64,000 nucleotides of DNA from an uncultured Modestobacter sp. GTDB lineage: Bacteria; Actinomycetota; Actinomycetes; Mycobacteriales; Geodermatophilaceae. The stretch lies in NCBI RefSeq assembly GCF_947486615.1, contig NZ_CANKUD010000001.1, forward strand, positions 62,001 through 126,000, written 5' to 3'. Positions 1 to 64,000 of this stretch are shown piece after piece; position 1 is the first letter of the stretch; each line of letters opens with the position of its first letter. Position numbers and translations under genes: made by a program. The notes beneath the pieces were generated by a model. It ran no database searches and was not told the DNA's origin. It saw nothing but the letters and a program-made list of their open reading frames with translations.

Positions 1-89
1 ACGGCCGGCTGGCCACGGTGGAGCTGACCTGCACCCGTCAGGACGGCTCGGTGGCCATCAGTGGATCGGCCGACTTCCTGGTCGCCTGA
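1..89 (+). CDS. MaoC-like hotdog hydratase, C-terminal end only (partial)
   Basis: A reading frame already open at the window edge runs from base 3 to a TGA at 87-89, giving 28 residues that end in ISGSADFLVA. The pattern of a beta strand (ATVELTCTRQDG) followed by a final strand ending in a short hydrophobic tail is what the last two strands of MaoC/R-specific enoyl-CoA hydratase hotdog domains look like. Such enzymes hydrate trans-2-enoyl-CoA. The assignment rests on a short fragment, so only the general family is offered. A strong hairpin follows the stop codon. Confidence 0.4.
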   Translation, partial: GRLATVELTCTRQDGSVAISGSADFLVA

Positions 90-110
90 GACTGGGCGAG
101 AGGCACGGCG

Positions 111-150
111 CAGCGGAGCCGGCGGGGGTGCGTCCCTGCCGGCTCCGCTG
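111..150 (+). terminator. Hairpin after the partial MaoC gene
   Basis: A 13-bp perfect inverted repeat (left arm CAGCGGAGCCGGC, right arm its complement) encloses a 14-base loop, starting 22 bases after the stop codon. There is no T-run, as is common in high-GC actinobacteria. It probably ends the upstream transcript before the regulator gene. Confidence 0.55.
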
Positions 151-249
151 CCTTCCGATACCCGGGGGGAGTGACCAGTCGGGGTCATTTCTGACGCCCC
201 ATCCCCGTAGCAGCCTGCAGTGCGGTTCCGGTCAACTACGCTGGCGGAC

Positions 250-1578
250 ATGTCAGCGGAGGGGGTCCTGCGTCGCAGCAGTTACGGGCCGACCAGCCCC
301 ATGGTGGGCCAGCGGGGCGCCCGGACGCGCGAGCGGATCGTCAGCGAGGCGTTGACCCTGTTCGCTGCGCAGGGCTTCCACGGCACCTCGGTGCACGACA
401 TCTCGGCCGCTGCGGAGATCTCCCGTGCGACGTTCTACCAGTACTTCGAGAGCAAGGAGGAGATCTTCGTCCAGCTGCTCGACGAGTGCGGAGGAGCCCT
501 CGTCGACGTCGTCCGGCAGCTGGGGCCGCTGGGGCCGACCGCCGAGGGGTTCGGCAACCTGTACAGCTGGCTGCTGGCCTGGGGCCAGATCTACGACAAG
601 TACTCGACGATGTTCGTCCAGTGGGCCAATGTCGACTCCTCTGGCACGGCGATCCGCCCGCTGGTGACCGGGTTCGTCGAGTCCTTCGATGCCCGCGTCG
701 CCCGACGGCTCAAGCAGACCGACCTGGAGGGCCTGTCGGCGCCCGACGCGGCGGTGGTGCTCACCAGCGTGGTCAACCGCTTCAACTACCTGCGCCACGT
801 CACCAGTTCACCGACCACCGACCTGGAGGGACCGTCTCATCACCTGGCGGTGATCCTGCAGACTGTGCTGTTCCCGTCCACACCGGTCGAGGTCACCCGG
901 CGCGCCCTGGGCGGACAGCCTGACTGGTCCCGGCCGCGCGCGCCTTCGGCGGCCGCCGGCGCGGCGCCCGTGCCGGGTGACGTCCCCGACCGGTTCACGC
1001 CCCTCACCGCCCGCGGCGCGACCACGGTCCGCGAGCTGATGGACGCTGGTGGCCGGGTGTTCGCCGAGCGCGGCTACCAGCGGGCGAACGTCGACGACAT
1101 CGTCGGTGTCGCGGGCTTCGCCCGGGGGACCTTCTACAAGTACTTCGACGAGAAGCTGGATCTGCTCGTGGCGCTGTCCGACCAGTGCCGTGGCGAGGCC
1201 GTGCAGATCGCGCACACCTTCGAGGACGTCGAGCCCGGTGACGGCGAGGCGCTGCGGGCGTGGCTCACCGAGTACGTCGACTTCCACAGCCGATATGTCG
1301 GGGTCATCCGGGTCTGGCTCGAGCGCACGCCGAACCATCCTGCGCTGGACCGCGACCGGGTCCTGGTCCTGGAGGCCATGCGCCGTGCGCTCTACGCGCA
1401 CCTTGAGCGGGTGCCCCGCTCGCAGCCGCTGGACCTACGGGTAGCGGAGGTGTTCCAGGTCGCGCTGCTCGAGCGGCTCCCGGAGACCTACCGGCCGCGC
1501 GCCAAGCGGGGGCGCACGCCGCAGATGGTCGAGCTGATGGCACAGGTGCTCGAGCGCGGGCTGTTCACCCCGCGCTGA
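250..1578 (+). CDS. Transcriptional regulator with two tandem TetR DNA-binding domains
   Basis: The 442-residue protein contains two complete TetR N-terminal domains in one chain. The first HTH lies at about residues 24-70 (recognition helix ISRATFYQYF), the second at about 255-300 (GFARGTFYKYF). Each is followed by an all-helical ligand-binding-type segment. Ordinary TetR proteins are about 200 residues and act as dimers, so this is a covalent pseudo-dimer. The ATG at 250 is preferred over the upstream in-frame ATG at 220 because the paralogue at 24445 begins at the same place: both have LRRxSYG about 5-8 residues from the start. It converges on the flavin hydroxylase gene. It probably represses catabolic genes of this island in response to an acyl-CoA or aromatic ligand; that role is inference. 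Confidence 0.85.
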   Translation: MSAEGVLRRSSYGPTSPMVGQRGARTRERIVSEALTLFAAQGFHGTSVHDISAAAEISRATFYQYFESKEEIFVQLLDECGGALVDVVRQLGPLGPTAEGFGNLYSWLLAWGQIYDKYSTMFVQWANVDSSGTAIRPLVTGFVESFDARVARRLKQTDLEGLSAPDAAVVLTSVVNRFNYLRHVTSSPTTDLEGPSHHLAVILQTVLFPSTPVEVTRRALGGQPDWSRPRAPSAAAGAAPVPGDVPDRFTPLTARGATTVRELMDAGGRVFAERGYQRANVDDIVGVAGFARGTFYKYFDEKLDLLVALSDQCRGEAVQIAHTFEDVEPGDGEALRAWLTEYVDFHSRYVGVIRVWLERTPNHPALDRDRVLVLEAMRRALYAHLERVPRSQPLDLRVAEVFQVALLERLPETYRPRAKRGRTPQMVELMAQVLERGLFTPR

Positions 1579-1618
1579 GCATGCGGGCTGAGCGGGCGCA
1601 GGGCCCGCCCGGTGCCGG

Positions 1619-3256
1619 TCAGCCGGACGCGGCAACCGGTTGACCGGTGATCATCGCGCGCAGCTCCCGGGTGACCAGCTCCAGCTCCGCCGGGCGGCAC
1701 GTCGCGGCAACGTAGCGGTCGGGACGCAGTACGACGACCTCGTCGCCGGGACGCTCCAGCAGGTGGTCGCGGAAGGCGCCGTCGACGTCGTAGACGACCA
1801 GCGACGCCCCGGACAGCGCGACGGCCCGGTCGTCCGCCGGTGACCGCAGGCCGGTGCGGGACGGGCTGACCCGGACGAACCGGGCACCCAGTTCGGTCCA
1901 GTACTTCTGGCTCTCGGCGGAGAGGGCGGCGAGCGGGTCGCCGGTCAGGCCGAGGATCGCGAACGAGCCGCCCACCGCGTCGTCGAGCTTGACCCGGGCG
2001 CGGTCGGCGGTCTCCACCGACGGCTGCGGGAACGCCCGGCCGACCAGCGACGCGGCGTCCTTCTGCGCCGGGTGCAGCACGATGCCCTCGGTGTACCTCG
2101 GCGCCGGCTTGTACTTCATCTGCAGGATGTACTCCCGGGCACCCGGAACGTGCTGGACGCCGCGGAAGACGACGTCGCGCACCATCTCGGTCGCCCGGTT
2201 GCGGGGCTGGTACATGTTCCCCACCCGGGTGGCGAAGGAGACCATCGCCTCGGCGGTGCCGCGGCGCTCGGCGTCGTAGCTGGCCAGCAGCCGGGGGTCG
2301 GCCTGGCCTGCGGTCACCGCCGCCAGCTTCCAGCCCAGGTTCGTCGCATCCCGGATGCCGGAGTTCATGCCCTGCCCGAAGAACGGCGGCTGCAGGTGGG
2401 CGGCGTCCCCGGCCAGGAAGACCGAGCCGGACTGGAAGGTGCTGGCGATCCGGGAGTGGTGCCAGTAGACGCGGCGCCGGAGGATCGTGGGCAGCGGCAG
2501 GCCGCGGTAGTACTCGGCCAGCAGGCCGTTGACCACGTCGTCGGCCACGACCGCGTCCTCGTCCTCCGCGGGCAGCAGCTTGAACTCGAATCGGCGCCGC
2601 CCGTAGGGCAGCGGGATGGTCATGGCCGGCCGGTCGGGGTCGCAGTAGACCGCCGAGAACGGGGCGTCCCAGGTGTCGTTCTCCACGTCGACGACCAGCC
2701 AGCGGGTGGGTGCGGTCGTACCGGTGAGCTCGATGCCGACCGCGCCCCGGACGAAGCTGCGGCCACCGTCGGCGCCCACGACGTAGCGGGCGCGCACCCG
2801 CGTCGCCTCCCCGGCCGCGCCGGTCGCGGTCAGCTCGACGCCCTCGGGGTCCTGCTGCAGGCCGGTCACCGTGGTGCCGGTGAGCAGCTGGACGTGGTCG
2901 TAGCGCTCCAGCCCGCGCCGGAGCACCGCCTCCATCAGGGGCTGGTAGAAGAGGTTGCGGCGCGGCCAGCCGTAGGGCTGGCCGCTGGGCCGGACGTGCG
3001 CGAGCCGTCGTCCGCTGGAGCTGTAGTAGCGGATCGGCGCGTTCTGGATGACGTCGGGCATCAGCTCGCCGGTCAGCCCGGACGTCTGGAACGTGCGCAG
3101 CGACTCGTCGTCGACGGCCACGGCGCGTGGGTGCGGGTAGATGTCCTCCTCCTGGTCGAGGAGGACGGTGCGCACCCCGTTGCCGCCGAGGAGGTTGGCC
3201 AGGGTCGTGCCGCAGGGGCCCGCCCCCACGATCGCGACATCGGTCGTCAGGTCCAC
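1619..3256 (-). CDS. FAD-dependent aromatic hydroxylase, MhpA-like
   Basis: This 545-residue protein has the three FAD/NAD(P)H signatures of class A flavoprotein monooxygenases: GxGxxG (GAGPCG, about residue 11-16), the DG motif (GADGGRS, about 162) and the GD motif (GDAAHLQPPFFGQGMN, about 283). Length and order match the 3-(3-hydroxyphenyl)propionate hydroxylase (MhpA) and pentachlorophenol monooxygenase group, which hydroxylate a phenolic ring ortho to the hydroxyl using O2 and NAD(P)H. The GTG at 3256 begins VDLTTDVAIVGAG; a longer frame to 3322 would overlap the upstream gene, which ends at 3279. It is probably co-transcribed with the thioesterase and amidohydrolase. An extradiol dioxygenase of the matching MhpB type lies at 28984-29844. 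The substrate is not determined. Confidence 0.85.
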   Translation of the reverse strand: MDLTTDVAIVGAGPCGTTLANLLGGNGVRTVLLDQEEDIYPHPRAVAVDDESLRTFQTSGLTGELMPDVIQNAPIRYYSSSGRRLAHVRPSGQPYGWPRRNLFYQPLMEAVLRRGLERYDHVQLLTGTTVTGLQQDPEGVELTATGAAGEATRVRARYVVGADGGRSFVRGAVGIELTGTTAPTRWLVVDVENDTWDAPFSAVYCDPDRPAMTIPLPYGRRRFEFKLLPAEDEDAVVADDVVNGLLAEYYRGLPLPTILRRRVYWHHSRIASTFQSGSVFLAGDAAHLQPPFFGQGMNSGIRDATNLGWKLAAVTAGQADPRLLASYDAERRGTAEAMVSFATRVGNMYQPRNRATEMVRDVVFRGVQHVPGAREYILQMKYKPAPRYTEGIVLHPAQKDAASLVGRAFPQPSVETADRARVKLDDAVGGSFAILGLTGDPLAALSAESQKYWTELGARFVRVSPSRTGLRSPADDRAVALSGASLVVYDVDGAFRDHLLERPGDEVVVLRPDRYVAATCRPAELELVTRELRAMITGQPVAASG

Positions 3257-3278
3257 GGGTGCACTGTGTCCGTTCAGG

Positions 3279-3905
3279 TCAGGGCTGCCCTGGCAGCAGC
3301 TCGATGAAGAGGGCAACGGCATCGGCCACCACGTCGTCCCCGGAGTGCAGCCGGCCGGTCATCCACCGCTTGCGCCCCTCGACCCGGTCGAGGGTGGCCT
3401 CGACGCGGAGCTCGACGCCGACGGGGGTGATCTGCCGGTAGTTGACGGTCAGGAAGGCCGTGCGGGCGGGGGACCGCCCCTGGCTGGAGAGGATCCCGAG
3501 CAGGTCGTCGAACATCAGCGGCAGCACGCCGCCGTGGGCGGCTCCTCCGCCGCCGAGGTGCAGGGTGCCCAGCTGGATCCGGCCGCGGACCATCGTCGAA
3601 CTGGCCTCGTCGACCGTGACCGGCACCAGCAGCGGGTGTCCCCGGCCCGGCAGGCCGAACCAGCGTCCGGCCCACCTCTCCCGCTCGGGGACCTGCCACT
3701 GCTCCAGGGAGGCGACGAGCCGTTCGAACTCGGCGGTCAGTGCGGCGACCACCTCACCGGGCATCCCCGCCGCACCGGTGACGCCGTGCTGCAGGGCTCG
3801 GAAGCGCTCGATCATCTCGCCGTACTGGGACCTGGTCGGCGCGTCCGGCCCGGCGCCCTCGGGGAGGTGCTCGTCGGTGAGCCCTGCAGCACTGCGTCGG
3901 TACAT
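3279..3905 (-). CDS. PaaI-like hotdog thioesterase
   Basis: A 208-residue protein whose last 130 residues form a hotdog domain. The stretch AAHGGVLPLMFDDLLG carries the HGG(x)nD/E signature of the PaaI/acyl-CoA thioesterase group, where the aspartate is the usual catalytic acid. The N-terminal 70 residues are an extension with helical character. It would hydrolyse an aromatic or short acyl-CoA intermediate and release free CoA. Its start codon overlaps the stop of the amidohydrolase upstream (shared base at 3905), and the hydroxylase follows 22 bases downstream, so the three genes look like one operon. Confidence 0.75.
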   Translation of the reverse strand: MYRRSAAGLTDEHLPEGAGPDAPTRSQYGEMIERFRALQHGVTGAAGMPGEVVAALTAEFERLVASLEQWQVPERERWAGRWFGLPGRGHPLLVPVTVDEASSTMVRGRIQLGTLHLGGGGAAHGGVLPLMFDDLLGILSSQGRSPARTAFLTVNYRQITPVGVELRVEATLDRVEGRKRWMTGRLHSGDDVVADAVALFIELLPGQP

Positions 3906-5077
3906 CAGTTCGTGCGCGGGAAGTTCAGCATCCGCCGGGCGTTGGTCTCGACGATCTTCTCGACCTCGTCGTCGGGGATGTGGGCCAGGGACTCACTCGC
4001 GCGCTTGCGGCTGTTGGGCCAGTTGGAGTCCGAGTGCGGGAAGTCGACCTCGATCATGATGCGGTCGATGCCGATCGCCTCGCGGTTGGCCAGGCCGTGC
4101 TGGTCCTCGATGAAGCAGCCCCAGAAGTGCTTCCTGAACAGGTCGCTGGGCCGGGTGTCCATGTCGATGTCCTGGTACCAGCGGTGCCGCTCCCAGGTGT
4201 AGTCCGACCGCTCGAGGATGTAGGGGATCCACCCGATGCCGCCTTCGGCGAGCGAGAACTGCAGCTTCGGGAACCGGTGCAGGGTGCGGGAGAACAGCAG
4301 GTCGACCGTGCTCCACATGAGGTTGCTGGAGAACAGCACCGTCGGGACCGCCATCGGGGCGTCCAGCGCTTGCATCTGGCCGGCGATCGGCTTCATCGCC
4401 GAGAACGAGAAGCCGGGCATGAAGGACCCGGAGCCGAAGTGCAGCGAGATCGGGACGTTGGCCTCCGAGGCGACCGCCCACAGCGGGTCCCAGTGCTTGC
4501 TGTGGAAGGAGGGCAGGCCCAGCGGCACCGGGCTGTCCGGGAAGGAGAAGGTGCGCGCGCCCTTGGTGATCGCCCGCTTCGCCTCCTTGACCGTGAGCTC
4601 GATGTCCCAGAACGGCAGCAGCGCCATCGGGATGTACCGGTCGGGGGCGGTGGCGCACCACTCGTCCATGTAGAAGTCGTTCCACGCCTGCACGCACAGC
4701 AGGGCGAGGTCCTTGTCCGGGGCCCGGAAGAACGTGCCGCCCGCGAAGCCGGGGAACGACGGGAAGCACGCGGCGGCCTGGACGCCGTCGAGGTCCATGT
4801 CCTTCACCCGCTGCACCGGGTCGTAACAGCCCGGGATCATGTCCTCGTACCGGACGGGGTCCATGCCCCAGTCCTTCGGGTCCTTGCCGGCGACCGCGTT
4901 GAGGCCGATGGTCGGGATCACCTGGCCGTCGTAGTGCCACAGGTGCATGCCGTCGGTCTCGACGATGCGCGGGCCTCTCTCCTTGTACTTCTCGGGGAGC
5001 CGGTCCTGCCACACGCGCGGATGTTCGATCAGGTGGTCGTCGACCGAGATGATCTGGTGGTGGTCCTGCAGCGGCAT
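3905..5077 (-). CDS. Amidohydrolase-2 family metal-dependent hydrolase/decarboxylase
   Basis: A 390-residue protein of the ACMSD-like amidohydrolase family. Visible signatures are an N-terminal SVDDHLIEHPRVW (metal-binding region near the start), the central LHFG, the LFSSNLMWSTVD stretch and a C-terminal EVDFPHSDSNWP that carries the usual metal-site aspartate. Members decarboxylate or hydrolyse aromatic and muconate-type acids and are common in aromatic catabolic clusters. The start at 5077 is fixed by a GGAGG five bases upstream; the frame stays open to 5143 but lacks a site there. It is the first gene of a leftward operon with the thioesterase and hydroxylase. The actual reaction is unknown. 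Confidence 0.8.
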   Translation of the reverse strand: MPLQDHHQIISVDDHLIEHPRVWQDRLPEKYKERGPRIVETDGMHLWHYDGQVIPTIGLNAVAGKDPKDWGMDPVRYEDMIPGCYDPVQRVKDMDLDGVQAAACFPSFPGFAGGTFFRAPDKDLALLCVQAWNDFYMDEWCATAPDRYIPMALLPFWDIELTVKEAKRAITKGARTFSFPDSPVPLGLPSFHSKHWDPLWAVASEANVPISLHFGSGSFMPGFSFSAMKPIAGQMQALDAPMAVPTVLFSSNLMWSTVDLLFSRTLHRFPKLQFSLAEGGIGWIPYILERSDYTWERHRWYQDIDMDTRPSDLFRKHFWGCFIEDQHGLANREAIGIDRIMIEVDFPHSDSNWPNSRKRASESLAHIPDDEVEKIVETNARRMLNFPRTN

Positions 5078-5127
5078 CGGTGCCTCCGGAGAGCTGTAGT
5101 GGGCCGGGCGCAGCGTCCGAAACATTT

Positions 5128-5156
5128 CTGACGGAGCGTCCACCTGAGGATATATG
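5128..5156 (+). promoter_or_regulatory. Candidate SigA-type promoter for the 5195 gene
   Basis: A -35-like CTGACG (5128-5133) and a -10-like TATATG (5151-5156) are separated by exactly 17 bases, in one of the few AT-rich patches of the region. It lies between two divergent genes and points at the start at 5195. This is a visual match only. Confidence 0.4.
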
Positions 5157-5194
5157 CTCTGTGCGCTGGATCACCAGACCCCCGGAGGCAGCCG

Positions 5195-5485
5195 ATGAGC
5201 CAACCAGTGAACGAGCCCGTGATCGAGCGCGAGGAGGAGGACGACCACGACCTCCTCACGTTCGGGGAGGCCGGCGCCCGCCTGCAGGAGGAGATGCAGG
5301 CACTCCGTCGGTCGATCGCCGAGCTCGAGGGGCGACCGGAGGAGGCGGCGGCGCTCGCGAAGGCCCAGGCCCGGCTGGAGGCCGTCGAGACGGCGGCCGC
5401 CCGGAATGCGCGGCAGACGATCAACGACGACAACTTCGAGAAATTCTTCGGCTACCGGGGCACCGCCCGGCGCAACACCACCTGA
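5195..5485 (+). CDS. Small acidic coiled-coil protein, unknown function
   Basis: A 96-residue protein starting 8 bases after GGAGG. Residues about 25-72 are a predicted single long helix with heptad-like spacing (LQEEMQALRRSIAELEG and onward), so a coiled coil is likely. The N-terminus is highly acidic (EREEEDDHD) and the C-terminus ends in a conserved-looking NFEKFFGYRGTARRN. I do not recognise a family. It is divergent from the amidohydrolase operon and is followed by another small protein gene, so the two may work together. Confidence 0.7.
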   Translation: MSQPVNEPVIEREEEDDHDLLTFGEAGARLQEEMQALRRSIAELEGRPEEAAALAKAQARLEAVETAAARNARQTINDDNFEKFFGYRGTARRNTT

Positions 5486-5562
5486 TCCCGGTCGGCCGAG
5501 CGGCTCCCACACCTCTGCGGGGGTCGCCCCGCCACTCGCCGCAGCCATCACGAGGAGAGCAC

Positions 5563-5736
5563 ATGTCAGGCATGGACAGCAGCCAGCTCGTCACCGACGA
5601 GATCAGCCTGCACGCCGAGAAGTACAAGGCGGCGGCACACCAGCACGGCGACCCGGAGCAGCTGGCCGAGGAGAACGAGACCCCGGCGCCGGCGGCGGCG
5701 GAGCAGTCCGGCGCCGAGGCCGATCCGCCGGCCTGA
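5563..5736 (+). CDS. Small hydrophilic protein of 57 residues, unknown function
   Basis: The ATG at 5563 follows GAGGAG at a good distance; the longer frame upstream to 5080 is not coding-like. The peptide is helical at first (DEISLHAEKYKAAAHQHG) and ends in a low-complexity acidic, Ala/Pro-rich tail. No family is recognised. It sits 77 bases after the coiled-coil gene and before a strong hairpin. Confidence 0.5.
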   Translation: MSGMDSSQLVTDEISLHAEKYKAAAHQHGDPEQLAEENETPAPAAAEQSGAEADPPA

Positions 5737-5758
5737 GCCACCGGAACGGCACGACCGG

Positions 5759-5785
5759 GGGCCGGGCACACCAGGTGCCCGGCCC
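5759..5785. terminator. Bidirectional hairpin between convergent genes
   Basis: An 11-bp perfect stem (GGGCCGGGCAC and its complement) with a 5-base loop fills the 61-base gap between the rightward small gene and the leftward oxidoreductase. It can serve both directions. Confidence 0.65.
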
Positions 5786-5797
5786 TCCGTCGTCCGG

Positions 5798-6715
5798 TCA
5801 GTCGACGGCCAGCGCCTGCCCGGTGAGCGGGCGGTAGAGCTCGACCTCGCGCAGGTAGTCGGCGAAGCTGCGGGCCCGGGACTCCACCAGCAGGTGTGTG
5901 GCGCCCGCTGCCGCGTAGGCCGCGACGTTCTCCGCGATGGCCGCGGCGTTGCCGTCGGGGTCCCGCCGGCCCATCGGGGCGAAGCAGACGTCCACGTCAG
6001 TGGACCTGCCCGCCGCGCGCCGGCGCTCCCGCAGCTCGGCTACCCGCTCGGCCAGCTCGTCCGCCGATCCGAGCGCCGGGGTCTTGGTGATGGCGCTGGC
6101 CTCCTCGGACTGCTCGATCGGGATCCAGCCGTCCGCGAGCTCGGCGACGCGGCGCAGCGCGACGTTGCTGTTCCCGCCGATCCAGATGGGCGGTCCGCCG
6201 GCCTGGGCGGGCTTGGGCAGCATCACGTGCCCGTGCGCCGGGAAGTAGTCGTCGTCGCGGTCGACGACCTCACCGGTCCAGGCCTGCCGGAGGGCCGGGA
6301 TGCTGGCGTCGAACCGCTTGCCGCGGTCGGTGAACGAGCCGCCCACCACCTCGAACTCCGCCTGCTGGTAGCCGGCACCCATGCCCAGCACGAGCCGGCC
6401 CCCGGAGAGGTTGTCCAGGCTGCCGGCCGCCTTCGCGGTGATGTAGGGGTGCCGGTGCCCGGCCACGACGATCATGGTCAGCAGCCGCAGCCGGGTGGTC
6501 GCGGCGGCCATGAACGCCAGCGACACGAACGGGTCGAAGGCGTGGTGCCCGCCGGCCTCGAGCCAGGTCTGGCTGGGGAACGGGTGGTCGGTGGTGGACA
6601 CCATGTCGAAGCCGGCGTCCTCGGCGGCCGCGGCGACGTCGCCGAGGCCGTGCCCGTCGATCCAGGTGTCCCAGTGCTTGAGGGCACGCATCGGGAACTG
6701 CAGGCAGAACTTCAC
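5798..6715 (-). CDS. LLM-class F420-dependent oxidoreductase
   Basis: A 305-residue luciferase-like monooxygenase-fold protein. The pattern EDAGFDMVSTTDHPFP near residue 35, the AGHRHPYITAKAAGSLD block, the GRLVLGMGAGY block and GGPPIWIGGNS are typical of the actinobacterial F420-dependent TIGR03619-like group. It would transfer hydride between F420H2 (or FMNH2) and an organic substrate. The GTG start at 6715 overlaps the TGA of the upstream isochorismatase-like gene by GTGA and has GGAGG 7 bases before it. A paralogue lies at 37435-38349 and a decayed copy near 26000. Confidence 0.85.
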   Translation of the reverse strand: MKFCLQFPMRALKHWDTWIDGHGLGDVAAAAEDAGFDMVSTTDHPFPSQTWLEAGGHHAFDPFVSLAFMAAATTRLRLLTMIVVAGHRHPYITAKAAGSLDNLSGGRLVLGMGAGYQQAEFEVVGGSFTDRGKRFDASIPALRQAWTGEVVDRDDDYFPAHGHVMLPKPAQAGGPPIWIGGNSNVALRRVAELADGWIPIEQSEEASAITKTPALGSADELAERVAELRERRRAAGRSTDVDVCFAPMGRRDPDGNAAAIAENVAAYAAAGATHLLVESRARSFADYLREVELYRPLTGQALAVD

Positions 6716-7389
6716 GGGAGCGCCTCCGCGGCGGTCGAGGGTGCGGGTGGGACCTGGGCGGCAGTGGCGGGCTGCCAGGCCTCCAGGACGGCGGTGGTGG
6801 TGGTGACCGTGCCGAGCAGCGCGAACGCGTACCGGAGCATGTCCTCACCGAACTGGTGCGGAACGCCGAGGCAGGCGTCGCGCAGGACGACCAGGCGGTA
6901 GCCCAGGTTCGCCGCCTCGATGGCCCCGCCGATGATGGCCTCGTTCAGCGACACGCCCCCGATGACCAGGGTCCGGATGTCCCGGCTGCGCAGGATCGCG
7001 TCCAGGTCGGTGCCGGTGAAGGCGGACAGTCCGTGCGTGCGGGCGTGCACGATGTCCGCCGGCGCGGGGCCCAGCTCGGGCATCACCTGCGCCTCGTCGG
7101 AGCCGACGAGCATGTGCTCGGGATTGCGCAGGCTGCTGGCGAGGAACGGCGTGTTCAGGGTGACTCCGGCCCGGTCGCGGCGGTACTGGATGGTGGCGTG
7201 CACGACCATCGCCCCGGCGCTGCGGGCGCCGTCGAGCAGCCGGGCGAGGGCGTCGACGACCCCGTGGTCGCGCACCGCGGTCGACAGCACGCCCAGCGGC
7301 CCGGCGGCGAGGTCGCCGGAGATGCCGCGCTGCATCTCCGAGACCAGCACGGCGGTGTGCGCGGGGTCGACCAGCTGGGCCAGCTGCAC
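6712..7389 (-). CDS. Isochorismatase-fold protein lacking the usual catalytic triad
   Basis: A 225-residue protein with the isochorismatase/cysteine-hydrolase fold (AVLVSEMQRG at the start, LSAFTGTDLDAIL in the middle, TLVIGGVSLNEAIIGGAIEA later). In active cysteine hydrolases the first motif has Asp (vDmQ), a Lys precedes SAF, and a Cys follows GVxTN. Here these positions read Glu, Arg or Thr, and Ala, so none of the triad is kept. Some isochorismatases also lack the Cys, so another activity is possible. The GTG at 7389 has GGAGG 6 bases upstream. It overlaps the F420-type oxidoreductase gene and follows the broken acyl-CoA synthetase gene. Confidence 0.75.
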   Translation of the reverse strand: MQLAQLVDPAHTAVLVSEMQRGISGDLAAGPLGVLSTAVRDHGVVDALARLLDGARSAGAMVVHATIQYRRDRAGVTLNTPFLASSLRNPEHMLVGSDEAQVMPELGPAPADIVHARTHGLSAFTGTDLDAILRSRDIRTLVIGGVSLNEAIIGGAIEAANLGYRLVVLRDACLGVPHQFGEDMLRYAFALLGTVTTTTAVLEAWQPATAAQVPPAPSTAAEALP

Positions 7390-7432
7390 GGTTGTCCTCC
7401 GGGGACGGGGGGTGGGGGAGCGGGCTCGGGCG

Positions 7433-8963
7433 TCAGCGGCGGGAGCGGTACTCCTCCTGCAACGCGCGCTTGTGCAGCTTCCCGGTCTCGCTGCGGGGCA
7501 GCTCCCGGGCGAAGTCGATCGAGCGCGGGCACTTGTAGGCGGCCAGCCGGCTCCGGCAGTGGGCGTCGAGCTCAGCGGCGAGGTCGGGGCCGGCCGTCGT
7601 CCAGTCGACCGGCTGGACGACGGCCTGGACCTGCTCGCCCATCTCCGGGTGCGGCACACCGAAGACAGCGGCGTCGAGCACGGCCGGGTGCTCGACGAGG
7701 AGGTTCTCGGCCTCCTGCGGATAGATGTTCACCCCGCCGAAGATGATCGTGAACGCCGTCCGGTCGGTGAGGTAGAGGTAGCCGTCCTCGTCCAGGTGAC
7801 CGACGTCGCCGACCGTGGCCCAGCCGCGGGCGTCGAAGGCCGCACTGGTCTTGGCCGGGTCGTGCAGGTAGCTGAAGGGCCGGCCGCCCTCGAACCAGAC
7901 CTGCCCCGTCGCACCGGTCGGGAGCTCCGCGCCGTCCGGGCCGACGATGTGCGGCACCCCGAGCATCGGGCGGCCGACCGACCCGGGGTGGGCCAGCCAC
8001 TCCGGCGTGGTGATGAACGTCGCGCCGATCAGCTCCGAGGAGCTGTAGAACTCCGAGAGGATCGGCCCCCACCAGTCGATCATGGCCCGCTTGATCTCCA
8101 TCGGGCACGGCGCCGCCGCGTGGACGACGGTGCGCAGGCTCGAGACGTCCCACCGCTCGCGCTGGGCGGCCGGCAGCTTGAGCATCCGCACGAACATCGT
8201 CGGCACCATCAGGCTGTGGGTCACCCGGTGCTGCTCGATGGCGCGCAGTGCCTGCTCGGGGTCGAACCGCTCCATGACCACCGAGGTGCCGCCCACCCGG
8301 TGGACAGCGCTGGACCAGACGATCGGTGCCGTGTGGTATAGCGGGGCGGGGGGAGAGGTAGACGTCGCCCTCGCCGAACCCGATCGCCCGGAGGAACGCG
8401 ATGGTGGGGTCCGACGCCAGCGAGATCGGCTGGGCGGTGAAGTCCCGCTTGATCCCCTTCGGCTGCCCGGTCGTCCCGCTGGAGTACTGCAGCAGGTCGC
8501 CCTCGCACTCGTCGTCGACCGGCGTGACCGGCCGGCTCGCCACCGCGTCGGCGTAGGAGTCCCAGCCCGGCAGGTCCGGGCCGATCATCAGGCGGGTGCT
8601 GACCCCGGGAGTCATGTCCGGTCCGAGGCTGCCGGCCAGCCCGGCCGTCGCCTCGCTCATCACCAGCACCTGGGCGCCGCTGTCGGCGAGCACGTACGCC
8701 GCCTCGGCCGGGGTGAGCGCCGGGTTCAGCGGAACGACGTAGAGCCCGGAGCGGCGGGTGCCCCAGTAGACCTCGTGGTACCGCGCGTTGTTCTCCATGC
8801 AGATCGCCACGACGTCGCCGGGCCGCAGCCCCAGGTCGCGGAACAGGTGCGCCGCCCGGTTGGACCGCTCGTCGAGCTGGCGGTACGTGACGACCTCTCC
8901 GCTGCCGGCCATGACGACGGCCGGGCGGTCGGGTGCGGAGCTGGCGAACGTCGCCGGGTACAT
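7433..8963 (-). pseudogene. Acyl-CoA synthetase interrupted by one extra base
   Basis: Two overlapping frames together make one complete AMP-forming acyl-CoA synthetase. The N-terminal half (from ATG 8963, GGAGGGG upstream) includes the P-loop LQYSSGTTGQPKGIKR. The C-terminal half (to the stop at 7433) includes EFYSSSELIGATF, the YLTDRTAFTIIFGGVNIYP hinge and the final ETGKLHKRAL with the catalytic lysine. The frames switch at the six-G run 8348-8353: with five Gs the protein reads straight through as 509 residues, a normal family length. All motifs are intact, so the mutation is recent, or it is a homopolymer sequencing error. The product would activate a carboxylic acid to its CoA thioester. 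Confidence 0.85.
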
Positions 8964-8989
8964 GGCCCCTCCGGGGTCGGGACGGCGAC

Positions 8990-10207
8990 TCAGAGGATGA
9001 CGGAGGAGGTCTTCAGCTCGATGATCTCGTCGTAGTCCAGGCCCAGGTCCAGCAGCACCTCGTCGGTGTGCTGACCGTGGTCGGGCGCCCGGACCAGGTC
9101 CGGCGGCGTCTCGTCGAACTGCACCGGGTTGGCCACCAGGGAGTACTCGAAGCCCTCGTCGGTGGTCACCGGACGCACGTACCCGTTGGCGACGACCTGC
9201 TGGTCGGCCAGCACCTCAGCCGGTGTCTGCAGCACGGCCCAGACGCCCTTGGTCATCGTGAGGCGCTCGCGCCACTCGGCCAGCGGGCGGGCGGCGAAGG
9301 CCTTGCGGAGCTCCTCGATGCACTCGACGCGGTTCTGGAACCGCGCCCCGGCGGTGGCGAACCGCGGGTCGTCGAGGAAGTCGGAACGCTCGACGATCGC
9401 GGCTACGTCGGGCCAGAAGCGGTCGGCCTGCAGCATCATCAGCTGCAGCCAGCGCCCGTCGCTGGTCTGGTAGTAGTTCATCAGCGGGTTGGGCATGTCC
9501 TTGACGCTGAACCGGGTCAGCTTTTCCTCGCCCATCAGCGCCGTCGCGGTGATGTCCGGGGCGACGTTCCAGACGCCCAGGCCCATCAGCGACACGTCGA
9601 GCACCGAGCCCTCGCCGGTGCGCTCGCGCTTGAACAGCGCTGCGGAGATGCCCCCGGCCAGGGTCAGCCCCCCCATGATGTCGCCGAAGGCAGGCCGCTG
9701 GAACGGCGGGAACTCGGCGTCCGGGCCCTGCAGCATGGCGGCGATGCCGGCGCGGCTCCAGTACACCGCGGAGTCGAAGCCACCGGAGTTCGCCTCCGGT
9801 CCACGGACGCCGTAGCCGGTGCCCCGGGCGTAGACCAGGGAGGGGTTCACCGCCCGCACGTCCTCGACGGACAGCCGGAGGCGCTCCAGGCTCCCGGGCA
9901 GCAGGTTGGTGAGGAAGACGTCGGCGCCGGCGATGAGCCGCAGCAGCAGATCCCGGCCGGCCTCGCTGGCGACGTCCAGGCCGACGCTCTTCTTCCCGCG
10001 GTTGGGCTGCTCCATCATGAAGCTGACGCCACCGGGACCCGCCGTGCCGAGGGCGCCGACGTTCAGGCCCCGCTGCGGGTCGCCGGTCTCCGGGTGCTCG
10101 ATCTTGATGACCTCCGCACCCCAGTCGGCGAGCACCGCCCCGGCCGACGGGACGAACGTCCACCCCGCGAGTTCGACGACACGGACGCCCTGCATGACAT
10201 TGCTCAT
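8990..10207 (-). CDS. CaiB/BaiF-type (class III) CoA-transferase
   Basis: A 405-residue protein with the class III CoA-transferase layout: N-terminal GVRVVELAGWTFVPSAG, ADWGAEVIKIEHPETGDPQRG, then NRGKKSVGLDV and the NPSLVYARGTGYG region, where these enzymes carry a catalytic Asp nearby. It moves CoA between acids without ATP. A GAGGAG precedes the ATG at 10207. A close paralogue is at 30895-32109. It is upstream of the acyl-CoA synthetase on the same strand, and it is divergent from the small gene at 10451, with a palindromic element between. Confidence 0.9.
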   Translation of the reverse strand: MSNVMQGVRVVELAGWTFVPSAGAVLADWGAEVIKIEHPETGDPQRGLNVGALGTAGPGGVSFMMEQPNRGKKSVGLDVASEAGRDLLLRLIAGADVFLTNLLPGSLERLRLSVEDVRAVNPSLVYARGTGYGVRGPEANSGGFDSAVYWSRAGIAAMLQGPDAEFPPFQRPAFGDIMGGLTLAGGISAALFKRERTGEGSVLDVSLMGLGVWNVAPDITATALMGEEKLTRFSVKDMPNPLMNYYQTSDGRWLQLMMLQADRFWPDVAAIVERSDFLDDPRFATAGARFQNRVECIEELRKAFAARPLAEWRERLTMTKGVWAVLQTPAEVLADQQVVANGYVRPVTTDEGFEYSLVANPVQFDETPPDLVRAPDHGQHTDEVLLDLGLDYDEIIELKTSSVIL

Positions 10208-10325
10208 CTGTGCTCCTCAGCGTGCTTGGTCCGGCGTCGACGGGCACCGGAGGGCCGCGACTCGGTGTGACGGTAGCCACGTCGTCGGACACGGGTCAAC
10301 GGCTGGGTCCGCGATTTCTGGCACC

Positions 10326-10367
10326 GTGTACATGTCATCTGGCTCACTATCTGACATGCTGTGTACC
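10326..10367. promoter_or_regulatory. Imperfect palindrome with TGTACA and TGTCA arms in a divergent promoter region
   Basis: The left arm GTGTACATGTCA (10326-10337) faces a right arm at 10353-10366 whose complement is GTACACAGCATGTCA. The right-hand copy continues to TGTCAGAT (minus strand, 10349-10356). It sits between the CoA-transferase (start 10207) and the gene at 10451. The same elements occur at 13316-13333 and 29947-29964. It is probably an operator; the protein that binds it is unknown. Confidence 0.5.
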
Positions 10368-10450
10368 GGTGCAGCCTGGCTCAGCTTCCCGCTGCGTTTG
10401 CCAGCGGCTGCCGGCCGGACACCGATGACACCAGACGCTTGGAGGTCCCC

Positions 10451-10759
10451 ATGGAGTTGAAGCCCGGCACGCGCCTGCGCAGCCAGGTCGGCCCGACCGA
10501 GGTCGTGGTGGTGAAGTCGCCCGGTGGCGACCTCGCCCTGGCCTGCGGCGGCCAGCCGATGATCCCCGCCGGTGACGTGCCCGCCGAGGGGCTGACGGTC
10601 GCCGAGACGGCGTCGGACAGCACTCAGCTCGGCAAGCGCTACACCGACCCCGACGAGCGCGTCGAACTGCTGGTGACCAAGCCAGGGGTCGGCACGCTCG
10701 CCCTCGACGGGGTGGGGCTGGGCCTCAAGCAGGCCAAGCCCCTGCCCGCGAGCGACTGA
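10451..10759 (+). CDS. Small conserved-looking protein in an acyl-CoA synthetase operon, unknown function
   Basis: A 102-residue protein whose ATG follows GGAGG by five bases. The first half (KPGTRLRSQVGPTEVVVVK, then ALACGGQPM) looks like a small all-beta domain; there is one Cys only, so it is not a metal ribbon. I do not recognise the family. It ends 17 bases before the acyl-CoA synthetase start and is surely in the same operon, which suggests an accessory role in CoA-thioester formation. Confidence 0.65.
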   Translation: MELKPGTRLRSQVGPTEVVVVKSPGGDLALACGGQPMIPAGDVPAEGLTVAETASDSTQLGKRYTDPDERVELLVTKPGVGTLALDGVGLGLKQAKPLPASD

Positions 10760-10776
10760 GGCCCGGGACGACGAGC

Positions 10777-12276
10777 ATGGCCATCACCCTGCTGCTGGAC
10801 CTCGCGGAGTCCATGGACCCCGAGCGCCTCGCCGTCGGTCTGCGCCAGGAGGAGATCACCGCCCAGCGGCTCAGCGCGCTGACCACGGGCGGCGCCGCCC
10901 TGATCGCCGCCAGCGGCGCCCGGTCGGTGGCCTTCATCGGGGTCAACAGCCCCGCGTTCCCGGTGGCGATGTTCGCCGCCGCGCGCGCCGGGGTGCCGAT
11001 CGCCCCGCTGAACTACCGGTTGGCCGAGGGGGCGCTGCAGGAGCTCGTCGCCCGGCTGGACGCACCGCTGGTCGTCGTGGACGAGGCGTACCTGCCGGTC
11101 GTGTCCGGCTGTGGCGTCCCCGTGCTGGTCACCTCCGAGTTCATGGCCCGCTGTGCCACCGAGCCGGCCGTGGACCTGCCCGACGTCGACGACGCCGACC
11201 CGGCGGTGCTGCTGTTCACGAGTGGCACCACGGCAGCTCCGAAGTGCGTGGTCCTCCGGCACCAGAATTTGCAGTCCTACGTGCTGCAGACGGTCGAGCC
11301 GGGCAGCGCCGCAGAGGGTGACTCCGCGCTGGTCAGCGTGCCCACGTACCACGTCGCCGGCGTCGGCACCGTGCTGACGAACGTCTTCGCCGGCCGTCGG
11401 CTGCTCTACCTGCCCAACTTCACGCCTCGATCCTGGCTGGACCTGGTCCGCCAGGAGGAGGTCTCGTTCGCGATGCTGGTGCCCACGATGCTGGCCCGGA
11501 TCCTGGACGAGCTGGGCGGCGAGGTGCCCGACCTCCCGGCGTTGCGGACCCTGGCCTACGGCGGCGCGCGCATGCCGCAGCCGGTCCTGGAGCGGGCGTT
11601 GCGGGCCTTCCCCGCGGTGGACTTCGTCAACGCCTACGGATTGACCGAGACCAGCTCGACCATCGCCGTCCTCGGTCCAGAGGACCACCGGATCGCCTTC
11701 TCCAGCGACGACCCGGCCGTCCGCGCTCGGCTCGGCTCGGTGGGCCGGCTGATCCCGGGGATGGAGGGCCAGGTCCGCGACTTCGACCGGGTGGTCCCCG
11801 CCGGGGAGGAAGGCGAATTGTGGGTCCGCGGCGAGCAGGTGTCCGGCGAGTACGAGGGGCAGGGTTCCGTGCTGGACGAGGCGGGCTGGTTCCCCACCCG
11901 GGACCGGGCGCGGATGGACGAGGACGGCTACGTCTTCGTCCTCGGCCGCTCCGACGACGTGATCATCCGCGGCGGGGAGAACATCGCCCCGGCCGAGGTC
12001 GAGGACGTGCTGCTGCGGCACCCCGGCGTGGCCGAGGTCGCGGTCATCGGCCTGCCCGACGAGGAGTGGGGTGAGTGCCTGGCTGCCGTCGTCGTGCCGG
12101 CCACAGGTGCCGCCTGCGACGTCGAGGAGCTCCGGGAGTGGGTGCGCAGTCGGCTGCGCTCGGCCAAGACCCCGGACCGGATCGTCTTCCGCGGCGAGCT
12201 CCCGCACACCGACACGGGCAAGCTGCTGCGCCGGAAGCTCTACAGCGAGTTCACCACCGCACCGGCGGGGTCGTGA
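10777..12276 (+). CDS. AMP-forming acyl-CoA synthetase
   Basis: A 499-residue member of the ANL superfamily. The P-loop LLFTSGTTAAPKCVVLRH is at about residues 145-162, the YGLTETSS motif at about 287, the hinge RSDDVIIRGGENIAP near residue 395 and the terminal DTGKLLRRKL with the catalytic Lys near residue 483. It would make an acyl-adenylate and then the CoA thioester. It is somewhat short and has a compact N-terminal domain. Unlike the copy at 7433-8963 it is intact. The ribosome site is weak, so coupling to the preceding small gene is likely. Confidence 0.9.
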   Translation: MAITLLLDLAESMDPERLAVGLRQEEITAQRLSALTTGGAALIAASGARSVAFIGVNSPAFPVAMFAAARAGVPIAPLNYRLAEGALQELVARLDAPLVVVDEAYLPVVSGCGVPVLVTSEFMARCATEPAVDLPDVDDADPAVLLFTSGTTAAPKCVVLRHQNLQSYVLQTVEPGSAAEGDSALVSVPTYHVAGVGTVLTNVFAGRRLLYLPNFTPRSWLDLVRQEEVSFAMLVPTMLARILDELGGEVPDLPALRTLAYGGARMPQPVLERALRAFPAVDFVNAYGLTETSSTIAVLGPEDHRIAFSSDDPAVRARLGSVGRLIPGMEGQVRDFDRVVPAGEEGELWVRGEQVSGEYEGQGSVLDEAGWFPTRDRARMDEDGYVFVLGRSDDVIIRGGENIAPAEVEDVLLRHPGVAEVAVIGLPDEEWGECLAAVVVPATGAACDVEELREWVRSRLRSAKTPDRIVFRGELPHTDTGKLLRRKLYSEFTTAPAGS

Positions 12277-12278
12277 CC

Positions 12279-12314
12279 GCGTCGCCGGCCCGACCCCGAT
12301 CGGACCGGCGACGC
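12279..12314. terminator. Bidirectional hairpin between convergent genes
   Basis: A 10-bp perfect stem (GCGTCGCCGG and its complement) with a 16-base loop fills the gap between the acyl-CoA synthetase and the enoyl-CoA hydratase. Confidence 0.6.
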
Positions 12315-12327
12315 AGGCGTCAGGGGG

Positions 12328-13140
12328 TCAGCGGGCCTGCCATTGAGGAGCGCGCTTCTCGGCGAACGCCCGCGGTCCCTCCTTGGCGTCCTCCGACGTC
12401 GCCACCGCGGCCATCTCGCGCTCGGTGAGCGCCCAGAGCCGCGTCTCGTCCGGGCGGGTGCCGTTCTCGATGCCGTAGGCGATCCGCTTGGATGCCTGCA
12501 CCGCCAGGGGCGCGTTCGCCGCGATCTGCTCGGCGAGCTCGACCGCCCGGTCCAGGACGGTGCCGGCGGGCACCACCTGGTTGACCAGCCCCCAGCGCAG
12601 CGCCTCCTGCGCGGTGAGCGGCTCCCCGGTGAGCAGCGCGTGCATCGCCACTTTGGGCGGCAGCTGGGAGACCAGCCGGAACGTGCCGCCGGCCGCGGCG
12701 ATCAGCCCCCGCTTGACCTCCGGCAGGCCGAAGGTGGCCGTCTCGACCGCCACCACCAGGTCGCAGGAGAGCGCGAGCTCGGTACCGCCGCCCAGCGCCG
12801 CGCCGTTGACCGCGGCGATCGTCGGCTTGGAGGTCACGTGGTTGACGAACCCGGCGAAGCTCCAATGCTCCTTGCCCTCGGGCAGGATCCGCTCGCCGCG
12901 GGAGAGCGCCTTGAGGTCCGCGCCGGCGCTGAACGCCGCGTCGCCGGCGCCGGTCAGCACCAGGGCCCGGATCTCTGGGTCGTGCTCCGCCTGCTCGACC
13001 GCGTCCCCGACCTGCAGGCAGACGTCCTGGTCGACGGCGTTGCGTGCCTGGGGCCGGTTCAGCGTGACGACGAGGACGTGCCCCCGCCGCTCGACCAGGA
13101 CCTTCGGCGCGGATGTGCCCGGTTCTGCCGGTGTCGTCAT
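12328..13140 (-). CDS. Enoyl-CoA hydratase/isomerase family protein
   Basis: A 270-residue crotonase-fold protein. The oxyanion-hole motifs are present: SAGADLKAL (about 70) and AAVNGAALGGGTELALSCDL (about 110-129). The glutamate at the start of GGGTE and the later PEVKRGLIAAAGG match hydratase-type active sites. It would add water to an enoyl-CoA in a beta-oxidation-like pathway. The ATG at 13140 has GGAAGG upstream. It is divergent from the acyl-CoA dehydrogenase pair, with a TGTACAC/TGTCAGAC element between them. Confidence 0.85.
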   Translation of the reverse strand: MTTPAEPGTSAPKVLVERRGHVLVVTLNRPQARNAVDQDVCLQVGDAVEQAEHDPEIRALVLTGAGDAAFSAGADLKALSRGERILPEGKEHWSFAGFVNHVTSKPTIAAVNGAALGGGTELALSCDLVVAVETATFGLPEVKRGLIAAAGGTFRLVSQLPPKVAMHALLTGEPLTAQEALRWGLVNQVVPAGTVLDRAVELAEQIAANAPLAVQASKRIAYGIENGTRPDETRLWALTEREMAAVATSEDAKEGPRAFAEKRAPQWQAR

Positions 13141-13315
13141 CGTGGTGTGCCTTCCTCGCGTACGGCCCCGGCGCCGAGCTGCCGGGGCGGCTGTCCGGCC
13201 CGGCGGAGAGGCTGCGGACCGGTGGTCCGCGACGCTCCCGGTCCGTGCCGGAACGGGTGGGTGGGGGTTGGCGTACAGCGGCCGGGACGGGCTACCGTGT
13301 CGCCAGTCCGCTGAT

Positions 13316-13333
13316 GTGTACACGATGTCAGAC
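13316..13333 (+). promoter_or_regulatory. TGTACAC-TGTCAGAC element
   Basis: GTGTACACGATGTCAGAC lies between the enoyl-CoA hydratase (start 13140, leftward) and the acyl-CoA dehydrogenase (start 13384, rightward), about 50 bases before the latter. It matches the element at 29947-29964 at 16 of 18 positions. Confidence 0.5.
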
Positions 13334-13383
13334 GGATGCCGTGGCCGCCGGCAGCGGCTGATCCGGACGGGATGGAGAGCCCA

Positions 13384-14538
13384 GTGACCGACGTGGCCGC
13401 ACGGCCGGCTCCGGCCGACGTGGTGCAGGAACTGCGGAACTTCCTCGCCGGGCCCGGTGCGGACCTGCGGGCCCGCTGGGGACGGTCGACGTCGTTCGAG
13501 GCGCGGCTGGACTGGCAGCGCACGCTGGCCGCCGGTGGCTGGGCCGCGCTGGGCTGGCCGGAGGAGTTCGGGGGCCGTGGGCTGGGCGTCCGCGACCGGG
13601 TCGCCTGCGGCCTGGAGCTGGCTGCCGCCTGGGCGCCGGTGCTCGCCGGCGTCCTGGGCGTCAACAACGTGGGGCCGGCCCTGATGGCCTTCGGCACCGA
13701 GGAGCAGCAGGCCAGCCTGCCGAAGATCCTGACCACCGAGGAGATCTGGTGCCAGGGCTTCAGCGAGCCCGGAGCCGGCAGCGACCTGGCCTCGCTGCGC
13801 ACCAGGGCGGTGGCCGACGGCGATGACTTCGTCATCAACGGGCAGAAGATCTGGACGTCGGAGGGCATGGAGGCCACGCACTGCCTGCTGCTGGCCCGCA
13901 CCGACCCCGACGCACCCAAGCACCGGGGCATCAGCGCGCTGACGATCCGGATGGACACCCCCGGGATCGAGCGCCGGCCGATCCGGATGATCACCGGTGA
14001 GTCCGGCTTCGCCGAGGTCTTCTTCACCGACGTCCGGGTGCCGCGCAGCAGCCTGCTGGGCCCGCTGCACCGCGGGTGGGACGTCACCATGGCCACCCTC
14101 GCGCACGAGCGGGCCGGCGTGATCGGCCTCGCCGCCGAGCTCGAGCACAACGTGACCGCGGAGCTGTCCGGCGCGCTGGGCACCACCACCGCCGCGGAGG
14201 GACCGCAGGCGCCGCTGCTGCGCCAGGAGATCGCCCGCCGCTACGCCGACGCCCGCATCGCCGGGCTGCTGGGTCTGCGGGCGCTCGCCGACGAGGAGCG
14301 GGGAGCGCCACCCGGACCGGAGCAGACCCTGATCAAGCTGGCCTGGGGCAGGGCCGTGGAACGGGTGGCCGCCACCCTGCTCGAGGCCGCCGGTCCGGAC
14401 GCGCAGCGCGCCGGGAGCGCGGCGATGGCCTACCTGCGGGCGCCGGCGGCCACGATCGCCGGCGGCACCACCGAGGTGCTCAAGACCCTGGTGGGGGAGC
14501 GGGTCCTGGGCCTGCCGCGCGAGCCGAGGCCGGTGTGA
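13384..14538 (+). CDS. Acyl-CoA dehydrogenase (first of an adjacent pair)
   Basis: A 384-residue flavoprotein of the acyl-CoA dehydrogenase family. The FAD/substrate signature WCQGFSEPGAGSDLASLRT (about 120) and the C-terminal IAGGTTEVLKTLVGERVLG are clear. The C-terminal motif that carries the base in MCAD-type enzymes (YEGT) reads AGGT here, so the usual Glu is missing at that place. Start choice: GTG 13384 has GGAGA five bases upstream; ATG 13372 is also possible. A second dehydrogenase follows after 81 bases. Adjacent pairs like this in actinobacteria often form alpha2beta2 enzymes (established for steroid side-chain dehydrogenases such as FadE28-FadE29); applying that here is inference. 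Confidence 0.85.
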   Translation: MTDVAARPAPADVVQELRNFLAGPGADLRARWGRSTSFEARLDWQRTLAAGGWAALGWPEEFGGRGLGVRDRVACGLELAAAWAPVLAGVLGVNNVGPALMAFGTEEQQASLPKILTTEEIWCQGFSEPGAGSDLASLRTRAVADGDDFVINGQKIWTSEGMEATHCLLLARTDPDAPKHRGISALTIRMDTPGIERRPIRMITGESGFAEVFFTDVRVPRSSLLGPLHRGWDVTMATLAHERAGVIGLAAELEHNVTAELSGALGTTTAAEGPQAPLLRQEIARRYADARIAGLLGLRALADEERGAPPGPEQTLIKLAWGRAVERVAATLLEAAGPDAQRAGSAAMAYLRAPAATIAGGTTEVLKTLVGERVLGLPREPRPV

Positions 14539-14619
14539 CCCCGGACCTGCCGGCCACGGCACCGCGCACGACCGCACCCCGCGCCGCGCACCGGCCCATG
14601 ACCCCGGAGGGGATCCGCT

Positions 14620-15801
14620 GTGTCTTCTGACCTGCAGGAACGCGTCGACCTGGCACGCACCGTCGCCGAGCTCCTGGCCGACCTGGGCGGCGAGGAACGG
14701 CTGCGGGAGGTGGTGGCCGGGGACGGCTGGGACGAAGCGCTGTGGCGCCGGGTCCTCGACCTCGGGGTGCTCGAGCTCGCACTCGCCGCCAACCGCGACG
14801 CCGACGGCGGCTCCTACGCCGACCTCGCCGTCGTCTTCGCCGAGCTGGGCCGGGCGCTGGCACCGGTGCCCGCGCTGACCACGGTGGCCGTGGCGACCGT
14901 GCTCGACCTCAGCGGCACGCCGGCCGCCGCAGAGCTGGCCGAGGACGTGGTCTCCGGCCGGGTCCGGGCCGCGCTCGTCCTCCCCGGCGACGGCGGCACC
15001 TGGGGCGGGCGCACCCCACTCCGCGCCCGGTCGACGAACGGCGCGTGGACCGTGGACGGCACCGTCGAGCTGGTCACCGACGCGCCGGGCGTCGACCAGC
15101 TGGTCGTGCTGGCCGACACCGACGACGGAGCGTGCTTCTTCGTGGTCCCCACCGGACCGGCGGTGACGATCACGCCGGTGCCGGCGCTGGACCTCACCCG
15201 GACGCTGGGATCGGTGGCGCTGACCGCCGCGCCGGCCACTCCGCTGACCACCCCGGACCGGACCGACGCCGTGCTGGCCCGGACGCTGGACGTGTGTGCC
15301 GGCCTGCTGGCCGCAGAGAGCGCCGGACTTGCCCGCCGGGCGCTGGACTCGGCGGTGGACTACGCCAAGATCCGGGTCCAGTTCGACCGGCCGATCGGGT
15401 CCTTCCAGGCGGTGAAGCACTCCTGTGCGGAGATGCTGCTGATGGTCGAGGGGGCACGCTGCCTCGCCGACGCGGCGGCGGACGCGCTGGACGAGGGCGA
15501 CCCCGGTGCAGCATCGCTGGCCGCCGGGGTCGCCCGGGGCTACGCCGGGGAGACCGCCGTGGAGTGCGCCGAGCGGTGCCTGCACCTGCACGGCGGGATC
15601 GGCTTCACCTGGGAGCACGTCTCCCACCTGGTGGTCCGCCGGGCTAAGAGCGACGCGGTGCGGTTCGGTCGACCCGCCGAGCACTGGGACCGGGTCGCCC
15701 GTCGACTGGCCACCGGGACACCGGGCGCCGCCCCCGCCGTGGCTGCCGCCGCCGTCGCTGACCCGGCCGTCGAGGCGGCCGTCGGCGCGCCGGTCGGCTG
15801 A
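14620..15801 (+). CDS. Acyl-CoA dehydrogenase (second of an adjacent pair)
   Basis: A 393-residue member of the acyl-CoA dehydrogenase family with a divergent N-terminal half and a typical C-terminal helical domain: YAKIRVQFDRPIGSFQAVKH (about 247-266) and HLHGGIGFTWEHVSHLVVRR (about 325-344). The HGGIGFTWE motif is typical of actinobacterial FadE partners. The lost FAD-contact motif in the middle supports a role as one half of a heteromer with the preceding gene. The GTG start has GGAGGGG 7 bases before it. The last 30 residues are an Ala/Val/Pro-rich tail. Confidence 0.85.
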   Translation: MSSDLQERVDLARTVAELLADLGGEERLREVVAGDGWDEALWRRVLDLGVLELALAANRDADGGSYADLAVVFAELGRALAPVPALTTVAVATVLDLSGTPAAAELAEDVVSGRVRAALVLPGDGGTWGGRTPLRARSTNGAWTVDGTVELVTDAPGVDQLVVLADTDDGACFFVVPTGPAVTITPVPALDLTRTLGSVALTAAPATPLTTPDRTDAVLARTLDVCAGLLAAESAGLARRALDSAVDYAKIRVQFDRPIGSFQAVKHSCAEMLLMVEGARCLADAAADALDEGDPGAASLAAGVARGYAGETAVECAERCLHLHGGIGFTWEHVSHLVVRRAKSDAVRFGRPAEHWDRVARRLATGTPGAAPAVAAAAVADPAVEAAVGAPVG

Positions 15802-15815
15802 GCGGTCGTACCGGG

Positions 15816-16829
15816 ATGCGCACCGCTCCGCTCCGCGCGGCCGAGGAGTCGGTCGTCGAGGTCCGCGGCCCGTGGTTCGAGGAACTGCACGTCGGTCAGG
15901 TGTTCGACACGGCGCCGGCGGTGACCTTGACCGACGGACAGGCCGCCGTCCACCAGGCGGTCCTCGGTGACCGGTTGCGGCTCCCGCTGTCCGAGCCGCT
16001 GGCCACGGAGGTGATCGGCCGCGGTCGGATCGCAGCCCCGGGACTGGTGTGGGACGTGGCGATCGGCCAGTCGACGGTGGTGACCCAGCGGGTCCGGGCC
16101 AACCTCTTCTACCGCGGTCTCGTGCTGCGCCGGTCGCCGGTCATCGGCGACACGCTGAGCACGCGGACCGAGATCGTGGCCCTCAAGCAGAACCGGGCGC
16201 GGCCGGACCGGCCGGCCACCGGGCTGGCGGCGCTGCGGATCACGACGGTCGACCAGGCCGACCGCCCGGTGCTGGACTTCTGGCGGTGCGCGATGATCCC
16301 GCTCGCCGATCCGGCCGCGGTCACCGGGCACGACGACGACCTCGCCGCCGTCGGCCGGGCCGTGACGGACGAGGACCTGCGCTCCGCGGTGGCGGGCTGG
16401 TCATTGCCGGCGGCCGTCGGGCCGGTCGTGCGGGCCGGGCAGCGGTACCGGGTCGACGGCCGGGACGTCGTCTCCTCCGCCCCCGAGCTCGCCCGGCTGA
16501 GCCTGAACGTGGCCGCGGTGCACCACGACGCGCACCGCGCCGGCGGCCGCCGGCTGGTCTACGGCGGGCACACGATCGGCGTCGCGCTGGGACAGGCGAC
16601 GCGCGCCCTGCCGGGCCTGCTGACCGTGGTCGGCTGGCACTCCTGCGACCACCTGGCCCCGGTGCACGAGGGCGACCTGCTGGCCAGCGCGCTGGACGTC
16701 GAACGGGTCGACGAGCTGCCGTCCGGTGGGCGGCTGCTGCACCTGCGGTCCCAGGTCACCGCCGAGCCCGCGGACGGTGGACCTGCCGTGCCCGTGCTCG
16801 ACTGGCGGTTCGTGGCCGTGGCCGGCTGA
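15816..16829 (+). CDS. Double-hotdog MaoC-like hydratase
   Basis: A 337-residue protein with two hotdog halves. The N-terminal half has the MaoC-like opening WFEELHVGQVFDTAPAVTLT, and the C-terminal half has the helix-strand stretch YGGHTIGVALGQATRALPG and then WHSCDHLAPVHEGD. It would hydrate an enoyl-CoA made by the dehydrogenase pair just upstream. The gap to the preceding gene is only 14 bases and there is no strong ribosome site, so translation is probably coupled. The partial gene at 1-89 may be of the same family. Confidence 0.75.
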   Translation: MRTAPLRAAEESVVEVRGPWFEELHVGQVFDTAPAVTLTDGQAAVHQAVLGDRLRLPLSEPLATEVIGRGRIAAPGLVWDVAIGQSTVVTQRVRANLFYRGLVLRRSPVIGDTLSTRTEIVALKQNRARPDRPATGLAALRITTVDQADRPVLDFWRCAMIPLADPAAVTGHDDDLAAVGRAVTDEDLRSAVAGWSLPAAVGPVVRAGQRYRVDGRDVVSSAPELARLSLNVAAVHHDAHRAGGRRLVYGGHTIGVALGQATRALPGLLTVVGWHSCDHLAPVHEGDLLASALDVERVDELPSGGRLLHLRSQVTAEPADGGPAVPVLDWRFVAVAG

Positions 16830-16899
16830 ACCACGGCCGTTTCAGACATCGAGCAAACTGCGGGTCCGGGAAGCGGGCCGAGCAGGGGAGGAGTTCGGC

Positions 16900-17592
16900 A
16901 TGGCGGCAACGGTGTTGGTCACCGGAGGCACGGGAGGACTGGGCCGGGCGGTCACCGCGCGGTTCCTGGACGCCGGGTGGCGGGTGGTCGTGCCCTGGAT
17001 CGCGCCGGGCGAACGGGATGCGATCGCCGCCCGGGACGGACTGGAGCTCGTAGAGGCCGACCTGTTCGACGGCGCCGGCGTCGCGATGGTGGTCGACCAG
17101 GCCGCCGCGGACCCGGACCGGCCCCTGCAGGCGGTGGTCAACCTGGTGGGCGGTTTCGCCGCCGGTGGAAAGGTGCACGAGACGCCGGTGGAGGAGTTCG
17201 AGGACCAGTTGCGGCTGAACCTGCGGGCCACCTACCTGGTCAGCCAGGCCGCCCTGCCGCACCTGGTGTCCGCCGGTGGCGGCGCGATCACCGCGGTGTC
17301 CAGCAGGGCCGCGCTGCGGCCGTTCGCCGGGGCGGCCGGCTACGTCACGAGCAAGCTCGCCGTGCTGGGTCTGGTCGACTCGCTGGCCGCCGAGTACCGG
17401 GACGACGGGGTGCGGGTCAACGCCGTCCTGCCCAGCGTCATCGACACCCCCGGCAACCGGGCCGGGCAGCCTGATGCGGACCACAGCCGCTGGGTCGCGC
17501 CCGAGCAGATCGCCGGCGTCGTGCTGTTCCTGTCCGGGCCGGACGCCACCGCCGTCAGTGGCGCGCACGTCCCCGTGTACGGCCGGGCCTGA
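16900..17592 (+). CDS. Short-chain dehydrogenase/reductase
   Basis: A 230-residue classical SDR. The cofactor motif is VTGGTGGLGRAV (residues about 7-18), the substrate-site serine is in AVSSRAAL and the catalytic Tyr-Lys pair is in GYVTSKLA. NLVGGF replaces the usual NNAG. It would oxidise a hydroxyacyl-CoA or alcohol in the same operon. GGGGAGGAG precedes the ATG. Two large hairpins follow the stop codon. Confidence 0.85.
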   Translation: MAATVLVTGGTGGLGRAVTARFLDAGWRVVVPWIAPGERDAIAARDGLELVEADLFDGAGVAMVVDQAAADPDRPLQAVVNLVGGFAAGGKVHETPVEEFEDQLRLNLRATYLVSQAALPHLVSAGGGAITAVSSRAALRPFAGAAGYVTSKLAVLGLVDSLAAEYRDDGVRVNAVLPSVIDTPGNRAGQPDADHSRWVAPEQIAGVVLFLSGPDATAVSGAHVPVYGRA

Positions 17593-17615
17593 AGCCTGCT
17601 CGACGTGGCTGGCAC

Positions 17616-17665
17616 GCCCAGGGCGGTGCCCTGGTCTGCGGTCGGACCGGAGCACCGCCCTGGGC
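17616..17665. terminator. 14-bp stem-loop between convergent genes
   Basis: Arms GCCCAGGGCGGTGC (17616-17629) and its exact complement (17652-17665) enclose a 22-base loop that can itself pair GGTC with GACC. It follows the SDR stop by 23 bases. Confidence 0.6.
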
Positions 17666-17689
17666 CTGCGGCGAACCGCCTTCGGCACG

Positions 17690-17726
17690 CCCATCGGTCC
17701 GGCCCGTCGAGCGACGGGCCGATGGG
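17690..17726. terminator. Second stem-loop between convergent genes
   Basis: GGCCCGTC and GACGGGCC pair around GAGC, extended by CCCATC with GATGGG across a small bulge. It lies 34 bases before the cupin stop codon and would serve the leftward gene. Confidence 0.5.
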
Positions 17727-17759
17727 TCCTGCTGACCGGCGGAGCTGCGCTGGGCCGCG

Positions 17760-18293
17760 TTAGAGGTTCACGGCTCCGGGGAACCGTTCGGGTGGGGCCT
17801 TGTCGCTCTCGTCCCCGTCCTGCTTCAAGATCGCCTGATCGGCGGCCCGCGCGAAGGGCGGCAACGGGTATGGAGGGACGCGTTCATTGACGGCCCCCTT
17901 CTCCGCCAGCAGCCGTGCGTGGTCCTCCGGGTCGCTGGCGAAGAAGCGACCCGGGCCGGTGAGGACGCAATAGAGCTCGGCGCCCTCCGAGCCGGCCTCG
18001 TAGGGCCCGAACATGTCACCCCACTCCAAGGTGATGTGCGTTCCGGCCGGGTACTTCTCGCCCTCCGGACCGATCAGCTCCCCCTTGACGACGAACACCG
18101 TGTGATCAGACTGGTGGCCGTGGTAGGGCGAGAAGGCGCGGGGCTCCCACTTGTTGTAGAAGGCCATGTACCGGGGAGTGAACTCGATCCACTTCTCCCA
18201 GATCGAGGCGACGTGTCCGTCGTCGAACCGGAGTCGGACTGCCTCGAACCAGGGAACGTCGTCGAGGTGCTTGATCACGGGGCCGCCGCGCAT
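17760..18293 (-). CDS. Cupin-domain protein
   Basis: A 177-residue single-cupin protein. The first cupin motif holds HGHQSDH (about residues 58-64), then FVVKGELIGPEGEKYPAGTH and a second block EWGDMFGPYEAGSEGAELY. The histidines fit a metal site, so a dioxygenase, isomerase or simple ligand-binding role is possible. The start at 18293 has GAGAGGA about 10 bases upstream; a GTG at 18278 is an alternative. It stands alone next to a long gap. The substrate is unknown. Confidence 0.7.
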   Translation of the reverse strand: MRGGPVIKHLDDVPWFEAVRLRFDDGHVASIWEKWIEFTPRYMAFYNKWEPRAFSPYHGHQSDHTVFVVKGELIGPEGEKYPAGTHITLEWGDMFGPYEAGSEGAELYCVLTGPGRFFASDPEDHARLLAEKGAVNERVPPYPLPPFARAADQAILKQDGDESDKAPPERFPGAVNL

Positions 18294-18789
18294 CCGTCAT
18301 GCATCCTCTCGAGGCCCCCAGCGACGCGTTGACGATGGCCGACGGCCGTTCCGCTCGGGAGGGCGATCGGGGCGGGACGGAAGTCAGCCCGGCCGAACAC
18401 CCCGTGGTGGTCCAGCTGCCATCCGCCGGGTGGCGGCCACGGTAGCGAGGGTCGACTGCGACTGCAATCACCCGGTGGACGTCCTGTCAGAAGCTTGGTC
18501 GACGGACGAGGCGAGTGAGCAGGCAAGGCCCGGTCCTCGGGGTGATCAACGCAGTCGACGCCATCGGCGCGCGGGTCGAGCGAGCCGACTAGGAGCTGGC
18601 GATATCTCGTTTCGACAACTGCGCTCCGGTCTTTACAAACGACCTTGTGATCCATCTAACATCTAGTGCATTATCTGACACCAGTGACACCTGGCGACGC
18701 CGGACCGCCGGCACGGGGGTCGAGATCGGCTCGTGGATCCGCCGCACCCGCAGCGGGGATCTCCCGCGACTGCAGACGACGAGGTAGGC
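18294..18789. other. Long intergenic region before the ABC transporter operon
   Basis: About 500 bases without a convincing gene. It includes an AT-richer part (about 18600-18680) with TTTACA and a TGTCAGATAATG element (minus strand, 18669-18680), and a TGTCAGAA at 18485-18492. A 25-codon ORF from GTG 18515 to TAG 18590, with GAGG upstream, reads VLGVINAVDAIGARVERAD at its end; it could be a small peptide or a remnant of a larger gene. Promoters of the cupin gene and of the transporter operon must lie here. Confidence 0.5.
18669..18680 (-). promoter_or_regulatory. TGTCAGATAATG element
   Basis: On the minus strand TGTCAGATAATG matches TGTCAGATAGTG at 10345-10356 in 11 of 12 positions. It lies 110 bases before the leader ORF of the ABC transporter operon. 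Confidence 0.4.
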
Positions 18790-18855
18790 ATGAGACGTCA
18801 GACTTCGCCCCGGGCTCGTAGCGTGGGCACGCGCTCCGCCAGGGGCGTCAAGTGA
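18790..18855 (+). CDS. 21-codon leader ORF coupled to the ABC permease
   Basis: The ATG at 18790 follows the strong site GAGGTAGG, and the 21 codons end at a TGA (18853-18855) that overlaps the GTG start of the permease by GTGA. The peptide is basic, beginning MRRQTSPRARS, with six Arg and one Lys. The permease start itself has only a poor ribosome site, so its translation probably depends on this ORF. It may be only a coupling device or an attenuating leader; neither is proven. Confidence 0.45.
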   Translation: MRRQTSPRARSVGTRSARGVK

Positions 18856-19817
18856 GCACCGACGGTGTCACCGGCGCAGCCACGGACGACGGCGTGGCTG
18901 GGGACGGGGACGTGATCCGGGAACCCGCGACCCCGGTGCCCGGGACCCGGGCCGGCCGCCCGCGCCGGGCGCGGCGGTTCGGGCGCAGCCGGGCGATGCG
19001 AGAGCTGCGGCGCAACCGCGGTGTCATGGTCGCCGTCGTCTTCCTGTTCTTCCTGCTGGTCATCGCCGTGCTCGCTCCGGTGGTGTCGCCCTACGACCCC
19101 GACGCGCAGGAGCTGCGCGCCCAGTTGCAGGGCCCGACAGGGGAGCACCTGCTCGGCACCGACGGGTTCGGCCGCGACGTGCTGAGCCGGCTGATCCACT
19201 CCTCGCGGATCACCCTCCTCGCCGTCGTGCAGGCGCTCGCAGTCGCTGTCGTGCTGGGCATCCCGATCGGGTTGTTGAGCGGGTTCGTCCCCTGGGTCGA
19301 CCGGATCGTCGCCCGGGTGGCGGACGCCCTGCTCAGCGTTCCGCCGATCGTCCTGGCGCTCGCCGTCGTCGGGGTGCTCGGCCCCGGGCTGACGAACGCC
19401 ATGTTGGCGCTGGGCATCGTCATGGCGCCGTCCCTCTTCCGGCTGGCCCGCTCGTCGGCTGCCACGGCGTCCAAGGAGCTCTACATCGAGGCCTGTCGCT
19501 CGGTGGGCTGCTCGCGCTGGAGGCTGATCTGGCGACACGTGCTCCCGAACGCGAGTTCACCCCTGCTGGTGCAGGTCACGTTCTTCGCCGGGGTCATCAT
19601 CCTGGCTGAGGCGAGCCTGAGCTTCCTGGGGCTGGGCGTGCAACCGCCTGACTCGAGCTGGGGCTCGATGCTCCGGGACGCGTTCGCCAACATCTACGAG
19701 GCACCGGGGCACCTGGTCGCCCCCGCACTGATGATCATGTTGACCATCCTGGCGTTCGCCCAGCTGGGCGACGGGCTCCGGGACGCCTTCGAGGGTCGTG
19801 GTGCAGATGGCCGTTGA
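18852..19817 (+). CDS. Peptide/nickel-type ABC transporter permease (DppC-like)
   Basis: A 321-residue membrane protein. After a 55-residue Arg-rich cytosolic start come six hydrophobic segments (first at about 58-80). The DppC-type marker GTDGFGRDVLSRLIH follows the first segment, and the EAA loop (YIEACRSVGCSRWRLIWRHV) lies near 215-234. It forms half of the membrane channel for peptides or a similar solute, together with the permease at 23325. It is the first large gene of a five-gene operon and is preceded by a coupled leader ORF. Confidence 0.88.
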   Translation: MSTDGVTGAATDDGVAGDGDVIREPATPVPGTRAGRPRRARRFGRSRAMRELRRNRGVMVAVVFLFFLLVIAVLAPVVSPYDPDAQELRAQLQGPTGEHLLGTDGFGRDVLSRLIHSSRITLLAVVQALAVAVVLGIPIGLLSGFVPWVDRIVARVADALLSVPPIVLALAVVGVLGPGLTNAMLALGIVMAPSLFRLARSSAATASKELYIEACRSVGCSRWRLIWRHVLPNASSPLLVQVTFFAGVIILAEASLSFLGLGVQPPDSSWGSMLRDAFANIYEAPGHLVAPALMIMLTILAFAQLGDGLRDAFEGRGADGR

Positions 19818-20810
19818 GAACCCGGAGCCGTTGCTCGAGGTGACCGGCCTGTCGGTCGAGTTCCGGACCGAGCGCGGCTGGACGAAGGTGCTCGATGACG
19901 TGGGCTTCTCGCTCGGTCGGGGGCGGACGCTCGCGCTGGTCGGCGAGTCCGGTTCCGGCAAGACGGTCACCTCGCTGGCCGTGATGGGTCTGCTGCCGCC
20001 GCGCGGGTCGCGGCTGGTCGGGTCCGTCCGGCTGGACGGTCGGGAACTGGTCGGCATGCCCGAGAGCAAGCTGATCGAGACCCGCGGCCGCGACATCGGC
20101 ATGATCTTCCAGGAGCCGCGACGCAGCCTCAACCCGGCGTTCACGGTCGGCGAGCAGATCGCTGAGGTGGTGCGGCGGCACGATGGCCTGTCCAGGAAGG
20201 ATGCCTGGAGCCGCGCCGTCGAGATGCTCGACGCGGTCCAGATTCCCGAAGCCGCCCGCCGAGCCCGGCACTATCCGCACGAGTTCAGCGGCGGCATGTG
20301 TCAGCGCGTCATGCTGGCCGGTGCCCTGGTCTGCCGCCCGCAGCTGCTGATCGCCGACGAGCCGACGACCGCGCTGGACGTCACGGTGCAGGCTCGGATG
20401 TTGAAGCTGATGAACGACCTGCAGGCCGACTCCGACCTGTCGATCCTGTTCATCACGCACGACCTGGCCGTGGTGTCCGAGATGGCCGACGACGTTGCGG
20501 TGATGTACGCCGGTCAGCTCGTGGAACAGGCGCCGATCGACGAGCTGCTCGTGCGACCGCAGCACCCTTATACGGCTGGGCTGCTCGCCTCCAGCCCGGA
20601 CGTCCAGGGGACGGTCGAGCGGATGCGGCACATCCCGGGGTCCGTGCCGGCGGTGGGCAACTGGCCGTCGGGCTGCCGGTTCCATCCCCGGTGCGAGTAC
20701 GCGCGGGGCGGCCAGTGCGACTCGGACCCGGCAGTCCTGCTCCAGGTGGGCAGGGGCCGCCTCTCGCGGTGCCTCCGGACGAGTGAACTGACCCTGCAGG
20801 GAGTGCAGAC

Positions 20811-20814
<4 letters not shown>
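19807..20814 (+). CDS. Peptide-type ABC transporter ATPase (DppD-like)
   Basis: A 335-residue ATPase with Walker A GESGSGKT (about 46-53), signature FSGGMCQRVMLAG, Walker B LLIADEPTT and the switch His in FITHDLAV. The C-terminal oligopeptide-type extension includes IPGSVPAVGNWPSGCRFHPR and further Cys residues, typical of DppD/OppD and sometimes binding an iron-sulphur cluster. It overlaps the permease end. ATG 19807 is chosen; GTG 19801 is closer to the GAGGG site and is possible. Confidence 0.9.
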
Positions 20815-21718
<904 letters not shown>

Positions 21719-21722
<4 letters not shown>

Positions 21723-23296
21723 AGCGTTCTCTCACCGTGGTCGCCGCAGTCGTCACGCTCACTCTGTCGGGCTGCGGAGGCGGCAACAGCGACGAACCGG
21801 CCGGAGATACCGCCGCGGCAGGCGAGATCGACCGCGATGCGACGCTGCGGTTCGCCTGGACCGTCGCGCCGACCAACATGGACCCGCACACGACGGTCGA
21901 CCCCCGGGTCGGTTTCCCCACCCTGAGCCCGGTCTACGACCGGTTGACCATGGTGACGAGGGCGTCGGCCGACGCCCCGTTCGAGATCTCGCCCATGCTG
22001 GCCGAGTCCTGGGAGTTCTCCGAGGACGGCTTGACGCTGACCCTCACCCTGCGCGACGACGCCACGTTCCACGACGGCTCGCCGGTCGACTCGGAGGCGG
22101 TCAAGTTCAGTCTGGAGCGGGGCAAGACCCTGCCAGGCTCGACCGCCGCGTTCGCGTTGAGCGTGATCGACACGATCGACGCCCCCGACCCGGGCACGGT
22201 CGTCCTGAACCTGAACCGTCCGGCTGCCGACCTGCTGTTCACCCTGGCCGACGTCACCGGGATGATCCTCAACCCGGCACGGCTCAACAGCGGCGTCGAC
22301 CCGGCCCGCGAGGACGCCGGCTCCGGGCCCTACAAGCTGACCGAGCTGCGTTCCGGCGACCGCACTGTCTACGAGCGGGCGAGCGAGTACTGGGACCCCG
22401 AGGCACAGAAGCCCGCCGGGCTCGAGATCATCGGCATCGTCGACGACAATGCACGGCTGAACGCCATGCGCAGCGGCCAGGTCGACGGCGTCCTCATCAA
22501 GCTCGGTCAGCACGACCAGGCCGAGCAGATCGCGCAGGGCTCGGATGCCGAGGTGATCTCCTCGGGGCCGCGGTCCTGGTACGCCATGTTCCTCAACGCC
22601 GACTTCCCCCCGCTGGAGGACGTCAAGGTGCGCCAGGCGCTGAACTTCGCCATCGACCGCGACGCCATCAACGAGACCGTCCTGGACGGTCAGTGCCCCG
22701 CCACGAGTCAGCCTCTCCAGGAGGGCGAGGTCGGCTACGACCCGGACTCCGCGGGCCGCTACACCTATGACCCGGACCGGGCAAGGGAGCTGCTGGCCGA
22801 GGCCGGCTACCCGGACGGGTTCGAAGTAGACCTCCTCGTGCAGTCCGGGTTGTCACCGCAGGTTGAGCTCGCGCCGATCCTCCAGGCACAGCTGGCCGAG
22901 GTCGGCGTCGACGCGACCCTCACCACATTGGACCTGCTGGCCACGAGCAGGACGTGGAACGGTGGCCAGTCCGGCACGTACGTGCACGTCAACTCCTCGA
23001 CGGCGGAACCGGCCGTCACGCTCACCCAGGCGTACCAGGACGCGTCGTACCCGGGTCCGGCGCCCGCGGGCTTCGACGAGCTGATGGCGAGGGCCAGCGA
23101 CGCCACCCTCAGCCCGGAGGCCCGTGAGGAAGCGCTGCAGGCGGTGTCGGCCTTCGCCTCGGAGAACGCCATGGACGCGTTCATCTGCGCACTCCCGACG
23201 CAGTACGTGGTCTCGGACTCGGTTGTCGGGATGGAGACGAACGGGGCACCGTGGGGCGGGATCTTCGATCTCCGTTATGTCGGTCTGACGGAGTGA
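21719..23296 (+). CDS. Solute-binding lipoprotein of a peptide-type ABC transporter
   Basis: A 525-residue extracytoplasmic binding protein of family 5 (DppA/OppA/NikA). The signal peptide ends in a lipobox LSGC (Cys at about 19), so it is anchored to the membrane. The family pattern FAWTVAPTNMDPHTT near the N-terminus, and DVKVRQALNFAIDRDAI near residue 300, are clear. In this position it supplies the ligand specificity of the operon; the ligand cannot be named. Codon use resembles the neighbours. Confidence 0.9.
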
Positions 23297-23324
23297 CTCC
23301 GGGTCACCCGGGAGGAGGTGCGAT

Positions 23325-24269
23325 GTGCTGAAGTTCATCTCGCAGCGGGTTCTGATGGCCGTGCCGGTGCTCCTGTTGGTGTCGCTGTTCACGTTCCTGC
23401 TGCTCGACCTGCTCCCGGGTGACGCCGCTGTCGCCATCGCCGGCGAGAACGCGACGGAGGAGCAGATCGCGCTCACCCGCGAGCGGCTCGGTCTGGACTC
23501 CCCGTTCCTCGAGCGGTTCTGGAACTGGGTGAGCAGCGCCGCACAGGGCGATCTCGGCACCTCGCTCTACACCGGGCAGTCGGTGACGGAGGCCATCGGC
23601 GAGCGGCTCCCGGTCACCGCCTCGCTCGGCCTGGTCGCCCTGCTCATGGCGGTCGTGGTGGCGATCCCGCTCGGAGCGATCGCCGCGACCCGTCCTGGCT
23701 CGCTCGCCGACCGCGTGGTGATCTCTGCGACATCCCTGGCGATGGCGGTCCCACCGTTCGTGCTCGGGCTGGTGCTGGTGGTCGTGTTCGCGATCCAGCT
23801 GCAGTTCCTGCCGGCCACCGGTTACACGGCCATCGCCGAGGAAGGGCTGTGGGGTTGGCTGAGCCACCTCATCCTCCCCGCCATCGCAGTGGCGGGGATC
23901 ATGGCGGCGGAACTGGCACGCCAGACCCGTGGCGCGCTGTTGGACGCCCTGAGCCAGAGCTACGTCCGCACGGCAAAGGCCCGGGGTCTGCGTCCACCGA
24001 CGGTGGTCGGGAAACACGCGCTGAAAAACGCGGCGACCCCGATCGTGACCGTGTTGGCCCTGCAGATCGGACACGTCCTGGGCGCTGCGGTCACCGTGGA
24101 GTTCGTGTTCGCCATCCCGGGCTTCGGGTCGCTGGCCGTCAACGCGGTGAACTTGCGCGACGTCCCGTTGATCCAGGGAGTGGTGTTCGTCAGCGCGCTG
24201 GTGGTGCTGGCGGCGAACCTGCTCGCCGACGTGGTCTACGGGTACCTCAACCCGAAGCTGCGGGTGTGA
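23325..24269 (+). CDS. Peptide-type ABC transporter permease (DppB-like)
   Basis: A 314-residue protein with the DppB opening MLKFISQRVLMAVPVLLLVS, the periplasmic NATEEQIALTRERLGLDSPF block and the EAA loop YVRTAKARGLRPPTVVGKH. Six membrane segments are visible. The GTG at 23325 follows GGAGGAGG; an overlapping ATG at 23323 is out of frame. In most operons of this type the B permease comes first and next to the C permease; here it is last. Confidence 0.9.
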   Translation: MLKFISQRVLMAVPVLLLVSLFTFLLLDLLPGDAAVAIAGENATEEQIALTRERLGLDSPFLERFWNWVSSAAQGDLGTSLYTGQSVTEAIGERLPVTASLGLVALLMAVVVAIPLGAIAATRPGSLADRVVISATSLAMAVPPFVLGLVLVVVFAIQLQFLPATGYTAIAEEGLWGWLSHLILPAIAVAGIMAAELARQTRGALLDALSQSYVRTAKARGLRPPTVVGKHALKNAATPIVTVLALQIGHVLGAAVTVEFVFAIPGFGSLAVNAVNLRDVPLIQGVVFVSALVVLAANLLADVVYGYLNPKLRV

Positions 24270-24278
24270 CGCCTGCGC

Positions 24279-24315
24279 GATGCCGGTCGTGGCGGACTCC
24301 GCCGCGTCCGGCATC
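24279..24315 (+). terminator. Hairpin at the end of the transporter operon
   Basis: An 8-bp stem (GATGCCGG and its complement) encloses an inner GGCGGA/TCCGCC palindrome. It begins nine bases after the last permease stop codon. Confidence 0.45.
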
Positions 24316-24444
24316 GTCTCCTTCCGCTCAGCAGGTCTTCCCCGTGCTCGGCAGCCCGGTCCAGTCGCTGAGCATGATCCTCGTCGACATCGGTCCCGCC
24401 GGTGTGCCGTGTGCCGGTGGCCGACTGCAGGCAGGCATCCCCGG

Positions 24445-25749
24445 ATGACACACGACTCGCTCCGCCGCCCGAGCTACGGCGCGCACAGCCCGGTCGTCGG
24501 CAAGCGAGGGGCGAGGACCCGCCAGCGCATCCTCGACGCGGCACTGACCCTGATCGAGCGGGACGGACTGCACGACGTCCACGTCGACGACATAGCTGCA
24601 GCGGCACAGGTGTCGCGCGCGACCTTGTACCAGTACTTCGACAGCAAGCAACAGGTCTTCGCGGTGCTGTTGGAGGAGTGTGGCTCGGCGCTGGTGGACG
24701 TCCTCGACCGGCTTGGCCCGCTCGGTCCGACGGCGAAGGGTCTGGAAAACCTCTATCGCTGGCTCGGGCAGTGGACGGCGGTCTACGACCGCTACGCAGT
24801 CCTGTTCGCGCAGTGGGCGCAGCTCGAGTGGTCCGGGACACCGTTGCGCGAGGGTGTCGCTCGCTTCGTCGAGCAGTACGCCAGTCGGATCGACGAACAA
24901 CTGGAGTCCGCGGGATCCGGTGGCGCAGGCCGCGCGGACACCGCGATCGCCGTCACGCTGACTGTGCACCGGTCCAACGCCTTCCTCCGGAGTGACCCTG
25001 AGGCGACCGCCGGGATGACGGACGAGGAAGTGCTCGGCAACCTCGCCGTGATCCTGCAACTGGTGATGTTCCCGGAGACCCCGTCGCACGTGCTGGCCAC
25101 TCGGGGAACGTACGGGGCCGCGCGGACGGTCGTCCCGCCGCCTCCCCGGGAACGGGAGGACCGGTTCGCCGACCGCAGTGACCGGGTGCGCGGCACGGTC
25201 CGGCAGCTACTCGACGCCGCAGCGCGCTGCCTCGAACTACGGGGCTACGCGGGTACCAGCATCGACGACATCGCCGGTGAGGGCGGGGTGACCCGGAGCG
25301 CGGTTTATCTGTACTTCACCGACAAGCTGGACCTGCTCGAGACGCTGGCGCAGGAGGGCAGTGCCGAACTCCGCGCCGTCGTGGAGCGGATGCCGGCCTC
25401 GCTCACGCCCCCGCTGCTGTCCGCCTGGCTGATCGAGTACGTGACCGCCTACCGCCGACACAGCGGTGTCGTGCAGGTGTGGACACAAGAACAGACCAGC
25501 AGCCCCGTCGTCCGTCAGGCCGGCCGGGAGGTCGGGGCCGTGGTCATGAGGGCGGTGGCGACCCTGCTCACCGGCGTGCGGCGGACCTATCCGCTGGACC
25601 TGCGGGTCGGGGTCGTGGTCATGGCCGCGCTGCTCGAGCGGCTGCCGCACGGCCTCGCCGTCCGGACGACGGAGGTGAGCGTGGAGGAGGTCGCGACGAC
25701 GATGGCCGCGGTGATCGTGAACGGGTTGCTGAACCCGGGGCGTGGGTGA
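24445..25749 (+). CDS. Second regulator with two tandem TetR domains
   Basis: A 434-residue paralogue of the regulator at 250-1578, alike along the whole length. The first HTH is at about residues 22-68 (VSRATLYQYF), the second at about 250-292 (VTRSAVYLYF). ATG 24445 is preferred over the upstream in-frame ATG at 24280 because the resulting N-terminus (MTHDSLRRPSYG) aligns with that of its paralogue. It follows the peptide-type transporter by 175 bases with a hairpin between, so it may have its own promoter. It could control the transporter, the second catabolic block, or both. Confidence 0.85.
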   Translation: MTHDSLRRPSYGAHSPVVGKRGARTRQRILDAALTLIERDGLHDVHVDDIAAAAQVSRATLYQYFDSKQQVFAVLLEECGSALVDVLDRLGPLGPTAKGLENLYRWLGQWTAVYDRYAVLFAQWAQLEWSGTPLREGVARFVEQYASRIDEQLESAGSGGAGRADTAIAVTLTVHRSNAFLRSDPEATAGMTDEEVLGNLAVILQLVMFPETPSHVLATRGTYGAARTVVPPPPREREDRFADRSDRVRGTVRQLLDAAARCLELRGYAGTSIDDIAGEGGVTRSAVYLYFTDKLDLLETLAQEGSAELRAVVERMPASLTPPLLSAWLIEYVTAYRRHSGVVQVWTQEQTSSPVVRQAGREVGAVVMRAVATLLTGVRRTYPLDLRVGVVVMAALLERLPHGLAVRTTEVSVEEVATTMAAVIVNGLLNPGRG

Positions 25750-26473
25750 CGGAAGCCGAACTCTGCCGTGACGAGATCGGGAGATCTGGCCTCGTGGGTG
25801 ACTTGTGGGTGAGCGGGGTCTCCGGTCGTGGTCATCGCTGGGGGTGCCGGCGCTGGTCCTGGAGCTCGGCGACAGCCCCCGGCCAGATCTTCCAGCGAGT
25901 CGAGTGCCGCTGTGCCGGTGACCTGCGCCATCTCTCGGTTCGAGAGATGGGGGACCAGCCGTCGGCAGCTCGACCGTACGTCCCCGCGCCGGCAGGCACG
26001 TGCCGCCGACCCAGATCGCGGCCCGCCGGGCTTCACCGGATGGGCAGCATGGTCTGCCCATGAGCGGGAACAGGTCGCTGTCGTGGTTCTCACCGTCCAG
26101 TGTGCCGACGTGGAAGCGGAGGACATGCGATCGCCGTGCGGACGGGACGGCTGCGCTGAGCGGGCCGGCCACCGTCGCCAACGAGTTCGCGTCGGTCACC
26201 ATCGAGGTCGTACGCCAGGGGCGAGGCTTCCGACCGCAGCTGCGGGAGCACGGAGAGCGGCGCGACGGTGTCCTTGGACCCGCTGGACCTCCCGAGCACT
26301 GATCACGCGTGTGAAGACGCGCCGCTATCCGTGCTGCGCCGAGTACGCCCGGAAGACCGCCGGGACACGAGCGGTCCCGGTGTTCGACCTGCGGCGCCGC
26401 AACCAGCTCGTGTGTCCCGATCCGCCGCGGCCAGCACCGCACCTGCCTGCGGTGCTGGCCGAGTGGTCGTGCC
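25750..26473. other. Gap of about 720 bases between convergent genes, with a decayed gene inside
   Basis: No intact gene is seen here. The middle part (25878-26110) is a decayed F420-type oxidoreductase described separately. The remainder has no ORF with coding character that I can defend and no clear promoter. Confidence 0.5.
25878..26110 (-). pseudogene. Remnant of an LLM-class F420-type oxidoreductase
   Basis: Read on the minus strand, two frames together resemble residues about 126-210 of the oxidoreductase at 37435-38349. One frame gives ENHDSDLFPLMGR (intact gene: DHDSDLFPAHGH). The other gives KPGG and then QVTGTAALDSLEDLAG (intact gene: RITGTPALDSLDDLAA). A 22-base stretch around 26064-26086, beginning GGGAACAGGTCG, is identical to the intact gene near 37880. 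The frame is broken and both ends of the gene are missing. Confidence 0.7.
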
Positions 26474-28096
26474 CTACCGCTGGACCGGCGCCGCCGCGGC
26501 ATCGCCGGCGACATAGCCGGACACCAGGGCGGGGCCAAGGGTGCCGCCCGCGCCGCCGTAGGTCATGCCCATCGCGGTCACGGCCATCGCGTTGCCGGCC
26601 GCGTACAGCCCGGCTATCGGCTCGAGGTCGACGTCGAGCACCCGGCCCTGCGCGTCGGTACGCGGACCGCCCTTGGTGCCCAGTGCCCCGCTGTACACCC
26701 GCACCGCGTAGTACGGCGCGGTGTCCAGCGGTCCGAGGGTCGCTGCCGGGCCGGTGCCCTTGCTGGGGTCGCCCCACCACTTGTCGACGGCGCTGCCGCC
26801 GCGGCCGAAGTCCGGGTCGCACTCGTCGGCGGCGTTCTCGTTGAACCGCTTGACGGTGGACGCCAACGCGTCGGGCTGCACCCCGAGCTGGTCGGCGAGC
26901 GCCTCAATCGAGTCGGCGCGGGTGACCCACGAGGGCACGACCGCGTCGCCGCGGGTGCCGGCCAGCCCGTAGCTGGTCCAGTAACCGTGGTCGAAGACCA
27001 TCCACGCCGGGTTGTTCATGTACTCGAAGGTGGTCACGTCGACGACGTGGAAGGCCGCGCCGAAGGCGTTGTAGTTGACCGCCTCGTTGGCGAACCGCTT
27101 GCCCCGGGAGTTCACGATGATCGACCGGGGGCGGGTCCGCTCGCCGTTGACCAGCCACGAGGCGGTGCCCGTCGGCGTCGGCACGTCGATCGTCGGCGCC
27201 CACCAGGCCTCGCGCATGTTGCCCAACGCCGCCCCGACCCGCATCGCCATGCGCAGCCCGTCTCCGGTGTTCGTGGGCACCGATGCCGGCCGGTCCAAAG
27301 GCCCGCGCAGGAAGGCATCGACCAGCTCGGCGTCCCATTCGAAGCCGCCGGTGGCGATGATGACGCCGCGGGTCGCCCCGACCCCGACCGGGCCATCGGC
27401 CGTGTCGAACCGGACGCCGACCACCCGGCCGTCCTCGGTCAGCAGCCGGGCGGCCCGCATGCCGGTGCGCGGTTCGATGCCGCGGTCCAGGCACCCCTTC
27501 AACAGCCGGCCGGCCAGCGCCTGGCCGGTGCCGCGTTCGTCCCGTTCTTTGCGCCGGGCGAGCTCGGCGGCCGGCACCCCGCCCGGGGCGCCGCGGCCCA
27601 GCGGCGTCTCGGCGATGGTGACGTTGCCCGACAGCTGCGGGCCCATGGTGACCCGCGGCCCCCACTCGCCGAGGTCGGCGAACGGGAAGAGCGGGCACTC
27701 CATGGACCGCCCGCCGTTCGGCTTCGCGCCCGGGTTCTCCGGGTGGTAGTCGGGGAAGCCCTGCAGCACCTGGAAGCGGACCGGGGTGTGCTCCTCCATC
27801 CAGCGGACCATCTCCGGGCCGGTGTCCACGAAGCGCTCGGCGGCCTGCCGGTCGATGGAGCCCAGGGACAGCGAGTCGAGGTAGGTCAGTGCCTCCTCGC
27901 GGCTGTCCGGGATGCCCAGCTCGGCCATCTGCGGGTTGCCAGGTACCCAGACCATGCCGCCGGACCAGGCCGCCGTCCCGCCCACCGTGTCGGCCTTCTC
28001 GAACAGGCCCACGCTGGCACCCGCTGCCGCGGCGCGAATCGCGGCAGTCATTCCTGCGGCGCCGCTGCCGAGCACTACCACGTCGAACTGCTGCAC
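26474..28096 (-). CDS. FAD-dependent dehydrogenase, KstD/fumarate-reductase-like
   Basis: A 540-residue flavoprotein. The N-terminal FAD motif VVLGSGAAGMTAAIRAA is followed by FEKADTVGGTAAWSGGMVW. GVIIATGGFEWD is in the middle, and the C-terminal GLYAAGNAMAVTAMGMTYGG binds FAD. This is the 3-ketosteroid delta-1-dehydrogenase family pattern, which introduces a double bond next to a ketone; the family also contains other ring dehydrogenases. The GTG at 28096 has GAGGAG 7 bases upstream. It fits the ring-oxidising theme of the block; its substrate is unknown. Confidence 0.85.
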   Translation of the reverse strand: MQQFDVVVLGSGAAGMTAAIRAAAAGASVGLFEKADTVGGTAAWSGGMVWVPGNPQMAELGIPDSREEALTYLDSLSLGSIDRQAAERFVDTGPEMVRWMEEHTPVRFQVLQGFPDYHPENPGAKPNGGRSMECPLFPFADLGEWGPRVTMGPQLSGNVTIAETPLGRGAPGGVPAAELARRKERDERGTGQALAGRLLKGCLDRGIEPRTGMRAARLLTEDGRVVGVRFDTADGPVGVGATRGVIIATGGFEWDAELVDAFLRGPLDRPASVPTNTGDGLRMAMRVGAALGNMREAWWAPTIDVPTPTGTASWLVNGERTRPRSIIVNSRGKRFANEAVNYNAFGAAFHVVDVTTFEYMNNPAWMVFDHGYWTSYGLAGTRGDAVVPSWVTRADSIEALADQLGVQPDALASTVKRFNENAADECDPDFGRGGSAVDKWWGDPSKGTGPAATLGPLDTAPYYAVRVYSGALGTKGGPRTDAQGRVLDVDLEPIAGLYAAGNAMAVTAMGMTYGGAGGTLGPALVSGYVAGDAAAAPVQR

Positions 28097-28288
28097 CGAT
28101 GTCTCCTCGCCGTTGGGGAACGGCGCCCCGCGGAAGCGGGCCGGGGAGGCCGGTTACGACCGGGCGCACGTCCCCCCACACTGGACAGCAGCCCGACCGG
28201 CGTCAAGGCCTCTCCGCTGAATCATTGAGCTGATTTCTCGGAGCGGTGCACCCGTGTCCTGCGCGAGGGAGTCGAGGTCGTGGCGGGG

Positions 28289-28933
28289 TCAGCCGGCTGT
28301 TGTCGCGTGGACGCAGAACCGGACGAGGTGGTCGCATTCGGCCGCGGTGGGTGTCGTTCCCCGCACCACGTGCCGCTGCAGCGTTCCGAGCACGACGTCC
28401 TGGAGCACGCGTGCGTCGAGGTCGGGCTCGGGGCGGCCGAGGGTGGTGAGCGGGGCGACGAGGAGTGCGCCGAGCTGGTCCAGCAGGGTGAGCCCGGCCG
28501 CCTCGCGGAGCCGGCCGGCCAGCACCACCGGGCGCATGACCGCGGTGCTCTGCCGGGCGGCTCCGGGCCGGGTCACCTGGGCCAGCAACCCCTCGACCCA
28601 GGCCACCACCTGGTCGGCCGGCTCGGCCTGCCGGGCCATCCGGGTCGCCAGGTAGCCCCGCACCCGCACCAGCCCACGCTCGGCGACGGCCAGCAACAGG
28701 TCGTGCTTGCCAGGGAAGTAGCGGTAAAACGTCTGGTTCGACGTCCCGGCCTCCGCCACGATGTCGGCGACCCGCGGCTCGACCGGCGCCACCCGCTCGG
28801 CCACCCGCAGCGCGGCGTCGAGGATCTGGTCCACCTCGGTCAGCGCGTCGCGCTGCTGTCGGGAGAGCCCACGCTCCACCGCGGCCCGCACCGAGTCCGG
28901 CACCTCGTCCTGTTGCACCCGCACAGTCTCCAC
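28289..28933 (-). CDS. TetR-family regulator
   Basis: A 214-residue protein with one TetR HTH: ILDAALRVAERVAPVEPRVA leads into the recognition helix TSNQTFYRYFPGKHDLLLA (about 50-68). The C-terminal part is a helical ligand domain. The GTG at 28933 has GGAG 8 bases upstream; GTGs at 28924 and 28918 are alternatives. It lies between the KstD-like gene and the dioxygenase, both on the same strand, so it probably controls one or both. Confidence 0.8.
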   Translation of the reverse strand: METVRVQQDEVPDSVRAAVERGLSRQQRDALTEVDQILDAALRVAERVAPVEPRVADIVAEAGTSNQTFYRYFPGKHDLLLAVAERGLVRVRGYLATRMARQAEPADQVVAWVEGLLAQVTRPGAARQSTAVMRPVVLAGRLREAAGLTLLDQLGALLVAPLTTLGRPEPDLDARVLQDVVLGTLQRHVVRGTTPTAAECDHLVRFCVHATTAG

Positions 28934-28983
28934 TGCGGAGGCTCCGCGCCGAGGACGGGTGCCGGCCACGCGGTCCCGGCCGG

Positions 28984-29844
28984 TCAAGCCGAGGTGGCGA
29001 CCGCCATGCCGGTGATCCACTCCCGGACGGGCTCGTAGACCAGGCGGTGCAGTGGCCGACCACCGCCGGCGGCTCCCGCGGCCAGCCAGGTGCGGACCTC
29101 GTTGGCGCCGGCGCCGGCGCGCTGTCGGGCGCTGTCGGTCAGCGATGCCAGGGCGGCCGCGTCCCAGGACTCCAGGGCCGTCAGGAAGGCCTCGTCCCAC
29201 TCCGGCCGGATCAGGTCGCGGGCAGCCTCGGAACCTGCGGCGATGAGCGCGGCGCGGTCCTCGTCGTTGATGTAGTAGTCGTCGATCTCCAGGCTGGGCG
29301 GGGAGTGCGACAGCCCACCGGTGCCGATGACGAGCACCCGGTCGTCGCGGCCGTCCAGGAACTGCCCGACAGCGGTGCCCAGGGCCAGGACCCGGTCGGC
29401 AGTGGGCAGCGGAGGCATCGCGCAGTTGACCGACACCGGCAGCACCGGACGCTCGTCCAGGCCGCCCAGCAGGTCGCGCAACGGCAGACCGAAGGCGTGG
29501 TCGAGGCCGACGTCGCGGCACACCGCGATGTCTATCCCGGAGGCCAGCAGATGCTCGCTGAGCCCCTGGGCGGTCTCCTTCGGAACGTTGAGCTGACCGC
29601 CCTCATGGGGGCCCTCGTCGATGACCTCCGCCGAGAGGGAGACCGAGAAGGTGGGGACGACGTGCCGGAAGGCGCGACGGTGGTCGCCGCCGAAGAGGAC
29701 GACGTAGTCGGGGTCGAACTCCTCGACCAGTGCACGGGCCTCGGCCAGACCCTTGCGGAACATGGGGCCCTCGACGTGCTCGGGGTCCCGCTCCTTGCCC
29801 GGGCTGTGGCTCGCGCAGACCACCAGCCGCTGTCGATCGGTCAT
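28984..29844 (-). CDS. Class III extradiol ring-cleavage dioxygenase (LigB/MhpB-like)
   Basis: A 286-residue protein with the layout of MhpB (2,3-dihydroxyphenylpropionate 1,2-dioxygenase): CASHSPG at the start, VVLFGGDHRRAF (metal-site His near residue 55), VGLDHAFGLPLRDLLGGL (acid-base His near 115) and RVLVIGTGGLSHSPP (near 180). These enzymes use Fe(II) and O2 to open a catechol ring at the meta position. GGGAGAG precedes the ATG at 29844. It complements the MhpA-like hydroxylase at 1619-3256. A TGTACAC/TGTCAGAT element lies 100 bases upstream of its start. Confidence 0.85.
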   Translation of the reverse strand: MTDRQRLVVCASHSPGKERDPEHVEGPMFRKGLAEARALVEEFDPDYVVLFGGDHRRAFRHVVPTFSVSLSAEVIDEGPHEGGQLNVPKETAQGLSEHLLASGIDIAVCRDVGLDHAFGLPLRDLLGGLDERPVLPVSVNCAMPPLPTADRVLALGTAVGQFLDGRDDRVLVIGTGGLSHSPPSLEIDDYYINDEDRAALIAAGSEAARDLIRPEWDEAFLTALESWDAAALASLTDSARQRAGAGANEVRTWLAAGAAGGGRPLHRLVYEPVREWITGMAVATSA

Positions 29845-29946
29845 CAACTCTCCCAGGTCCCACCGCGGTGGACCGAGCCCGCCACGGCATCGGTGGTCGC
29901 GTTCCTCAGGGCAGCCGTGCTGTGCCCTGGACCCGCGCACGATGTC

Positions 29947-29964
29947 GTGTACACGCTGTCAGAT
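29947..29964 (+). promoter_or_regulatory. TGTACAC-TGTCAGAT element
   Basis: GTGTACACGCTGTCAGAT lies in the 145-base gap between the GntR gene and the dioxygenase gene. The core CGTGTACACG is itself a perfect 10-base palindrome. Confidence 0.5.
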
Positions 29965-29989
29965 CGGCTCGGGGACAGCAAGAGCGTTC

Positions 29990-30775
29990 TCAGGGGAGCA
30001 GGTTCAGCACCGAGGTGGGGCCGTCGGCCTCGAGCAGGTAGGCGCTGCCCGCACTGAGGTGGCGCCGCCAGAGGTCCTCGGCCTTCGCGGCGTCACGCGC
30101 GGCGATGTGGTCGACGAGCAGCCGGTGGCTCTTCATGGTCAGCCGGTAGGCGCGGTCGTGCGAGTCCGTGCCCTGATCGGCGACGACCCGGGTCCGGTTG
30201 GCCGGGTGCACGATGTCGGCCAGCATCGCGTTGAGCAGGGCGAGGGTGTCGTTGCCGGCCAGTTGCACGACGAGGTCGTGGAAGGCGCTGTGCGCCTCGA
30301 CCCGGGTGGCCGGGTCGTCGGCCGCGCCGTGGTCGGCCAGCGCCTCCTCGAGCTTTGCCAGGTCGGCCTTGGTGCGCCGGCGCGCCAGCATCGCGGCGGT
30401 CGGCGGCTCCAGGACCAGCCGGGCCTCCCAGACATCGCGCAGCGTCGTCCCGCGGTGCTGCAGGACCATGCCCGCGTAGCGGGCGGCCACCTCGAGGCTG
30501 GGCGCCCGGACGCGGCCGCCGCCGCCGGCACCGCGCCGGACCTCGATCAGCGACTCGGACTCCAGCACCCGGAAGGCCTCCCGCAGCGTGGGGCGGGACA
30601 CTCCGAACTGCTGCATGAGGGCGGGCTCGGACGGCAGTGCGTCGCCCTCGGAGAGCTCGCCCTTGATGATCCGGCCGCGCAGGTCCGAGGCCACGAGTTC
30701 GGCCATCTTCGGCACCCGCACCGGTTGCCCCACTGCACCGGAGACGTTGCGCAGAGGTCGTCCGTTCTGCGGCAC
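29990..30775 (-). CDS. GntR-family regulator, FadR/FCD type
   Basis: A 261-residue protein. The winged HTH lies at about residues 24-90 (GDALPSEPALMQQFGVSRPT, then LREAFRVLESESLIEVRRG). The C-terminal all-helical FCD domain has its metal-type residues in HSAFHDLVVQLAGN and later HRLLVDHI. FCD regulators usually respond to small organic acids. The GTG start has GGAGG 7 bases upstream. A paralogue lies at 41114-41905 (same KMAELVA opening). A TGTCAGAC element lies 59 bases upstream of its own start, which suggests autoregulation. Confidence 0.88.
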   Translation of the reverse strand: MPQNGRPLRNVSGAVGQPVRVPKMAELVASDLRGRIIKGELSEGDALPSEPALMQQFGVSRPTLREAFRVLESESLIEVRRGAGGGGRVRAPSLEVAARYAGMVLQHRGTTLRDVWEARLVLEPPTAAMLARRRTKADLAKLEEALADHGAADDPATRVEAHSAFHDLVVQLAGNDTLALLNAMLADIVHPANRTRVVADQGTDSHDRAYRLTMKSHRLLVDHIAARDAAKAEDLWRRHLSAGSAYLLEADGPTSVLNLLP

Positions 30776-30833
30776 CTGAGGTCCTCCGGATCACCATGAG
30801 CTGATGGAACGCCGTTGCGCTCCGTGCTGACCA

Positions 30834-30841
30834 GTCTGACA
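30834..30841 (-). promoter_or_regulatory. TGTCAGAC element before the GntR gene
   Basis: On the minus strand GGGATGTCAGACTGGTCAGC contains the octamer found also at 13326-13333. It is 59 bases upstream of the regulator start. The TGTACAC part is absent here. Confidence 0.35.
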
Positions 30842-30894
30842 TCCCGGGGATGGTGTTCCGGTAGACGACTACCCGGATTGCTGAGAGGCGGGTC

Positions 30895-32109
30895 TCAGAG
30901 CACCGCCCCGGCGATCTTGAGCTCGAGCACCTCCTCGGTGGACAGCCCCAGCTCGGCGAGCACCTCGTCGGTGTGCTCGCCGTGGTCGGGCGCCCGGCGG
31001 GTGTCGCCGGGCTCCTCGTTGAACTGCAGCGGTGCCGGGACCAGTTGGAACGGCCGGCCGGCGGAGTCGGTGACGTCCCGCAGGTAGCCGTTGGCGAGGA
31101 CCTGCGGGTCGGTGAGGACCTCGCGCGGGTGCGCAACCGGCGCCCAGGCCCCGCGCCCGGCGGCGAGCAGGTCCTGCGCCTCCCGGAAGGTCCGCCGGGA
31201 GAAGAGATCGGCGATGACCGCGGTCGCCTCCCGGAAGTGGGTCCTCCGCGCTGCGTGGTCGGCGAAGCGCGGATCGGTCGCGAGCTCAGGCGCGCCCAGG
31301 GCCGCGGTCAGCTCGGGCCAGAAGCGGTCGGACTGCAACATGACCAGCGAGACGTGCCGGCCATCGCTGGTGCGGTAGGAGTTGACCAGGGCGTTGGGCG
31401 CGTCGGCCGGCGCGTACCGGGGCATCCGCTCGACCCCGTGCGCGGCGGCGGCCGCCAGGGTCGCGCCGACCGCCCAGGCGCCGGTCGACAGGAGCGACCC
31501 GTCGACGGTCAGCGCCTCACCGGTCCGTTCCCGGTGCAGCAGCGCGGCGGAGATCCCGCCGGCGAGAGTGAGCCCCGACAGCACGTCGCCGAAGGCGGCC
31601 CCCGGCTGGGAGAGAGGGTGGTCGAGTTCCGGGGTGCTCGCCGTGTCCGCCGCGCCGGACCTGGCCCAGAAGGAGGTGCTGTCGTACCCGCCGGCGTCAG
31701 CTTCCGCGCCGCGCGGGCCGTGCGCGGACCCCCGCGCGTAGACGATGTCGGGGTTGACCGCCCGGATGTCGGCGACGTCGATACCAAGCGCGCGCCGGGC
31801 CGCAGGCAGCACGTTCGTGAGAAAGACGTCGGATCGGGCGGCCAGCCGCAGCAGCACCTCCCGGCCCTGCGCGGACTTCAGGTCCAGCCCCACGCTGCGC
31901 TTGCCCCGGTTGGGCAGCTCGACCATGTGCGCGACCGCGCCCTCGGGCACCAGACCGGAGGTGACCAGCCCTCGCTGCGGGTCGCCGGTGGCTGGGTGCT
32001 CGATCTTCACCACGTCGGCGCCCCACTCGGCCAGGACGCCGCTGGCCACCGGGACGTAGGTCCACGACGCCACTTCCAGGACTCGGATCCCAGTCATGAT
32101 CGCTACCAT
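30895..32109 (-). CDS. CaiB/BaiF-type CoA-transferase, second copy
   Basis: A 404-residue class III CoA-transferase, clearly a paralogue of the gene at 8990: both share WTxVP near residue 17, EWGADVVKIEHPATGDPQRG, NRGKRSVGLDL and a C-terminus DHGEHTDEVLAELGLS. The start at 32109 has GAGGAG 8 bases upstream and aligns with the start of its paralogue; the frame open to 32175 is not needed. It would activate or exchange an acid as a CoA ester in the second catabolic block. Confidence 0.9.
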   Translation of the reverse strand: MVAIMTGIRVLEVASWTYVPVASGVLAEWGADVVKIEHPATGDPQRGLVTSGLVPEGAVAHMVELPNRGKRSVGLDLKSAQGREVLLRLAARSDVFLTNVLPAARRALGIDVADIRAVNPDIVYARGSAHGPRGAEADAGGYDSTSFWARSGAADTASTPELDHPLSQPGAAFGDVLSGLTLAGGISAALLHRERTGEALTVDGSLLSTGAWAVGATLAAAAAHGVERMPRYAPADAPNALVNSYRTSDGRHVSLVMLQSDRFWPELTAALGAPELATDPRFADHAARRTHFREATAVIADLFSRRTFREAQDLLAAGRGAWAPVAHPREVLTDPQVLANGYLRDVTDSAGRPFQLVPAPLQFNEEPGDTRRAPDHGEHTDEVLAELGLSTEEVLELKIAGAVL

Positions 32110-32221
32110 CGCGCAACTCCTCGTCGTCGTAGTGCGAGTTGACCGCACGTGGTGCCGATTGCTCGGCTGGTGCACTGTCGGCTGCGCGTGGCCGGTAGGC
32201 CGGGCTCTGGCGGGCGCCGGG

Positions 32222-33217
32222 TCACCCCGCTGTGGTGAGGGTCAGGACGACCTTGCCCACGGCGCTCCGGTCTGCCAGGGCGCGAAGTGCCTCCGGCGCC
32301 TGCTTCAGCGGGTAGCGGGCGGAGACGTTGGCCATCAGACCCCGCTCGTGAAGAGCCGCCAGCTCCGCGGCATCCCGCGCCGCCAGCGACGGATGGTGCT
32401 CGGCGAACCTGCGGATCTCGAAGCCGAGCGCGGTCACTTCCTTGAGCAGCAGCAGGTTGAGCGGGATCCGCGGGATGGCGCCCGACGCATATCCCAGAGT
32501 GACGAAACGGCCTCCTCGGCGCATTCCACGCAGCATGGGTTCGGCAAGGCCCCCACCGACGAGATCCAGTACGACGTCGGCACCGCCGTCGGTGAGGCGG
32601 CGAACCTCCCCCTTGACGTCCGCGGTCGTGGAGAGGTCGAGCACCGCGTCCGCGCGCAGGCGGCGGCAGAAGGCGGCCTTCGCCGGGGTCGAGACCACCG
32701 CGAGGACGTGTGCGCCCAGTTCCCGCGCCAGCACGACCGCGGCGGAGCCGACGCCGCCGGCGGCTCCGGTGATGGCCACCCACTCCGCTGCCCGAACGAC
32801 AGCGGCCGAGCGCAGCGCCGAGTACGCCGTCCCGTACGCGACCCCGGTGGCCGCGGCGGTGACGAGGTCGACGCCGTCGGGAACCCGGCGCACCGCCGTC
32901 GCCGCCAGCACCACCTGCTCCGCGAAAGCACCGGACATCACCTGCCCCGTCACCCTGTCGCCCGGGCGCACCGTCGAGACACCCGGGCCGATCGCAGCGA
33001 CCACCCCGGAGAACTCGCTGCCGGGGGTGAAGGGGACAGGCACGGGCACCTGGTAGCCGGCGGACACGAAGAGCAGGTCGGTGAAGTTCACCCCGGCCAC
33101 GTGCACGTCGACCACCACCTCGTCATGGCCGGGCGTGGGGTCCTCGACGTCCTGCACCTCCAACACCTGAGCCAGCTCGTCGACTCCGGCGTGGCGCAGG
33201 CAGCGCAGGGCCTTCAC
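32222..33217 (-). CDS. Zinc-free quinone oxidoreductase-like MDR protein
   Basis: A 331-residue medium-chain dehydrogenase/reductase of the quinone oxidoreductase (QOR) group: VAGVNFTDLLFVSAGYQ, TPGSEFSGVVAAIG and the NADPH-binding ITGAAGGVGSAAVVLARELG. The Cys and His zinc ligands of alcohol dehydrogenases are absent. It would reduce a quinone or an enone with NADPH. The GTG at 33217 gives the normal family length; the ribosome site is weak. It is divergent from the phosphotransferase, with two palindromic repeats between. Confidence 0.8.
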   Translation of the reverse strand: MKALRCLRHAGVDELAQVLEVQDVEDPTPGHDEVVVDVHVAGVNFTDLLFVSAGYQVPVPVPFTPGSEFSGVVAAIGPGVSTVRPGDRVTGQVMSGAFAEQVVLAATAVRRVPDGVDLVTAAATGVAYGTAYSALRSAAVVRAAEWVAITGAAGGVGSAAVVLARELGAHVLAVVSTPAKAAFCRRLRADAVLDLSTTADVKGEVRRLTDGGADVVLDLVGGGLAEPMLRGMRRGGRFVTLGYASGAIPRIPLNLLLLKEVTALGFEIRRFAEHHPSLAARDAAELAALHERGLMANVSARYPLKQAPEALRALADRSAVGKVVLTLTTAG

Positions 33218-33350
33218 CCGCAGCTCGAAACACTGTTCTGCATCCAGCAGAACGTACGGGTAGCCCGCGGTCCGGTCAACGCACCGGGTCAGGCGCCGGA
33301 TGGAAGCGTGTTCCGGGGTCCTGCGTGCGTGGGCGGGCCAACATGTCGCA

Positions 33351-33388
33351 GAGTATGGTTCTGCCAAATCGAGAATGCTATTCTGCCA
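33351..33388. promoter_or_regulatory. Two tandem operator-like repeats in a divergent promoter
   Basis: The unit GAGTATGGTTCTGCCA (33351-33366) is followed by GAGAATGCTATTCTGCCA (33371-33388). The second contains the perfect palindrome AGAAT-GCT-ATTCT (33372-33384). TATTCT (33379-33384) could serve as a -10 box for the rightward operon. The layout fits binding of a TetR-like repressor; the protein is unknown. Confidence 0.5.
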
Positions 33389-33454
33389 TGGAGACCGTTG
33401 GAAGCGCCGAGAGGACGTCAGGCCTGTGCGATCACAGTGGAGCGAGGACAAGCC

Positions 33455-34519
33455 GTGAGCGACGGGACGGCGCCCCCCGCGTCGGCCCCCCTGGACCTGG
33501 CGGCACTGACCCGCTGGATGGACGCCGAAGGGATCGCCGGGGGAGGCGAGCAACCTGTGGTTGCCCGGCTCTCCGGCGGCTCGCAGAACGAGCTCTACTC
33601 ACTGGACCGGGGAGGGCAGCGGTCCGTGCTCCGGATGCCACCGGTCACCGCGGCGCCCGAGCGGATGGACGGGCTCCGCCGCGAACTGCGACTGGTCCGT
33701 GCACTCAAGGGCACCGATGTCCCGCACGCCGAGCTCATCGCCGGTGACGACACCGGCACCGTCCTGGGCGCGCCGTTCTACCTGATGCGCGCCGTGGACG
33801 GCTGGTCGCCCGCGGACTACCGCACCTGGCCGGCCCCCTTCGACACCGACCTGTCGGCGCGGGGCGAGCTGGCCTTCGAGCTGGTCGACGGCATCGCGAA
33901 GCTGGCCCGGGTGGACTGGCGGGCCCGCGGCCTGGAGGGCTTCGGCCGGCCGGAGAAGTTCCACGAACGGCAGGTCGACCGCTGGCTGGCGTTCCTCGGA
34001 AGCTACCGGTTCCGGGAGCTGCCCGGGCTGGACGAGGCCGCGGAGTGGTTGCGCATCAACAGGCCGCGCACCTACGAGCCCGGGGTCATGCACGGTGACT
34101 ACCAGTTCGCCAACGTCATGTACGCCCACGGGGCGCCGGCCCGGCTCGCGGCGATCATCGACTGGGAGATGACCACCATCGGCGACCCGCTGCTGGATCT
34201 GGGTTGGGCGCTGCTGGGCTGGAGCCGCGGCGAGGAGCCGGGCGGCAACGGCCTGGGCTACGTCGACCTCACGGGCATGCCGCGCCGCAGTGTGCTGCTG
34301 GAGCACTACGAGCGGGTGAGCGGCCGGTCCACCGAGGACATCGACTACTACCTCGTGCTGGCGAACTGGAAGCTCGGCGTCGTCCTGGAGAAGAGCTACG
34401 CGGCCTTCGTCGCCGGGCAGCCCGTCGACCCCAAGGTCGAGGCCTTCGGCCCGATCGTGGTGGACCTGCTGCAGACCGCCGCGGACCTGGCGAGGTCACT
34501 ACCGACCGGCGGTCGCTGA
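33455..34519 (+). CDS. Aminoglycoside-phosphotransferase-fold protein of acyl-CoA dehydrogenase clusters
   Basis: A 354-residue kinase-fold protein. The catalytic loop reads VMHGDYQFANVM (about 209-220) and the metal-binding Asp is in IIDWEMTTIGDPLLDLGWAL (about 233-252). Similar proteins stand next to acyl-CoA dehydrogenase genes across actinobacteria and as the N-terminal half of ACAD10/11-type enzymes, which phosphorylate 4-hydroxyacyl-CoAs. That role is plausible here but inferred. GTG 33455 has GAGG upstream; an open frame extends far upstream but crosses the promoter region. It starts a rightward operon of SDR, dehydrogenase and SDR. Confidence 0.8.
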   Translation: MSDGTAPPASAPLDLAALTRWMDAEGIAGGGEQPVVARLSGGSQNELYSLDRGGQRSVLRMPPVTAAPERMDGLRRELRLVRALKGTDVPHAELIAGDDTGTVLGAPFYLMRAVDGWSPADYRTWPAPFDTDLSARGELAFELVDGIAKLARVDWRARGLEGFGRPEKFHERQVDRWLAFLGSYRFRELPGLDEAAEWLRINRPRTYEPGVMHGDYQFANVMYAHGAPARLAAIIDWEMTTIGDPLLDLGWALLGWSRGEEPGGNGLGYVDLTGMPRRSVLLEHYERVSGRSTEDIDYYLVLANWKLGVVLEKSYAAFVAGQPVDPKVEAFGPIVVDLLQTAADLARSLPTGGR

Positions 34520-34520
34520 C

Positions 34521-35282
34521 ATGGGCCACCCGCACGAGCTGTTCGACCTGACCGACCGGGTGGTGCTGGTGACCGGCGGCAGCCGGGGACTGGGCCGGGA
34601 GATGGTGCTGGCCGCCGCCCGGTGTGGTGCCGACGTCGTCATCGCCAGCCGGGACCAGGCCGCCTGCGACGCCGTCGCCGCGGAGGTCGAGGAGAGCACC
34701 GGTCGCAGCGCCCTGCCGTACGCCGTGCACGTAGGCCGCTGGGACCAGCTCGACGGCCTGGTCGAGGCGGCCTACGGCCGGTTCGGGAAGGTCGACGTCC
34801 TGATCAACAACGCCGGGATGTCACCGACCTACGACTCGCTCGCCGAGGTCTCGGAAAAGCTCTTCGACGCCGTGGTGAACCTGAACTTCAAGGGCCCGTT
34901 CCGGCTCAGCGCCCTGATCGGCGAGCGGATGGTCGCAGCCGGCCGCGGTTCGATTATCAACGTCAGCTCTACCGGGTCGCTGCGCCCGATGGCGTCGATC
35001 GTCCCGTACGCCGGGGCCAAGGCGGCGCTCAACGCCATGACCGAGGGCCTCGCCCAGGCCTTCGGGCCCACGGTCCGGGTGAACACGCTCATGCCCGGCC
35101 AGATGCGCACCGACGTCGCCAAGGCGTGGGACCTGGCGGCGATGGAGCCCAGCATCGAGCGGATCGCGCTGCAGCGCATCGGCGAGCCCGGCGAGATCGT
35201 GGGGGCGGCGATCTTCCTCGCCTCCGACGCCTCCAGCTACACCTCCGGCGCGACCCTGCGGGTCGACGGAGGCATCCCGTGA
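34521..35282 (+). CDS. Short-chain dehydrogenase/reductase
   Basis: A 253-residue classical SDR with VTGGSRGLGREM, NNAGMSPTY, the serine in NVSSTGS and the active pair PYAGAKAA. The C-terminal YTSGATLRVDGG is typical. The start is one base after the TGA of the phosphotransferase gene, so translation is coupled. It probably oxidises a hydroxyacyl-CoA. Confidence 0.88.
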   Translation: MGHPHELFDLTDRVVLVTGGSRGLGREMVLAAARCGADVVIASRDQAACDAVAAEVEESTGRSALPYAVHVGRWDQLDGLVEAAYGRFGKVDVLINNAGMSPTYDSLAEVSEKLFDAVVNLNFKGPFRLSALIGERMVAAGRGSIINVSSTGSLRPMASIVPYAGAKAALNAMTEGLAQAFGPTVRVNTLMPGQMRTDVAKAWDLAAMEPSIERIALQRIGEPGEIVGAAIFLASDASSYTSGATLRVDGGIP

Positions 35283-35324
35283 ACCGTCCGACATCCTGAT
35301 CCGCCGACCCGAGAGGATCCCGCC

Positions 35325-36611
35325 ATGTCGTGGGACTTCAGCACCGATCCCGACTACCAGGTCCAGCTCGACTGGGCCGACTCGTTCGTCCGCACCGAGG
35401 TGGCGCGGCTGGACCTGCTCTGGCCGCACGACATCTACAAGCCGCTGACCGACCAGCAGCGGTCGGTCGTCGACCCGCTCAAGGAGCAGGTGCGGGAGCA
35501 GGGGCTGTGGGCCTGCCACCTGGGCCGTGAGCTCGGCGGCCAGGGCTACGGCCAGCTCCAGCTCGCCCTGCTCAACGAGATCCTAGGCCGGTCGAAGTGG
35601 GGCCCGCGGATCTTCGGCACCCAGGCGCCCGACACCGGCAACGCCGAGATCCTGGCCCACTACGGCACCTCCGAGCAGAAGGCGCGCTACCTGGCGCCGC
35701 TGCTGGAGGGCGACATCGTGTCCTGCTTCTCGATGACCGAGCCGCAGGCCGGCGCCGATCCCGGTGAGTTCACCACCCGGGCGGTGCGCGACGGCGACCA
35801 CTGGGTGCTCAACGGGAGCAAGTTCTTCTCCTCCAACGCCCGGTGGGCGAGCTTCCTCATCGTCATGGCGGTGACCAACCCCGAGGCCGGCGTCCGCAAC
35901 CGGATGTCGATGTTCCTGATGCCCACGGACACCCCCGGCATCGAGATCGTCCGGGACGTCGCCCTGTTCGGTGACCCAGAGGGTGAGGGCTCCCACGCGC
36001 TGATCAGCTACACGGACGTCCGGGTGCCGGCCGACGCACTCCTGGGCGAGGAGGGCGACGCGTTCGGCGTGGCCCAGACGCGCCTCGGCGGCGGGCGGGT
36101 CCACCACGCGATGCGCACCGTCGGGCTGGCCCAGGAGGCCCTGGACATGATGGCCGAGCGGGCGCTGAGCCGGCGGACCAAGGGCAGCGTGCTCGCCGAC
36201 AAGCAGGCCGTGCAGGGCTACCTCGCGGACTCCTACATTCAGGTCCAGCAGTTCCGGATGTTCGTGCTCTACACGGCCTGGCAGATCGACAGGTACCAGG
36301 ACTACCAGCGGGTCCGGAAGGACATCGCGGCGATCAAGGTGCTCACCCCTAAGGTGCTGCACGACGTCGTCCAGCGGGCCATCCAGGTGCACGGGGCGCT
36401 CGGCGTCACCGACGAGCTGCCGCTGATGAGCATGGCCCTCACCGCCCAGGTGCTGGCGCTCGCCGACGGCCCGACCGAGGTGCACCAGGTGACCGTGGCC
36501 CGCCAGCTGCTCCGCGGCTACGCGCCGTCGGAGGGCCTGTGGCCGTCCGCGCACATCCCGACCCGCCGGGCGCAGGCCCAGGCGGAGCTGTTCGGCTCCG
36601 TCCCGGCCTGA
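35325..36611 (+). CDS. Acyl-CoA dehydrogenase (third in the window)
   Basis: A 428-residue acyl-CoA dehydrogenase of the longer FadE type. CFSMTEPQAGADPGEFTTRA (FAD/substrate site) is at about 137-156, and HGALGVTDELPLMSM precedes the C-terminal DGPTEVHQVTVARQLLRGY. GAGAGGAT precedes the ATG. It lies between two SDR genes in the same direction, next to the ACAD10/11-like phosphotransferase gene. Confidence 0.9.
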   Translation: MSWDFSTDPDYQVQLDWADSFVRTEVARLDLLWPHDIYKPLTDQQRSVVDPLKEQVREQGLWACHLGRELGGQGYGQLQLALLNEILGRSKWGPRIFGTQAPDTGNAEILAHYGTSEQKARYLAPLLEGDIVSCFSMTEPQAGADPGEFTTRAVRDGDHWVLNGSKFFSSNARWASFLIVMAVTNPEAGVRNRMSMFLMPTDTPGIEIVRDVALFGDPEGEGSHALISYTDVRVPADALLGEEGDAFGVAQTRLGGGRVHHAMRTVGLAQEALDMMAERALSRRTKGSVLADKQAVQGYLADSYIQVQQFRMFVLYTAWQIDRYQDYQRVRKDIAAIKVLTPKVLHDVVQRAIQVHGALGVTDELPLMSMALTAQVLALADGPTEVHQVTVARQLLRGYAPSEGLWPSAHIPTRRAQAQAELFGSVPA

Positions 36612-36655
36612 GCGGCGGCCGGGACCACCAGCGATCGCACGAGGAGGAGGACAGC

Positions 36656-37417
36656 ATGGAGAACACGAGGCTGCCGGGTCGCCGGATCATCGTCACCGGG
36701 GGTGCCAGCGGCATGGGATTGGGCCTCGTGCAGGCCTTTCCGCGGCTGGGGGCGGAGGTCGTCTCGCTCGACCTGGCCGACGCCGGGGCGGCGAGTGCCG
36801 AGGCGGCCGGTGCCCGGTTCGTGCGCGCCGACGTCACCAGCAAGGAGTCCGTGGACGCCGCCGTCGCCGAGGCGGTCGCGCTGCTCGGCGGGCTCGACGT
36901 GCTGGTGCACGCGGCCGGCATCGCGCCCGGAGCGCCGGCCCAGGACATCTCCCTGGACCACTGGACGTCGGTGATGGCGGTCAACGCGACCGGGACCTTC
37001 CTGACCAACCAGGCGGTGTTCCCCCATCTCCGGGAGACCGGCGGGCAGATCCTCAACTTCGCCTCGGCCGCGGGCATCACCGGGCTGCCGAACAAAGCTG
37101 CCTACTCGGCGAGCAAGGGCGCCGTGCTGGCCTGGAGCCGGACCGTCGCCGCCGAGTGGGGACCGCACGGGATCACGGTCAACTGCATCGCCCCCGCCAT
37201 CTGGACCCCGATGTACGACCGGACCCGGGCCGCCATGACCCCGGAGCAGCTGGCGGACCACGACGCCCAGATGGCCGCGGTCGTCCCGCTCGGCGGCAGG
37301 CTGGGGGACGTCGAGGAGCACTTCGTGCCGGTGCTGGCCTTCCTCGCCAGCCCCGGCGCCCGCTTCATGACCGGCCAGGTGTTCGCCATCGACGGCGGCA
37401 CCGTGATGGTCCGGTAG
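36656..37417 (+). CDS. Short-chain dehydrogenase/reductase
   Basis: A 253-residue classical SDR: VTGGASGMGLGL, then VLVHAAGIAPG in place of NNAG, ASAAGITG with the serine, and the active pair AYSASKGA. The C-terminal FMTGQVFAIDGGT is typical. GAGGAGGAGG precedes the ATG. It is the last gene of the operon that began at 33455. Confidence 0.88.
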   Translation: MENTRLPGRRIIVTGGASGMGLGLVQAFPRLGAEVVSLDLADAGAASAEAAGARFVRADVTSKESVDAAVAEAVALLGGLDVLVHAAGIAPGAPAQDISLDHWTSVMAVNATGTFLTNQAVFPHLRETGGQILNFASAAGITGLPNKAAYSASKGAVLAWSRTVAAEWGPHGITVNCIAPAIWTPMYDRTRAAMTPEQLADHDAQMAAVVPLGGRLGDVEEHFVPVLAFLASPGARFMTGQVFAIDGGTVMVR

Positions 37418-37434
37418 CGGGCCCCGGACCGGCC

Positions 37435-38349
37435 TCAGCGGAACGAGGACACGGCCTCGCCGAGCATGCCCACGTCCGCGGCGAAGGCGGCGTAGCTGCG
37501 GCTGGCCGGCTCGAGGGTCAGCCAGGTGACCCCGGCGTCGGCATAGGCCGGCAGCCGGGTGGCCAGCACGGTGCAGAACTCCTCGGTCCGGCCGGCGCGC
37601 AGCAGCGACTTCTCGAAGGGGGAGAAGCTGATCTCCAGCGGTGGGCTGCCGCGCTCGGCGCGCCCGGCCTGGACCCCGGCCACCGCCGCGGCGAGGTCGT
37701 CGAGGGAGTCCAGCGCCGGCGTGCCGGTGATCCTCGCCGTGTCCGCCCCCTGCGAGATGGGCGACCAGCCGTCGGCGAGGGCGACCGCCCGCCGCTGCGC
37801 GGCACCGCTGTTGCCGCCCAGCCAGATGGGCGGGCCACCGGGCTGCACGGGCGCCGGCAGCATCGTGTGGCCGTGGGCGGGGAACAGGTCGCTGTCGTGG
37901 TCGGTGCCGGCCCAGGCAGCCCGCATGGCGGGGATGGCGGCGTCCAGGTGCCGGCCCCGGGTCGTGAAGTCGACACCCAGGACGTCGAACTCCGCCTTCA
38001 GGTACCCCACGGCCATCCCGGCGGTGACCCGGCCACCGGAGACGACGTCGAGGGAGGCCAGCGCCTTGGCCGTCAGGTAGGGGTGCCGGTAGCCGGCCAC
38101 CAGCACGTGCGTGAACAGCCGGACCCGTCGGGTGGCCCCGGCCATGACCGCCAGGGCGACGAAGGGGTCCAGCGCGTGGTGGCCCCCGGCGGCCAGCCAG
38201 TCGTCGGCCGGGAAGGGGTGCTCGCTGACCGCGATGCCGTCGAAGCCGGCGTCCTCGACGGTCCGGGCGACCGAGCCCAGGTCCGCGCCGTCGAGCCAGC
38301 GGTGGTGGTGCTTCACGGCGCGCATCGGGTACACGAGGGTGAAGCGCAC
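37435..38349 (-). CDS. LLM-class F420-dependent oxidoreductase, second copy
   Basis: A 304-residue paralogue of the gene at 5798-6715, with EDAGFDGIAVSEHPFP, VAGYRHPYLTAKALASLD, GRVTAGMAVGY and GGPPIWLGGNS. It starts at GTG 38349 with GGGAG rather far upstream. It converges on the SDR and lies downstream of the alcohol dehydrogenase. The decayed copy at 25878-26110 is closer to this gene than to the one at 5798. Confidence 0.85.
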   Translation of the reverse strand: MRFTLVYPMRAVKHHHRWLDGADLGSVARTVEDAGFDGIAVSEHPFPADDWLAAGGHHALDPFVALAVMAGATRRVRLFTHVLVAGYRHPYLTAKALASLDVVSGGRVTAGMAVGYLKAEFDVLGVDFTTRGRHLDAAIPAMRAAWAGTDHDSDLFPAHGHTMLPAPVQPGGPPIWLGGNSGAAQRRAVALADGWSPISQGADTARITGTPALDSLDDLAAAVAGVQAGRAERGSPPLEISFSPFEKSLLRAGRTEEFCTVLATRLPAYADAGVTWLTLEPASRSYAAFAADVGMLGEAVSSFR

Positions 38350-38382
38350 GGTCGTCGTGTCTCCCGGGTCCGGTGGCGGCTG

Positions 38383-39327
38383 TCAGTCGGCGTAGCGGGC
38401 GATCAGGCGGCCGGTGGCCTCGCCCCGGCGCAGCTGGTCCAACCCGGCGGGGATGTCGTCGAAGCCCAGGGTGGTGATCACCGGGTCCAGCTCTCCGGAC
38501 GCCATCAGCTGGTAGACCGACTCCAGGTCGGCCCGCTCGCTGCCCAGCGTGCCGAGCAGCTCGACCCGCTTGATGACCAGGCGCTCCACCGAGATGGTCG
38601 CCTCCGGCGCACCGGCGCCCACCTGCACCACGCGGCCGCCCGGCCGGACGGCGTCGATCGCCGGGCCGGTGGTGCGCATGCCGGCGAAGTCGATGAGGAC
38701 GTCGAGACCCAGCGGGGCCAGGTCGGCGACGTCGGTGACGAAGCCCTGTGCGCCGAGCCCCCGGGCGACGTCCTCGAGCTCCGCGCGGACGTCGGCGACG
38801 TGCACCTCCGCGCCGGCCAGGACGGCGATGCGGGCGCCGACCTGGCCGAGCCCGCCCAGTCCGATCACCCCGACCCGGGTGCCCGCGGTCACCTGCGCGA
38901 CTGCGCGGACGGCGTGGTGAGAGGTGGCGCCGGCGTCGCAGCCGCTGGCCGCCTGCTCGAAGCCGACCCCGTCCGGGATGGGGACCAGCTCGCCCACCCG
39001 GCCGATGGTCGCCGCGGCGTACCCGCCGTCGCGGCCCACCCCGGGACCGTGGAAGCCGCCGCTGGGATCGATGCCCACCCGGTCTCCGACGCGCACGCCG
39101 GTGACGCCGGGCCCCAGTTCCCGGACCACGCCGGCGACCTCGTGGCCCAGCACGATCGGCACCTGACCCAGGATCGAGGACGTCGGGCCGTCCATGATCG
39201 CCACGTCGGTGTGGCAGAGGCCGGCGGCGCGGACGTCGACGACGACCTCGCCGGCGCCGGCGACCGGCTCGGGCAGCTCCACCCGGGCGAGCGGCTCGCC
39301 CGTTCCCACGTACTGCCATGCCCGCAC
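38383..39327 (-). CDS. Zinc-type alcohol dehydrogenase without the structural-zinc loop
   Basis: A 314-residue medium-chain dehydrogenase. The catalytic zinc residues are kept (GLCHTD, GHEVAGVV, and a later Cys in SGCDAGATSHHAV), and the NAD site is VIGLGGLGQVGARIA. The four-Cys structural zinc loop of normal members is replaced by a short DPSGGFHGPGVGRDGGY, so the protein is about 30 residues short. It would oxidise an alcohol or reduce an aldehyde. GGGAG precedes the GTG start. Confidence 0.8.
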   Translation of the reverse strand: MRAWQYVGTGEPLARVELPEPVAGAGEVVVDVRAAGLCHTDVAIMDGPTSSILGQVPIVLGHEVAGVVRELGPGVTGVRVGDRVGIDPSGGFHGPGVGRDGGYAAATIGRVGELVPIPDGVGFEQAASGCDAGATSHHAVRAVAQVTAGTRVGVIGLGGLGQVGARIAVLAGAEVHVADVRAELEDVARGLGAQGFVTDVADLAPLGLDVLIDFAGMRTTGPAIDAVRPGGRVVQVGAGAPEATISVERLVIKRVELLGTLGSERADLESVYQLMASGELDPVITTLGFDDIPAGLDQLRRGEATGRLIARYAD

Positions 39328-39635
39328 GGAGGTCTCCCGGTGCTCGGGCGCCGCCGGCCGACCGGTGGCGCAGGAACGGACAGCCAGATCTGACGGTCTG
39401 TCCTGGTGTGCACAGTGCCATGTGGAGGCCCGAGCCGGGGCGTCGGCCGCGCCCCGTCCGGGCGGCGACGGGCCGCGTCGAGTAATCCGCTAACTGTTAT
39501 GACTCATCTCTCGACTTGGGTGACTTTTGTCGCTAGCTTTCGGCCGTCAGGGCTTGGGCGCCCACCAGCGCGCCGCCCCCACTGGGATCGAACGGGCGCG
39601 AGCGCGTTCCCCCGCAGACATCGAGGAGAAGGTCC
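39328..39635. other. Intergenic region before a binding-protein gene
   Basis: About 300 bases between the alcohol dehydrogenase and the rightward binding-protein gene. An AT-richer part (39485-39540) with TAACTGTTATGACTC and CTTTTGTCGCTAGC must hold the promoter, but I see no convincing -35/-10 pair at 17 bases. Nothing else is evident. Confidence 0.4.
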
Positions 39636-40913
39636 ATGCGGTCAGTTGCACAGCGCGGTGCCAGATCAATGCTCGGAGCCGCGCTGCTCAGCGTCGTGCT
39701 CGTCACGGCTGCCTGTGGCAGCGACGACGCCAGCGACGACGGGGGATCCGCACCCGACCCGGCGGCCGCCGCCGCCGCGCTCGGCGAGGACAATCCGGCC
39801 AGCGGAGATCCGATCAAGCTGGGCGTCGTGAGCGACGGCCAGACGGAGGCCTTCGACACCAACAACGAGATCCTGGCGGCCGAGGCAGTCATCGCGTACG
39901 CCAACGACCACCTCGGTGGCCTGGGCGGACACCCGATCGAGCTGGTGACCTGCGAGACCAAGGGCACCCCCGCCGGCGCCCAGGACTGCGGCAACCAGTT
40001 CATCAACGAGGGCGTGCTCGCCATCTCCGGCGCCGTCCCCGGCCAGATCGACCCCGTGGTGAACGTGCTCAGCCCGGCGGGGATTCCGACCGGCCTGCAG
40101 AGCGGCTCGAGCCAGGTCGTGCTGCAGAGCCCCGACACCTACGTCTGGTCCAACCCCCTCTCGGTGTTCGGCACGCCCGCCGCCTACGCCCGGGAGAACG
40201 ACATCTCGAAGGCGGCGATGCTCGTCATCGACGTCCCGGGTGCCGCCGGGCCGGCCAAGCAGCTCGGCCCGGTCTTCTTCGGCAACGCAGACGCCGACTT
40301 GGAGGTCATCGCCATCCCGCCGGGCACCCCGGACATGACCCCGCAGGTGCAGCAGGCGGAGAACAACGAGCCGGAGATGTACTACCTGCTCGGTGACCCG
40401 ACCTTCTGCGCCGGCGCCATCAAGGCACTCAAGACGCTGAACGTCACCGTCCCGATCGTCGCCCTGGACCGGTGCCTCGGCGAGGACGCCGCGGCCTCCA
40501 TCCCCGGCGGCTACGAGGGCGTCACGGTCGCCACCGGCGCGATCACCAACGCCGACGATCCGGAGTTCGAGCTCTTCAACGCCGTCATCGACACCTACGG
40601 TGAGGACCTGGAAGCCGAGTCGGTGACCATCAGTGCCTACCAGGGGATGCTCGGCCTGATCCGCGCGGTCAACGCCTCGGAGCTCGTCGACCTCACCCCG
40701 GCCGGCGTGTCCGCGGCCATCAAGGCCATGCCGGCGACGGACTACCCGCTGGGCGGGGGCGCCACCTACCAGTGCAACGCGCAGGCGGTGGCCGACATCT
40801 CGCCGAACATCTGCTCGACGTTCGGTGCGATCGCCGACGCCGATGCCGAGGGTGCGCTGTCCAACTTCGAGGACGTCGACGCCGAGGGCATCTACGTCCT
40901 CTCCGCCGGCTGA
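39636..40913 (+). CDS. Branched-chain-amino-acid-type ABC binding lipoprotein
   Basis: A 425-residue receptor of the type-6 periplasmic binding family (LivJ-like). The signal peptide ends in the lipobox VTAAC (Cys near 27), followed by an acidic, Ala-rich linker. IKLGVVSDGQTEAFDTNNEI begins the first domain and ISAYQGMLGLIRAVNAS lies near the end. In catabolic islands such receptors often bind aromatic or cyclic acids rather than amino acids. GAGGAGAAGG precedes the ATG. Its transporter is encoded at 43580-47133. Confidence 0.88.
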   Translation: MRSVAQRGARSMLGAALLSVVLVTAACGSDDASDDGGSAPDPAAAAAALGEDNPASGDPIKLGVVSDGQTEAFDTNNEILAAEAVIAYANDHLGGLGGHPIELVTCETKGTPAGAQDCGNQFINEGVLAISGAVPGQIDPVVNVLSPAGIPTGLQSGSSQVVLQSPDTYVWSNPLSVFGTPAAYARENDISKAAMLVIDVPGAAGPAKQLGPVFFGNADADLEVIAIPPGTPDMTPQVQQAENNEPEMYYLLGDPTFCAGAIKALKTLNVTVPIVALDRCLGEDAAASIPGGYEGVTVATGAITNADDPEFELFNAVIDTYGEDLEAESVTISAYQGMLGLIRAVNASELVDLTPAGVSAAIKAMPATDYPLGGGATYQCNAQAVADISPNICSTFGAIADADAEGALSNFEDVDAEGIYVLSAG

Positions 40914-40917
40914 TCCA

Positions 40918-40999
40918 CCGCCGGCCCGCCGCCGGGCAGCCCACCTCCTAAGGGTCGGTTGCACGCTCCCGCCAGGGAGCACTGGCGGCGGGCCGGCGG
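40918..40999 (+). terminator. Large stem-loop after the binding-protein gene
   Basis: A 16-bp perfect inverted repeat (left arm CCGCCGGCCCGCCGCC, 40918-40933; right arm 40984-40999) starts 4 bases after the stop codon. The 50-base interior holds a second hairpin, GCTCCC-GCCA-GGGAGC (40965-40980). It may stop transcription or protect the 3' end of an abundant receptor mRNA. Confidence 0.6.
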
Positions 41000-41113
41000 A
41001 GCCGGACCCGGTACAGCGGACAGTCCCCGGATCGGACCGGCCGAGGGACCCGAGGTCACTGCGGTCGACGACCCGTCGCCGCCACCAGCGTGATGCAACG
41101 AGGAGCGCCGTCC

Positions 41114-41905
41114 ATGTCCGCTGCGGAGCCAGCCGCCTTCCCCCGCAGTACGCCGACACCGATCGGCCACGAGCTGCGGGTGCCAAAGATGGCCGAGCTG
41201 GTCGCGGCCCGCCTCCGTGGTCAGATCATCCGGGGCGAACTGGCTGAGGGTGAGTCCCTACCCCCGGAGGCCGCCCTGCTGGCGCAGTTCGGCGTCTCCC
41301 GGCCCACCCTGCGCGAGGCCTTCCGCGTGCTCGAGGCCGAGTCCCTGATCATCGTGCGGCGGGGCGCCCGCGGCGGCGCCCGCGTCCAGTTGCCCAGCGC
41401 CGAGGTGGCGGCGCGCTACGCCGGGCTGATCCTCCAGCACCGGGGCACGACCCTGGCGGACGTCTACCTCGCCCGGATCGTCATCGAGCCGCAGGCCGTC
41501 GGGCTGCTGGCCCGGCGACGTTCCGACGACGACGTTCGGGAACTCCGGGAGGCGCTGGCTGTCGGTGCGGAGCCGGGTGAGACCCGGCTGCAGACGTTGG
41601 CACGGCACGAACAGTTCCACACGCTGCTCGTCGCCCTGACCGGCAACCAGACACTGCCCCTGCTCATGGGGATGATCGAGCACATCTTCACCCTGGGGAA
41701 CTGGTCGGTGGTTCAGTCCGACCCCAATTCTCCCGACCTCGCGGCCGCCAGCCGCCGCGGGTTGCGCGCCCACCGCGAGGTCGTCGACCTGATCGAGGTC
41801 GGGGACGACGTCGCCGCCGAGAAGCTCTGGCGACGGCACCTGACCGCAGCACAGGAGTACCTGGTGCACGGGAACGCTACGACGGTCCTGGATCTGCTCG
41901 GTTGA
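41114..41905 (+). CDS. GntR-family regulator, FadR/FCD type, second copy
   Basis: A 263-residue paralogue of the regulator at 29990-30775. Both share VPKMAELVA, GVSRPTLREAFRVLE, RRGAxGG and the VAARYAGxxLQHRGTTL linker. The FCD residues are in RHEQFHTLLVALTGN and AHREVVDL. GAGGAG precedes the ATG. It begins a run of three rightward genes (regulator and two SDR-like proteins) upstream of the importer. Confidence 0.88.
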   Translation: MSAAEPAAFPRSTPTPIGHELRVPKMAELVAARLRGQIIRGELAEGESLPPEAALLAQFGVSRPTLREAFRVLEAESLIIVRRGARGGARVQLPSAEVAARYAGLILQHRGTTLADVYLARIVIEPQAVGLLARRRSDDDVRELREALAVGAEPGETRLQTLARHEQFHTLLVALTGNQTLPLLMGMIEHIFTLGNWSVVQSDPNSPDLAAASRRGLRAHREVVDLIEVGDDVAAEKLWRRHLTAAQEYLVHGNATTVLDLLG

Positions 41906-41934
41906 GCCCGGGAGGGCATAAGGAGGGAACTGCG

Positions 41935-42522
41935 GTGGACCTGGGTCTGACGGGGCGGCTGGTCGTGCTGGCCGGTGCGCCGGATGCGGCGCGGGACGCA
42001 CTGGGGGAGCTGCTGGCGGAGGAGGGGGCCGTGGTGGTCACCTCCGCCCTCGCGGAGGCCGCGCAGTGCCCGGTGGTCGAGCAGGGAGCGGTCGACGCGG
42101 TCGTCGTCGTCCTCCCGCCGGCTCCGCCGGACGCCATCGACGTGGTCACCGAGGTCTCGACGCTGGTCACCGCCTGGCAGCCGGTCGTGGACACGGCGGC
42201 CCTCTACCGCGCTGTCGTCCCCGGCATGGCCTCGCGTGGTCGGGGCCGGTTGCTGGCCGTGCTGCCGACCGCGGTGAAGGCCGCGGGCGCCTCGGGCGGT
42301 GATCTGGACACCGCTGTGGGCCTGGGGGTGCTCGGGATGCATAAGGTGGTGGCCGCCGAGCACGGCGCCCGAGGCGTCACCATCAACGCCGTGCTCCGCG
42401 GCGGCTTGGCCACCGACGCCGACGTCGCCGACGCGGTGAGCTGGTTCGTCTCCGCGCACTCCGGTTACGTCACCGGGTGCGCGGTCTCGGTGGACGGCGG
42501 CGCGCAGCCGTCGGTCTTCTGA
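41935..42522 (+). CDS. Degenerate SDR-like protein without catalytic residues
   Basis: A 195-residue SDR-fold protein, short for the family. The cofactor glycine motif is replaced by LAGAPDAARDAL. The serine and the Tyr-Lys pair are absent (AVLPTAVKAAG and VGLGVLGMHKVV stand at these places). The C-terminal YVTGCAVSVDGG is kept. It starts at a GTG with AGGAGGG and ends 9 bases before a second SDR. Pseudo-SDR subunits paired with an active SDR are known (BbsC with BbsD in benzylsuccinate degradation), and this pair looks analogous. Confidence 0.65.
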   Translation: MDLGLTGRLVVLAGAPDAARDALGELLAEEGAVVVTSALAEAAQCPVVEQGAVDAVVVVLPPAPPDAIDVVTEVSTLVTAWQPVVDTAALYRAVVPGMASRGRGRLLAVLPTAVKAAGASGGDLDTAVGLGVLGMHKVVAAEHGARGVTINAVLRGGLATDADVADAVSWFVSAHSGYVTGCAVSVDGGAQPSVF

Positions 42523-42531
42523 GGCCCGGCC

Positions 42532-43356
42532 GTGGATCTCGGACTGAGCGGTCGGGTGGCGGTGGTCTCCGGGTCCAGCCGCGGCATCGGGCTCGCGACG
42601 GCGCTCGCACTGGGCGCGGAGGGCTGCCGGGTGGTCGTGGTGGCCCGGTCCGCCGACGGCGTGGCGCAGGCCGCGGAACGGGTCCGGGCCACCGGCGCCG
42701 AGGTGCACCCAGTGGTCGCCGACATGACGGTCGAGGCCGACGTCGGCCGGGTCGTCCGGTCGGCCACGGAGCGTTTCGGCCGGGTCGACATCGCGATCAG
42801 CAACGTGATCGGCCATGTCATCGATGCGGCAGTGGAGGGCGCAGGTCCGGCCGCCGGCCGCTTCGCGGGCATGCCGGCGACCGAGTACGGCGCCGAGTTC
42901 TCCCAGCTGGCCGTCTCGGCCTGGCTGCTGGCCCGCGAGACGGTCCCACTCATGCGTCGCGCCAGATGGGGACGGCTGGTGAACGTCGGCTCAGGAGTGG
43001 CACGGGAGCCCAAGACCGATATCCCGCACGTGCTCCCCAACACCGTGCGGCCTGTGGTGGCGGGGTTGATGCGGACCCTGGCCGCCCGCCTGGCCCCCGA
43101 TGGCGTCACCTGCAACAGCGTGCTGACCGGGGGCATCGCCACCGAGCGCAACACCGCGTACTTCACCTGGCTCGCCGCTGAGCGAGACCTGCCCGTGGCC
43201 GAGGTCCTCGCCGGCTTCACCGCCGACGTGCCGGTCCGCCGGATGGGGGAGCCGGCCGAGATCGCCTCGCTGATCACGTTCCTGTGTTCGGCTCGGGCCG
43301 GGCGCGTCACCGGCCAGTCCATCCCGGTCGACGGAGGTGTCAACCGGCACCTGTGA
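42532..43356 (+). CDS. Atypical SDR with LPN-R in place of Tyr-Lys
   Basis: A 274-residue SDR with an intact cofactor site (VSGSSRGIGLAT) and a kept serine (NVGSGVA), but where classical members have YxxxK the sequence reads VLPNTVRPVVAG, so Tyr is lost and Lys is Arg. A subgroup of SDRs with such an (L)xNxxR motif exists; their mechanism differs or is not clear to me. ISNVIG replaces NNAG. Its N-terminus (MDLGLSGR) strongly resembles that of the preceding degenerate protein (MDLGLTGR), which suggests they arose by duplication. Confidence 0.75.
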   Translation: MDLGLSGRVAVVSGSSRGIGLATALALGAEGCRVVVVARSADGVAQAAERVRATGAEVHPVVADMTVEADVGRVVRSATERFGRVDIAISNVIGHVIDAAVEGAGPAAGRFAGMPATEYGAEFSQLAVSAWLLARETVPLMRRARWGRLVNVGSGVAREPKTDIPHVLPNTVRPVVAGLMRTLAARLAPDGVTCNSVLTGGIATERNTAYFTWLAAERDLPVAEVLAGFTADVPVRRMGEPAEIASLITFLCSARAGRVTGQSIPVDGGVNRHL

Positions 43357-43579
43357 CCGGCGCCCGCCGGCGTGCGCGCGGGAAGGCCTGCAGACACTTG
43401 ACACAGGTCACACTGACCCCCCAGCATTCGTCTAACCACTTAACCTACTTCGGCGCACCCGAGAGGCAACTTCGCTCTCTCGCTCACGGCCGTCCGGCCC
43501 GGCTCGAACCGACGAGGCGCTCGGTCACGGCACGGGCCTTCGGCCCGGCGGTCTCCACACGATCACGAAGGAGTGACGC

Positions 43580-46363
43580 GTGACGCAGCACTTTGTCTTC
43601 CTGTTGCTCGGCATTGGTAACGGAGCGGTCTTCGCCGCCTTGGCCGTGGCCCTGGTGCTGACCTTCCGCAGCTCGGGAGTGATCAACTTTGCCACCGGGA
43701 GCGTCGCGCTCCTCACGGCCTACCTCTACGCCTTCCTCCGCCAGGGGGAGCTCATCGTGCTCATCCCGGGCTTCCCCACGACGCTCGACCTGGGCGGCGA
43801 GCTGCCCATGCCGGTGGCCCTGGCCATCTCGGTCGTCGTCGCCGGCTTCCTCGGGCTGGTGCTGCACCTGTTCGTCTTCCGCCCGCTGCGCAGCGCCCCA
43901 CCGGTGGCCAAGGCGGTGGCGTCGCTGGGCGTCTCGCTCTTCATCACCGCGCTGATCGCCGCACGGATGGGCACCACGATCGTCGCCGTGCAGCCGATCT
44001 TCCCGACCGACCTCTGGACCGCCGGGTCGCTGCGCGTGCCCTCCGACCGGGCCTACCTGGCACTGACGGTGATCGCCATTGCCGTGGTCCTGACCCTGCT
44101 GTTCCGGTTCACGAAGTTCGGGCTGGCGACGCGGGCGGCGGCCGAGTCCGAGAAGGGTGCCTACGTCAGCGGAGTCTCTCCGGACCGGGTGGCGGCCTGG
44201 AACTGGGTGCTCAGCTCGGCCATCGCCGGCCTCGTCGGCGTGCTCATCGCACCGATCGTCCCGCTGATCCCCGCCTCGTACACCCTGTTCATCGTCCCGG
44301 CGCTCGCCGCGGCGATCATCGGCCGCTTTCAGTTCGTCCTCTGGGCGGTCGTCGCCGGACTCGGCATCGGCATGCTCCAGTCGGAGACCCAGTACCTCGC
44401 GAGCACGATCGACTGGCTGCCCTCCTCGGGCCTGCCCGAGCTGGTGCCGCTGGTGCTCATCCTGCTTGTGCTGGTCGTACGGGCCCGGCCGCTACCGGGC
44501 CGGGGCGCGATCATCGTGCAGACCCTCGGCCGCGCCCCGCGGCCCCGGCGGCTGCTGCTGCCGACCGTCGTGCCCAGCCTCGTGGCGCTCGCCGGCCTCT
44601 ACCTGCTGACCAACCAGTGGCGGAACGGCCTGATCAGCACCCTCATCTTTGCGATCATCGGGCTGTCGATCATCGTGGTCACCGGCTACGCCGGCCAGGT
44701 GTCGCTGGCCCAGCTGCCGCTGGCCGGAGTCGGGGCGTTCCTGCTGCCCCCCATCGCCGACCAGCTCAGCATCCCGTTCCCGTTCGCCCCGATCCTCGCG
44801 GCCATCGGCGCCATGGTGATCGGCGTGGTGATCGGGCTCCCGGCGCTGCGGATCAGAGGCCTGACCGTCGCCGTCGTGACGTTCGCCCTGGCGTTCGCCC
44901 TCGAGGCGCTGTGGTTCCGCAACGGCGACCTGGTCGGTGAGGGCCTCAGGGTGCCGAACCCGGAGATCTTCGGCGTCGACCTCGGGGTGGGCATCGGCAC
45001 GGACTTCCCGCGCTCGGTGTTCGGCATCGTCTGCCTCGCCGTGCTGGTGATCGTCGGCGTCGGTGTGGCCAAGCTGCGCACCAGCCGACTGGGCTCGCAG
45101 ATGCTGGCGGTGCGGGCGAACGAGCGGTCGGCGGCCGCAGCCGGCGTCGACGTCGTGCGGGTCAAGCTCATCGCCTTCGCCCTCGGTGCCTTCATCGCCG
45201 GGCTCGGCGGTGCGCTGCTGGCCTACAAGTCCGGCACCGTCACCTTCGAGCCGTACACCGCCTTCGGCGGCCTGGCCTTCTTCGGCGTCGTCTACCTCAC
45301 CGGCATCACGTCAGTGTCCGGCGGGCTGCTCGCCGGGGTGTCCGCGGTCGGCGGCCTGGTCTACGTGCTCGTCTCGGAGGTCGCCTCGACCGCGCTCTGG
45401 TACAACGTCGTCGCCGCGGTCCTGCTGGTGCTCACGGTGATCTTCAACCCCGAGGGCATCGTCGGACCGGTGCACAGCGCGCTGGAGAGCCGCCGTTCCC
45501 GGAAGCTGCGCGGGGCTGCGCAGTCGATCGTCGGATCCCAGTACGAAGCGCCTGCCCCGGCGGCGGCGGTGGCCGAGGCCCGCACGCCGGCCGCGGACGC
45601 CGACCCCGCACTGCTGGAGGTCGAGGACCTCCGGGTCCGCTACGGCGGTGTGGTGGCCGTCTCCGACCTGAGCTTCACCGTCCGCGAGAACACGATTGTC
45701 GGCCTCATCGGGCCCAACGGTGCCGGCAAGACCACCGCCATCGACGCGATCAGCGGATTTGCTCCCGCCGCCGGCTCGGTGACCCTCAGCGGCACCCGGC
45801 TGGACGGGATGAAGCCGCACGAGCGCATCCGGTCGGGGCTGGGCCGCACCTTCCAGGCGATCGAGCTCTACGAGGACCTCACCGTCCGGGAGAACGTCGT
45901 GGTGGGCCTCACCGCCGGTGACGGCGGCGAGGGCGAGGCCCGGCTGAACCGGACTCTCGGCCTGCTCGGCCTGACCGACGTGGCCGACCGGCCCGCTGGC
46001 GAGCTGTCCCAGGGCCAGCGTCAGCTGGTGTCCATCGCCCGTGCACTGGTCGGCCTGCCGAAGGTGCTGCTGCTGGACGAGCCGGCCGGTGGGCTGGACA
46101 CGGTGGAGAGCCACTGGCTCGGTGACCGGCTGCGCGAGATCCGCAACTTCGGCGTCACCATCGTCATGGTCGAGCACGACATGAGCCTGGTGCTCAGCCT
46201 GTGCGACGAGATCCACGTGCTCAACTTCGGCGAGGTCATCGCCAGCGGCACGCCCGCAGAGATCCGTTCCGACCCGAAGGTCGCCCAGGCATACCTGGGC
46301 ACCACGCACGCGGACCTGGACGCCCACGCTGGCGCCCACGAGGTCCAGGAGGAGACCGTATGA
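43580..46363 (+). CDS. Fused branched-chain-type ABC importer: permease-permease-ATPase in one protein
   Basis: A 927-residue protein that joins three subunits normally made separately. Residues about 1-300 are a LivH-like permease (GVINFATGSVALLTAY near 33), about 325-640 a LivM-like permease (VTGYAGQVSLAQLPLAGVGA), then a 35-residue Ala/Pro linker and from about 675 a LivG-like ATPase with Walker A GPNGAGKTT (about 711), signature LSQGQRQLVSIARAL and Walker B LLLDEPAGG. The GTG start has GAAGGAG upstream. The ATPase partner follows with an ATGA overlap. Fusion ensures equal amounts of the parts. The probable receptor is the lipoprotein at 39636. Confidence 0.92.
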   Translation: MTQHFVFLLLGIGNGAVFAALAVALVLTFRSSGVINFATGSVALLTAYLYAFLRQGELIVLIPGFPTTLDLGGELPMPVALAISVVVAGFLGLVLHLFVFRPLRSAPPVAKAVASLGVSLFITALIAARMGTTIVAVQPIFPTDLWTAGSLRVPSDRAYLALTVIAIAVVLTLLFRFTKFGLATRAAAESEKGAYVSGVSPDRVAAWNWVLSSAIAGLVGVLIAPIVPLIPASYTLFIVPALAAAIIGRFQFVLWAVVAGLGIGMLQSETQYLASTIDWLPSSGLPELVPLVLILLVLVVRARPLPGRGAIIVQTLGRAPRPRRLLLPTVVPSLVALAGLYLLTNQWRNGLISTLIFAIIGLSIIVVTGYAGQVSLAQLPLAGVGAFLLPPIADQLSIPFPFAPILAAIGAMVIGVVIGLPALRIRGLTVAVVTFALAFALEALWFRNGDLVGEGLRVPNPEIFGVDLGVGIGTDFPRSVFGIVCLAVLVIVGVGVAKLRTSRLGSQMLAVRANERSAAAAGVDVVRVKLIAFALGAFIAGLGGALLAYKSGTVTFEPYTAFGGLAFFGVVYLTGITSVSGGLLAGVSAVGGLVYVLVSEVASTALWYNVVAAVLLVLTVIFNPEGIVGPVHSALESRRSRKLRGAAQSIVGSQYEAPAPAAAVAEARTPAADADPALLEVEDLRVRYGGVVAVSDLSFTVRENTIVGLIGPNGAGKTTAIDAISGFAPAAGSVTLSGTRLDGMKPHERIRSGLGRTFQAIELYEDLTVRENVVVGLTAGDGGEGEARLNRTLGLLGLTDVADRPAGELSQGQRQLVSIARALVGLPKVLLLDEPAGGLDTVESHWLGDRLREIRNFGVTIVMVEHDMSLVLSLCDEIHVLNFGEVIASGTPAEIRSDPKVAQAYLGTTHADLDAHAGAHEVQEETV

Positions 46364-47133
46364 CCGCCAGCCTCACCTCCCCAGGCGGCGCCACGGCGCT
46401 GGAGACGTCGCAGACCCCGGTCCTCGAGCTCCGCGGGCTGTCCGCCGGTCACGGAACCGTGCCGGTGGTCCGCTCGCTCGACCTCTCCGTCCCCGCCGGC
46501 ACCGTGCTCGGCGTCCTGGGTCCGAACGGCGCTGGTAAGACGACCACGCTGATGACTCTCGCCGGGCTCCTCCCCGCGCTGGGTGGCGAGGTGCTCCTCG
46601 ACGGGACCCCGTTGCCGCTCAACCGGCCGGCCAAGGTGAACCGGGCCGGCGTCGTCCTGGTGCCCGACGACCGGGCGCTGTTCACCGCCCTGACGGTGAA
46701 GGAGAACCTCGCCATCGCCCGCCGGTCGGGCGGACCCACGATCGACGACGCGCTCGATCTCTTCCCGGCGCTGCGGCCCCGGCTGACGGTCAGTGCCGGG
46801 GAGCTCTCCGGCGGCGAGCAGCAGATGCTGGCGGTTGCCCGCGGGCTGGTGCAGAAGCCGCGGGTCTTGCTCATCGACGAGATGAGCATGGGCCTGGCCC
46901 CGGTGATCGTCGAGGGGCTGCTCCCCGTGGTGCGCCGGATCGCCGACGAGACCGGCGCTGTGGTCGTCCTGGTGGAGCAGCACGTCCAACTAGCGCTGGA
47001 GGTCTCCGACCGGGCTATCGTGCTGGTCCACGGCAACGTGGTCCTCAGCGGCGACGCACAGGCGCTCGCGGCCGACCCGGATGCTCTCCAGGCCGCCTAT
47101 CTGGGTGTCCCGGACGGTGCTGCCCAGCTCTGA
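46360..47133 (+). CDS. Branched-chain-type ABC importer ATPase (LivF-like)
   Basis: A 257-residue ATPase with Walker A GPNGAGKTTT, signature LSGGEQQMLAVARGL, Walker B LLIDEMSMGLAP and switch His in VEQHVQLAL, all typical of LivF. AGGAGGAG precedes the ATG, which overlaps the stop of the fused protein. The substrate is unknown, as for the rest of the importer. Confidence 0.9.
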   Translation: MTASLTSPGGATALETSQTPVLELRGLSAGHGTVPVVRSLDLSVPAGTVLGVLGPNGAGKTTTLMTLAGLLPALGGEVLLDGTPLPLNRPAKVNRAGVVLVPDDRALFTALTVKENLAIARRSGGPTIDDALDLFPALRPRLTVSAGELSGGEQQMLAVARGLVQKPRVLLIDEMSMGLAPVIVEGLLPVVRRIADETGAVVVLVEQHVQLALEVSDRAIVLVHGNVVLSGDAQALAADPDALQAAYLGVPDGAAQL

Positions 47134-47182
47134 CGGGCTGGTGCGGCAGCGCCTCTGACACCGTGTCGTCCGACAGCGGTGT

Positions 47183-47210
47183 GCGGTGCCGGTCGGGTGA
47201 CCGGCACCGC
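47183..47210 (+). terminator. Strong hairpin after the importer operon
   Basis: A 12-bp perfect stem (GCGGTGCCGGTC and its complement) with the 4-base loop GGGT. A weaker overlapping hairpin (ACACCG...CGGTGT, about 47157-47182) could compete with it. No T-run follows. Confidence 0.7.
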
Positions 47211-47243
47211 TGGCCCAGTGCGTGGAGAGGACGAGGAGCGCCC

Positions 47244-47288
47244 ATGTCCAGGACCGAGGTCGACTGCCGCCACCCTGGTGTGCGTTAG
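47244..47288 (+). CDS. 14-codon leader ORF joined to the DUF2889-like gene
   Basis: An ATG with the strong site GACGAGGAG starts the peptide MSRTEVDCRHPGVR. Its TAG stop (47286-47288) directly abuts the ATG of the next gene at 47289. The next gene has no ribosome site of its own other than what lies inside this ORF, so termination-reinitiation is likely. It may be a coupling device or a regulatory leader. Confidence 0.4.
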   Translation: MSRTEVDCRHPGVR

Positions 47289-48278
47289 ATGTTGGCCCCC
47301 GCGCACGAGGGCCACGGGCCTCAGCAGGCGGCGACCTCGGTCGACGACCGACGACCGAGGTCGGTCCGGCGCACGTCCAACCTCGACCTCAGCACCCCCT
47401 CTGGACCGGCCGGGGATCTCGTACTCCGCGGAGCGGCTCGCGACTTGTGGACCGGTCTCGACGGAGCGGTCGAGGAGCTCGGCGCCGCGGAGCTCGACGC
47501 GGCGATCGACCTCTCCGGTCGTCCCGTGATCGGTGCGCTGCGCACTCGACCGGGGTTGCCGGGGCTGACCCGACTCGTCGGCGTTCCGGCCCTCTCTGGC
47601 TTCCGGGCGGCGGTCGGGGAGGCCCTGCCTGGTGAGGTTGGTGCCCGGACACTTGCGCACGCGCTGCTCGACGACATCCCGGGCGCCGTGGTCATCTCCG
47701 GCTACGCCTGGGTGGTCGGCCCGCCGGTGGAGGCGCCACCCCCGGGTCGCACGCCGCCGGCCGACGTGTGTTCCGGATGGCGCTCGGACGGGACGATGAT
47801 GCTGGCCATCGCGCGGTCTGGGGCGATGCCCCGGCTCTCCGGCCCGGCAGCCCCGCCGCTGGCCGACGCGGTGGACTCCGTCGGTTGGCACGCCATGCCG
47901 CCGCTGACGCCCGGGGACATGCGCCGGTGCCGGTTGATGGACGTGACGCGCGGCGGGGACATCCTGCGGGTCGAGGCGATGTTCCGGGACAGCTACATGG
48001 ACGCTGACGGGGACGAATCGGTGGTTCACGAATACGGGCTGTCCGCCGTGGTGTCCGCCGGCCGTCTGCAGCTGCTGGCCGTGAGGGTCGAGCCCCGGGT
48101 GCTGCCCTGGCAGGAGTGCCCGATGGCGGCGGCCAGCGCGGCGGCACTGGTCGGGCGGCAGGTCGGCACGCTCGGGCAGCACATTCGGGGCGCATTCAGC
48201 GGCACGTCGTCGTGTACCCACCTGAACGACCTGCTTCGTTCGCTGGACGACGTGCCCGTGCTCGCGGCCGGTCGCTGA
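47289..48278 (+). CDS. DUF2889-like protein, unknown function
   Basis: A 329-residue protein with two parts seen in DUF2889 proteins: an N-terminal RRTSNLDLSTPSGPAGDLVL (about 27-46) followed by VLRGAARDLWT, and a C-terminal CTHLNDLLRSL (about 310-320). No catalytic motif is evident. The family is often found near acyl-CoA genes. The first 25 residues are low-complexity, so the true start may be further in. It follows a terminator and a leader ORF, so it is probably a separate unit. Confidence 0.6.
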   Translation: MLAPAHEGHGPQQAATSVDDRRPRSVRRTSNLDLSTPSGPAGDLVLRGAARDLWTGLDGAVEELGAAELDAAIDLSGRPVIGALRTRPGLPGLTRLVGVPALSGFRAAVGEALPGEVGARTLAHALLDDIPGAVVISGYAWVVGPPVEAPPPGRTPPADVCSGWRSDGTMMLAIARSGAMPRLSGPAAPPLADAVDSVGWHAMPPLTPGDMRRCRLMDVTRGGDILRVEAMFRDSYMDADGDESVVHEYGLSAVVSAGRLQLLAVRVEPRVLPWQECPMAAASAAALVGRQVGTLGQHIRGAFSGTSSCTHLNDLLRSLDDVPVLAAGR

Positions 48279-48726
48279 CGGGTCGCGCCCGAGCGTGCTC
48301 ACGGTCAGCCCACGACCAGCCGACACGGGGTCGACGGGGATGTCGGCCAGCACGTCGGGCGTGCCGGTTGCGGAGCTGACGACGTGCCGCCTCGCAGGTC
48401 GCTCAGGTCACTTTCCAGCGATCCGAACCGGTGGCACGCAGAAGAGCCCCTCCGGTATTGGCGGGGGAGACCGCGGACCTCACAGTGTCGTGCAACGAGC
48501 GGATGTGGCGGCGCTGGGACTCCCGGACAGGTGACTGGGGCCGCCTGTCGGGAGGAGAGCTGCTGGTCGCGCGGGGCCTGGGAGACGTGCGACACCGGCT
48601 GCCGCTGGACAGGTTGTCCCGTACGGGGTGAGCGACGACGGGCGGACGGCAGTGTGCAGTCGACGACCGGCCCCCGGTGGTAGTCGCCGACCAGGCCGCA
48701 AGCTCCTCCCAGGCGCGTCGACCCCG
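48279..48726. other. Gap of about 450 bases
   Basis: No convincing gene. One rightward ORF (48431-48631, GTG start, 66 codons) has some coding character in its middle (RRWDSRTGDWGRLSGGEL) but no ribosome site and no family I know; it may be a remnant. No clear promoter or strong terminator for the leftward MMPL gene was found. Confidence 0.35.
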
Positions 48727-50931
48727 TCAGCGCCGGGGGAGTACCAGCTCGTCCTCGGGACCAGGCGCGAGCTCGCTTCGCTCGAGGGCGGAGCCTTCGA
48801 TGTCGACGTCGGGCAGTGCGCGGTCCAGCCAGCGCGGCAGGTACCAGGCGGCCTTGCCCAGCAGCGTCATCACCGCCGGCACGATCGCCATCCGCACGAT
48901 GAAGGCGTCGACGAGCACCCCGAACGCGAGAGCGAAACCGATGCTCTTGATGGTCGCGTCGTGGCCGAGGATGAAGCCACCGAACACCGAGCCCATGATC
49001 AGCGCCGCGGCGGTGACGACCCGGGCGCCGTGCCGGAAGCCGGCGATCACCGCCTCGCGCGGCTCGGCGCCGTGCACGTGCTCCTCCCGCATCCGGCTGA
49101 CCAGGAACACCTCGTAGTCCATGGCGAGCCCGAAGAGCAGGCCGATGAGGAGGATCGGCAGGAAGCTGAGGACCGGTCCGGTCTGCTCGACGCCGAGCAG
49201 GTCGGCCAGCCAGCCCCACTGGAACACCGCGACCAGGGCGCCGAAGGTGGCGGCCAGGCTGAGCAGGAAGCCGAGCACGGCCTTGATCGGCACCAGGATC
49301 GACCGGAAGGCGAGCATCAGCAGCAGGAACGCCAGGCCGACGACGACACCGAGGAACAGCGGCAGCGCAGCGCCGAGCTTTTCGGAGATGTCGATGCCGA
49401 GCGCGGTGTTGCCGGTGACCGCCAGCTCCGAGCCGGTGCTCTCGACCAGGCCGGGTCGCAGGTCGCGGATGTCGTTGACGAGGTCCTCGGTGCTGGCATC
49501 GGCCGGCCCGGCGCTGGGGACCACCGAGACGATGGCGGTGTCGCCGTCCTCGTTCGGGATCGCGGGGGTGACGGCGGCAATCCCGTCCAGGTCGCCGATC
49601 GCCGCGACGGTCTCGGTGAACGCGGCCTCCGAGTCGGGAGCATCGGCCGCGTCGACGAGCACGGTGAGCGGCCCGTTGAACCCGGGGCCGAAGCCCTCCG
49701 CGAGCAGGTCGTAGGCCTGCCGCTGCGTGGTCTCCTCGCCCAGGTCACCCTCGCTGGGGAGGCCCAGGCGGAGGTCCAGCGCCGGGAGGGCGATGACGCC
49801 CAGCCCGAGGACGCCGGCGAGCAGGACGGCAACCGGGCGACGGGTCACGCTGCGTGCCCAGCGGGTGCCGACCGACTCCTCCGTGGCCAGGGCGGCCTGC
49901 CGGCGGCGAAGGCCGGGGACCTTCCAGCGGTCGAACCGGTTCCCGGCGAAGCCCAGCAGAGCGGGCACCAGGGTGAGCGCGACGAGGACGGCGACGCCGA
50001 CCATGCCGGCGGCGACCAGGCCCATCGTGGTGAGGAACGGGATGCCGACCACGGTCAGCCCGGCGAGCGCGATCATCACCGTGAGGCCGGCGAAGACGAC
50101 GGCGCTGCCTGCGGTGCCGACCGCCCGGCCGGCGGACTCACGCGCGTCCATCCCGACGGCGAGCTGTTCCTTGTGCCGGACGCAGATGAACAGCGCGTAG
50201 TCGATGCCGACGGCCAACCCGATCATCAGGCCGAGGGTCGGTGTCGTGGCGGTCAGGTCGACGACGGAGGACAGCGCCAGCACGCCCGCCATCCCCGCGC
50301 CGACCCCGATCAGCGCCGTGAGCAGCGGGAGGCCGGCGGCGAGCATCGACCCGAAGGTGACCGCCAGGACGACGACGGCGACGAGGACGCCGATCGCCTC
50401 GGCGGCGCCCTGCGCGGGGACGGCCTGGGTCGCCTCGCCGCCGAACTCCACCTGCAGTCCGGCGTCCTCGGCGTCCTCGGCGACGGCGAGCAGCTGGGCG
50501 CGTGCATCGTCGGTGATCCCGTCGACCTGGACGTCGTAGGTGACGGTGGCGTAGGCGATCGACTCGTCGGGGGAGACGGCCTGGGTCTGGAACGGGTCGC
50601 TGACCGCGGCCACCTGCTCGGCGTCGGCGGCCTCGGCGAGCGAGGCCTGGATCGCCGCGGCGAGTTCCGGGTCGGTGACCGAGCTGCCCTCGGGGGCGGC
50701 GAAGACGATGCGCGCGCTGGCTCCGCCCGCTGCCCCACCGGGGAAGCGCTCCTGCAGGGTCTCGAGTGCGGTGACCGATTCGACCCCCGGGATGGTGAGC
50801 TGCGCGTCGGCGGAGCGGCTGAAGGCGCCGGCGAGGCCGCCGAGCACGGCGAGGGTGAGGACCCAGGCGGCGAGAACGGTCTTGCGGCGGTGGAAAGCCC
50901 AGCGTCCGAGACGGTTGAGAAAGGCGGCCAC
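48727..50931 (-). CDS. MMPL/RND-family membrane exporter
   Basis: A 734-residue transporter with two repeats of one plus five membrane segments. The first segment follows RRKTVLAAWVLTLAVLGGLA; the signature segments are IGLAVGIDYALFICVRHKEQ (about 213) and LIGLLFGLAMDYEVFLVSRM (about 600), each with the Asp-Tyr pair used in proton coupling. MMPL proteins export lipids or drugs. GGAG precedes the GTG. It is divergent from a TetR gene with two operators between, the classical arrangement for a repressed efflux pump. Confidence 0.9.
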   Translation of the reverse strand: MAAFLNRLGRWAFHRRKTVLAAWVLTLAVLGGLAGAFSRSADAQLTIPGVESVTALETLQERFPGGAAGGASARIVFAAPEGSSVTDPELAAAIQASLAEAADAEQVAAVSDPFQTQAVSPDESIAYATVTYDVQVDGITDDARAQLLAVAEDAEDAGLQVEFGGEATQAVPAQGAAEAIGVLVAVVVLAVTFGSMLAAGLPLLTALIGVGAGMAGVLALSSVVDLTATTPTLGLMIGLAVGIDYALFICVRHKEQLAVGMDARESAGRAVGTAGSAVVFAGLTVMIALAGLTVVGIPFLTTMGLVAAGMVGVAVLVALTLVPALLGFAGNRFDRWKVPGLRRRQAALATEESVGTRWARSVTRRPVAVLLAGVLGLGVIALPALDLRLGLPSEGDLGEETTQRQAYDLLAEGFGPGFNGPLTVLVDAADAPDSEAAFTETVAAIGDLDGIAAVTPAIPNEDGDTAIVSVVPSAGPADASTEDLVNDIRDLRPGLVESTGSELAVTGNTALGIDISEKLGAALPLFLGVVVGLAFLLLMLAFRSILVPIKAVLGFLLSLAATFGALVAVFQWGWLADLLGVEQTGPVLSFLPILLIGLLFGLAMDYEVFLVSRMREEHVHGAEPREAVIAGFRHGARVVTAAALIMGSVFGGFILGHDATIKSIGFALAFGVLVDAFIVRMAIVPAVMTLLGKAAWYLPRWLDRALPDVDIEGSALERSELAPGPEDELVLPRR

Positions 50932-50988
50932 GGTGCACTCCGAGGTGGTGAGGGACGGGGCTGCGGCGCGGGGGCGCCGAGACGCTAC

Positions 50989-51004
50989 CTAGCCGATCGG
51001 CAAG
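50989..51004. promoter_or_regulatory. TetR operator 1 (imperfect palindrome)
   Basis: CTAGCCGATCGGCAAG keeps the left half CTAGCC of operator 2; its core GCCGATCGGC is palindromic. It is 58 bases upstream of the exporter start. Confidence 0.6.
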
Positions 51005-51011
51005 CATGCTA

Positions 51012-51027
51012 CTAGCCGAAAGGCTAG
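51012..51027. promoter_or_regulatory. TetR operator 2 (perfect palindrome)
   Basis: CTAGCCGAAAGGCTAG is a perfect inverted repeat of CTAGCC around GAAA, 23 bases centre-to-centre from operator 1. The two lie between the divergent exporter and TetR genes. Confidence 0.7.
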
Positions 51028-51073
51028 GCGGCGCATGAGCCGTGTCACGTGGCGCGGCGTCTACTCTGTGCCG

Positions 51074-51688
51074 GTGACGAGCACACCTACGGCGGCGTCT
51101 CCCGGGCAGGCGCCGGGCAGTGGCCGTTCGCCGGGTGCGCAACGGGTGCTCGGCGCGGCGCTGGACCTCTTCAGCGAGCACGGCTTCGAGGGCACCTCGC
51201 TGCAGGGGATCGCCGATCGGCTCGGTGTCACCAAGGCCGCCGTCTACTACCACTTCCACACCAAGGACGAGATCCTGCTGGCTCTCGTCCAGCCCGCGAT
51301 CGACGAGCTGCTGATGCTCGCGGGCGAGAAGGACTCCGGTCTGCGGCCTCAGCGCGGGCGCGGCATGGACGTGGCCGGCTACGTCGACTACCTGCTGCGG
51401 CACCGCCGGGTCGCCGCGTACCTGACCCGCGACGCCACGGCAATGAGCCGCCCGGTGCTCGTGGAGAAGGGTGCCCAGCTACGCGGGCAGGTCGAGGCGA
51501 TGCTGCTCGGCGGTGACGCGGACGACCTCAGCACCCTCTGGGGCTCAGCAACGCTGCAGGCGCTCGCCGGCGCGCTGATGGCCGCGCCTCCGGACGTTTC
51601 CGAGACGTGGTTGCGAGAGGAGCTCACCGACCTGGGCATGCACCTGCTGGCCGGCTATCGGAAGGCCGCTCGTCGTCGTCAGACGTGA
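51074..51688 (+). CDS. TetR-family repressor of the MMPL exporter
   Basis: A 204-residue single TetR protein with HTH at about residues 17-60 (ALDLFSEHGFEGTSLQGIAD, then VTKAAVYYHFHTKDEILLA). The start is uncertain. The GTG at 51074 lies six bases after TACTCT (51062-51067), a good -10 box, so the mRNA could be leaderless. The ATG at 51035, only 7 bases from operator 2, would add 13 residues and has a poor ribosome site. Two CTAGCC operators upstream suggest that it represses itself and the exporter. Confidence 0.8.
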   Translation: MTSTPTAASPGQAPGSGRSPGAQRVLGAALDLFSEHGFEGTSLQGIADRLGVTKAAVYYHFHTKDEILLALVQPAIDELLMLAGEKDSGLRPQRGRGMDVAGYVDYLLRHRRVAAYLTRDATAMSRPVLVEKGAQLRGQVEAMLLGGDADDLSTLWGSATLQALAGALMAAPPDVSETWLREELTDLGMHLLAGYRKAARRRQT

Positions 51689-51754
51689 CGAATCGTCCCG
51701 CCCCGGCCCAGCGCTGGTGGCGCACCCTGGGTGAGGCGACCACGCCCGAGCAGG

Positions 51755-51815
51755 CGGTCCTACGGCGACCGCGCGGTGCTCTCCGGCGTCGACCTGAGCG
51801 TCGCCCCGGGGCAGC
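51755..51815 (+). pseudogene. Short remnant of an ABC ATPase N-terminus
   Basis: The frame reads SYGDRAVLSGVDLSVAPGQ, which is the usual start of an ABC ATPase before Walker A (normally SYGxxxVLxGVxLxVxxGE). It breaks off before the P-loop. No start codon or ribosome site is in place. The rest of the region 51689-51925 shows no gene. Confidence 0.4.
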
Positions 51816-51925
51816 GTCCACCCTCCAGCGGGGCCGGGACGTGCTGCGTCGTCCCATCCCTTGCCGACGCCCTGTTCCCGATCCGCCGGTCGCTGCTGGC
51901 GTCCGGAAGCTGACCGCGCAGCCGG

Positions 51926-52702
51926 TCATCGGTGCCGGGGCTGGCCGCTGCCGGCCCGGAGTCCTCCGTCGACGGGCAGGACCACCCCGGTGACGAACCT
52001 GGCGTCCTGACCGACGAGGAAGGAGATGACGTCAGCGATCTCGGCGGGTTCGGCGGCTCGTCCCATGGGGATGCGCCGGAGGAACTCCGCGATGTCGTCG
52101 GAGGGGATGTCTGCGGTCGCATCGGTCGACGTCAGTGACGGGGCGACGGCGTTGACCCGCACCCCGCGGCCGGCGAGCTCGACCGCGAGCGACCGGGTCA
52201 GGTTGACGAGCGCGCCCTTCGCGGCGTTGTAGCCTGTCATGCCCGCGTCGCCGCCGAGGCCTGCGACCGACCCGACGTTCACGACGCTCCCGCCATGCTC
52301 CAGGAGGAACGGCAGAGCGGCCTGGGTGACGAGCACGACCGACTCCACGTCGGCGGCCATCACCTGGCGCCATGCGGTCAGGGTCACCAGGTCGAACGCC
52401 GAGGAGAACGAGATCCCGGCGTTGTTCACCACGACGTCGATGCGCCCGAACGTGCGGTCGGTGGCGGAGACCATCGCCTTGACGGCAGCGGCGTCGGTGA
52501 CGTCGCAGGGGGTGACCAGCGTGTCGGGGGCGCGGATGAGGTCGGCCGTCTCCTGGAGGGCCGACCGACGGCGACCTGCGAGGGTGACCCGGAAGCCGTC
52601 TGCGGCCAACCGCAGCGCGGTAGCCCGCCCGATCCCTGAACCCGCACCGGTGACGACCGCGACGGGACCCGCGTCGCGCTCCACCAGGCCTGGCGTGCGC
52701 AC
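51926..52702 (-). CDS. Short-chain dehydrogenase/reductase at the end of the inositol operon
   Basis: A 258-residue classical SDR: VTGAGSGIGRAT, NNAGISFS, the serine in VGSVAGLGG and the active pair GYNAAKGA. The GTG at 52702 has AGGA upstream and is 7 bases after the stop of the isomerase gene. It may oxidise a polyol or inositol isomer, given its operon. Confidence 0.85.
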   Translation of the reverse strand: MRTPGLVERDAGPVAVVTGAGSGIGRATALRLAADGFRVTLAGRRRSALQETADLIRAPDTLVTPCDVTDAAAVKAMVSATDRTFGRIDVVVNNAGISFSSAFDLVTLTAWRQVMAADVESVVLVTQAALPFLLEHGGSVVNVGSVAGLGGDAGMTGYNAAKGALVNLTRSLAVELAGRGVRVNAVAPSLTSTDATADIPSDDIAEFLRRIPMGRAAEPAEIADVISFLVGQDARFVTGVVLPVDGGLRAGSGQPRHR

Positions 52703-52709
52703 CGACGTC

Positions 52710-53708
52710 CTACACCTTGTCGGCGGCGGCGCGGAGGTTGCCGGCGGCCAGAGCGAGCCCGTCGAGTCGGCCGAAGGCGGCGTCCTCGTGCTCGATGTTG
52801 ACCGCCATGCCCGGATCGATCTCCGCGAGCGCACGGAGGAAGTCGGTCCACCAGTCGACGTCGTGGCCCACGCCCACGGCCACGAACCGCCACGCCGGGT
52901 CCTCGGGCCACTCGTTGCACCAGAACCCGGTCCCGGTCGGCACCTTGTCCGGTGCGTCGGCGGGTACCCGCCGGAAGGAGGTGTCCAGCACTCCGCGGAC
53001 GTCGACCCCGGGGGTGATCGCCGCGTCCTTGGCCGCTGCGTGGAACACCAATGGGCCGAGCCGGCGGATGCAGGCGAGGACGTCCATCCCCTGCCACATC
53101 AGGTGAGACGGGTCCATCTCCGCTCCCAGGTTCGTGGCACCGGTGAGCTGGACGAGCCGCTCGAGAGTGACGGGGGAGAAGACCAAGTTGTGCGGGTGCA
53201 TCTCGATGGCGACCCGGACGTCGTTGGCGCGGGCGAGGGCGTCGATCTCCGTCCAGAACTCGGCGGCCACGCCCCACTGGTAGTCCAGGACGTCCATGTA
53301 GACGCCGTCCCACGGGTTGACCACCCAGGACGGGTACCTGGCGCCGGGGTCCGAGCCGGGCGTGCCCGACATGGTGACGACGTTCCGGACCCCCAGCAGC
53401 CCGGCGAGCTCGATGGTGCGACGCAGGTCGTCCGAGTGCTTGGGGCCGACACCGGGCAGTGGGTTGAGCGGGTTGCCGTTGCAGTTCAGCCCGGTCAACT
53501 CCATCCCTCGTGAGGCGAGGACGTCGAGGTACTCCCGACGGGCCTGCTCCGAGGACAGCAACAGCTCGACGTGGCAGTGCGGTGAGGGGATGAAGCCGCC
53601 GGTGTTGACCTCGACGGAGGTCAGGCCGTTGGCTCGGAGCACGTCGAGGGCGTCGGCCAGCGGGCGGTCGTGCAGGCAGGCGGTGTAGGCACCCAGTCTC
53701 AGAACCAT
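52710..53708 (-). CDS. Sugar-phosphate isomerase/epimerase-type TIM barrel protein
   Basis: A 332-residue xylose-isomerase-like TIM barrel. Metal-site residues are visible in VAIEMHPHNLVF (Glu and His), GAEMDPSHLMWQGMD and HAAAKDAAI, with a final NIEHEDA. Such proteins isomerise or epimerise sugars and inosoles. It is separated from mmsA by a strong hairpin, so it may form its own unit with the following SDR. Confidence 0.82.
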   Translation of the reverse strand: MVLRLGAYTACLHDRPLADALDVLRANGLTSVEVNTGGFIPSPHCHVELLLSSEQARREYLDVLASRGMELTGLNCNGNPLNPLPGVGPKHSDDLRRTIELAGLLGVRNVVTMSGTPGSDPGARYPSWVVNPWDGVYMDVLDYQWGVAAEFWTEIDALARANDVRVAIEMHPHNLVFSPVTLERLVQLTGATNLGAEMDPSHLMWQGMDVLACIRRLGPLVFHAAAKDAAITPGVDVRGVLDTSFRRVPADAPDKVPTGTGFWCNEWPEDPAWRFVAVGVGHDVDWWTDFLRALAEIDPGMAVNIEHEDAAFGRLDGLALAAGNLRAAADKV

Positions 53709-53753
53709 GGGGTGGTGACCTCTCCGGTGTGTGGCGCGTGGGTGGGACCTCGA

Positions 53754-53791
53754 GGCCGGCGTCGGCGGGTCGCGTCGCGCCGACGCCGGCC
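53754..53791 (-). terminator. 13-bp hairpin after mmsA
   Basis: Arms GGCCGGCGTCGGC (53754-53766) and its complement (53779-53791) enclose 12 bases, 10 bases after the mmsA stop. It likely reduces or ends the main inositol transcript. Confidence 0.6.
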
Positions 53792-53801
53792 GGTCGGGGC
53801 C

Positions 53802-55295
53802 TCAGGCGTTCTGTGGGAAACCGAGGTTGAGGCCGCCGTGGCTCGGGTCGAGCCAGCGGGAGGTGATGACCTTGCCCCGGGTGAAGAAGTGCACGCCCTC
53901 GGTGCCGTGTGCGTGGGAGTCACCGAACAGCGAGTTCTTCCAGCCGCCGAACGAGTAGTAGGCCATCGGCACCGGGATGGGGACGTTGATCCCGACCATG
54001 CCGACCTCCACCTCGTTCTGGAAGCGCCGGGCGGCACCACCGTCGTTGGTGAAGATGGCGGTGCCGTTGCCGTACTCGTTGGAGTTGATGAGCTCCAGCC
54101 CCTGTTCGTAGGTGTCCACCCGGAGCACCACCAGCACCGGGCCGAAGATCTCGTCGGTGTAGACGCTCATGTCGGTCGAGACGTGGTCGAGCACGGTGGG
54201 GCCCAGCCAGAAGCCGCCCTCGCCGCCGTCCGGCTGCACCTCCCGGCCGTCGACGACGACCTTTGCGCCGGCCTCCTCGCCGGCGTCCACGTACCCGGCG
54301 ACCCGGTCGCGGTGCTCCCGGGTGACCAGCGGACCCATGTCGCAGCCGCGGCGGCCGTCGCCGGTGCGCAGGGTCGCGGCGCGCTCGGCGATCCGGGCCA
54401 CCAGGTCGTCGCCGACCCCGCCCACGGCGACGAGCGTGCTGATCGCCATGCACCGTTCGCCGGCCGACCCGAAGCCGGCGTTGACCGCGGCGTCCGCGGC
54501 GAGGTCGAGGTCGGCGTCGGGCAGCACCAGCATGTGGTTCTTGGCCCCGCCGAGGGCCTGCACCCGCTTGCCGTGCCGTGTGCCGGTCTCGTAGACGTAG
54601 CGGGCGATGGGGGTGGAGCCGACGAAGGACACCGACTGGATCTCGGGGTGCTCCAGCAGCCGGTCGACAGCGACCTTGTCGCCGTGGACGACGTTGAAGA
54701 CGCCGTCGGGGAGACCGGCCTCCTTCCACAGCTCGGCCATCCACAGTGCCGCGGTGGGGTCCTTCTCGCTGGGCTTGAGGACGACGGTGTTGCCGGTGGC
54801 GATGGCGACGGGGAAGAACCACATCGGGACCATCGCCGGGAAGTTGAACGGGCTGATCACCGCGACAGGACCCAGCGGCTGGCGTACCGAATGCACGTCG
54901 ACGCCGGTCGAGGCGTTCTCGGTGAAGCCGCCCTTGAGCAGGTGCGGCACGCCGCAGGCGAACTCGGCGACCTCCTGGCCGCGGGAGACCTCGCCGAGCG
55001 CATCGTCGAGCACCTTGCCGTGCTCGGCGGTGATGATCGCGGCGAGTTCGGGCTTCCGCTCGTTGAGCAGTTCCCGGAACTTGAACAGCACCGCGCTGCG
55101 CTTGGTCAGCGAGGTGTCCCGCCACCCGGGGAACGCGGCGGCGGCCGCGGCGACGGCGGCGTCCACCTCCTCGGTGCTGGCCAGGGCGACCTGGCCGGAG
55201 ACCTCGCCGGTCGCGGGGTCGGTGACGTCGGCGGTGCGGCCGCTGGCGCCCTCGCGCCGGGCGCCGTCGATCCAGTGGGGGATGAGGGTGGTCAT
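53802..55295 (-). CDS. mmsA: CoA-acylating (methyl)malonate-semialdehyde dehydrogenase
   Basis: A 497-residue aldehyde dehydrogenase of the MmsA/IolA type. ISPFNFPAMVPMWFFPVA (about 146-163), FVGSTPIARYVY and the catalytic Cys in GSAGERCMAIS (about 280) are typical. It turns malonate semialdehyde plus CoA and NAD into acetyl-CoA and CO2, the last step of inositol breakdown. GAGAGG precedes the ATG. It lies within the inositol operon. Confidence 0.92.
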   Translation of the reverse strand: MTTLIPHWIDGARREGASGRTADVTDPATGEVSGQVALASTEEVDAAVAAAAAAFPGWRDTSLTKRSAVLFKFRELLNERKPELAAIITAEHGKVLDDALGEVSRGQEVAEFACGVPHLLKGGFTENASTGVDVHSVRQPLGPVAVISPFNFPAMVPMWFFPVAIATGNTVVLKPSEKDPTAALWMAELWKEAGLPDGVFNVVHGDKVAVDRLLEHPEIQSVSFVGSTPIARYVYETGTRHGKRVQALGGAKNHMLVLPDADLDLAADAAVNAGFGSAGERCMAISTLVAVGGVGDDLVARIAERAATLRTGDGRRGCDMGPLVTREHRDRVAGYVDAGEEAGAKVVVDGREVQPDGGEGGFWLGPTVLDHVSTDMSVYTDEIFGPVLVVLRVDTYEQGLELINSNEYGNGTAIFTNDGGAARRFQNEVEVGMVGINVPIPVPMAYYSFGGWKNSLFGDSHAHGTEGVHFFTRGKVITSRWLDPSHGGLNLGFPQNA

Positions 55296-55324
55296 GGGGG
55301 CCTCTCAGAGTGCGGGACTCGGGT

Positions 55325-56200
55325 TCAGGGAGTGGTGCCGTCGGGGAAGTGCTTGGTGACCAGTTCTCGGATGGCGGCGAGCATCCGGGTCCCGGACTCG
55401 CGGGCCTGGTCGTCCCAGCCGAAGACGCAGGTGGTGAGGACGCCGTCGAAGCCGATGCCGGCGAGGGCGGCGAACGCCTCGTCGAAGTCGACGTCCCCCC
55501 GGCCGATCTCCGCGTGCTGGTGGACGCGGACGGTGTTGCCGGGCGGGTTGGTGATGTAGCGCAAGCCGTCGGACGCCGTGTGGTCCATCGAGTCGGCGAC
55601 GTGCACGTGGGTGAGCAGGTCGCCGGCGCGGGCGATGATGCCGGGCGCGTCGTCCCCCTGGTGGAAGGTGTGCGGCAGGCAGTAGAGGAAGGACACGCAG
55701 GGGGAGTCGATGCCGCGCACCATGTCGACGGCAGGCAAGCCGAGCTCGATGAAGTCGTCCGGGTGCGGCTCCAGCACCAGCTTGACGCCCTCCCGTTCGA
55801 AGACCGGCAGCAGCTCCTCCATCGACCGCCAGAACATGGCCTCGGCCAGCTCGGGGGCCTCCGGGCGGCCGTTGAACTCGCTGTTCATCGTGTCCACGCC
55901 GAGCTCGACGCAGATCTCGATGGCCCGTCGCCAGTAGCGGACGGCGGCCTGCCGCTCGGCCTCGCCCGGGCCGGACCACCGCAGCACCGGCAGCAGGGAC
56001 GTGACCCCGACCCCGGCGTCGGTCAGCTTCGACCGCAGTGCGCGAACCGTGGCGAGGTCGACCCGCGGGTGCTTGAAGAAGGGGATGAAGTCCTCGCGGG
56101 GGGAGAGCTCGATCCACTCGTACCCCATCCCGGCGACGACGTCGGGGAGCTCCAGCAGCGGGGTGCTGCGCAGCATCTGCGGGTCCAGGGCGATCCTCAT
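55325..56200 (-). CDS. Sugar-phosphate isomerase/epimerase of the inositol operon (IolH/IolI-like)
   Basis: A 291-residue TIM barrel with [12 protein letters not shown] at the start, [30 protein letters not shown] (metal Glu and His) and [10 protein letters not shown]. It resembles the inosose isomerases and IolH proteins of inositol clusters. The ATG overlaps the stop of iolG by ATGA, so the two are coupled. Which isomerisation it catalyses cannot be fixed from sequence. Confidence 0.82.
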
Positions 56201-57270
56201 CGCGCCGCCATCCGGACCTCGGTGCGCCGACCCGATTCCAGTGCGGCGACCCCGGCCTCGCCGACGGCCGCGGCGGCGTAGCCGTCCCAGACGCCGGGGC
56301 CGTCGATGCCGCCGCGCCGCGCGGCATCGACCCAGCGCTGCACCTGGATGTCGTAGGCCCGGCCGAACCGCTCCTTGAAGCTCGGGGTGATGGTGCCGCT
56401 GCGCACTGCGCCGGCCGAGGCGCGGCTCTGCCGGACGAGGCCGGTGTCGAGCCCGATCACGGCCACGCCGTCCTCGGCGACGACCTCGGTGCGCACCTCG
56501 TAGCCCACGCCCGTGCTGACGAAGCACTCGACGTCGACCATCCGGCCGCCCTCGGTCTCGAAGAGCACCAGCAGCGGGTCGGACTGTCCCGCGACGGCGT
56601 GCCGGGTGGCCCGCGGCCGGAGCACGGTCACCGCGGTGATCTCCTCGTCCAGCAGGAAGCGGGCCACGTCGACCTCGTGCACGACGGAGTCGGTGATCAT
56701 CATCTGGCTGGTGAAGTGCGGCGGCACGGCCGCGTTGCGGTGCGCGCAGTGCACCAGCAGCGGCTCACCCAGCCCACCGGAGGCGATCAGCCCGCGGAGC
56801 TCGGCGTACTCGGGGTCGAAGCGCCGCATGAACCCGATCTGCACCAGCCGCCGTCCCGTCCGGGCTGCGTACTCGTCCTCGGCCCGCACGACGGCCAGCG
56901 AGCTCTCCGCCTCCATGGTCAGCGGCTTCTCGCACAGCACCGGTTTGCCCTGCTCGATGCACGCCAGGACCTGGTCGTGGTGGAACTGACCGGGGGTGGC
57001 GATGACGACGGCGTCGACCTCAGGGTCGGCGATCGCCGTCATCGGGTCGGCCAGCACCCGACACCCGGGCACGCCGGCCGCGACCTCGGCGGCCCGGTCG
57101 GCCGCGGCGTCGCTGACGGCGACAACGCGGGCGCCGGAGACTCGGCTGTACAACCGCGCGACGTGGTCCGCGCCCATCATGCCGACGCCCAGCACGGCCA
57201 CGCGCAACTCGGCGGCGGGGACCTCCGCCATGGCCGGCAGGACGCCGGCGGCGGTCTCGGTGGTGGTCAT
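56197..57270 (-). CDS. iolG: Inositol 2-dehydrogenase (Gfo/Idh/MocA family)
   Basis: A 357-residue NAD-dependent dehydrogenase. The Rossmann motif [14 protein letters not shown] is at about 24-37, the active lysine is in VLCEKPLTM (about 112) and the HEVD stretch ([12 protein letters not shown]) near 195 supplies the second active residues. It oxidises myo-inositol to scyllo-inosose, the first step. It overlaps genes on both sides. The first 20 residues are an Ala-rich extension. Confidence 0.85.
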
Positions 57271-58247
57271 GGCCGGTTCTCCTCGGGCATCGTGGGGGTG
57301 CCGATCTCCAGCGAGCGGAGCCCGCAGGAGCCGATGTAGCGGTGGGTGCGCTGGGCGATGCCGAAGGGCAGGTCGGGGTCGCAGGGGTAGAGGTCGTGCT
57401 CGACGATCGCGAATACGTCCAGACCCAGCTCCTCGACCGCCTCCAGCAGCGGGGGCAGGTCGGGGACGCCGTTCGGGGGCTCGGTCATCGCGCCGAGCTG
57501 GACCGCCTGCGGAAAGGGAATGTCCTCGGCCAGCACCCGGTCCACCACCACCGGGTCGACCTGCTTGAGGTGCAGGTAGCCGATCCGGTCGGGGTGGCGG
57601 CGGATGAGGCCGAGGTTGTCGCCGCGGTAGTAGCTGACGTGGCCGGTGTCCAGGCAGAGCGGCACGAAGGCCGGGTCGGTCACCTCGAGGAACCGCTCGA
57701 TGTCGGCCTCGTGGCCGACGTGGCTGTCGGCGTGCGGGTGGAAGGCGATGGACAGGCCGTACTCCTCCTGGACGGCCCGCCCCAGCCGGTCCATGCCGGT
57801 GGCCAGCCGCTCCCAGCCCTCCGGGGGCAGGTCACGGGGCTCGATGGCGGCGCCGGTCTTGTGGTCCCGCCAGGTGTCGGGGATGACCACGACGTGCGTC
57901 CCGCGCATCGCCTTGGTGAGTGCGGCGACGTCCTCGACCTGGCGCCAGACGGCGTCCCAGGAGTCCGGGCGGTGCAGCTGCTCGAAGACCGTGCCGGCCG
58001 ACACCTTCAGCCCGCGGGTGCCGAGCTCGTCGGCCAGCCGGGCGGGATCGGTGGGGAGGTAGCCGTAGGGGCCGAGCTCGATCCAGTCGTAGCCACAGGC
58101 GCTCACCTCGTCGAGGAACCGCTGCCACGGCACCTGCACCGGGTCGTCGGGGAACCAGACCCCCCACGAGTCGGGCGCCGACCCGATGCGGATCCGGCTG
58201 GTCGTGGGCTGGGCTGCTGCGGGAGCCACGTCGCTGTCCGCGGTCAT
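57267..58247 (-). CDS. iolE: Inosose dehydratase-like TIM barrel protein
   Basis: A 326-residue TIM barrel with the IolE-type opening [15 protein letters not shown] (about 21-35), [44 protein letters not shown] and YLHLKQVDP. It removes water from scyllo-inosose. Among the three barrel proteins in this operon it fits IolE best. The start at 58247 has AGAGGA upstream; the longer open frame is a shadow of iolD. Confidence 0.8.
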
Positions 58248-58284
58248 GAGGTCCTCTTCCTGGGGTGGTCGGTGTACAGCGGTG

Positions 58285-60231
58285 TCACGGCTGGCTGGGC
58301 TTGAGGTGGGGGCGCTGGATGGCCTTCCAGCGCTCGTACTCGGCGCGGGCGGTGCGGGTGCTCTCCAGTTCGGAGACCTCGCTGACCGGCACGTCCCACC
58401 AGGACTCGCTGGACGGGGCGTCCACCAGCGGGTCGGTCTCGACGTGCACCACCGTGGCGCGGTCGCTGGCCTTGGCCTTGCGCAGCGCCGCCTCCAGGCT
58501 CGGGCCGTCCTGGGCGTGCAGGACGTCGAGGCCCAGGCTGGCGGCGTTGGCCGCCAGGTCGACGGGGAGCACGTCGCCGTCGAGCCGGCCGGACGACGAG
58601 CGGTACCGGTAGCGGGTGCCGAAGCGCTGGGAGCCGAGCTGCTCCGACAGCGCACCGATGGAGGCGTACCCGTGGTTCTGCACCAGGACGACGATGACCT
58701 TCACGCCCTCCTGGACCGCGGTCACCAACTCGGTCGGCATCATCAGGTAGGAGCCGTCGCCGATCATGACGAACACGTCCCGGTCCGGGCTGGCCATGCT
58801 GATCCCGATGCCGCCTGGGATCTCGTAGCCCATGCACGAATAGCCGTACTCGACGTGGTAGCCCTTGCGGTCGCGGGTGCGCCACATCTTGTGCAGGTCA
58901 CCGGGCATCGACCCGGCGGCGCAGACGACGACGTCCCGGGCCGCGGAGACCTCGTTGACCAGACCGATGACCTCGTTCTGGGTTAGCCGGCCACCGGCCC
59001 CCGCGCTGGGCACCTCCGGGTGGTAGGCGCGTTCGACGGTCGCCTCCCACGCGGCGGCCAGCTCCGCGGTGCGCTGGCGGTGCGCATCCCCGACCGACCA
59101 GCCGGACAGGGCGGAGGTCAGGGCGGTCAGCGCCTCACGGGCGTCGGCCTGGACCGCGACGCCGGCGTGCTTGACGGCGTCGAGCGACCCGATGTTGACG
59201 TTGACGAACCGGACGTCGGGGTCGTTGAACGCCGTCCGCGAGGCGGTGGTGAAGTCCTGGTAACGGGTGCCGATGCCGATGACCACGTCGGCGTCGCGGG
59301 CCAGCGCGTTGGACGCCGTGGTGCCGGTCGAACCGATGGCACCCACGGACTGCGGGTGGTCGAAGGGCAGCGCTCCCTTGCCCGCCTGGGTCTGCGCCAC
59401 CGGGATGCCGGTGGCGGTGGCGAAGGCGTCGAGGGCGGCGGAGGCGTCGGAGTAGACGACGCCGCCACCGGCGATCAACAGCGGGCGGCGGGCGGACCGG
59501 ATCACCGCGAGGGCCCGGTCGAGCGCTGCCTGCTCCGGCACCGGCCGGCCGACGTGCCAGGTGCGCTCGGCGAAGAGGTCGACGGGCCAGTCGAAGGCCT
59601 CCGCCTGCACGTCCTGCGGGAAGCAGAGGGTGACCGCTCCGGTCTCTGCCGGGTCGGTGAGCACCCGCATCGCGCCGAGCAGGGCCCCGGGCAGCTGCTC
59701 GGGCCGCCACACCCGGTCGAAGTAGCGCGACACCGGTCGGAAGGCGTCGTTGACCGTGACGTCGCCGCTGCCGGGCAGCTCCAGCTCCTGCAGGAGCGAG
59801 CCGGCGGTGCGGGTCGCGAAGGTGTCCGCCGGCAGCAGCAGCACTGGCAGCCGGTTGATGGTCGCGAGCGCGGCGCCGGTGACCATGTTCGTGGCGCCGG
59901 GGCCCACGCTGGTGGAGACCGCCCACGTCTGCAGCCGGTCCTTGGCCCGGGCATAGGCCACGGCCGTGTGCACCACGGCCTGCTCGTTGCGGCCGAGCAC
60001 GTAGGGCAGGGACCGCTCGCGGCCCACGTCGAGGTCGGTCACCTCGGCCTGCAGCAGGGCCTGACCGAGCCCGGCCACGTTGCCGTGGCCGAAGATGCCG
60101 AAGCACCCGGCGAACAGTCGTTGGCGCTGCCCATCGCGCTCGGTGTGCTGCTGGGCGAGGAAGCGGACGACGGCCTGGGAGACGGTGAGGCGCACGGTCT
60201 CCGTCCGGGCCGGCGGTGGGTGGTCGCTCAC
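58285..60231 (-). CDS. iolD: TPP-dependent trihydroxycyclohexane-dione hydrolase
   Basis: A 648-residue thiamine-diphosphate enzyme. The N-terminal domain includes FGIFGHGNVAGLGQAL (about 50), with the conserved Glu in GRNEQAVVH; the C-terminal TPP motif begins at VMIGDGSYLMM and ends at VQNHGYASIG. It opens the ring of 3D-trihydroxycyclohexane-1,2-dione to 5-deoxy-glucuronate. The GTG overlaps the stop of iolB by GTGA. Confidence 0.92.
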   Translation of the reverse strand: MSDHPPPARTETVRLTVSQAVVRFLAQQHTERDGQRQRLFAGCFGIFGHGNVAGLGQALLQAEVTDLDVGRERSLPYVLGRNEQAVVHTAVAYARAKDRLQTWAVSTSVGPGATNMVTGAALATINRLPVLLLPADTFATRTAGSLLQELELPGSGDVTVNDAFRPVSRYFDRVWRPEQLPGALLGAMRVLTDPAETGAVTLCFPQDVQAEAFDWPVDLFAERTWHVGRPVPEQAALDRALAVIRSARRPLLIAGGGVVYSDASAALDAFATATGIPVAQTQAGKGALPFDHPQSVGAIGSTGTTASNALARDADVVIGIGTRYQDFTTASRTAFNDPDVRFVNVNIGSLDAVKHAGVAVQADAREALTALTSALSGWSVGDAHRQRTAELAAAWEATVERAYHPEVPSAGAGGRLTQNEVIGLVNEVSAARDVVVCAAGSMPGDLHKMWRTRDRKGYHVEYGYSCMGYEIPGGIGISMASPDRDVFVMIGDGSYLMMPTELVTAVQEGVKVIVVLVQNHGYASIGALSEQLGSQRFGTRYRYRSSSGRLDGDVLPVDLAANAASLGLDVLHAQDGPSLEAALRKAKASDRATVVHVETDPLVDAPSSESWWDVPVSEVSELESTRTARAEYERWKAIQRPHLKPSQP

Positions 60232-61157
60232 GGTCGGGGCGCTCCGTTCGGGCTGGTGCGGGCGGGGGAGTGCAGGGGCAGCCGGGGGTCGACGTCCTCG
60301 TCCGCCCAGGTGTCCCGGATCCAGGCGTGCTGCGGGTCGTCGACGATCCGCCAGGCGCGTTCGGCGCCGGGCCCGGCCATGACGTTGAGGTAGTAGAGGT
60401 CGTGACCGGGCGCGGCGATCGAGGGCCCGTGCCAGCCGTGCGGCACCAGCACGGCGTCCCGGTCGCGGACCTCGGCGAGCACGTCGATCGGCCGCTCGGC
60501 GGTGCCGTACACCCGGTGGTGGGCGAATCCGGGCTGACCCTTCGGGCCGGGGGCGACCTCGAAGTAGTAGATCTCCTCGAGCTCGGTCTCCCGGTCCGAC
60601 GTCTCGTCGTGCTTGTGCGGGGGGTAGGACGACCAGTTGCCGCCCGGGGTGATGACCTCGCAGGCGATGATCGCGTCGGCCTCGAAGACCCCGGCGGTGG
60701 CGAAGTTGTTCACCTGGCGGCTGCACCGCCCTGCCCCGCGCAGCTCCACCGGGACGTCGGCGCCGGAGCCGCGGCGGACCGGCAGCCGGCGGGAGGCGCG
60801 CGCACTGCAGAGCGCGAACCGTCCGCCGCCGTCGCTGGCCAGCTCGGCGGTCGATCCCAGGGGCAGGTAGGCGAAGTCGGTCGGCCCGGCGAAGACATCG
60901 CTGCGCCCGGTGAGCGTCAGCGTCTGCCCGTCGCAGGAGACCGACAGGCCGCCGGACAGCGGGACGACGAGCACCTCGTCCGGCCCGGTGTCGACGGTGT
61001 GCGTGCCGCCGGCGGGCAGCTCGAGCACGCGGAGCCCGGAGTGGCCCCAGCCGGCGGACTCCGGCGTGACCTCGAGGCTGTAGGGGCCAGCTGCCGCGCT
61101 CCCGGCGGGGAGGTGCAGCGCGCTGGTGTCCGGGACGGGGCGTGAGGCGGTGGTCAC
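60228..61157 (-). CDS. iolB: 5-deoxy-glucuronate isomerase
   Basis: A 309-residue double-cupin protein. PGGNWSSYPPHKHDE (about 190) carries the metal His and Glu, followed by ELEEIYYFEVAP and VLVPHGWHGPSIAAPGHDLY, which is the IolB pattern. It turns 5-deoxy-glucuronate into 2-deoxy-5-keto-gluconate. GGAGG precedes the GTG at 61157. The gap to the upstream gene is 16 bases. Confidence 0.92.
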   Translation of the reverse strand: MTTASRPVPDTSALHLPAGSAAAGPYSLEVTPESAGWGHSGLRVLELPAGGTHTVDTGPDEVLVVPLSGGLSVSCDGQTLTLTGRSDVFAGPTDFAYLPLGSTAELASDGGGRFALCSARASRRLPVRRGSGADVPVELRGAGRCSRQVNNFATAGVFEADAIIACEVITPGGNWSSYPPHKHDETSDRETELEEIYYFEVAPGPKGQPGFAHHRVYGTAERPIDVLAEVRDRDAVLVPHGWHGPSIAAPGHDLYYLNVMAGPGAERAWRIVDDPQHAWIRDTWADEDVDPRLPLHSPARTSPNGAPRP

Positions 61158-61173
61158 GGGTCCTCCTGGTCGG

Positions 61174-62094
61174 TCAGTGGACGAGGGCGACCGCGGTGTC
61201 GACGGCGGCAGCGACGTCGTCGTCCGGCGGGTAGAGGAGCGTCCTGCCGACGACCAGGCCGCGGACCGACGGGAGCGTGAGCGCGTCACGCCAGCTGGCG
61301 TACGTCTCGTCGGGACGCCGCGAGGGATCGCCGCCGAGCAGCAGGGTGGGCAGCGTGGTCGCGTCCATGACGCGGGCCATCTCCGGGACGACCGGCAGCT
61401 TCATCCACGTGAACGCCGAGGTCGCGCCGAGCCCCTGGGTGATGTGCACGGACTTGATGACCGCGTCGGGGCTGAGGTCGTTGACGACCCGGCCTTCGAC
61501 CCGTCGGGACATGAACGGCTCGAGCATCACCACGATGCCGGCGCGGGCGAGGTCGGTGACCGCACGACCAGCGGTCTCCAGCATCGCCACGGTCCCGGCG
61601 TCGTCCAGGTCGATGCGGTTGAGCATCTTCGCGGCGTCGAACCGGGCCGCCACGACGCCCGGGACGTCGTACCCGGTCATCCGGTCGTCGAGCTCGAAGG
61701 AGGCGCCGACGAGGCCGCCGCGGTTCATCGAGGCCACGACCACCTTGTCCTCCAGCGCGCCGAGGAGCAGCAGGTCCTCGGCGATGTCGGCCGTTGCCAG
61801 GAGGCCGTCGACGCCCGGACGCGCCAGCGCGGTGCGCAGCCGGTCCAGCATCTCCGTCCGACTGGCCATCGCGGTGCTCCGGCCCTGTGCGGCCAGCGCC
61901 CCACGGGCGGGGTGGTCGGCGGCGACCAGCATCAGTCGCCCGTCGTCGGGCAGGAAGGCCGGACGGCGCCGGCGAGCAGCGAGCGCGCGGCCCACCGCCC
62001 AGGGGTCCCGGCTGCGCAGCTCGGTGACCTCGGCGTAGGTGCTGCACCGGGGAGCCGGCGCGGCGTCGGGCAGGGTCAGGGTGGCGTCAGGCAC
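61174..62094 (-). CDS. Aldolase-like (beta/alpha)8 protein of inositol operons
   Basis: A 306-residue class I aldolase-like barrel. LMLVAADHPARGAL near residue 55, the loop GLVGASFELDDRMTGYD and the WMKLPVVPEMARV stretch (possible Schiff-base Lys) are visible. Similar proteins of the Corynebacterium Cgl0159 type stand in actinobacterial inositol clusters, where a 6-phospho-5-dehydro-2-deoxy-gluconate aldolase is needed; no other aldolase is in this operon, so it probably does that step. Its GTG overlaps the end of iolC by 8 bases. Confidence 0.75.
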   Translation of the reverse strand: MPDATLTLPDAAPAPRCSTYAEVTELRSRDPWAVGRALAARRRRPAFLPDDGRLMLVAADHPARGALAAQGRSTAMASRTEMLDRLRTALARPGVDGLLATADIAEDLLLLGALEDKVVVASMNRGGLVGASFELDDRMTGYDVPGVVAARFDAAKMLNRIDLDDAGTVAMLETAGRAVTDLARAGIVVMLEPFMSRRVEGRVVNDLSPDAVIKSVHITQGLGATSAFTWMKLPVVPEMARVMDATTLPTLLLGGDPSRRPDETYASWRDALTLPSVRGLVVGRTLLYPPDDDVAAAVDTAVALVH

Positions 62095-63061
62095 GGGTGC
62101 CCTCCAGGCGGGTGAGGGTGTGCGCGGCGACGTGCGCGGCGACCTCGGATGCGGTCGGCATGGCGGTCGAGCACTCGAGCCGGGAGGCGACGATCGCCCC
62201 GGCGGCGTTGGCCCGCTGGAGCATCTGCTCGAGCGGCTGTCCGGTCAGCAGGCCGTGGACCAGGGAGCCGCCGAACGCGTCCCCGGCGCCCAGGCCGTTC
62301 ACGACGTCGACCGGCGTGGCCGGCACCACCACCCGCTCGGTCCTCGTCTTGCCGAGGACGCCGCGGGGCCCCTGCTTGACCACCGCGAGCTCCACGCCGG
62401 CATCGAGCAGGGCGTCGGCGGCACGGTCGGGATCAGTCTCCCCGACCGCCACCGCGCACTCCTCGCGGTTGCCGACGGCCACGGTCACGTGCGGGAGGGC
62501 TGCCTGGACCTGCGCCGACGCCTCTTCGCGGGAGGACCAGAACATCGGCCGGTAGTCGAGGTCCAGGACGGTGTGCCGGCGCCGTCCCCGCGCCGCCCAG
62601 GCGGCGTGGTGGGCCGACCGGCTCGGCTCCTCCGACAACCCGGTCACCGTCGCCCAGAAGAGCTCTGCCTCCCGAACGGCGCCGAGGTCGAGGTCCTCGG
62701 GGCGTACCTGGAGGTCGGGGGCCGTGGGGCGACGGTAGAACCACAGCGGGAAGTCGTCCGGCGGGAAGATCTCGCAGAAGGTCACCGGGGTCAGGTGGTC
62801 GGGATCGACGACGACCAGGCGGTCGTCCACCCCGAGGTCGCGCAGTGCCCGGCGGACGAACCGGCCGAAGGGGTCGTCGCCCACCCCGGTGACCAGGGCG
62901 GGGGAGTGGCCGAGGCGGGCCGCGGCGACGGCGACGTTCGCCGCGCTGCCGCCGAGGAACTTGCCGAAGGTCTCGACGTCCTCGAGACCGACGCCGATCT
63001 GCAGCGGGTAGAGGTCGACGCCGCTGCGCCCCATCACCACCACGTCGTGCTTTCCGTCCAC
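62087..63061 (-). CDS. iolC: 5-dehydro-2-deoxygluconokinase
   Basis: A 324-residue PfkB-family sugar kinase. VVVMGRSGVDLYPLQIG at the start and FGKFLGGSAANVAVAAARLG are typical of IolC; the C-terminal anion hole and catalytic base are in VDVVNGLGAGDAFGGSLVHG (about 255). It phosphorylates 2-deoxy-5-keto-gluconate. The GTG at 63061 has GGAG 6 bases upstream. It is the first gene of the operon, divergent from the GntR regulator. Confidence 0.9.
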   Translation of the reverse strand: MDGKHDVVVMGRSGVDLYPLQIGVGLEDVETFGKFLGGSAANVAVAAARLGHSPALVTGVGDDPFGRFVRRALRDLGVDDRLVVVDPDHLTPVTFCEIFPPDDFPLWFYRRPTAPDLQVRPEDLDLGAVREAELFWATVTGLSEEPSRSAHHAAWAARGRRRHTVLDLDYRPMFWSSREEASAQVQAALPHVTVAVGNREECAVAVGETDPDRAADALLDAGVELAVVKQGPRGVLGKTRTERVVVPATPVDVVNGLGAGDAFGGSLVHGLLTGQPLEQMLQRANAAGAIVASRLECSTAMPTASEVAAHVAAHTLTRLEGTRA

Positions 63062-63133
63062 GCTGCGCTCCGTCCTGTCCTTGGTCTGGCTCGCATCGAG
63101 ACTGTGCTCCACGACACTCGAACCCGTCAAGAC

Positions 63134-63155
63134 TTTGTCAGGACATCTAGACAAA
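63134..63155. promoter_or_regulatory. Inverted repeat between iolC and the GntR regulator
   Basis: TTTGTC (63134-63139) and GACAAA (63150-63155) form a perfect inverted repeat with a 10-base spacer, in an AT-rich patch of the divergent promoter region. It is a good candidate for the operator of the adjacent regulator. Confidence 0.55.
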
Positions 63156-63274
63156 AGAACGTCAGGCGGACCAGATGACCCGTCCAGGGGAGGTCGGGAC
63201 CGGCGTCCGGTGCGATCATGAAGCCGGCGCCGCTGCCGGGCGTCGTCCCGCTGCGCCAGGACGAGGAGGACCAG

Positions 63275-64000
63275 GTGGCCGTCACGCCCACTTTCGACAT
63301 CGACCGTTCCAGCCCCACGCCGCTGTACTTCCAGCTGTCCCAGGCCATCGAGAGGGCCATCACGGAGGGCGCGCTCTCGCCGGGGTCGAGGCTGGAGAAC
63401 GAGCTGCTGCTGGCGCAGCGCTACGGGTTGTCCCGCCCGACCGTGCGGCGCGCGGTCCAGGAGCTCGTCGACAAGGGGCTGCTCGTCCGCAAGCGCGGGG
63501 TGGGTACGCAGGTCATCCAGCCGCACGTCCACCGGTCCGTGGAGCTGGCCAGCCTCTACGACGACCTCGCCCGCGCCGGTGGGCAGCCGTCCACCGAGGT
63601 CCTCTCGCTCGAGCGCGTGGCGTCACCGGCCGACGTGGCAGAGGAGCTGGACATCGCCCCGGGCGCCGAGGTCGTCGTGCTCTCCCGGCTCCGCCGGACG
63701 CGGGGTGAGCCGCTGGCGCTGATGACCAACTACCTGCCCGGCCGGTTCGAGCCCGGACTCCACGAGCTCGCGGACCGCGGGCTCTACCAGTACCTGCGCG
63801 GACAGGGCGTGCACCTGCGGGTGGCGCACCAGCGGATCGGTGCGCGGCTGGCCCGCGCGGACGAGGCCCGGTTGCTCGGCGAGCCCCCGCGGTCAGCGCT
63901 GCTGACCATGCAGCGGACGGCCTTCGACGACAAGGGGTCGCCGGTGGAGCACGGCCGGCACGTCTACCGCGCGTCGCGCTACGACTTCGAGACGACCCTC
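63275..64000 (+). CDS. GntR-family regulator with UTRA domain, likely inositol repressor (partial)
   Basis: The frame is still open at the window edge; 242 codons are visible. The winged HTH spans about residues 12-80 (SPGSRLENELLLAQRYGLSR, then PTVRRAVQELVDKGLLVRKR). The UTRA ligand domain begins about 90 (VASPADVAEELDIAPGAEVV and onward). GAGGAGG precedes the GTG at 63275; an in-frame ATG at 63218 is less likely. Divergent placement from iolC marks it as the probable inositol-responsive repressor (IolR role). Confidence 0.85.
   Translation, partial: MAVTPTFDIDRSSPTPLYFQLSQAIERAITEGALSPGSRLENELLLAQRYGLSRPTVRRAVQELVDKGLLVRKRGVGTQVIQPHVHRSVELASLYDDLARAGGQPSTEVLSLERVASPADVAEELDIAPGAEVVVLSRLRRTRGEPLALMTNYLPGRFEPGLHELADRGLYQYLRGQGVHLRVAHQRIGARLARADEARLLGEPPRSALLTMQRTAFDDKGSPVEHGRHVYRASRYDFETTL

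Follow-up and report, generated by a model that had tools for sequence, protein, structure and literature searches.

Double TetR-family regulators (TFRs) are a known kind of protein, and their type example is Mce3R (Rv1963c) of Mycobacterium tuberculosis, whose structure (PDB 9b7y) is presented by its authors as the first of a double TFR (PMC11667970). According to that description, whose authors could not name the ligand, the Mce3R chain forms an asymmetric Omega with two different helix-turn-helix motifs (HTHs) and one shared ligand domain, and it recognizes a nonpalindromic operator. The promoter studied there contains two sites, each site being 25 bp long; Mce3R is autoregulated and controls genes of cholesterol and lipid metabolism (PMC11667970). 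The same paper cites a prediction of 204 actinobacterial double TFRs, and it was the only one that our literature search found to treat double TFRs as such; the text of PMC3511530 treats Mce3R in one sentence.

The regulator analysed here, P0001, is encoded at 250-1578 (+) of the window, by which we mean the whole stretch of 64,000 nucleotides under study, and is one chain of 442 amino acids. The surrounding open frame spans 220-1578 (+), and the ATG at 250 is the start chosen in most orthologues (three start a few residues earlier). The original prediction had read the chain as two TetR domains that differ in sequence, with a full-length paralogue in the same window, and all of this holds. 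P0001 contains two Pfam TetR_N stretches (E 1.4e-27), both far above the cut-off of 24 bits (Table 1), and its N- and C-halves share 30% identity over 105 amino acids (E 7e-15), being related yet different. Among 41 TetR_N matches genome-wide, P0001 and the paralogue P0002 are the only open frames with two, and they are 42% identical along their full length (439 aligned positions). The ligand domains of P0001 are weak by sequence (PF17918, E 0.007, below the cut-off) and rest on the structure model.

Table 1 Features in the window; operators and sites are candidates predicted from sequence.
Feature	Position	Strand	Details
First TetR_N / HTH of P0001	337..474 (C1:62337-62474)	+	59.4 bits; recognition segment SRATFYQYF
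Linker joining the P0001 halves	901..984 (residues about 218-245)	+	Low model confidence, pLDDT <50 at 221-243
Second TetR_N / HTH of P0001	1036..1176 (C1:63036-63176)	+	47.0 bits; recognition segment ARGTFYKYF
P0002, double TetR-family regulator, 434 aa	24445..25749	+	Two TetR_N stretches, E 3.6e-30
Catabolic genes adjoining P0001	1619..17592		MhpA-type hydroxylase (above cut-off), amidohydrolase, luciferase-like, isochorismatase-type, AMP-ligases, CoA transferase, acyl-CoA dehydrogenases, enoyl-CoA hydratase, SDR
Candidate operator before P0001	185..210 (site at 189)	+	Left arm TTCTGAC, also kept in L017; right arm degenerate and lacking GTC
Candidate operator, amidohydrolase (-) / 96-aa gene (+)	5126..5140	+	Strict pattern
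Weaker candidate site (ATCTGACA..TGTAC), CoA transferase (-) / 10451 gene (+)	10350..10366	+	Relaxed pattern; degenerate right arm
Candidate GTACAC-class site, enoyl-CoA hydratase (-) / acyl-CoA dehydrogenase (+)	13316..13332	-	Same sequence in G002 C51
Candidate operator upstream of ABC-transporter genes leading to P0002	18478..18492	-	Strict pattern
Candidate GTACAC-class site upstream of LigB-type ring-opening dioxygenase gene 28984-29844 (-)	29947..29963	-	Same sequence in G002

The hosts of this set of proteins are soil or plant-associated. Searching 59 related genomes including the own one, with at most 29 candidates scored per genome, we obtained matches at 1e-10 in 13 and full-length double TFRs only in the own genome (G000; two), in the congener G002 (one) and in G053 (two, 26-27% identical). 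P0001 is thus present in one of 22 congeners, five of which are <90% complete; the orthologue in G002 is 85-86% identical and lies on a contig of 44,331 bases. A scan of genome contigs for close relatives returned 48 loci, of which 15 carry full-length orthologues (the one in L029 being cut near its end by the contig): eight from Frankia and Parafrankia, four from Streptosporangiaceae/Actinoallomurus metagenome-assembled genomes (MAGs), and one each from a Modestobacter, a Frankiales and an Actinomycetes MAG. In a set of 396 genomes from the phylum, 16 gave matches with E values of 1e-25 or lower, many of which covered just one half; the full-length matches at E 7e-139 or better are in G000, G426 and G144, and G448 and G357 have more distant full-length double TFRs. 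In the Parafrankia-type proteins (L026, L028, L030 and L031), long Gly/Ala/Pro-rich inserts occur in the N-half and the linker.

Our preferred reading, with a probability of about 0.72, is that P0001 is a single-chain double-TFR repressor that acts on an asymmetric operator of a catabolic island and is released by a ligand; its fold, binding, repression and inducer class are modelled or drawn by analogy with Mce3R. The two non-identical fused halves would fold onto each other as one pseudo-dimer, so that one chain would carry two different HTHs. P0001 would bind TTCTGAC-N5/6-GTC in promoters of a large island of aromatic/alkyl-CoA catabolic genes and before its own gene, would switch the island off, and would be released once an intermediate of the pathway, probably an acyl-CoA or an acid, occupies the pocket formed between its halves.

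The catabolic genes that adjoin P0001 in the window include several without a Pfam match, and a LigB-type dioxygenase is encoded further along. A large part of the likely regulon lies upstream of the window, and its products include P450, beta-oxidation and ring-cleavage enzymes. The segment L098 (C1:45000-62300) encodes acyl-CoA dehydrogenases, thiolases, a CoA ligase, SDRs, an enoyl-CoA hydratase and a P450, together with an NDMA-dependent alcohol dehydrogenase, an aldehyde dehydrogenase, an F420-type LLM enzyme, an APH-type protein, a ChsH2-like protein and two MaoC-like proteins, and then P0001. Still further upstream are a Rieske dioxygenase, a glyoxalase/dioxygenase-family protein, HpaH (above cut-off), an HpaI-like protein (below cut-off) and a flavin monooxygenase. 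Such a gene set suggests that an alkylated aromatic compound, or a similar substrate, undergoes side-chain oxidation and ring cleavage. Many L098 genes accompany the P0001 orthologue in the Modestobacter, Streptosporangiaceae-type and Frankiales loci, and some of them do so in the Frankia loci; the four Parafrankia-type loci have little common neighbourhood beyond a 102-aa gene and an AMP-ligase.

That 102-aa protein (window 10451-10759), which has no Pfam match, is kept at 47-58% identity in six P0001-orthologue loci besides L017, and its gene adjoins AMP-ligase genes in four of those six. One AMP-ligase gene of the window appears to lie in two frames on the minus strand (7433-8296 and 7572-8963), whereas L017 has the gene in a single frame of 509 aa (17280-18809) that shows about 91% identity in its C-terminal part; the split at 7433-8963 (-) appears to be a frameshift or sequencing error.

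The island promoters carry a conserved, non-random motif, which we first spotted by eye in cluster promoters of different genera, in the same, mutually related loci that enter the counts below. It defines a candidate operator that is new here, TTCTGAC-N5/6-GTC, often continuing as GTCAC; judged by title, none of the papers listed in a literature search is a bacterial operator study. The own genome (4.7 Mb) contains ten matches, eight of them within the 73 kb around the gene (C1:7426-80492), and the reversed control contains none. G002 has seven, four of which are on the contig carrying the P0001 orthologue, and the other 21 congeners have 1-6 each (mean 3.4). With dinucleotide shuffling, 0.07 matches were expected in L098 against three found (0 of 200 shuffles reach three), and 0.17 in the window against two found (1 of 100 reaches two). 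Over the own 126 kb and the 15 orthologue loci, all 22 matches (8 in the own region, the other 14 spread over 8 of the orthologue loci) are intergenic, although one of the own sites (C1:15374-15389) shares a few bases with a called gene at that gene's end; intergenic DNA makes up 14.5% of these bases by our own gene caller. In the same regions, 300 permuted patterns gave a mean of 0.39 and a maximum of 7, against 22 for the motif.

A two-arm profile trained on 20 distinct sites from other genera only recovered the pattern in the own 126 kb, where its 13 best matches (12 places, two matches being one place read on both strands) were all intergenic at an intergenic share of 11.6%; they scored from 23.0 to 13.7, and the reversed-sequence control reached 15.0 once and then 10.6. 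In two further genera that were not used for motif discovery (G144 and G426), sites lie beside homologous catabolic genes and adjoin the double TFRs of these genomes on three contigs; in the stretches fetched, every one of the 11 strict matches falls between genes, and 38 of the 46 genes called there have a match in the own 126 kb. The stricter spacer-6 form matches in 37 of the 396 genomes. Its counts are three in G144, three in G426 and two in G000, which are the three genomes with a double TFR at E 7e-139 or better; among the other 393, none has three and three have two (one of these being a single place on both strands). G448 and G357, with their distant double TFRs, have no spacer-6 match.

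Within the window, the gaps 90-249, 10208-10450 and 13141-13383, which the original prediction had proposed for DNA-binding assays, each hold a TCTGAC-core candidate site, at 189(+), 10350(+) and 13332(-). In L105, two sites lie between homologues of the genes that border the site at 5126, the amidohydrolase (78%) and the 96-aa gene (52%). Among the findings that count against the preferred reading are these: the site before P0001 is without the GTC arm, and 7 of the 15 orthologue loci (L021, L022, L025, L026, L028, L030 and L031) are without a strict match. Each of these seven has a looser [C/T]TCTGAC at or before the regulator start, and five have more elsewhere.

Given that the catabolic genes co-occur with P0001, another regulator of the cluster could bind the motif and the targets of P0001 could lie elsewhere, which we consider rather unlikely. 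Candidates would be P0002, which is encoded in the same island and has a first HTH segment (SRATLYQYF) nearly equal to that of P0001, one of two GntR/FCD regulators (29990-30721 and 41189-41905), for which about 52% identical genes occur in L023 and L027, or a regulator that we did not see; both double TFRs are also present in L029. However, the sites persist in genomes that have a P0001 orthologue but where nothing closer to P0002 turned up (for example G486 and G494, both draft assemblies), and all eight Frankia and Parafrankia loci have a looser form of the motif at the start codon of the P0001 orthologue. Over the 396 genomes, motif co-occurrence tracks the close double TFR, though the gene cluster tracks it too.

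The two paralogues might also form a half-site-sharing pair, in which nearly identical first HTHs would read a common TTCTGAC arm and the second HTHs would read GTCAC and GTACAC, respectively. If this were true, two single-chain repressors would divide the promoters of one island between two signals; we view it as a distinctly unlikely arrangement. The own genome contains two matches to a second site class, TCTGAC-N4/6-GTAYAC. Both lie within the window and their sequences recur in G002; 4 of the other 21 congeners have one match each. Assignment of this class to P0002 is not supported, because the class is likewise present in G486, G494, G489 and G487, genomes in which no P0002 homologue closer than the P0001 orthologue was found. 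In L029, a Frankiales MAG, a P0002-like (49%) and a P0001-like double TetR gene flank one catabolic cluster (L029:2218-3564 and 9974-11272).

Returning to P0001 as a single-chain repressor, the AlphaFold2 model of the monomer (16 aligned sequences; pLDDT 81.6, pTM 0.78) is unsure in the linker (221-243) and the first 18 residues. Each half has a TetR fold, and the whole chain matches Mce3R 9b7y, with a Foldseek E of 1e-7 over 440 columns and a Z of 24.2 (358 aligned, rmsd 4.2 A, residues 18-442; next Z 13.6). The P0002 model (pLDDT 83.7, pTM 0.81) matches 9b7y at Z 25.1 (next 13.9). For both models the next-best matches are single TetRs (Z <14), and among the 50 structural matches listed there is no other double-TetR chain besides Mce3R. 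For P0001 the model predicts an Omega fold built from one chain, with two HTHs and a common core bundle, and we infer its pocket and DNA contacts from the model and from Mce3R. The earlier idea of a built-in dimer gains support by analogy, because the models match Mce3R over almost the whole chain. That of two ligands is not supported, as the halves of Mce3R build one shared ligand domain, though its authors say that the cavity could hold two (PMC11667970).

The halves could instead pair across two chains, N with N and C with C, giving two classical symmetric TetR dimers on two palindromes. Cross-chain pairing is among the two assemblies that the authors of the Mce3R study drew as possible, and in their hands the M1 half of Mce3R, when isolated, eluted as two higher-order species (PMC11667970). 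Against this, the single-chain model of P0001 aligns along 358 residues with the Omega fold that one Mce3R chain forms, and none of 29 sites is a perfect palindrome: 14 continue as GTCAC, two as GTCAG and none as GTCAGAA, the perfect palindrome of the left arm. Looseness of the right arm arises partly by construction, because the search fixed the left arm, which does not apply to the absence of palindromes. The inner core TGAC..GTCA is palindrome-like, so that an ordinary homodimer remains compatible from the DNA alone. On balance we find cross-chain pairing quite improbable, and the candidate operator agrees with the earlier suggestion that the protein reads asymmetric DNA. It is very improbable that only one HTH is functional, with the second half decayed or purely regulatory: the C-half recognition segment differs from that of the N-half and the right operator arm is looser than the left, but the second TetR_N reaches 47 bits where 24 is the cut-off, and ARGTFYKYF is kept in five of six other P1 rows (one change in the sixth) and in D_L066.

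We placed the halves in a tree of 56 rows, 42 of them halves and 14 single TetRs. Leaving Mce3R aside, the N-halves of the other 17 double TFRs group together at 91/96, below the firm-support mark of the tool, as a single ancestral fusion would lead one to expect. The C-halves of these 17 are interspersed with single TetRs in an unresolved part of the tree, and the halves of four Mce3R orthologues are placed apart on long branches. By sequence, the P0001 family thus seems to form a line separate from that of Mce3R, although the tree supports this less than firmly, and a single origin of the two stays conceivable. Neither a simple assignment of the P0001 family to the Mce3R family, given this placement, nor an internal duplication of one TetR, given the mixing of the C-halves, is supported.

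P0001 is a well-supported member of the known double-TFR kind, and the predicted operator and regulon make it testable. It would provide a second double-TFR set with a short, strongly predicted operator and many sites in one island, in which one could study how a fused pair of unequal TetRs reads lopsided DNA and which intermediate releases it.

P0001 differs from Mce3R in several respects. The two are 15-16% identical in structural alignments; a profile comparison with nine Mce3R orthologues, a piece of one of which matches 9b7y at 2.9e-45, is collinear across both halves at 20% identity. The sites of Mce3R are 25 bp long, whereas the core of the P0001 family is 15-16 bp, and this core occurs near one of the nine Mce3R loci (about 3.2 kb each). 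An mce (yrbE) operon neighbourhood of the Mce3R type was not found, as PF02405 (MlaE/YrbE permease) matches nothing in the own genome, though it does match in 4 of 14 control genomes. Ordinary TetRs such as EthR, FadR and FasR have the fold seen in each P0001 half but are homodimers of one short chain, typically on palindromes (for typical TFRs, PMC11667970). Other actinobacterial double TFRs have the same domain order as P0001, with N-halves more alike than C-halves (PMC11667970, its reference 10). With Mce3R, P0001 shares a one-chain double-TFR architecture with two non-identical HTHs and a whole-chain structural match, and the paired promoter sites of Mce3R have a predicted parallel in L018 and L019, where two strict sites share a promoter; a nonpalindromic operator, autoregulation and control of catabolic genes are the further Mce3R-like traits predicted for P0001.
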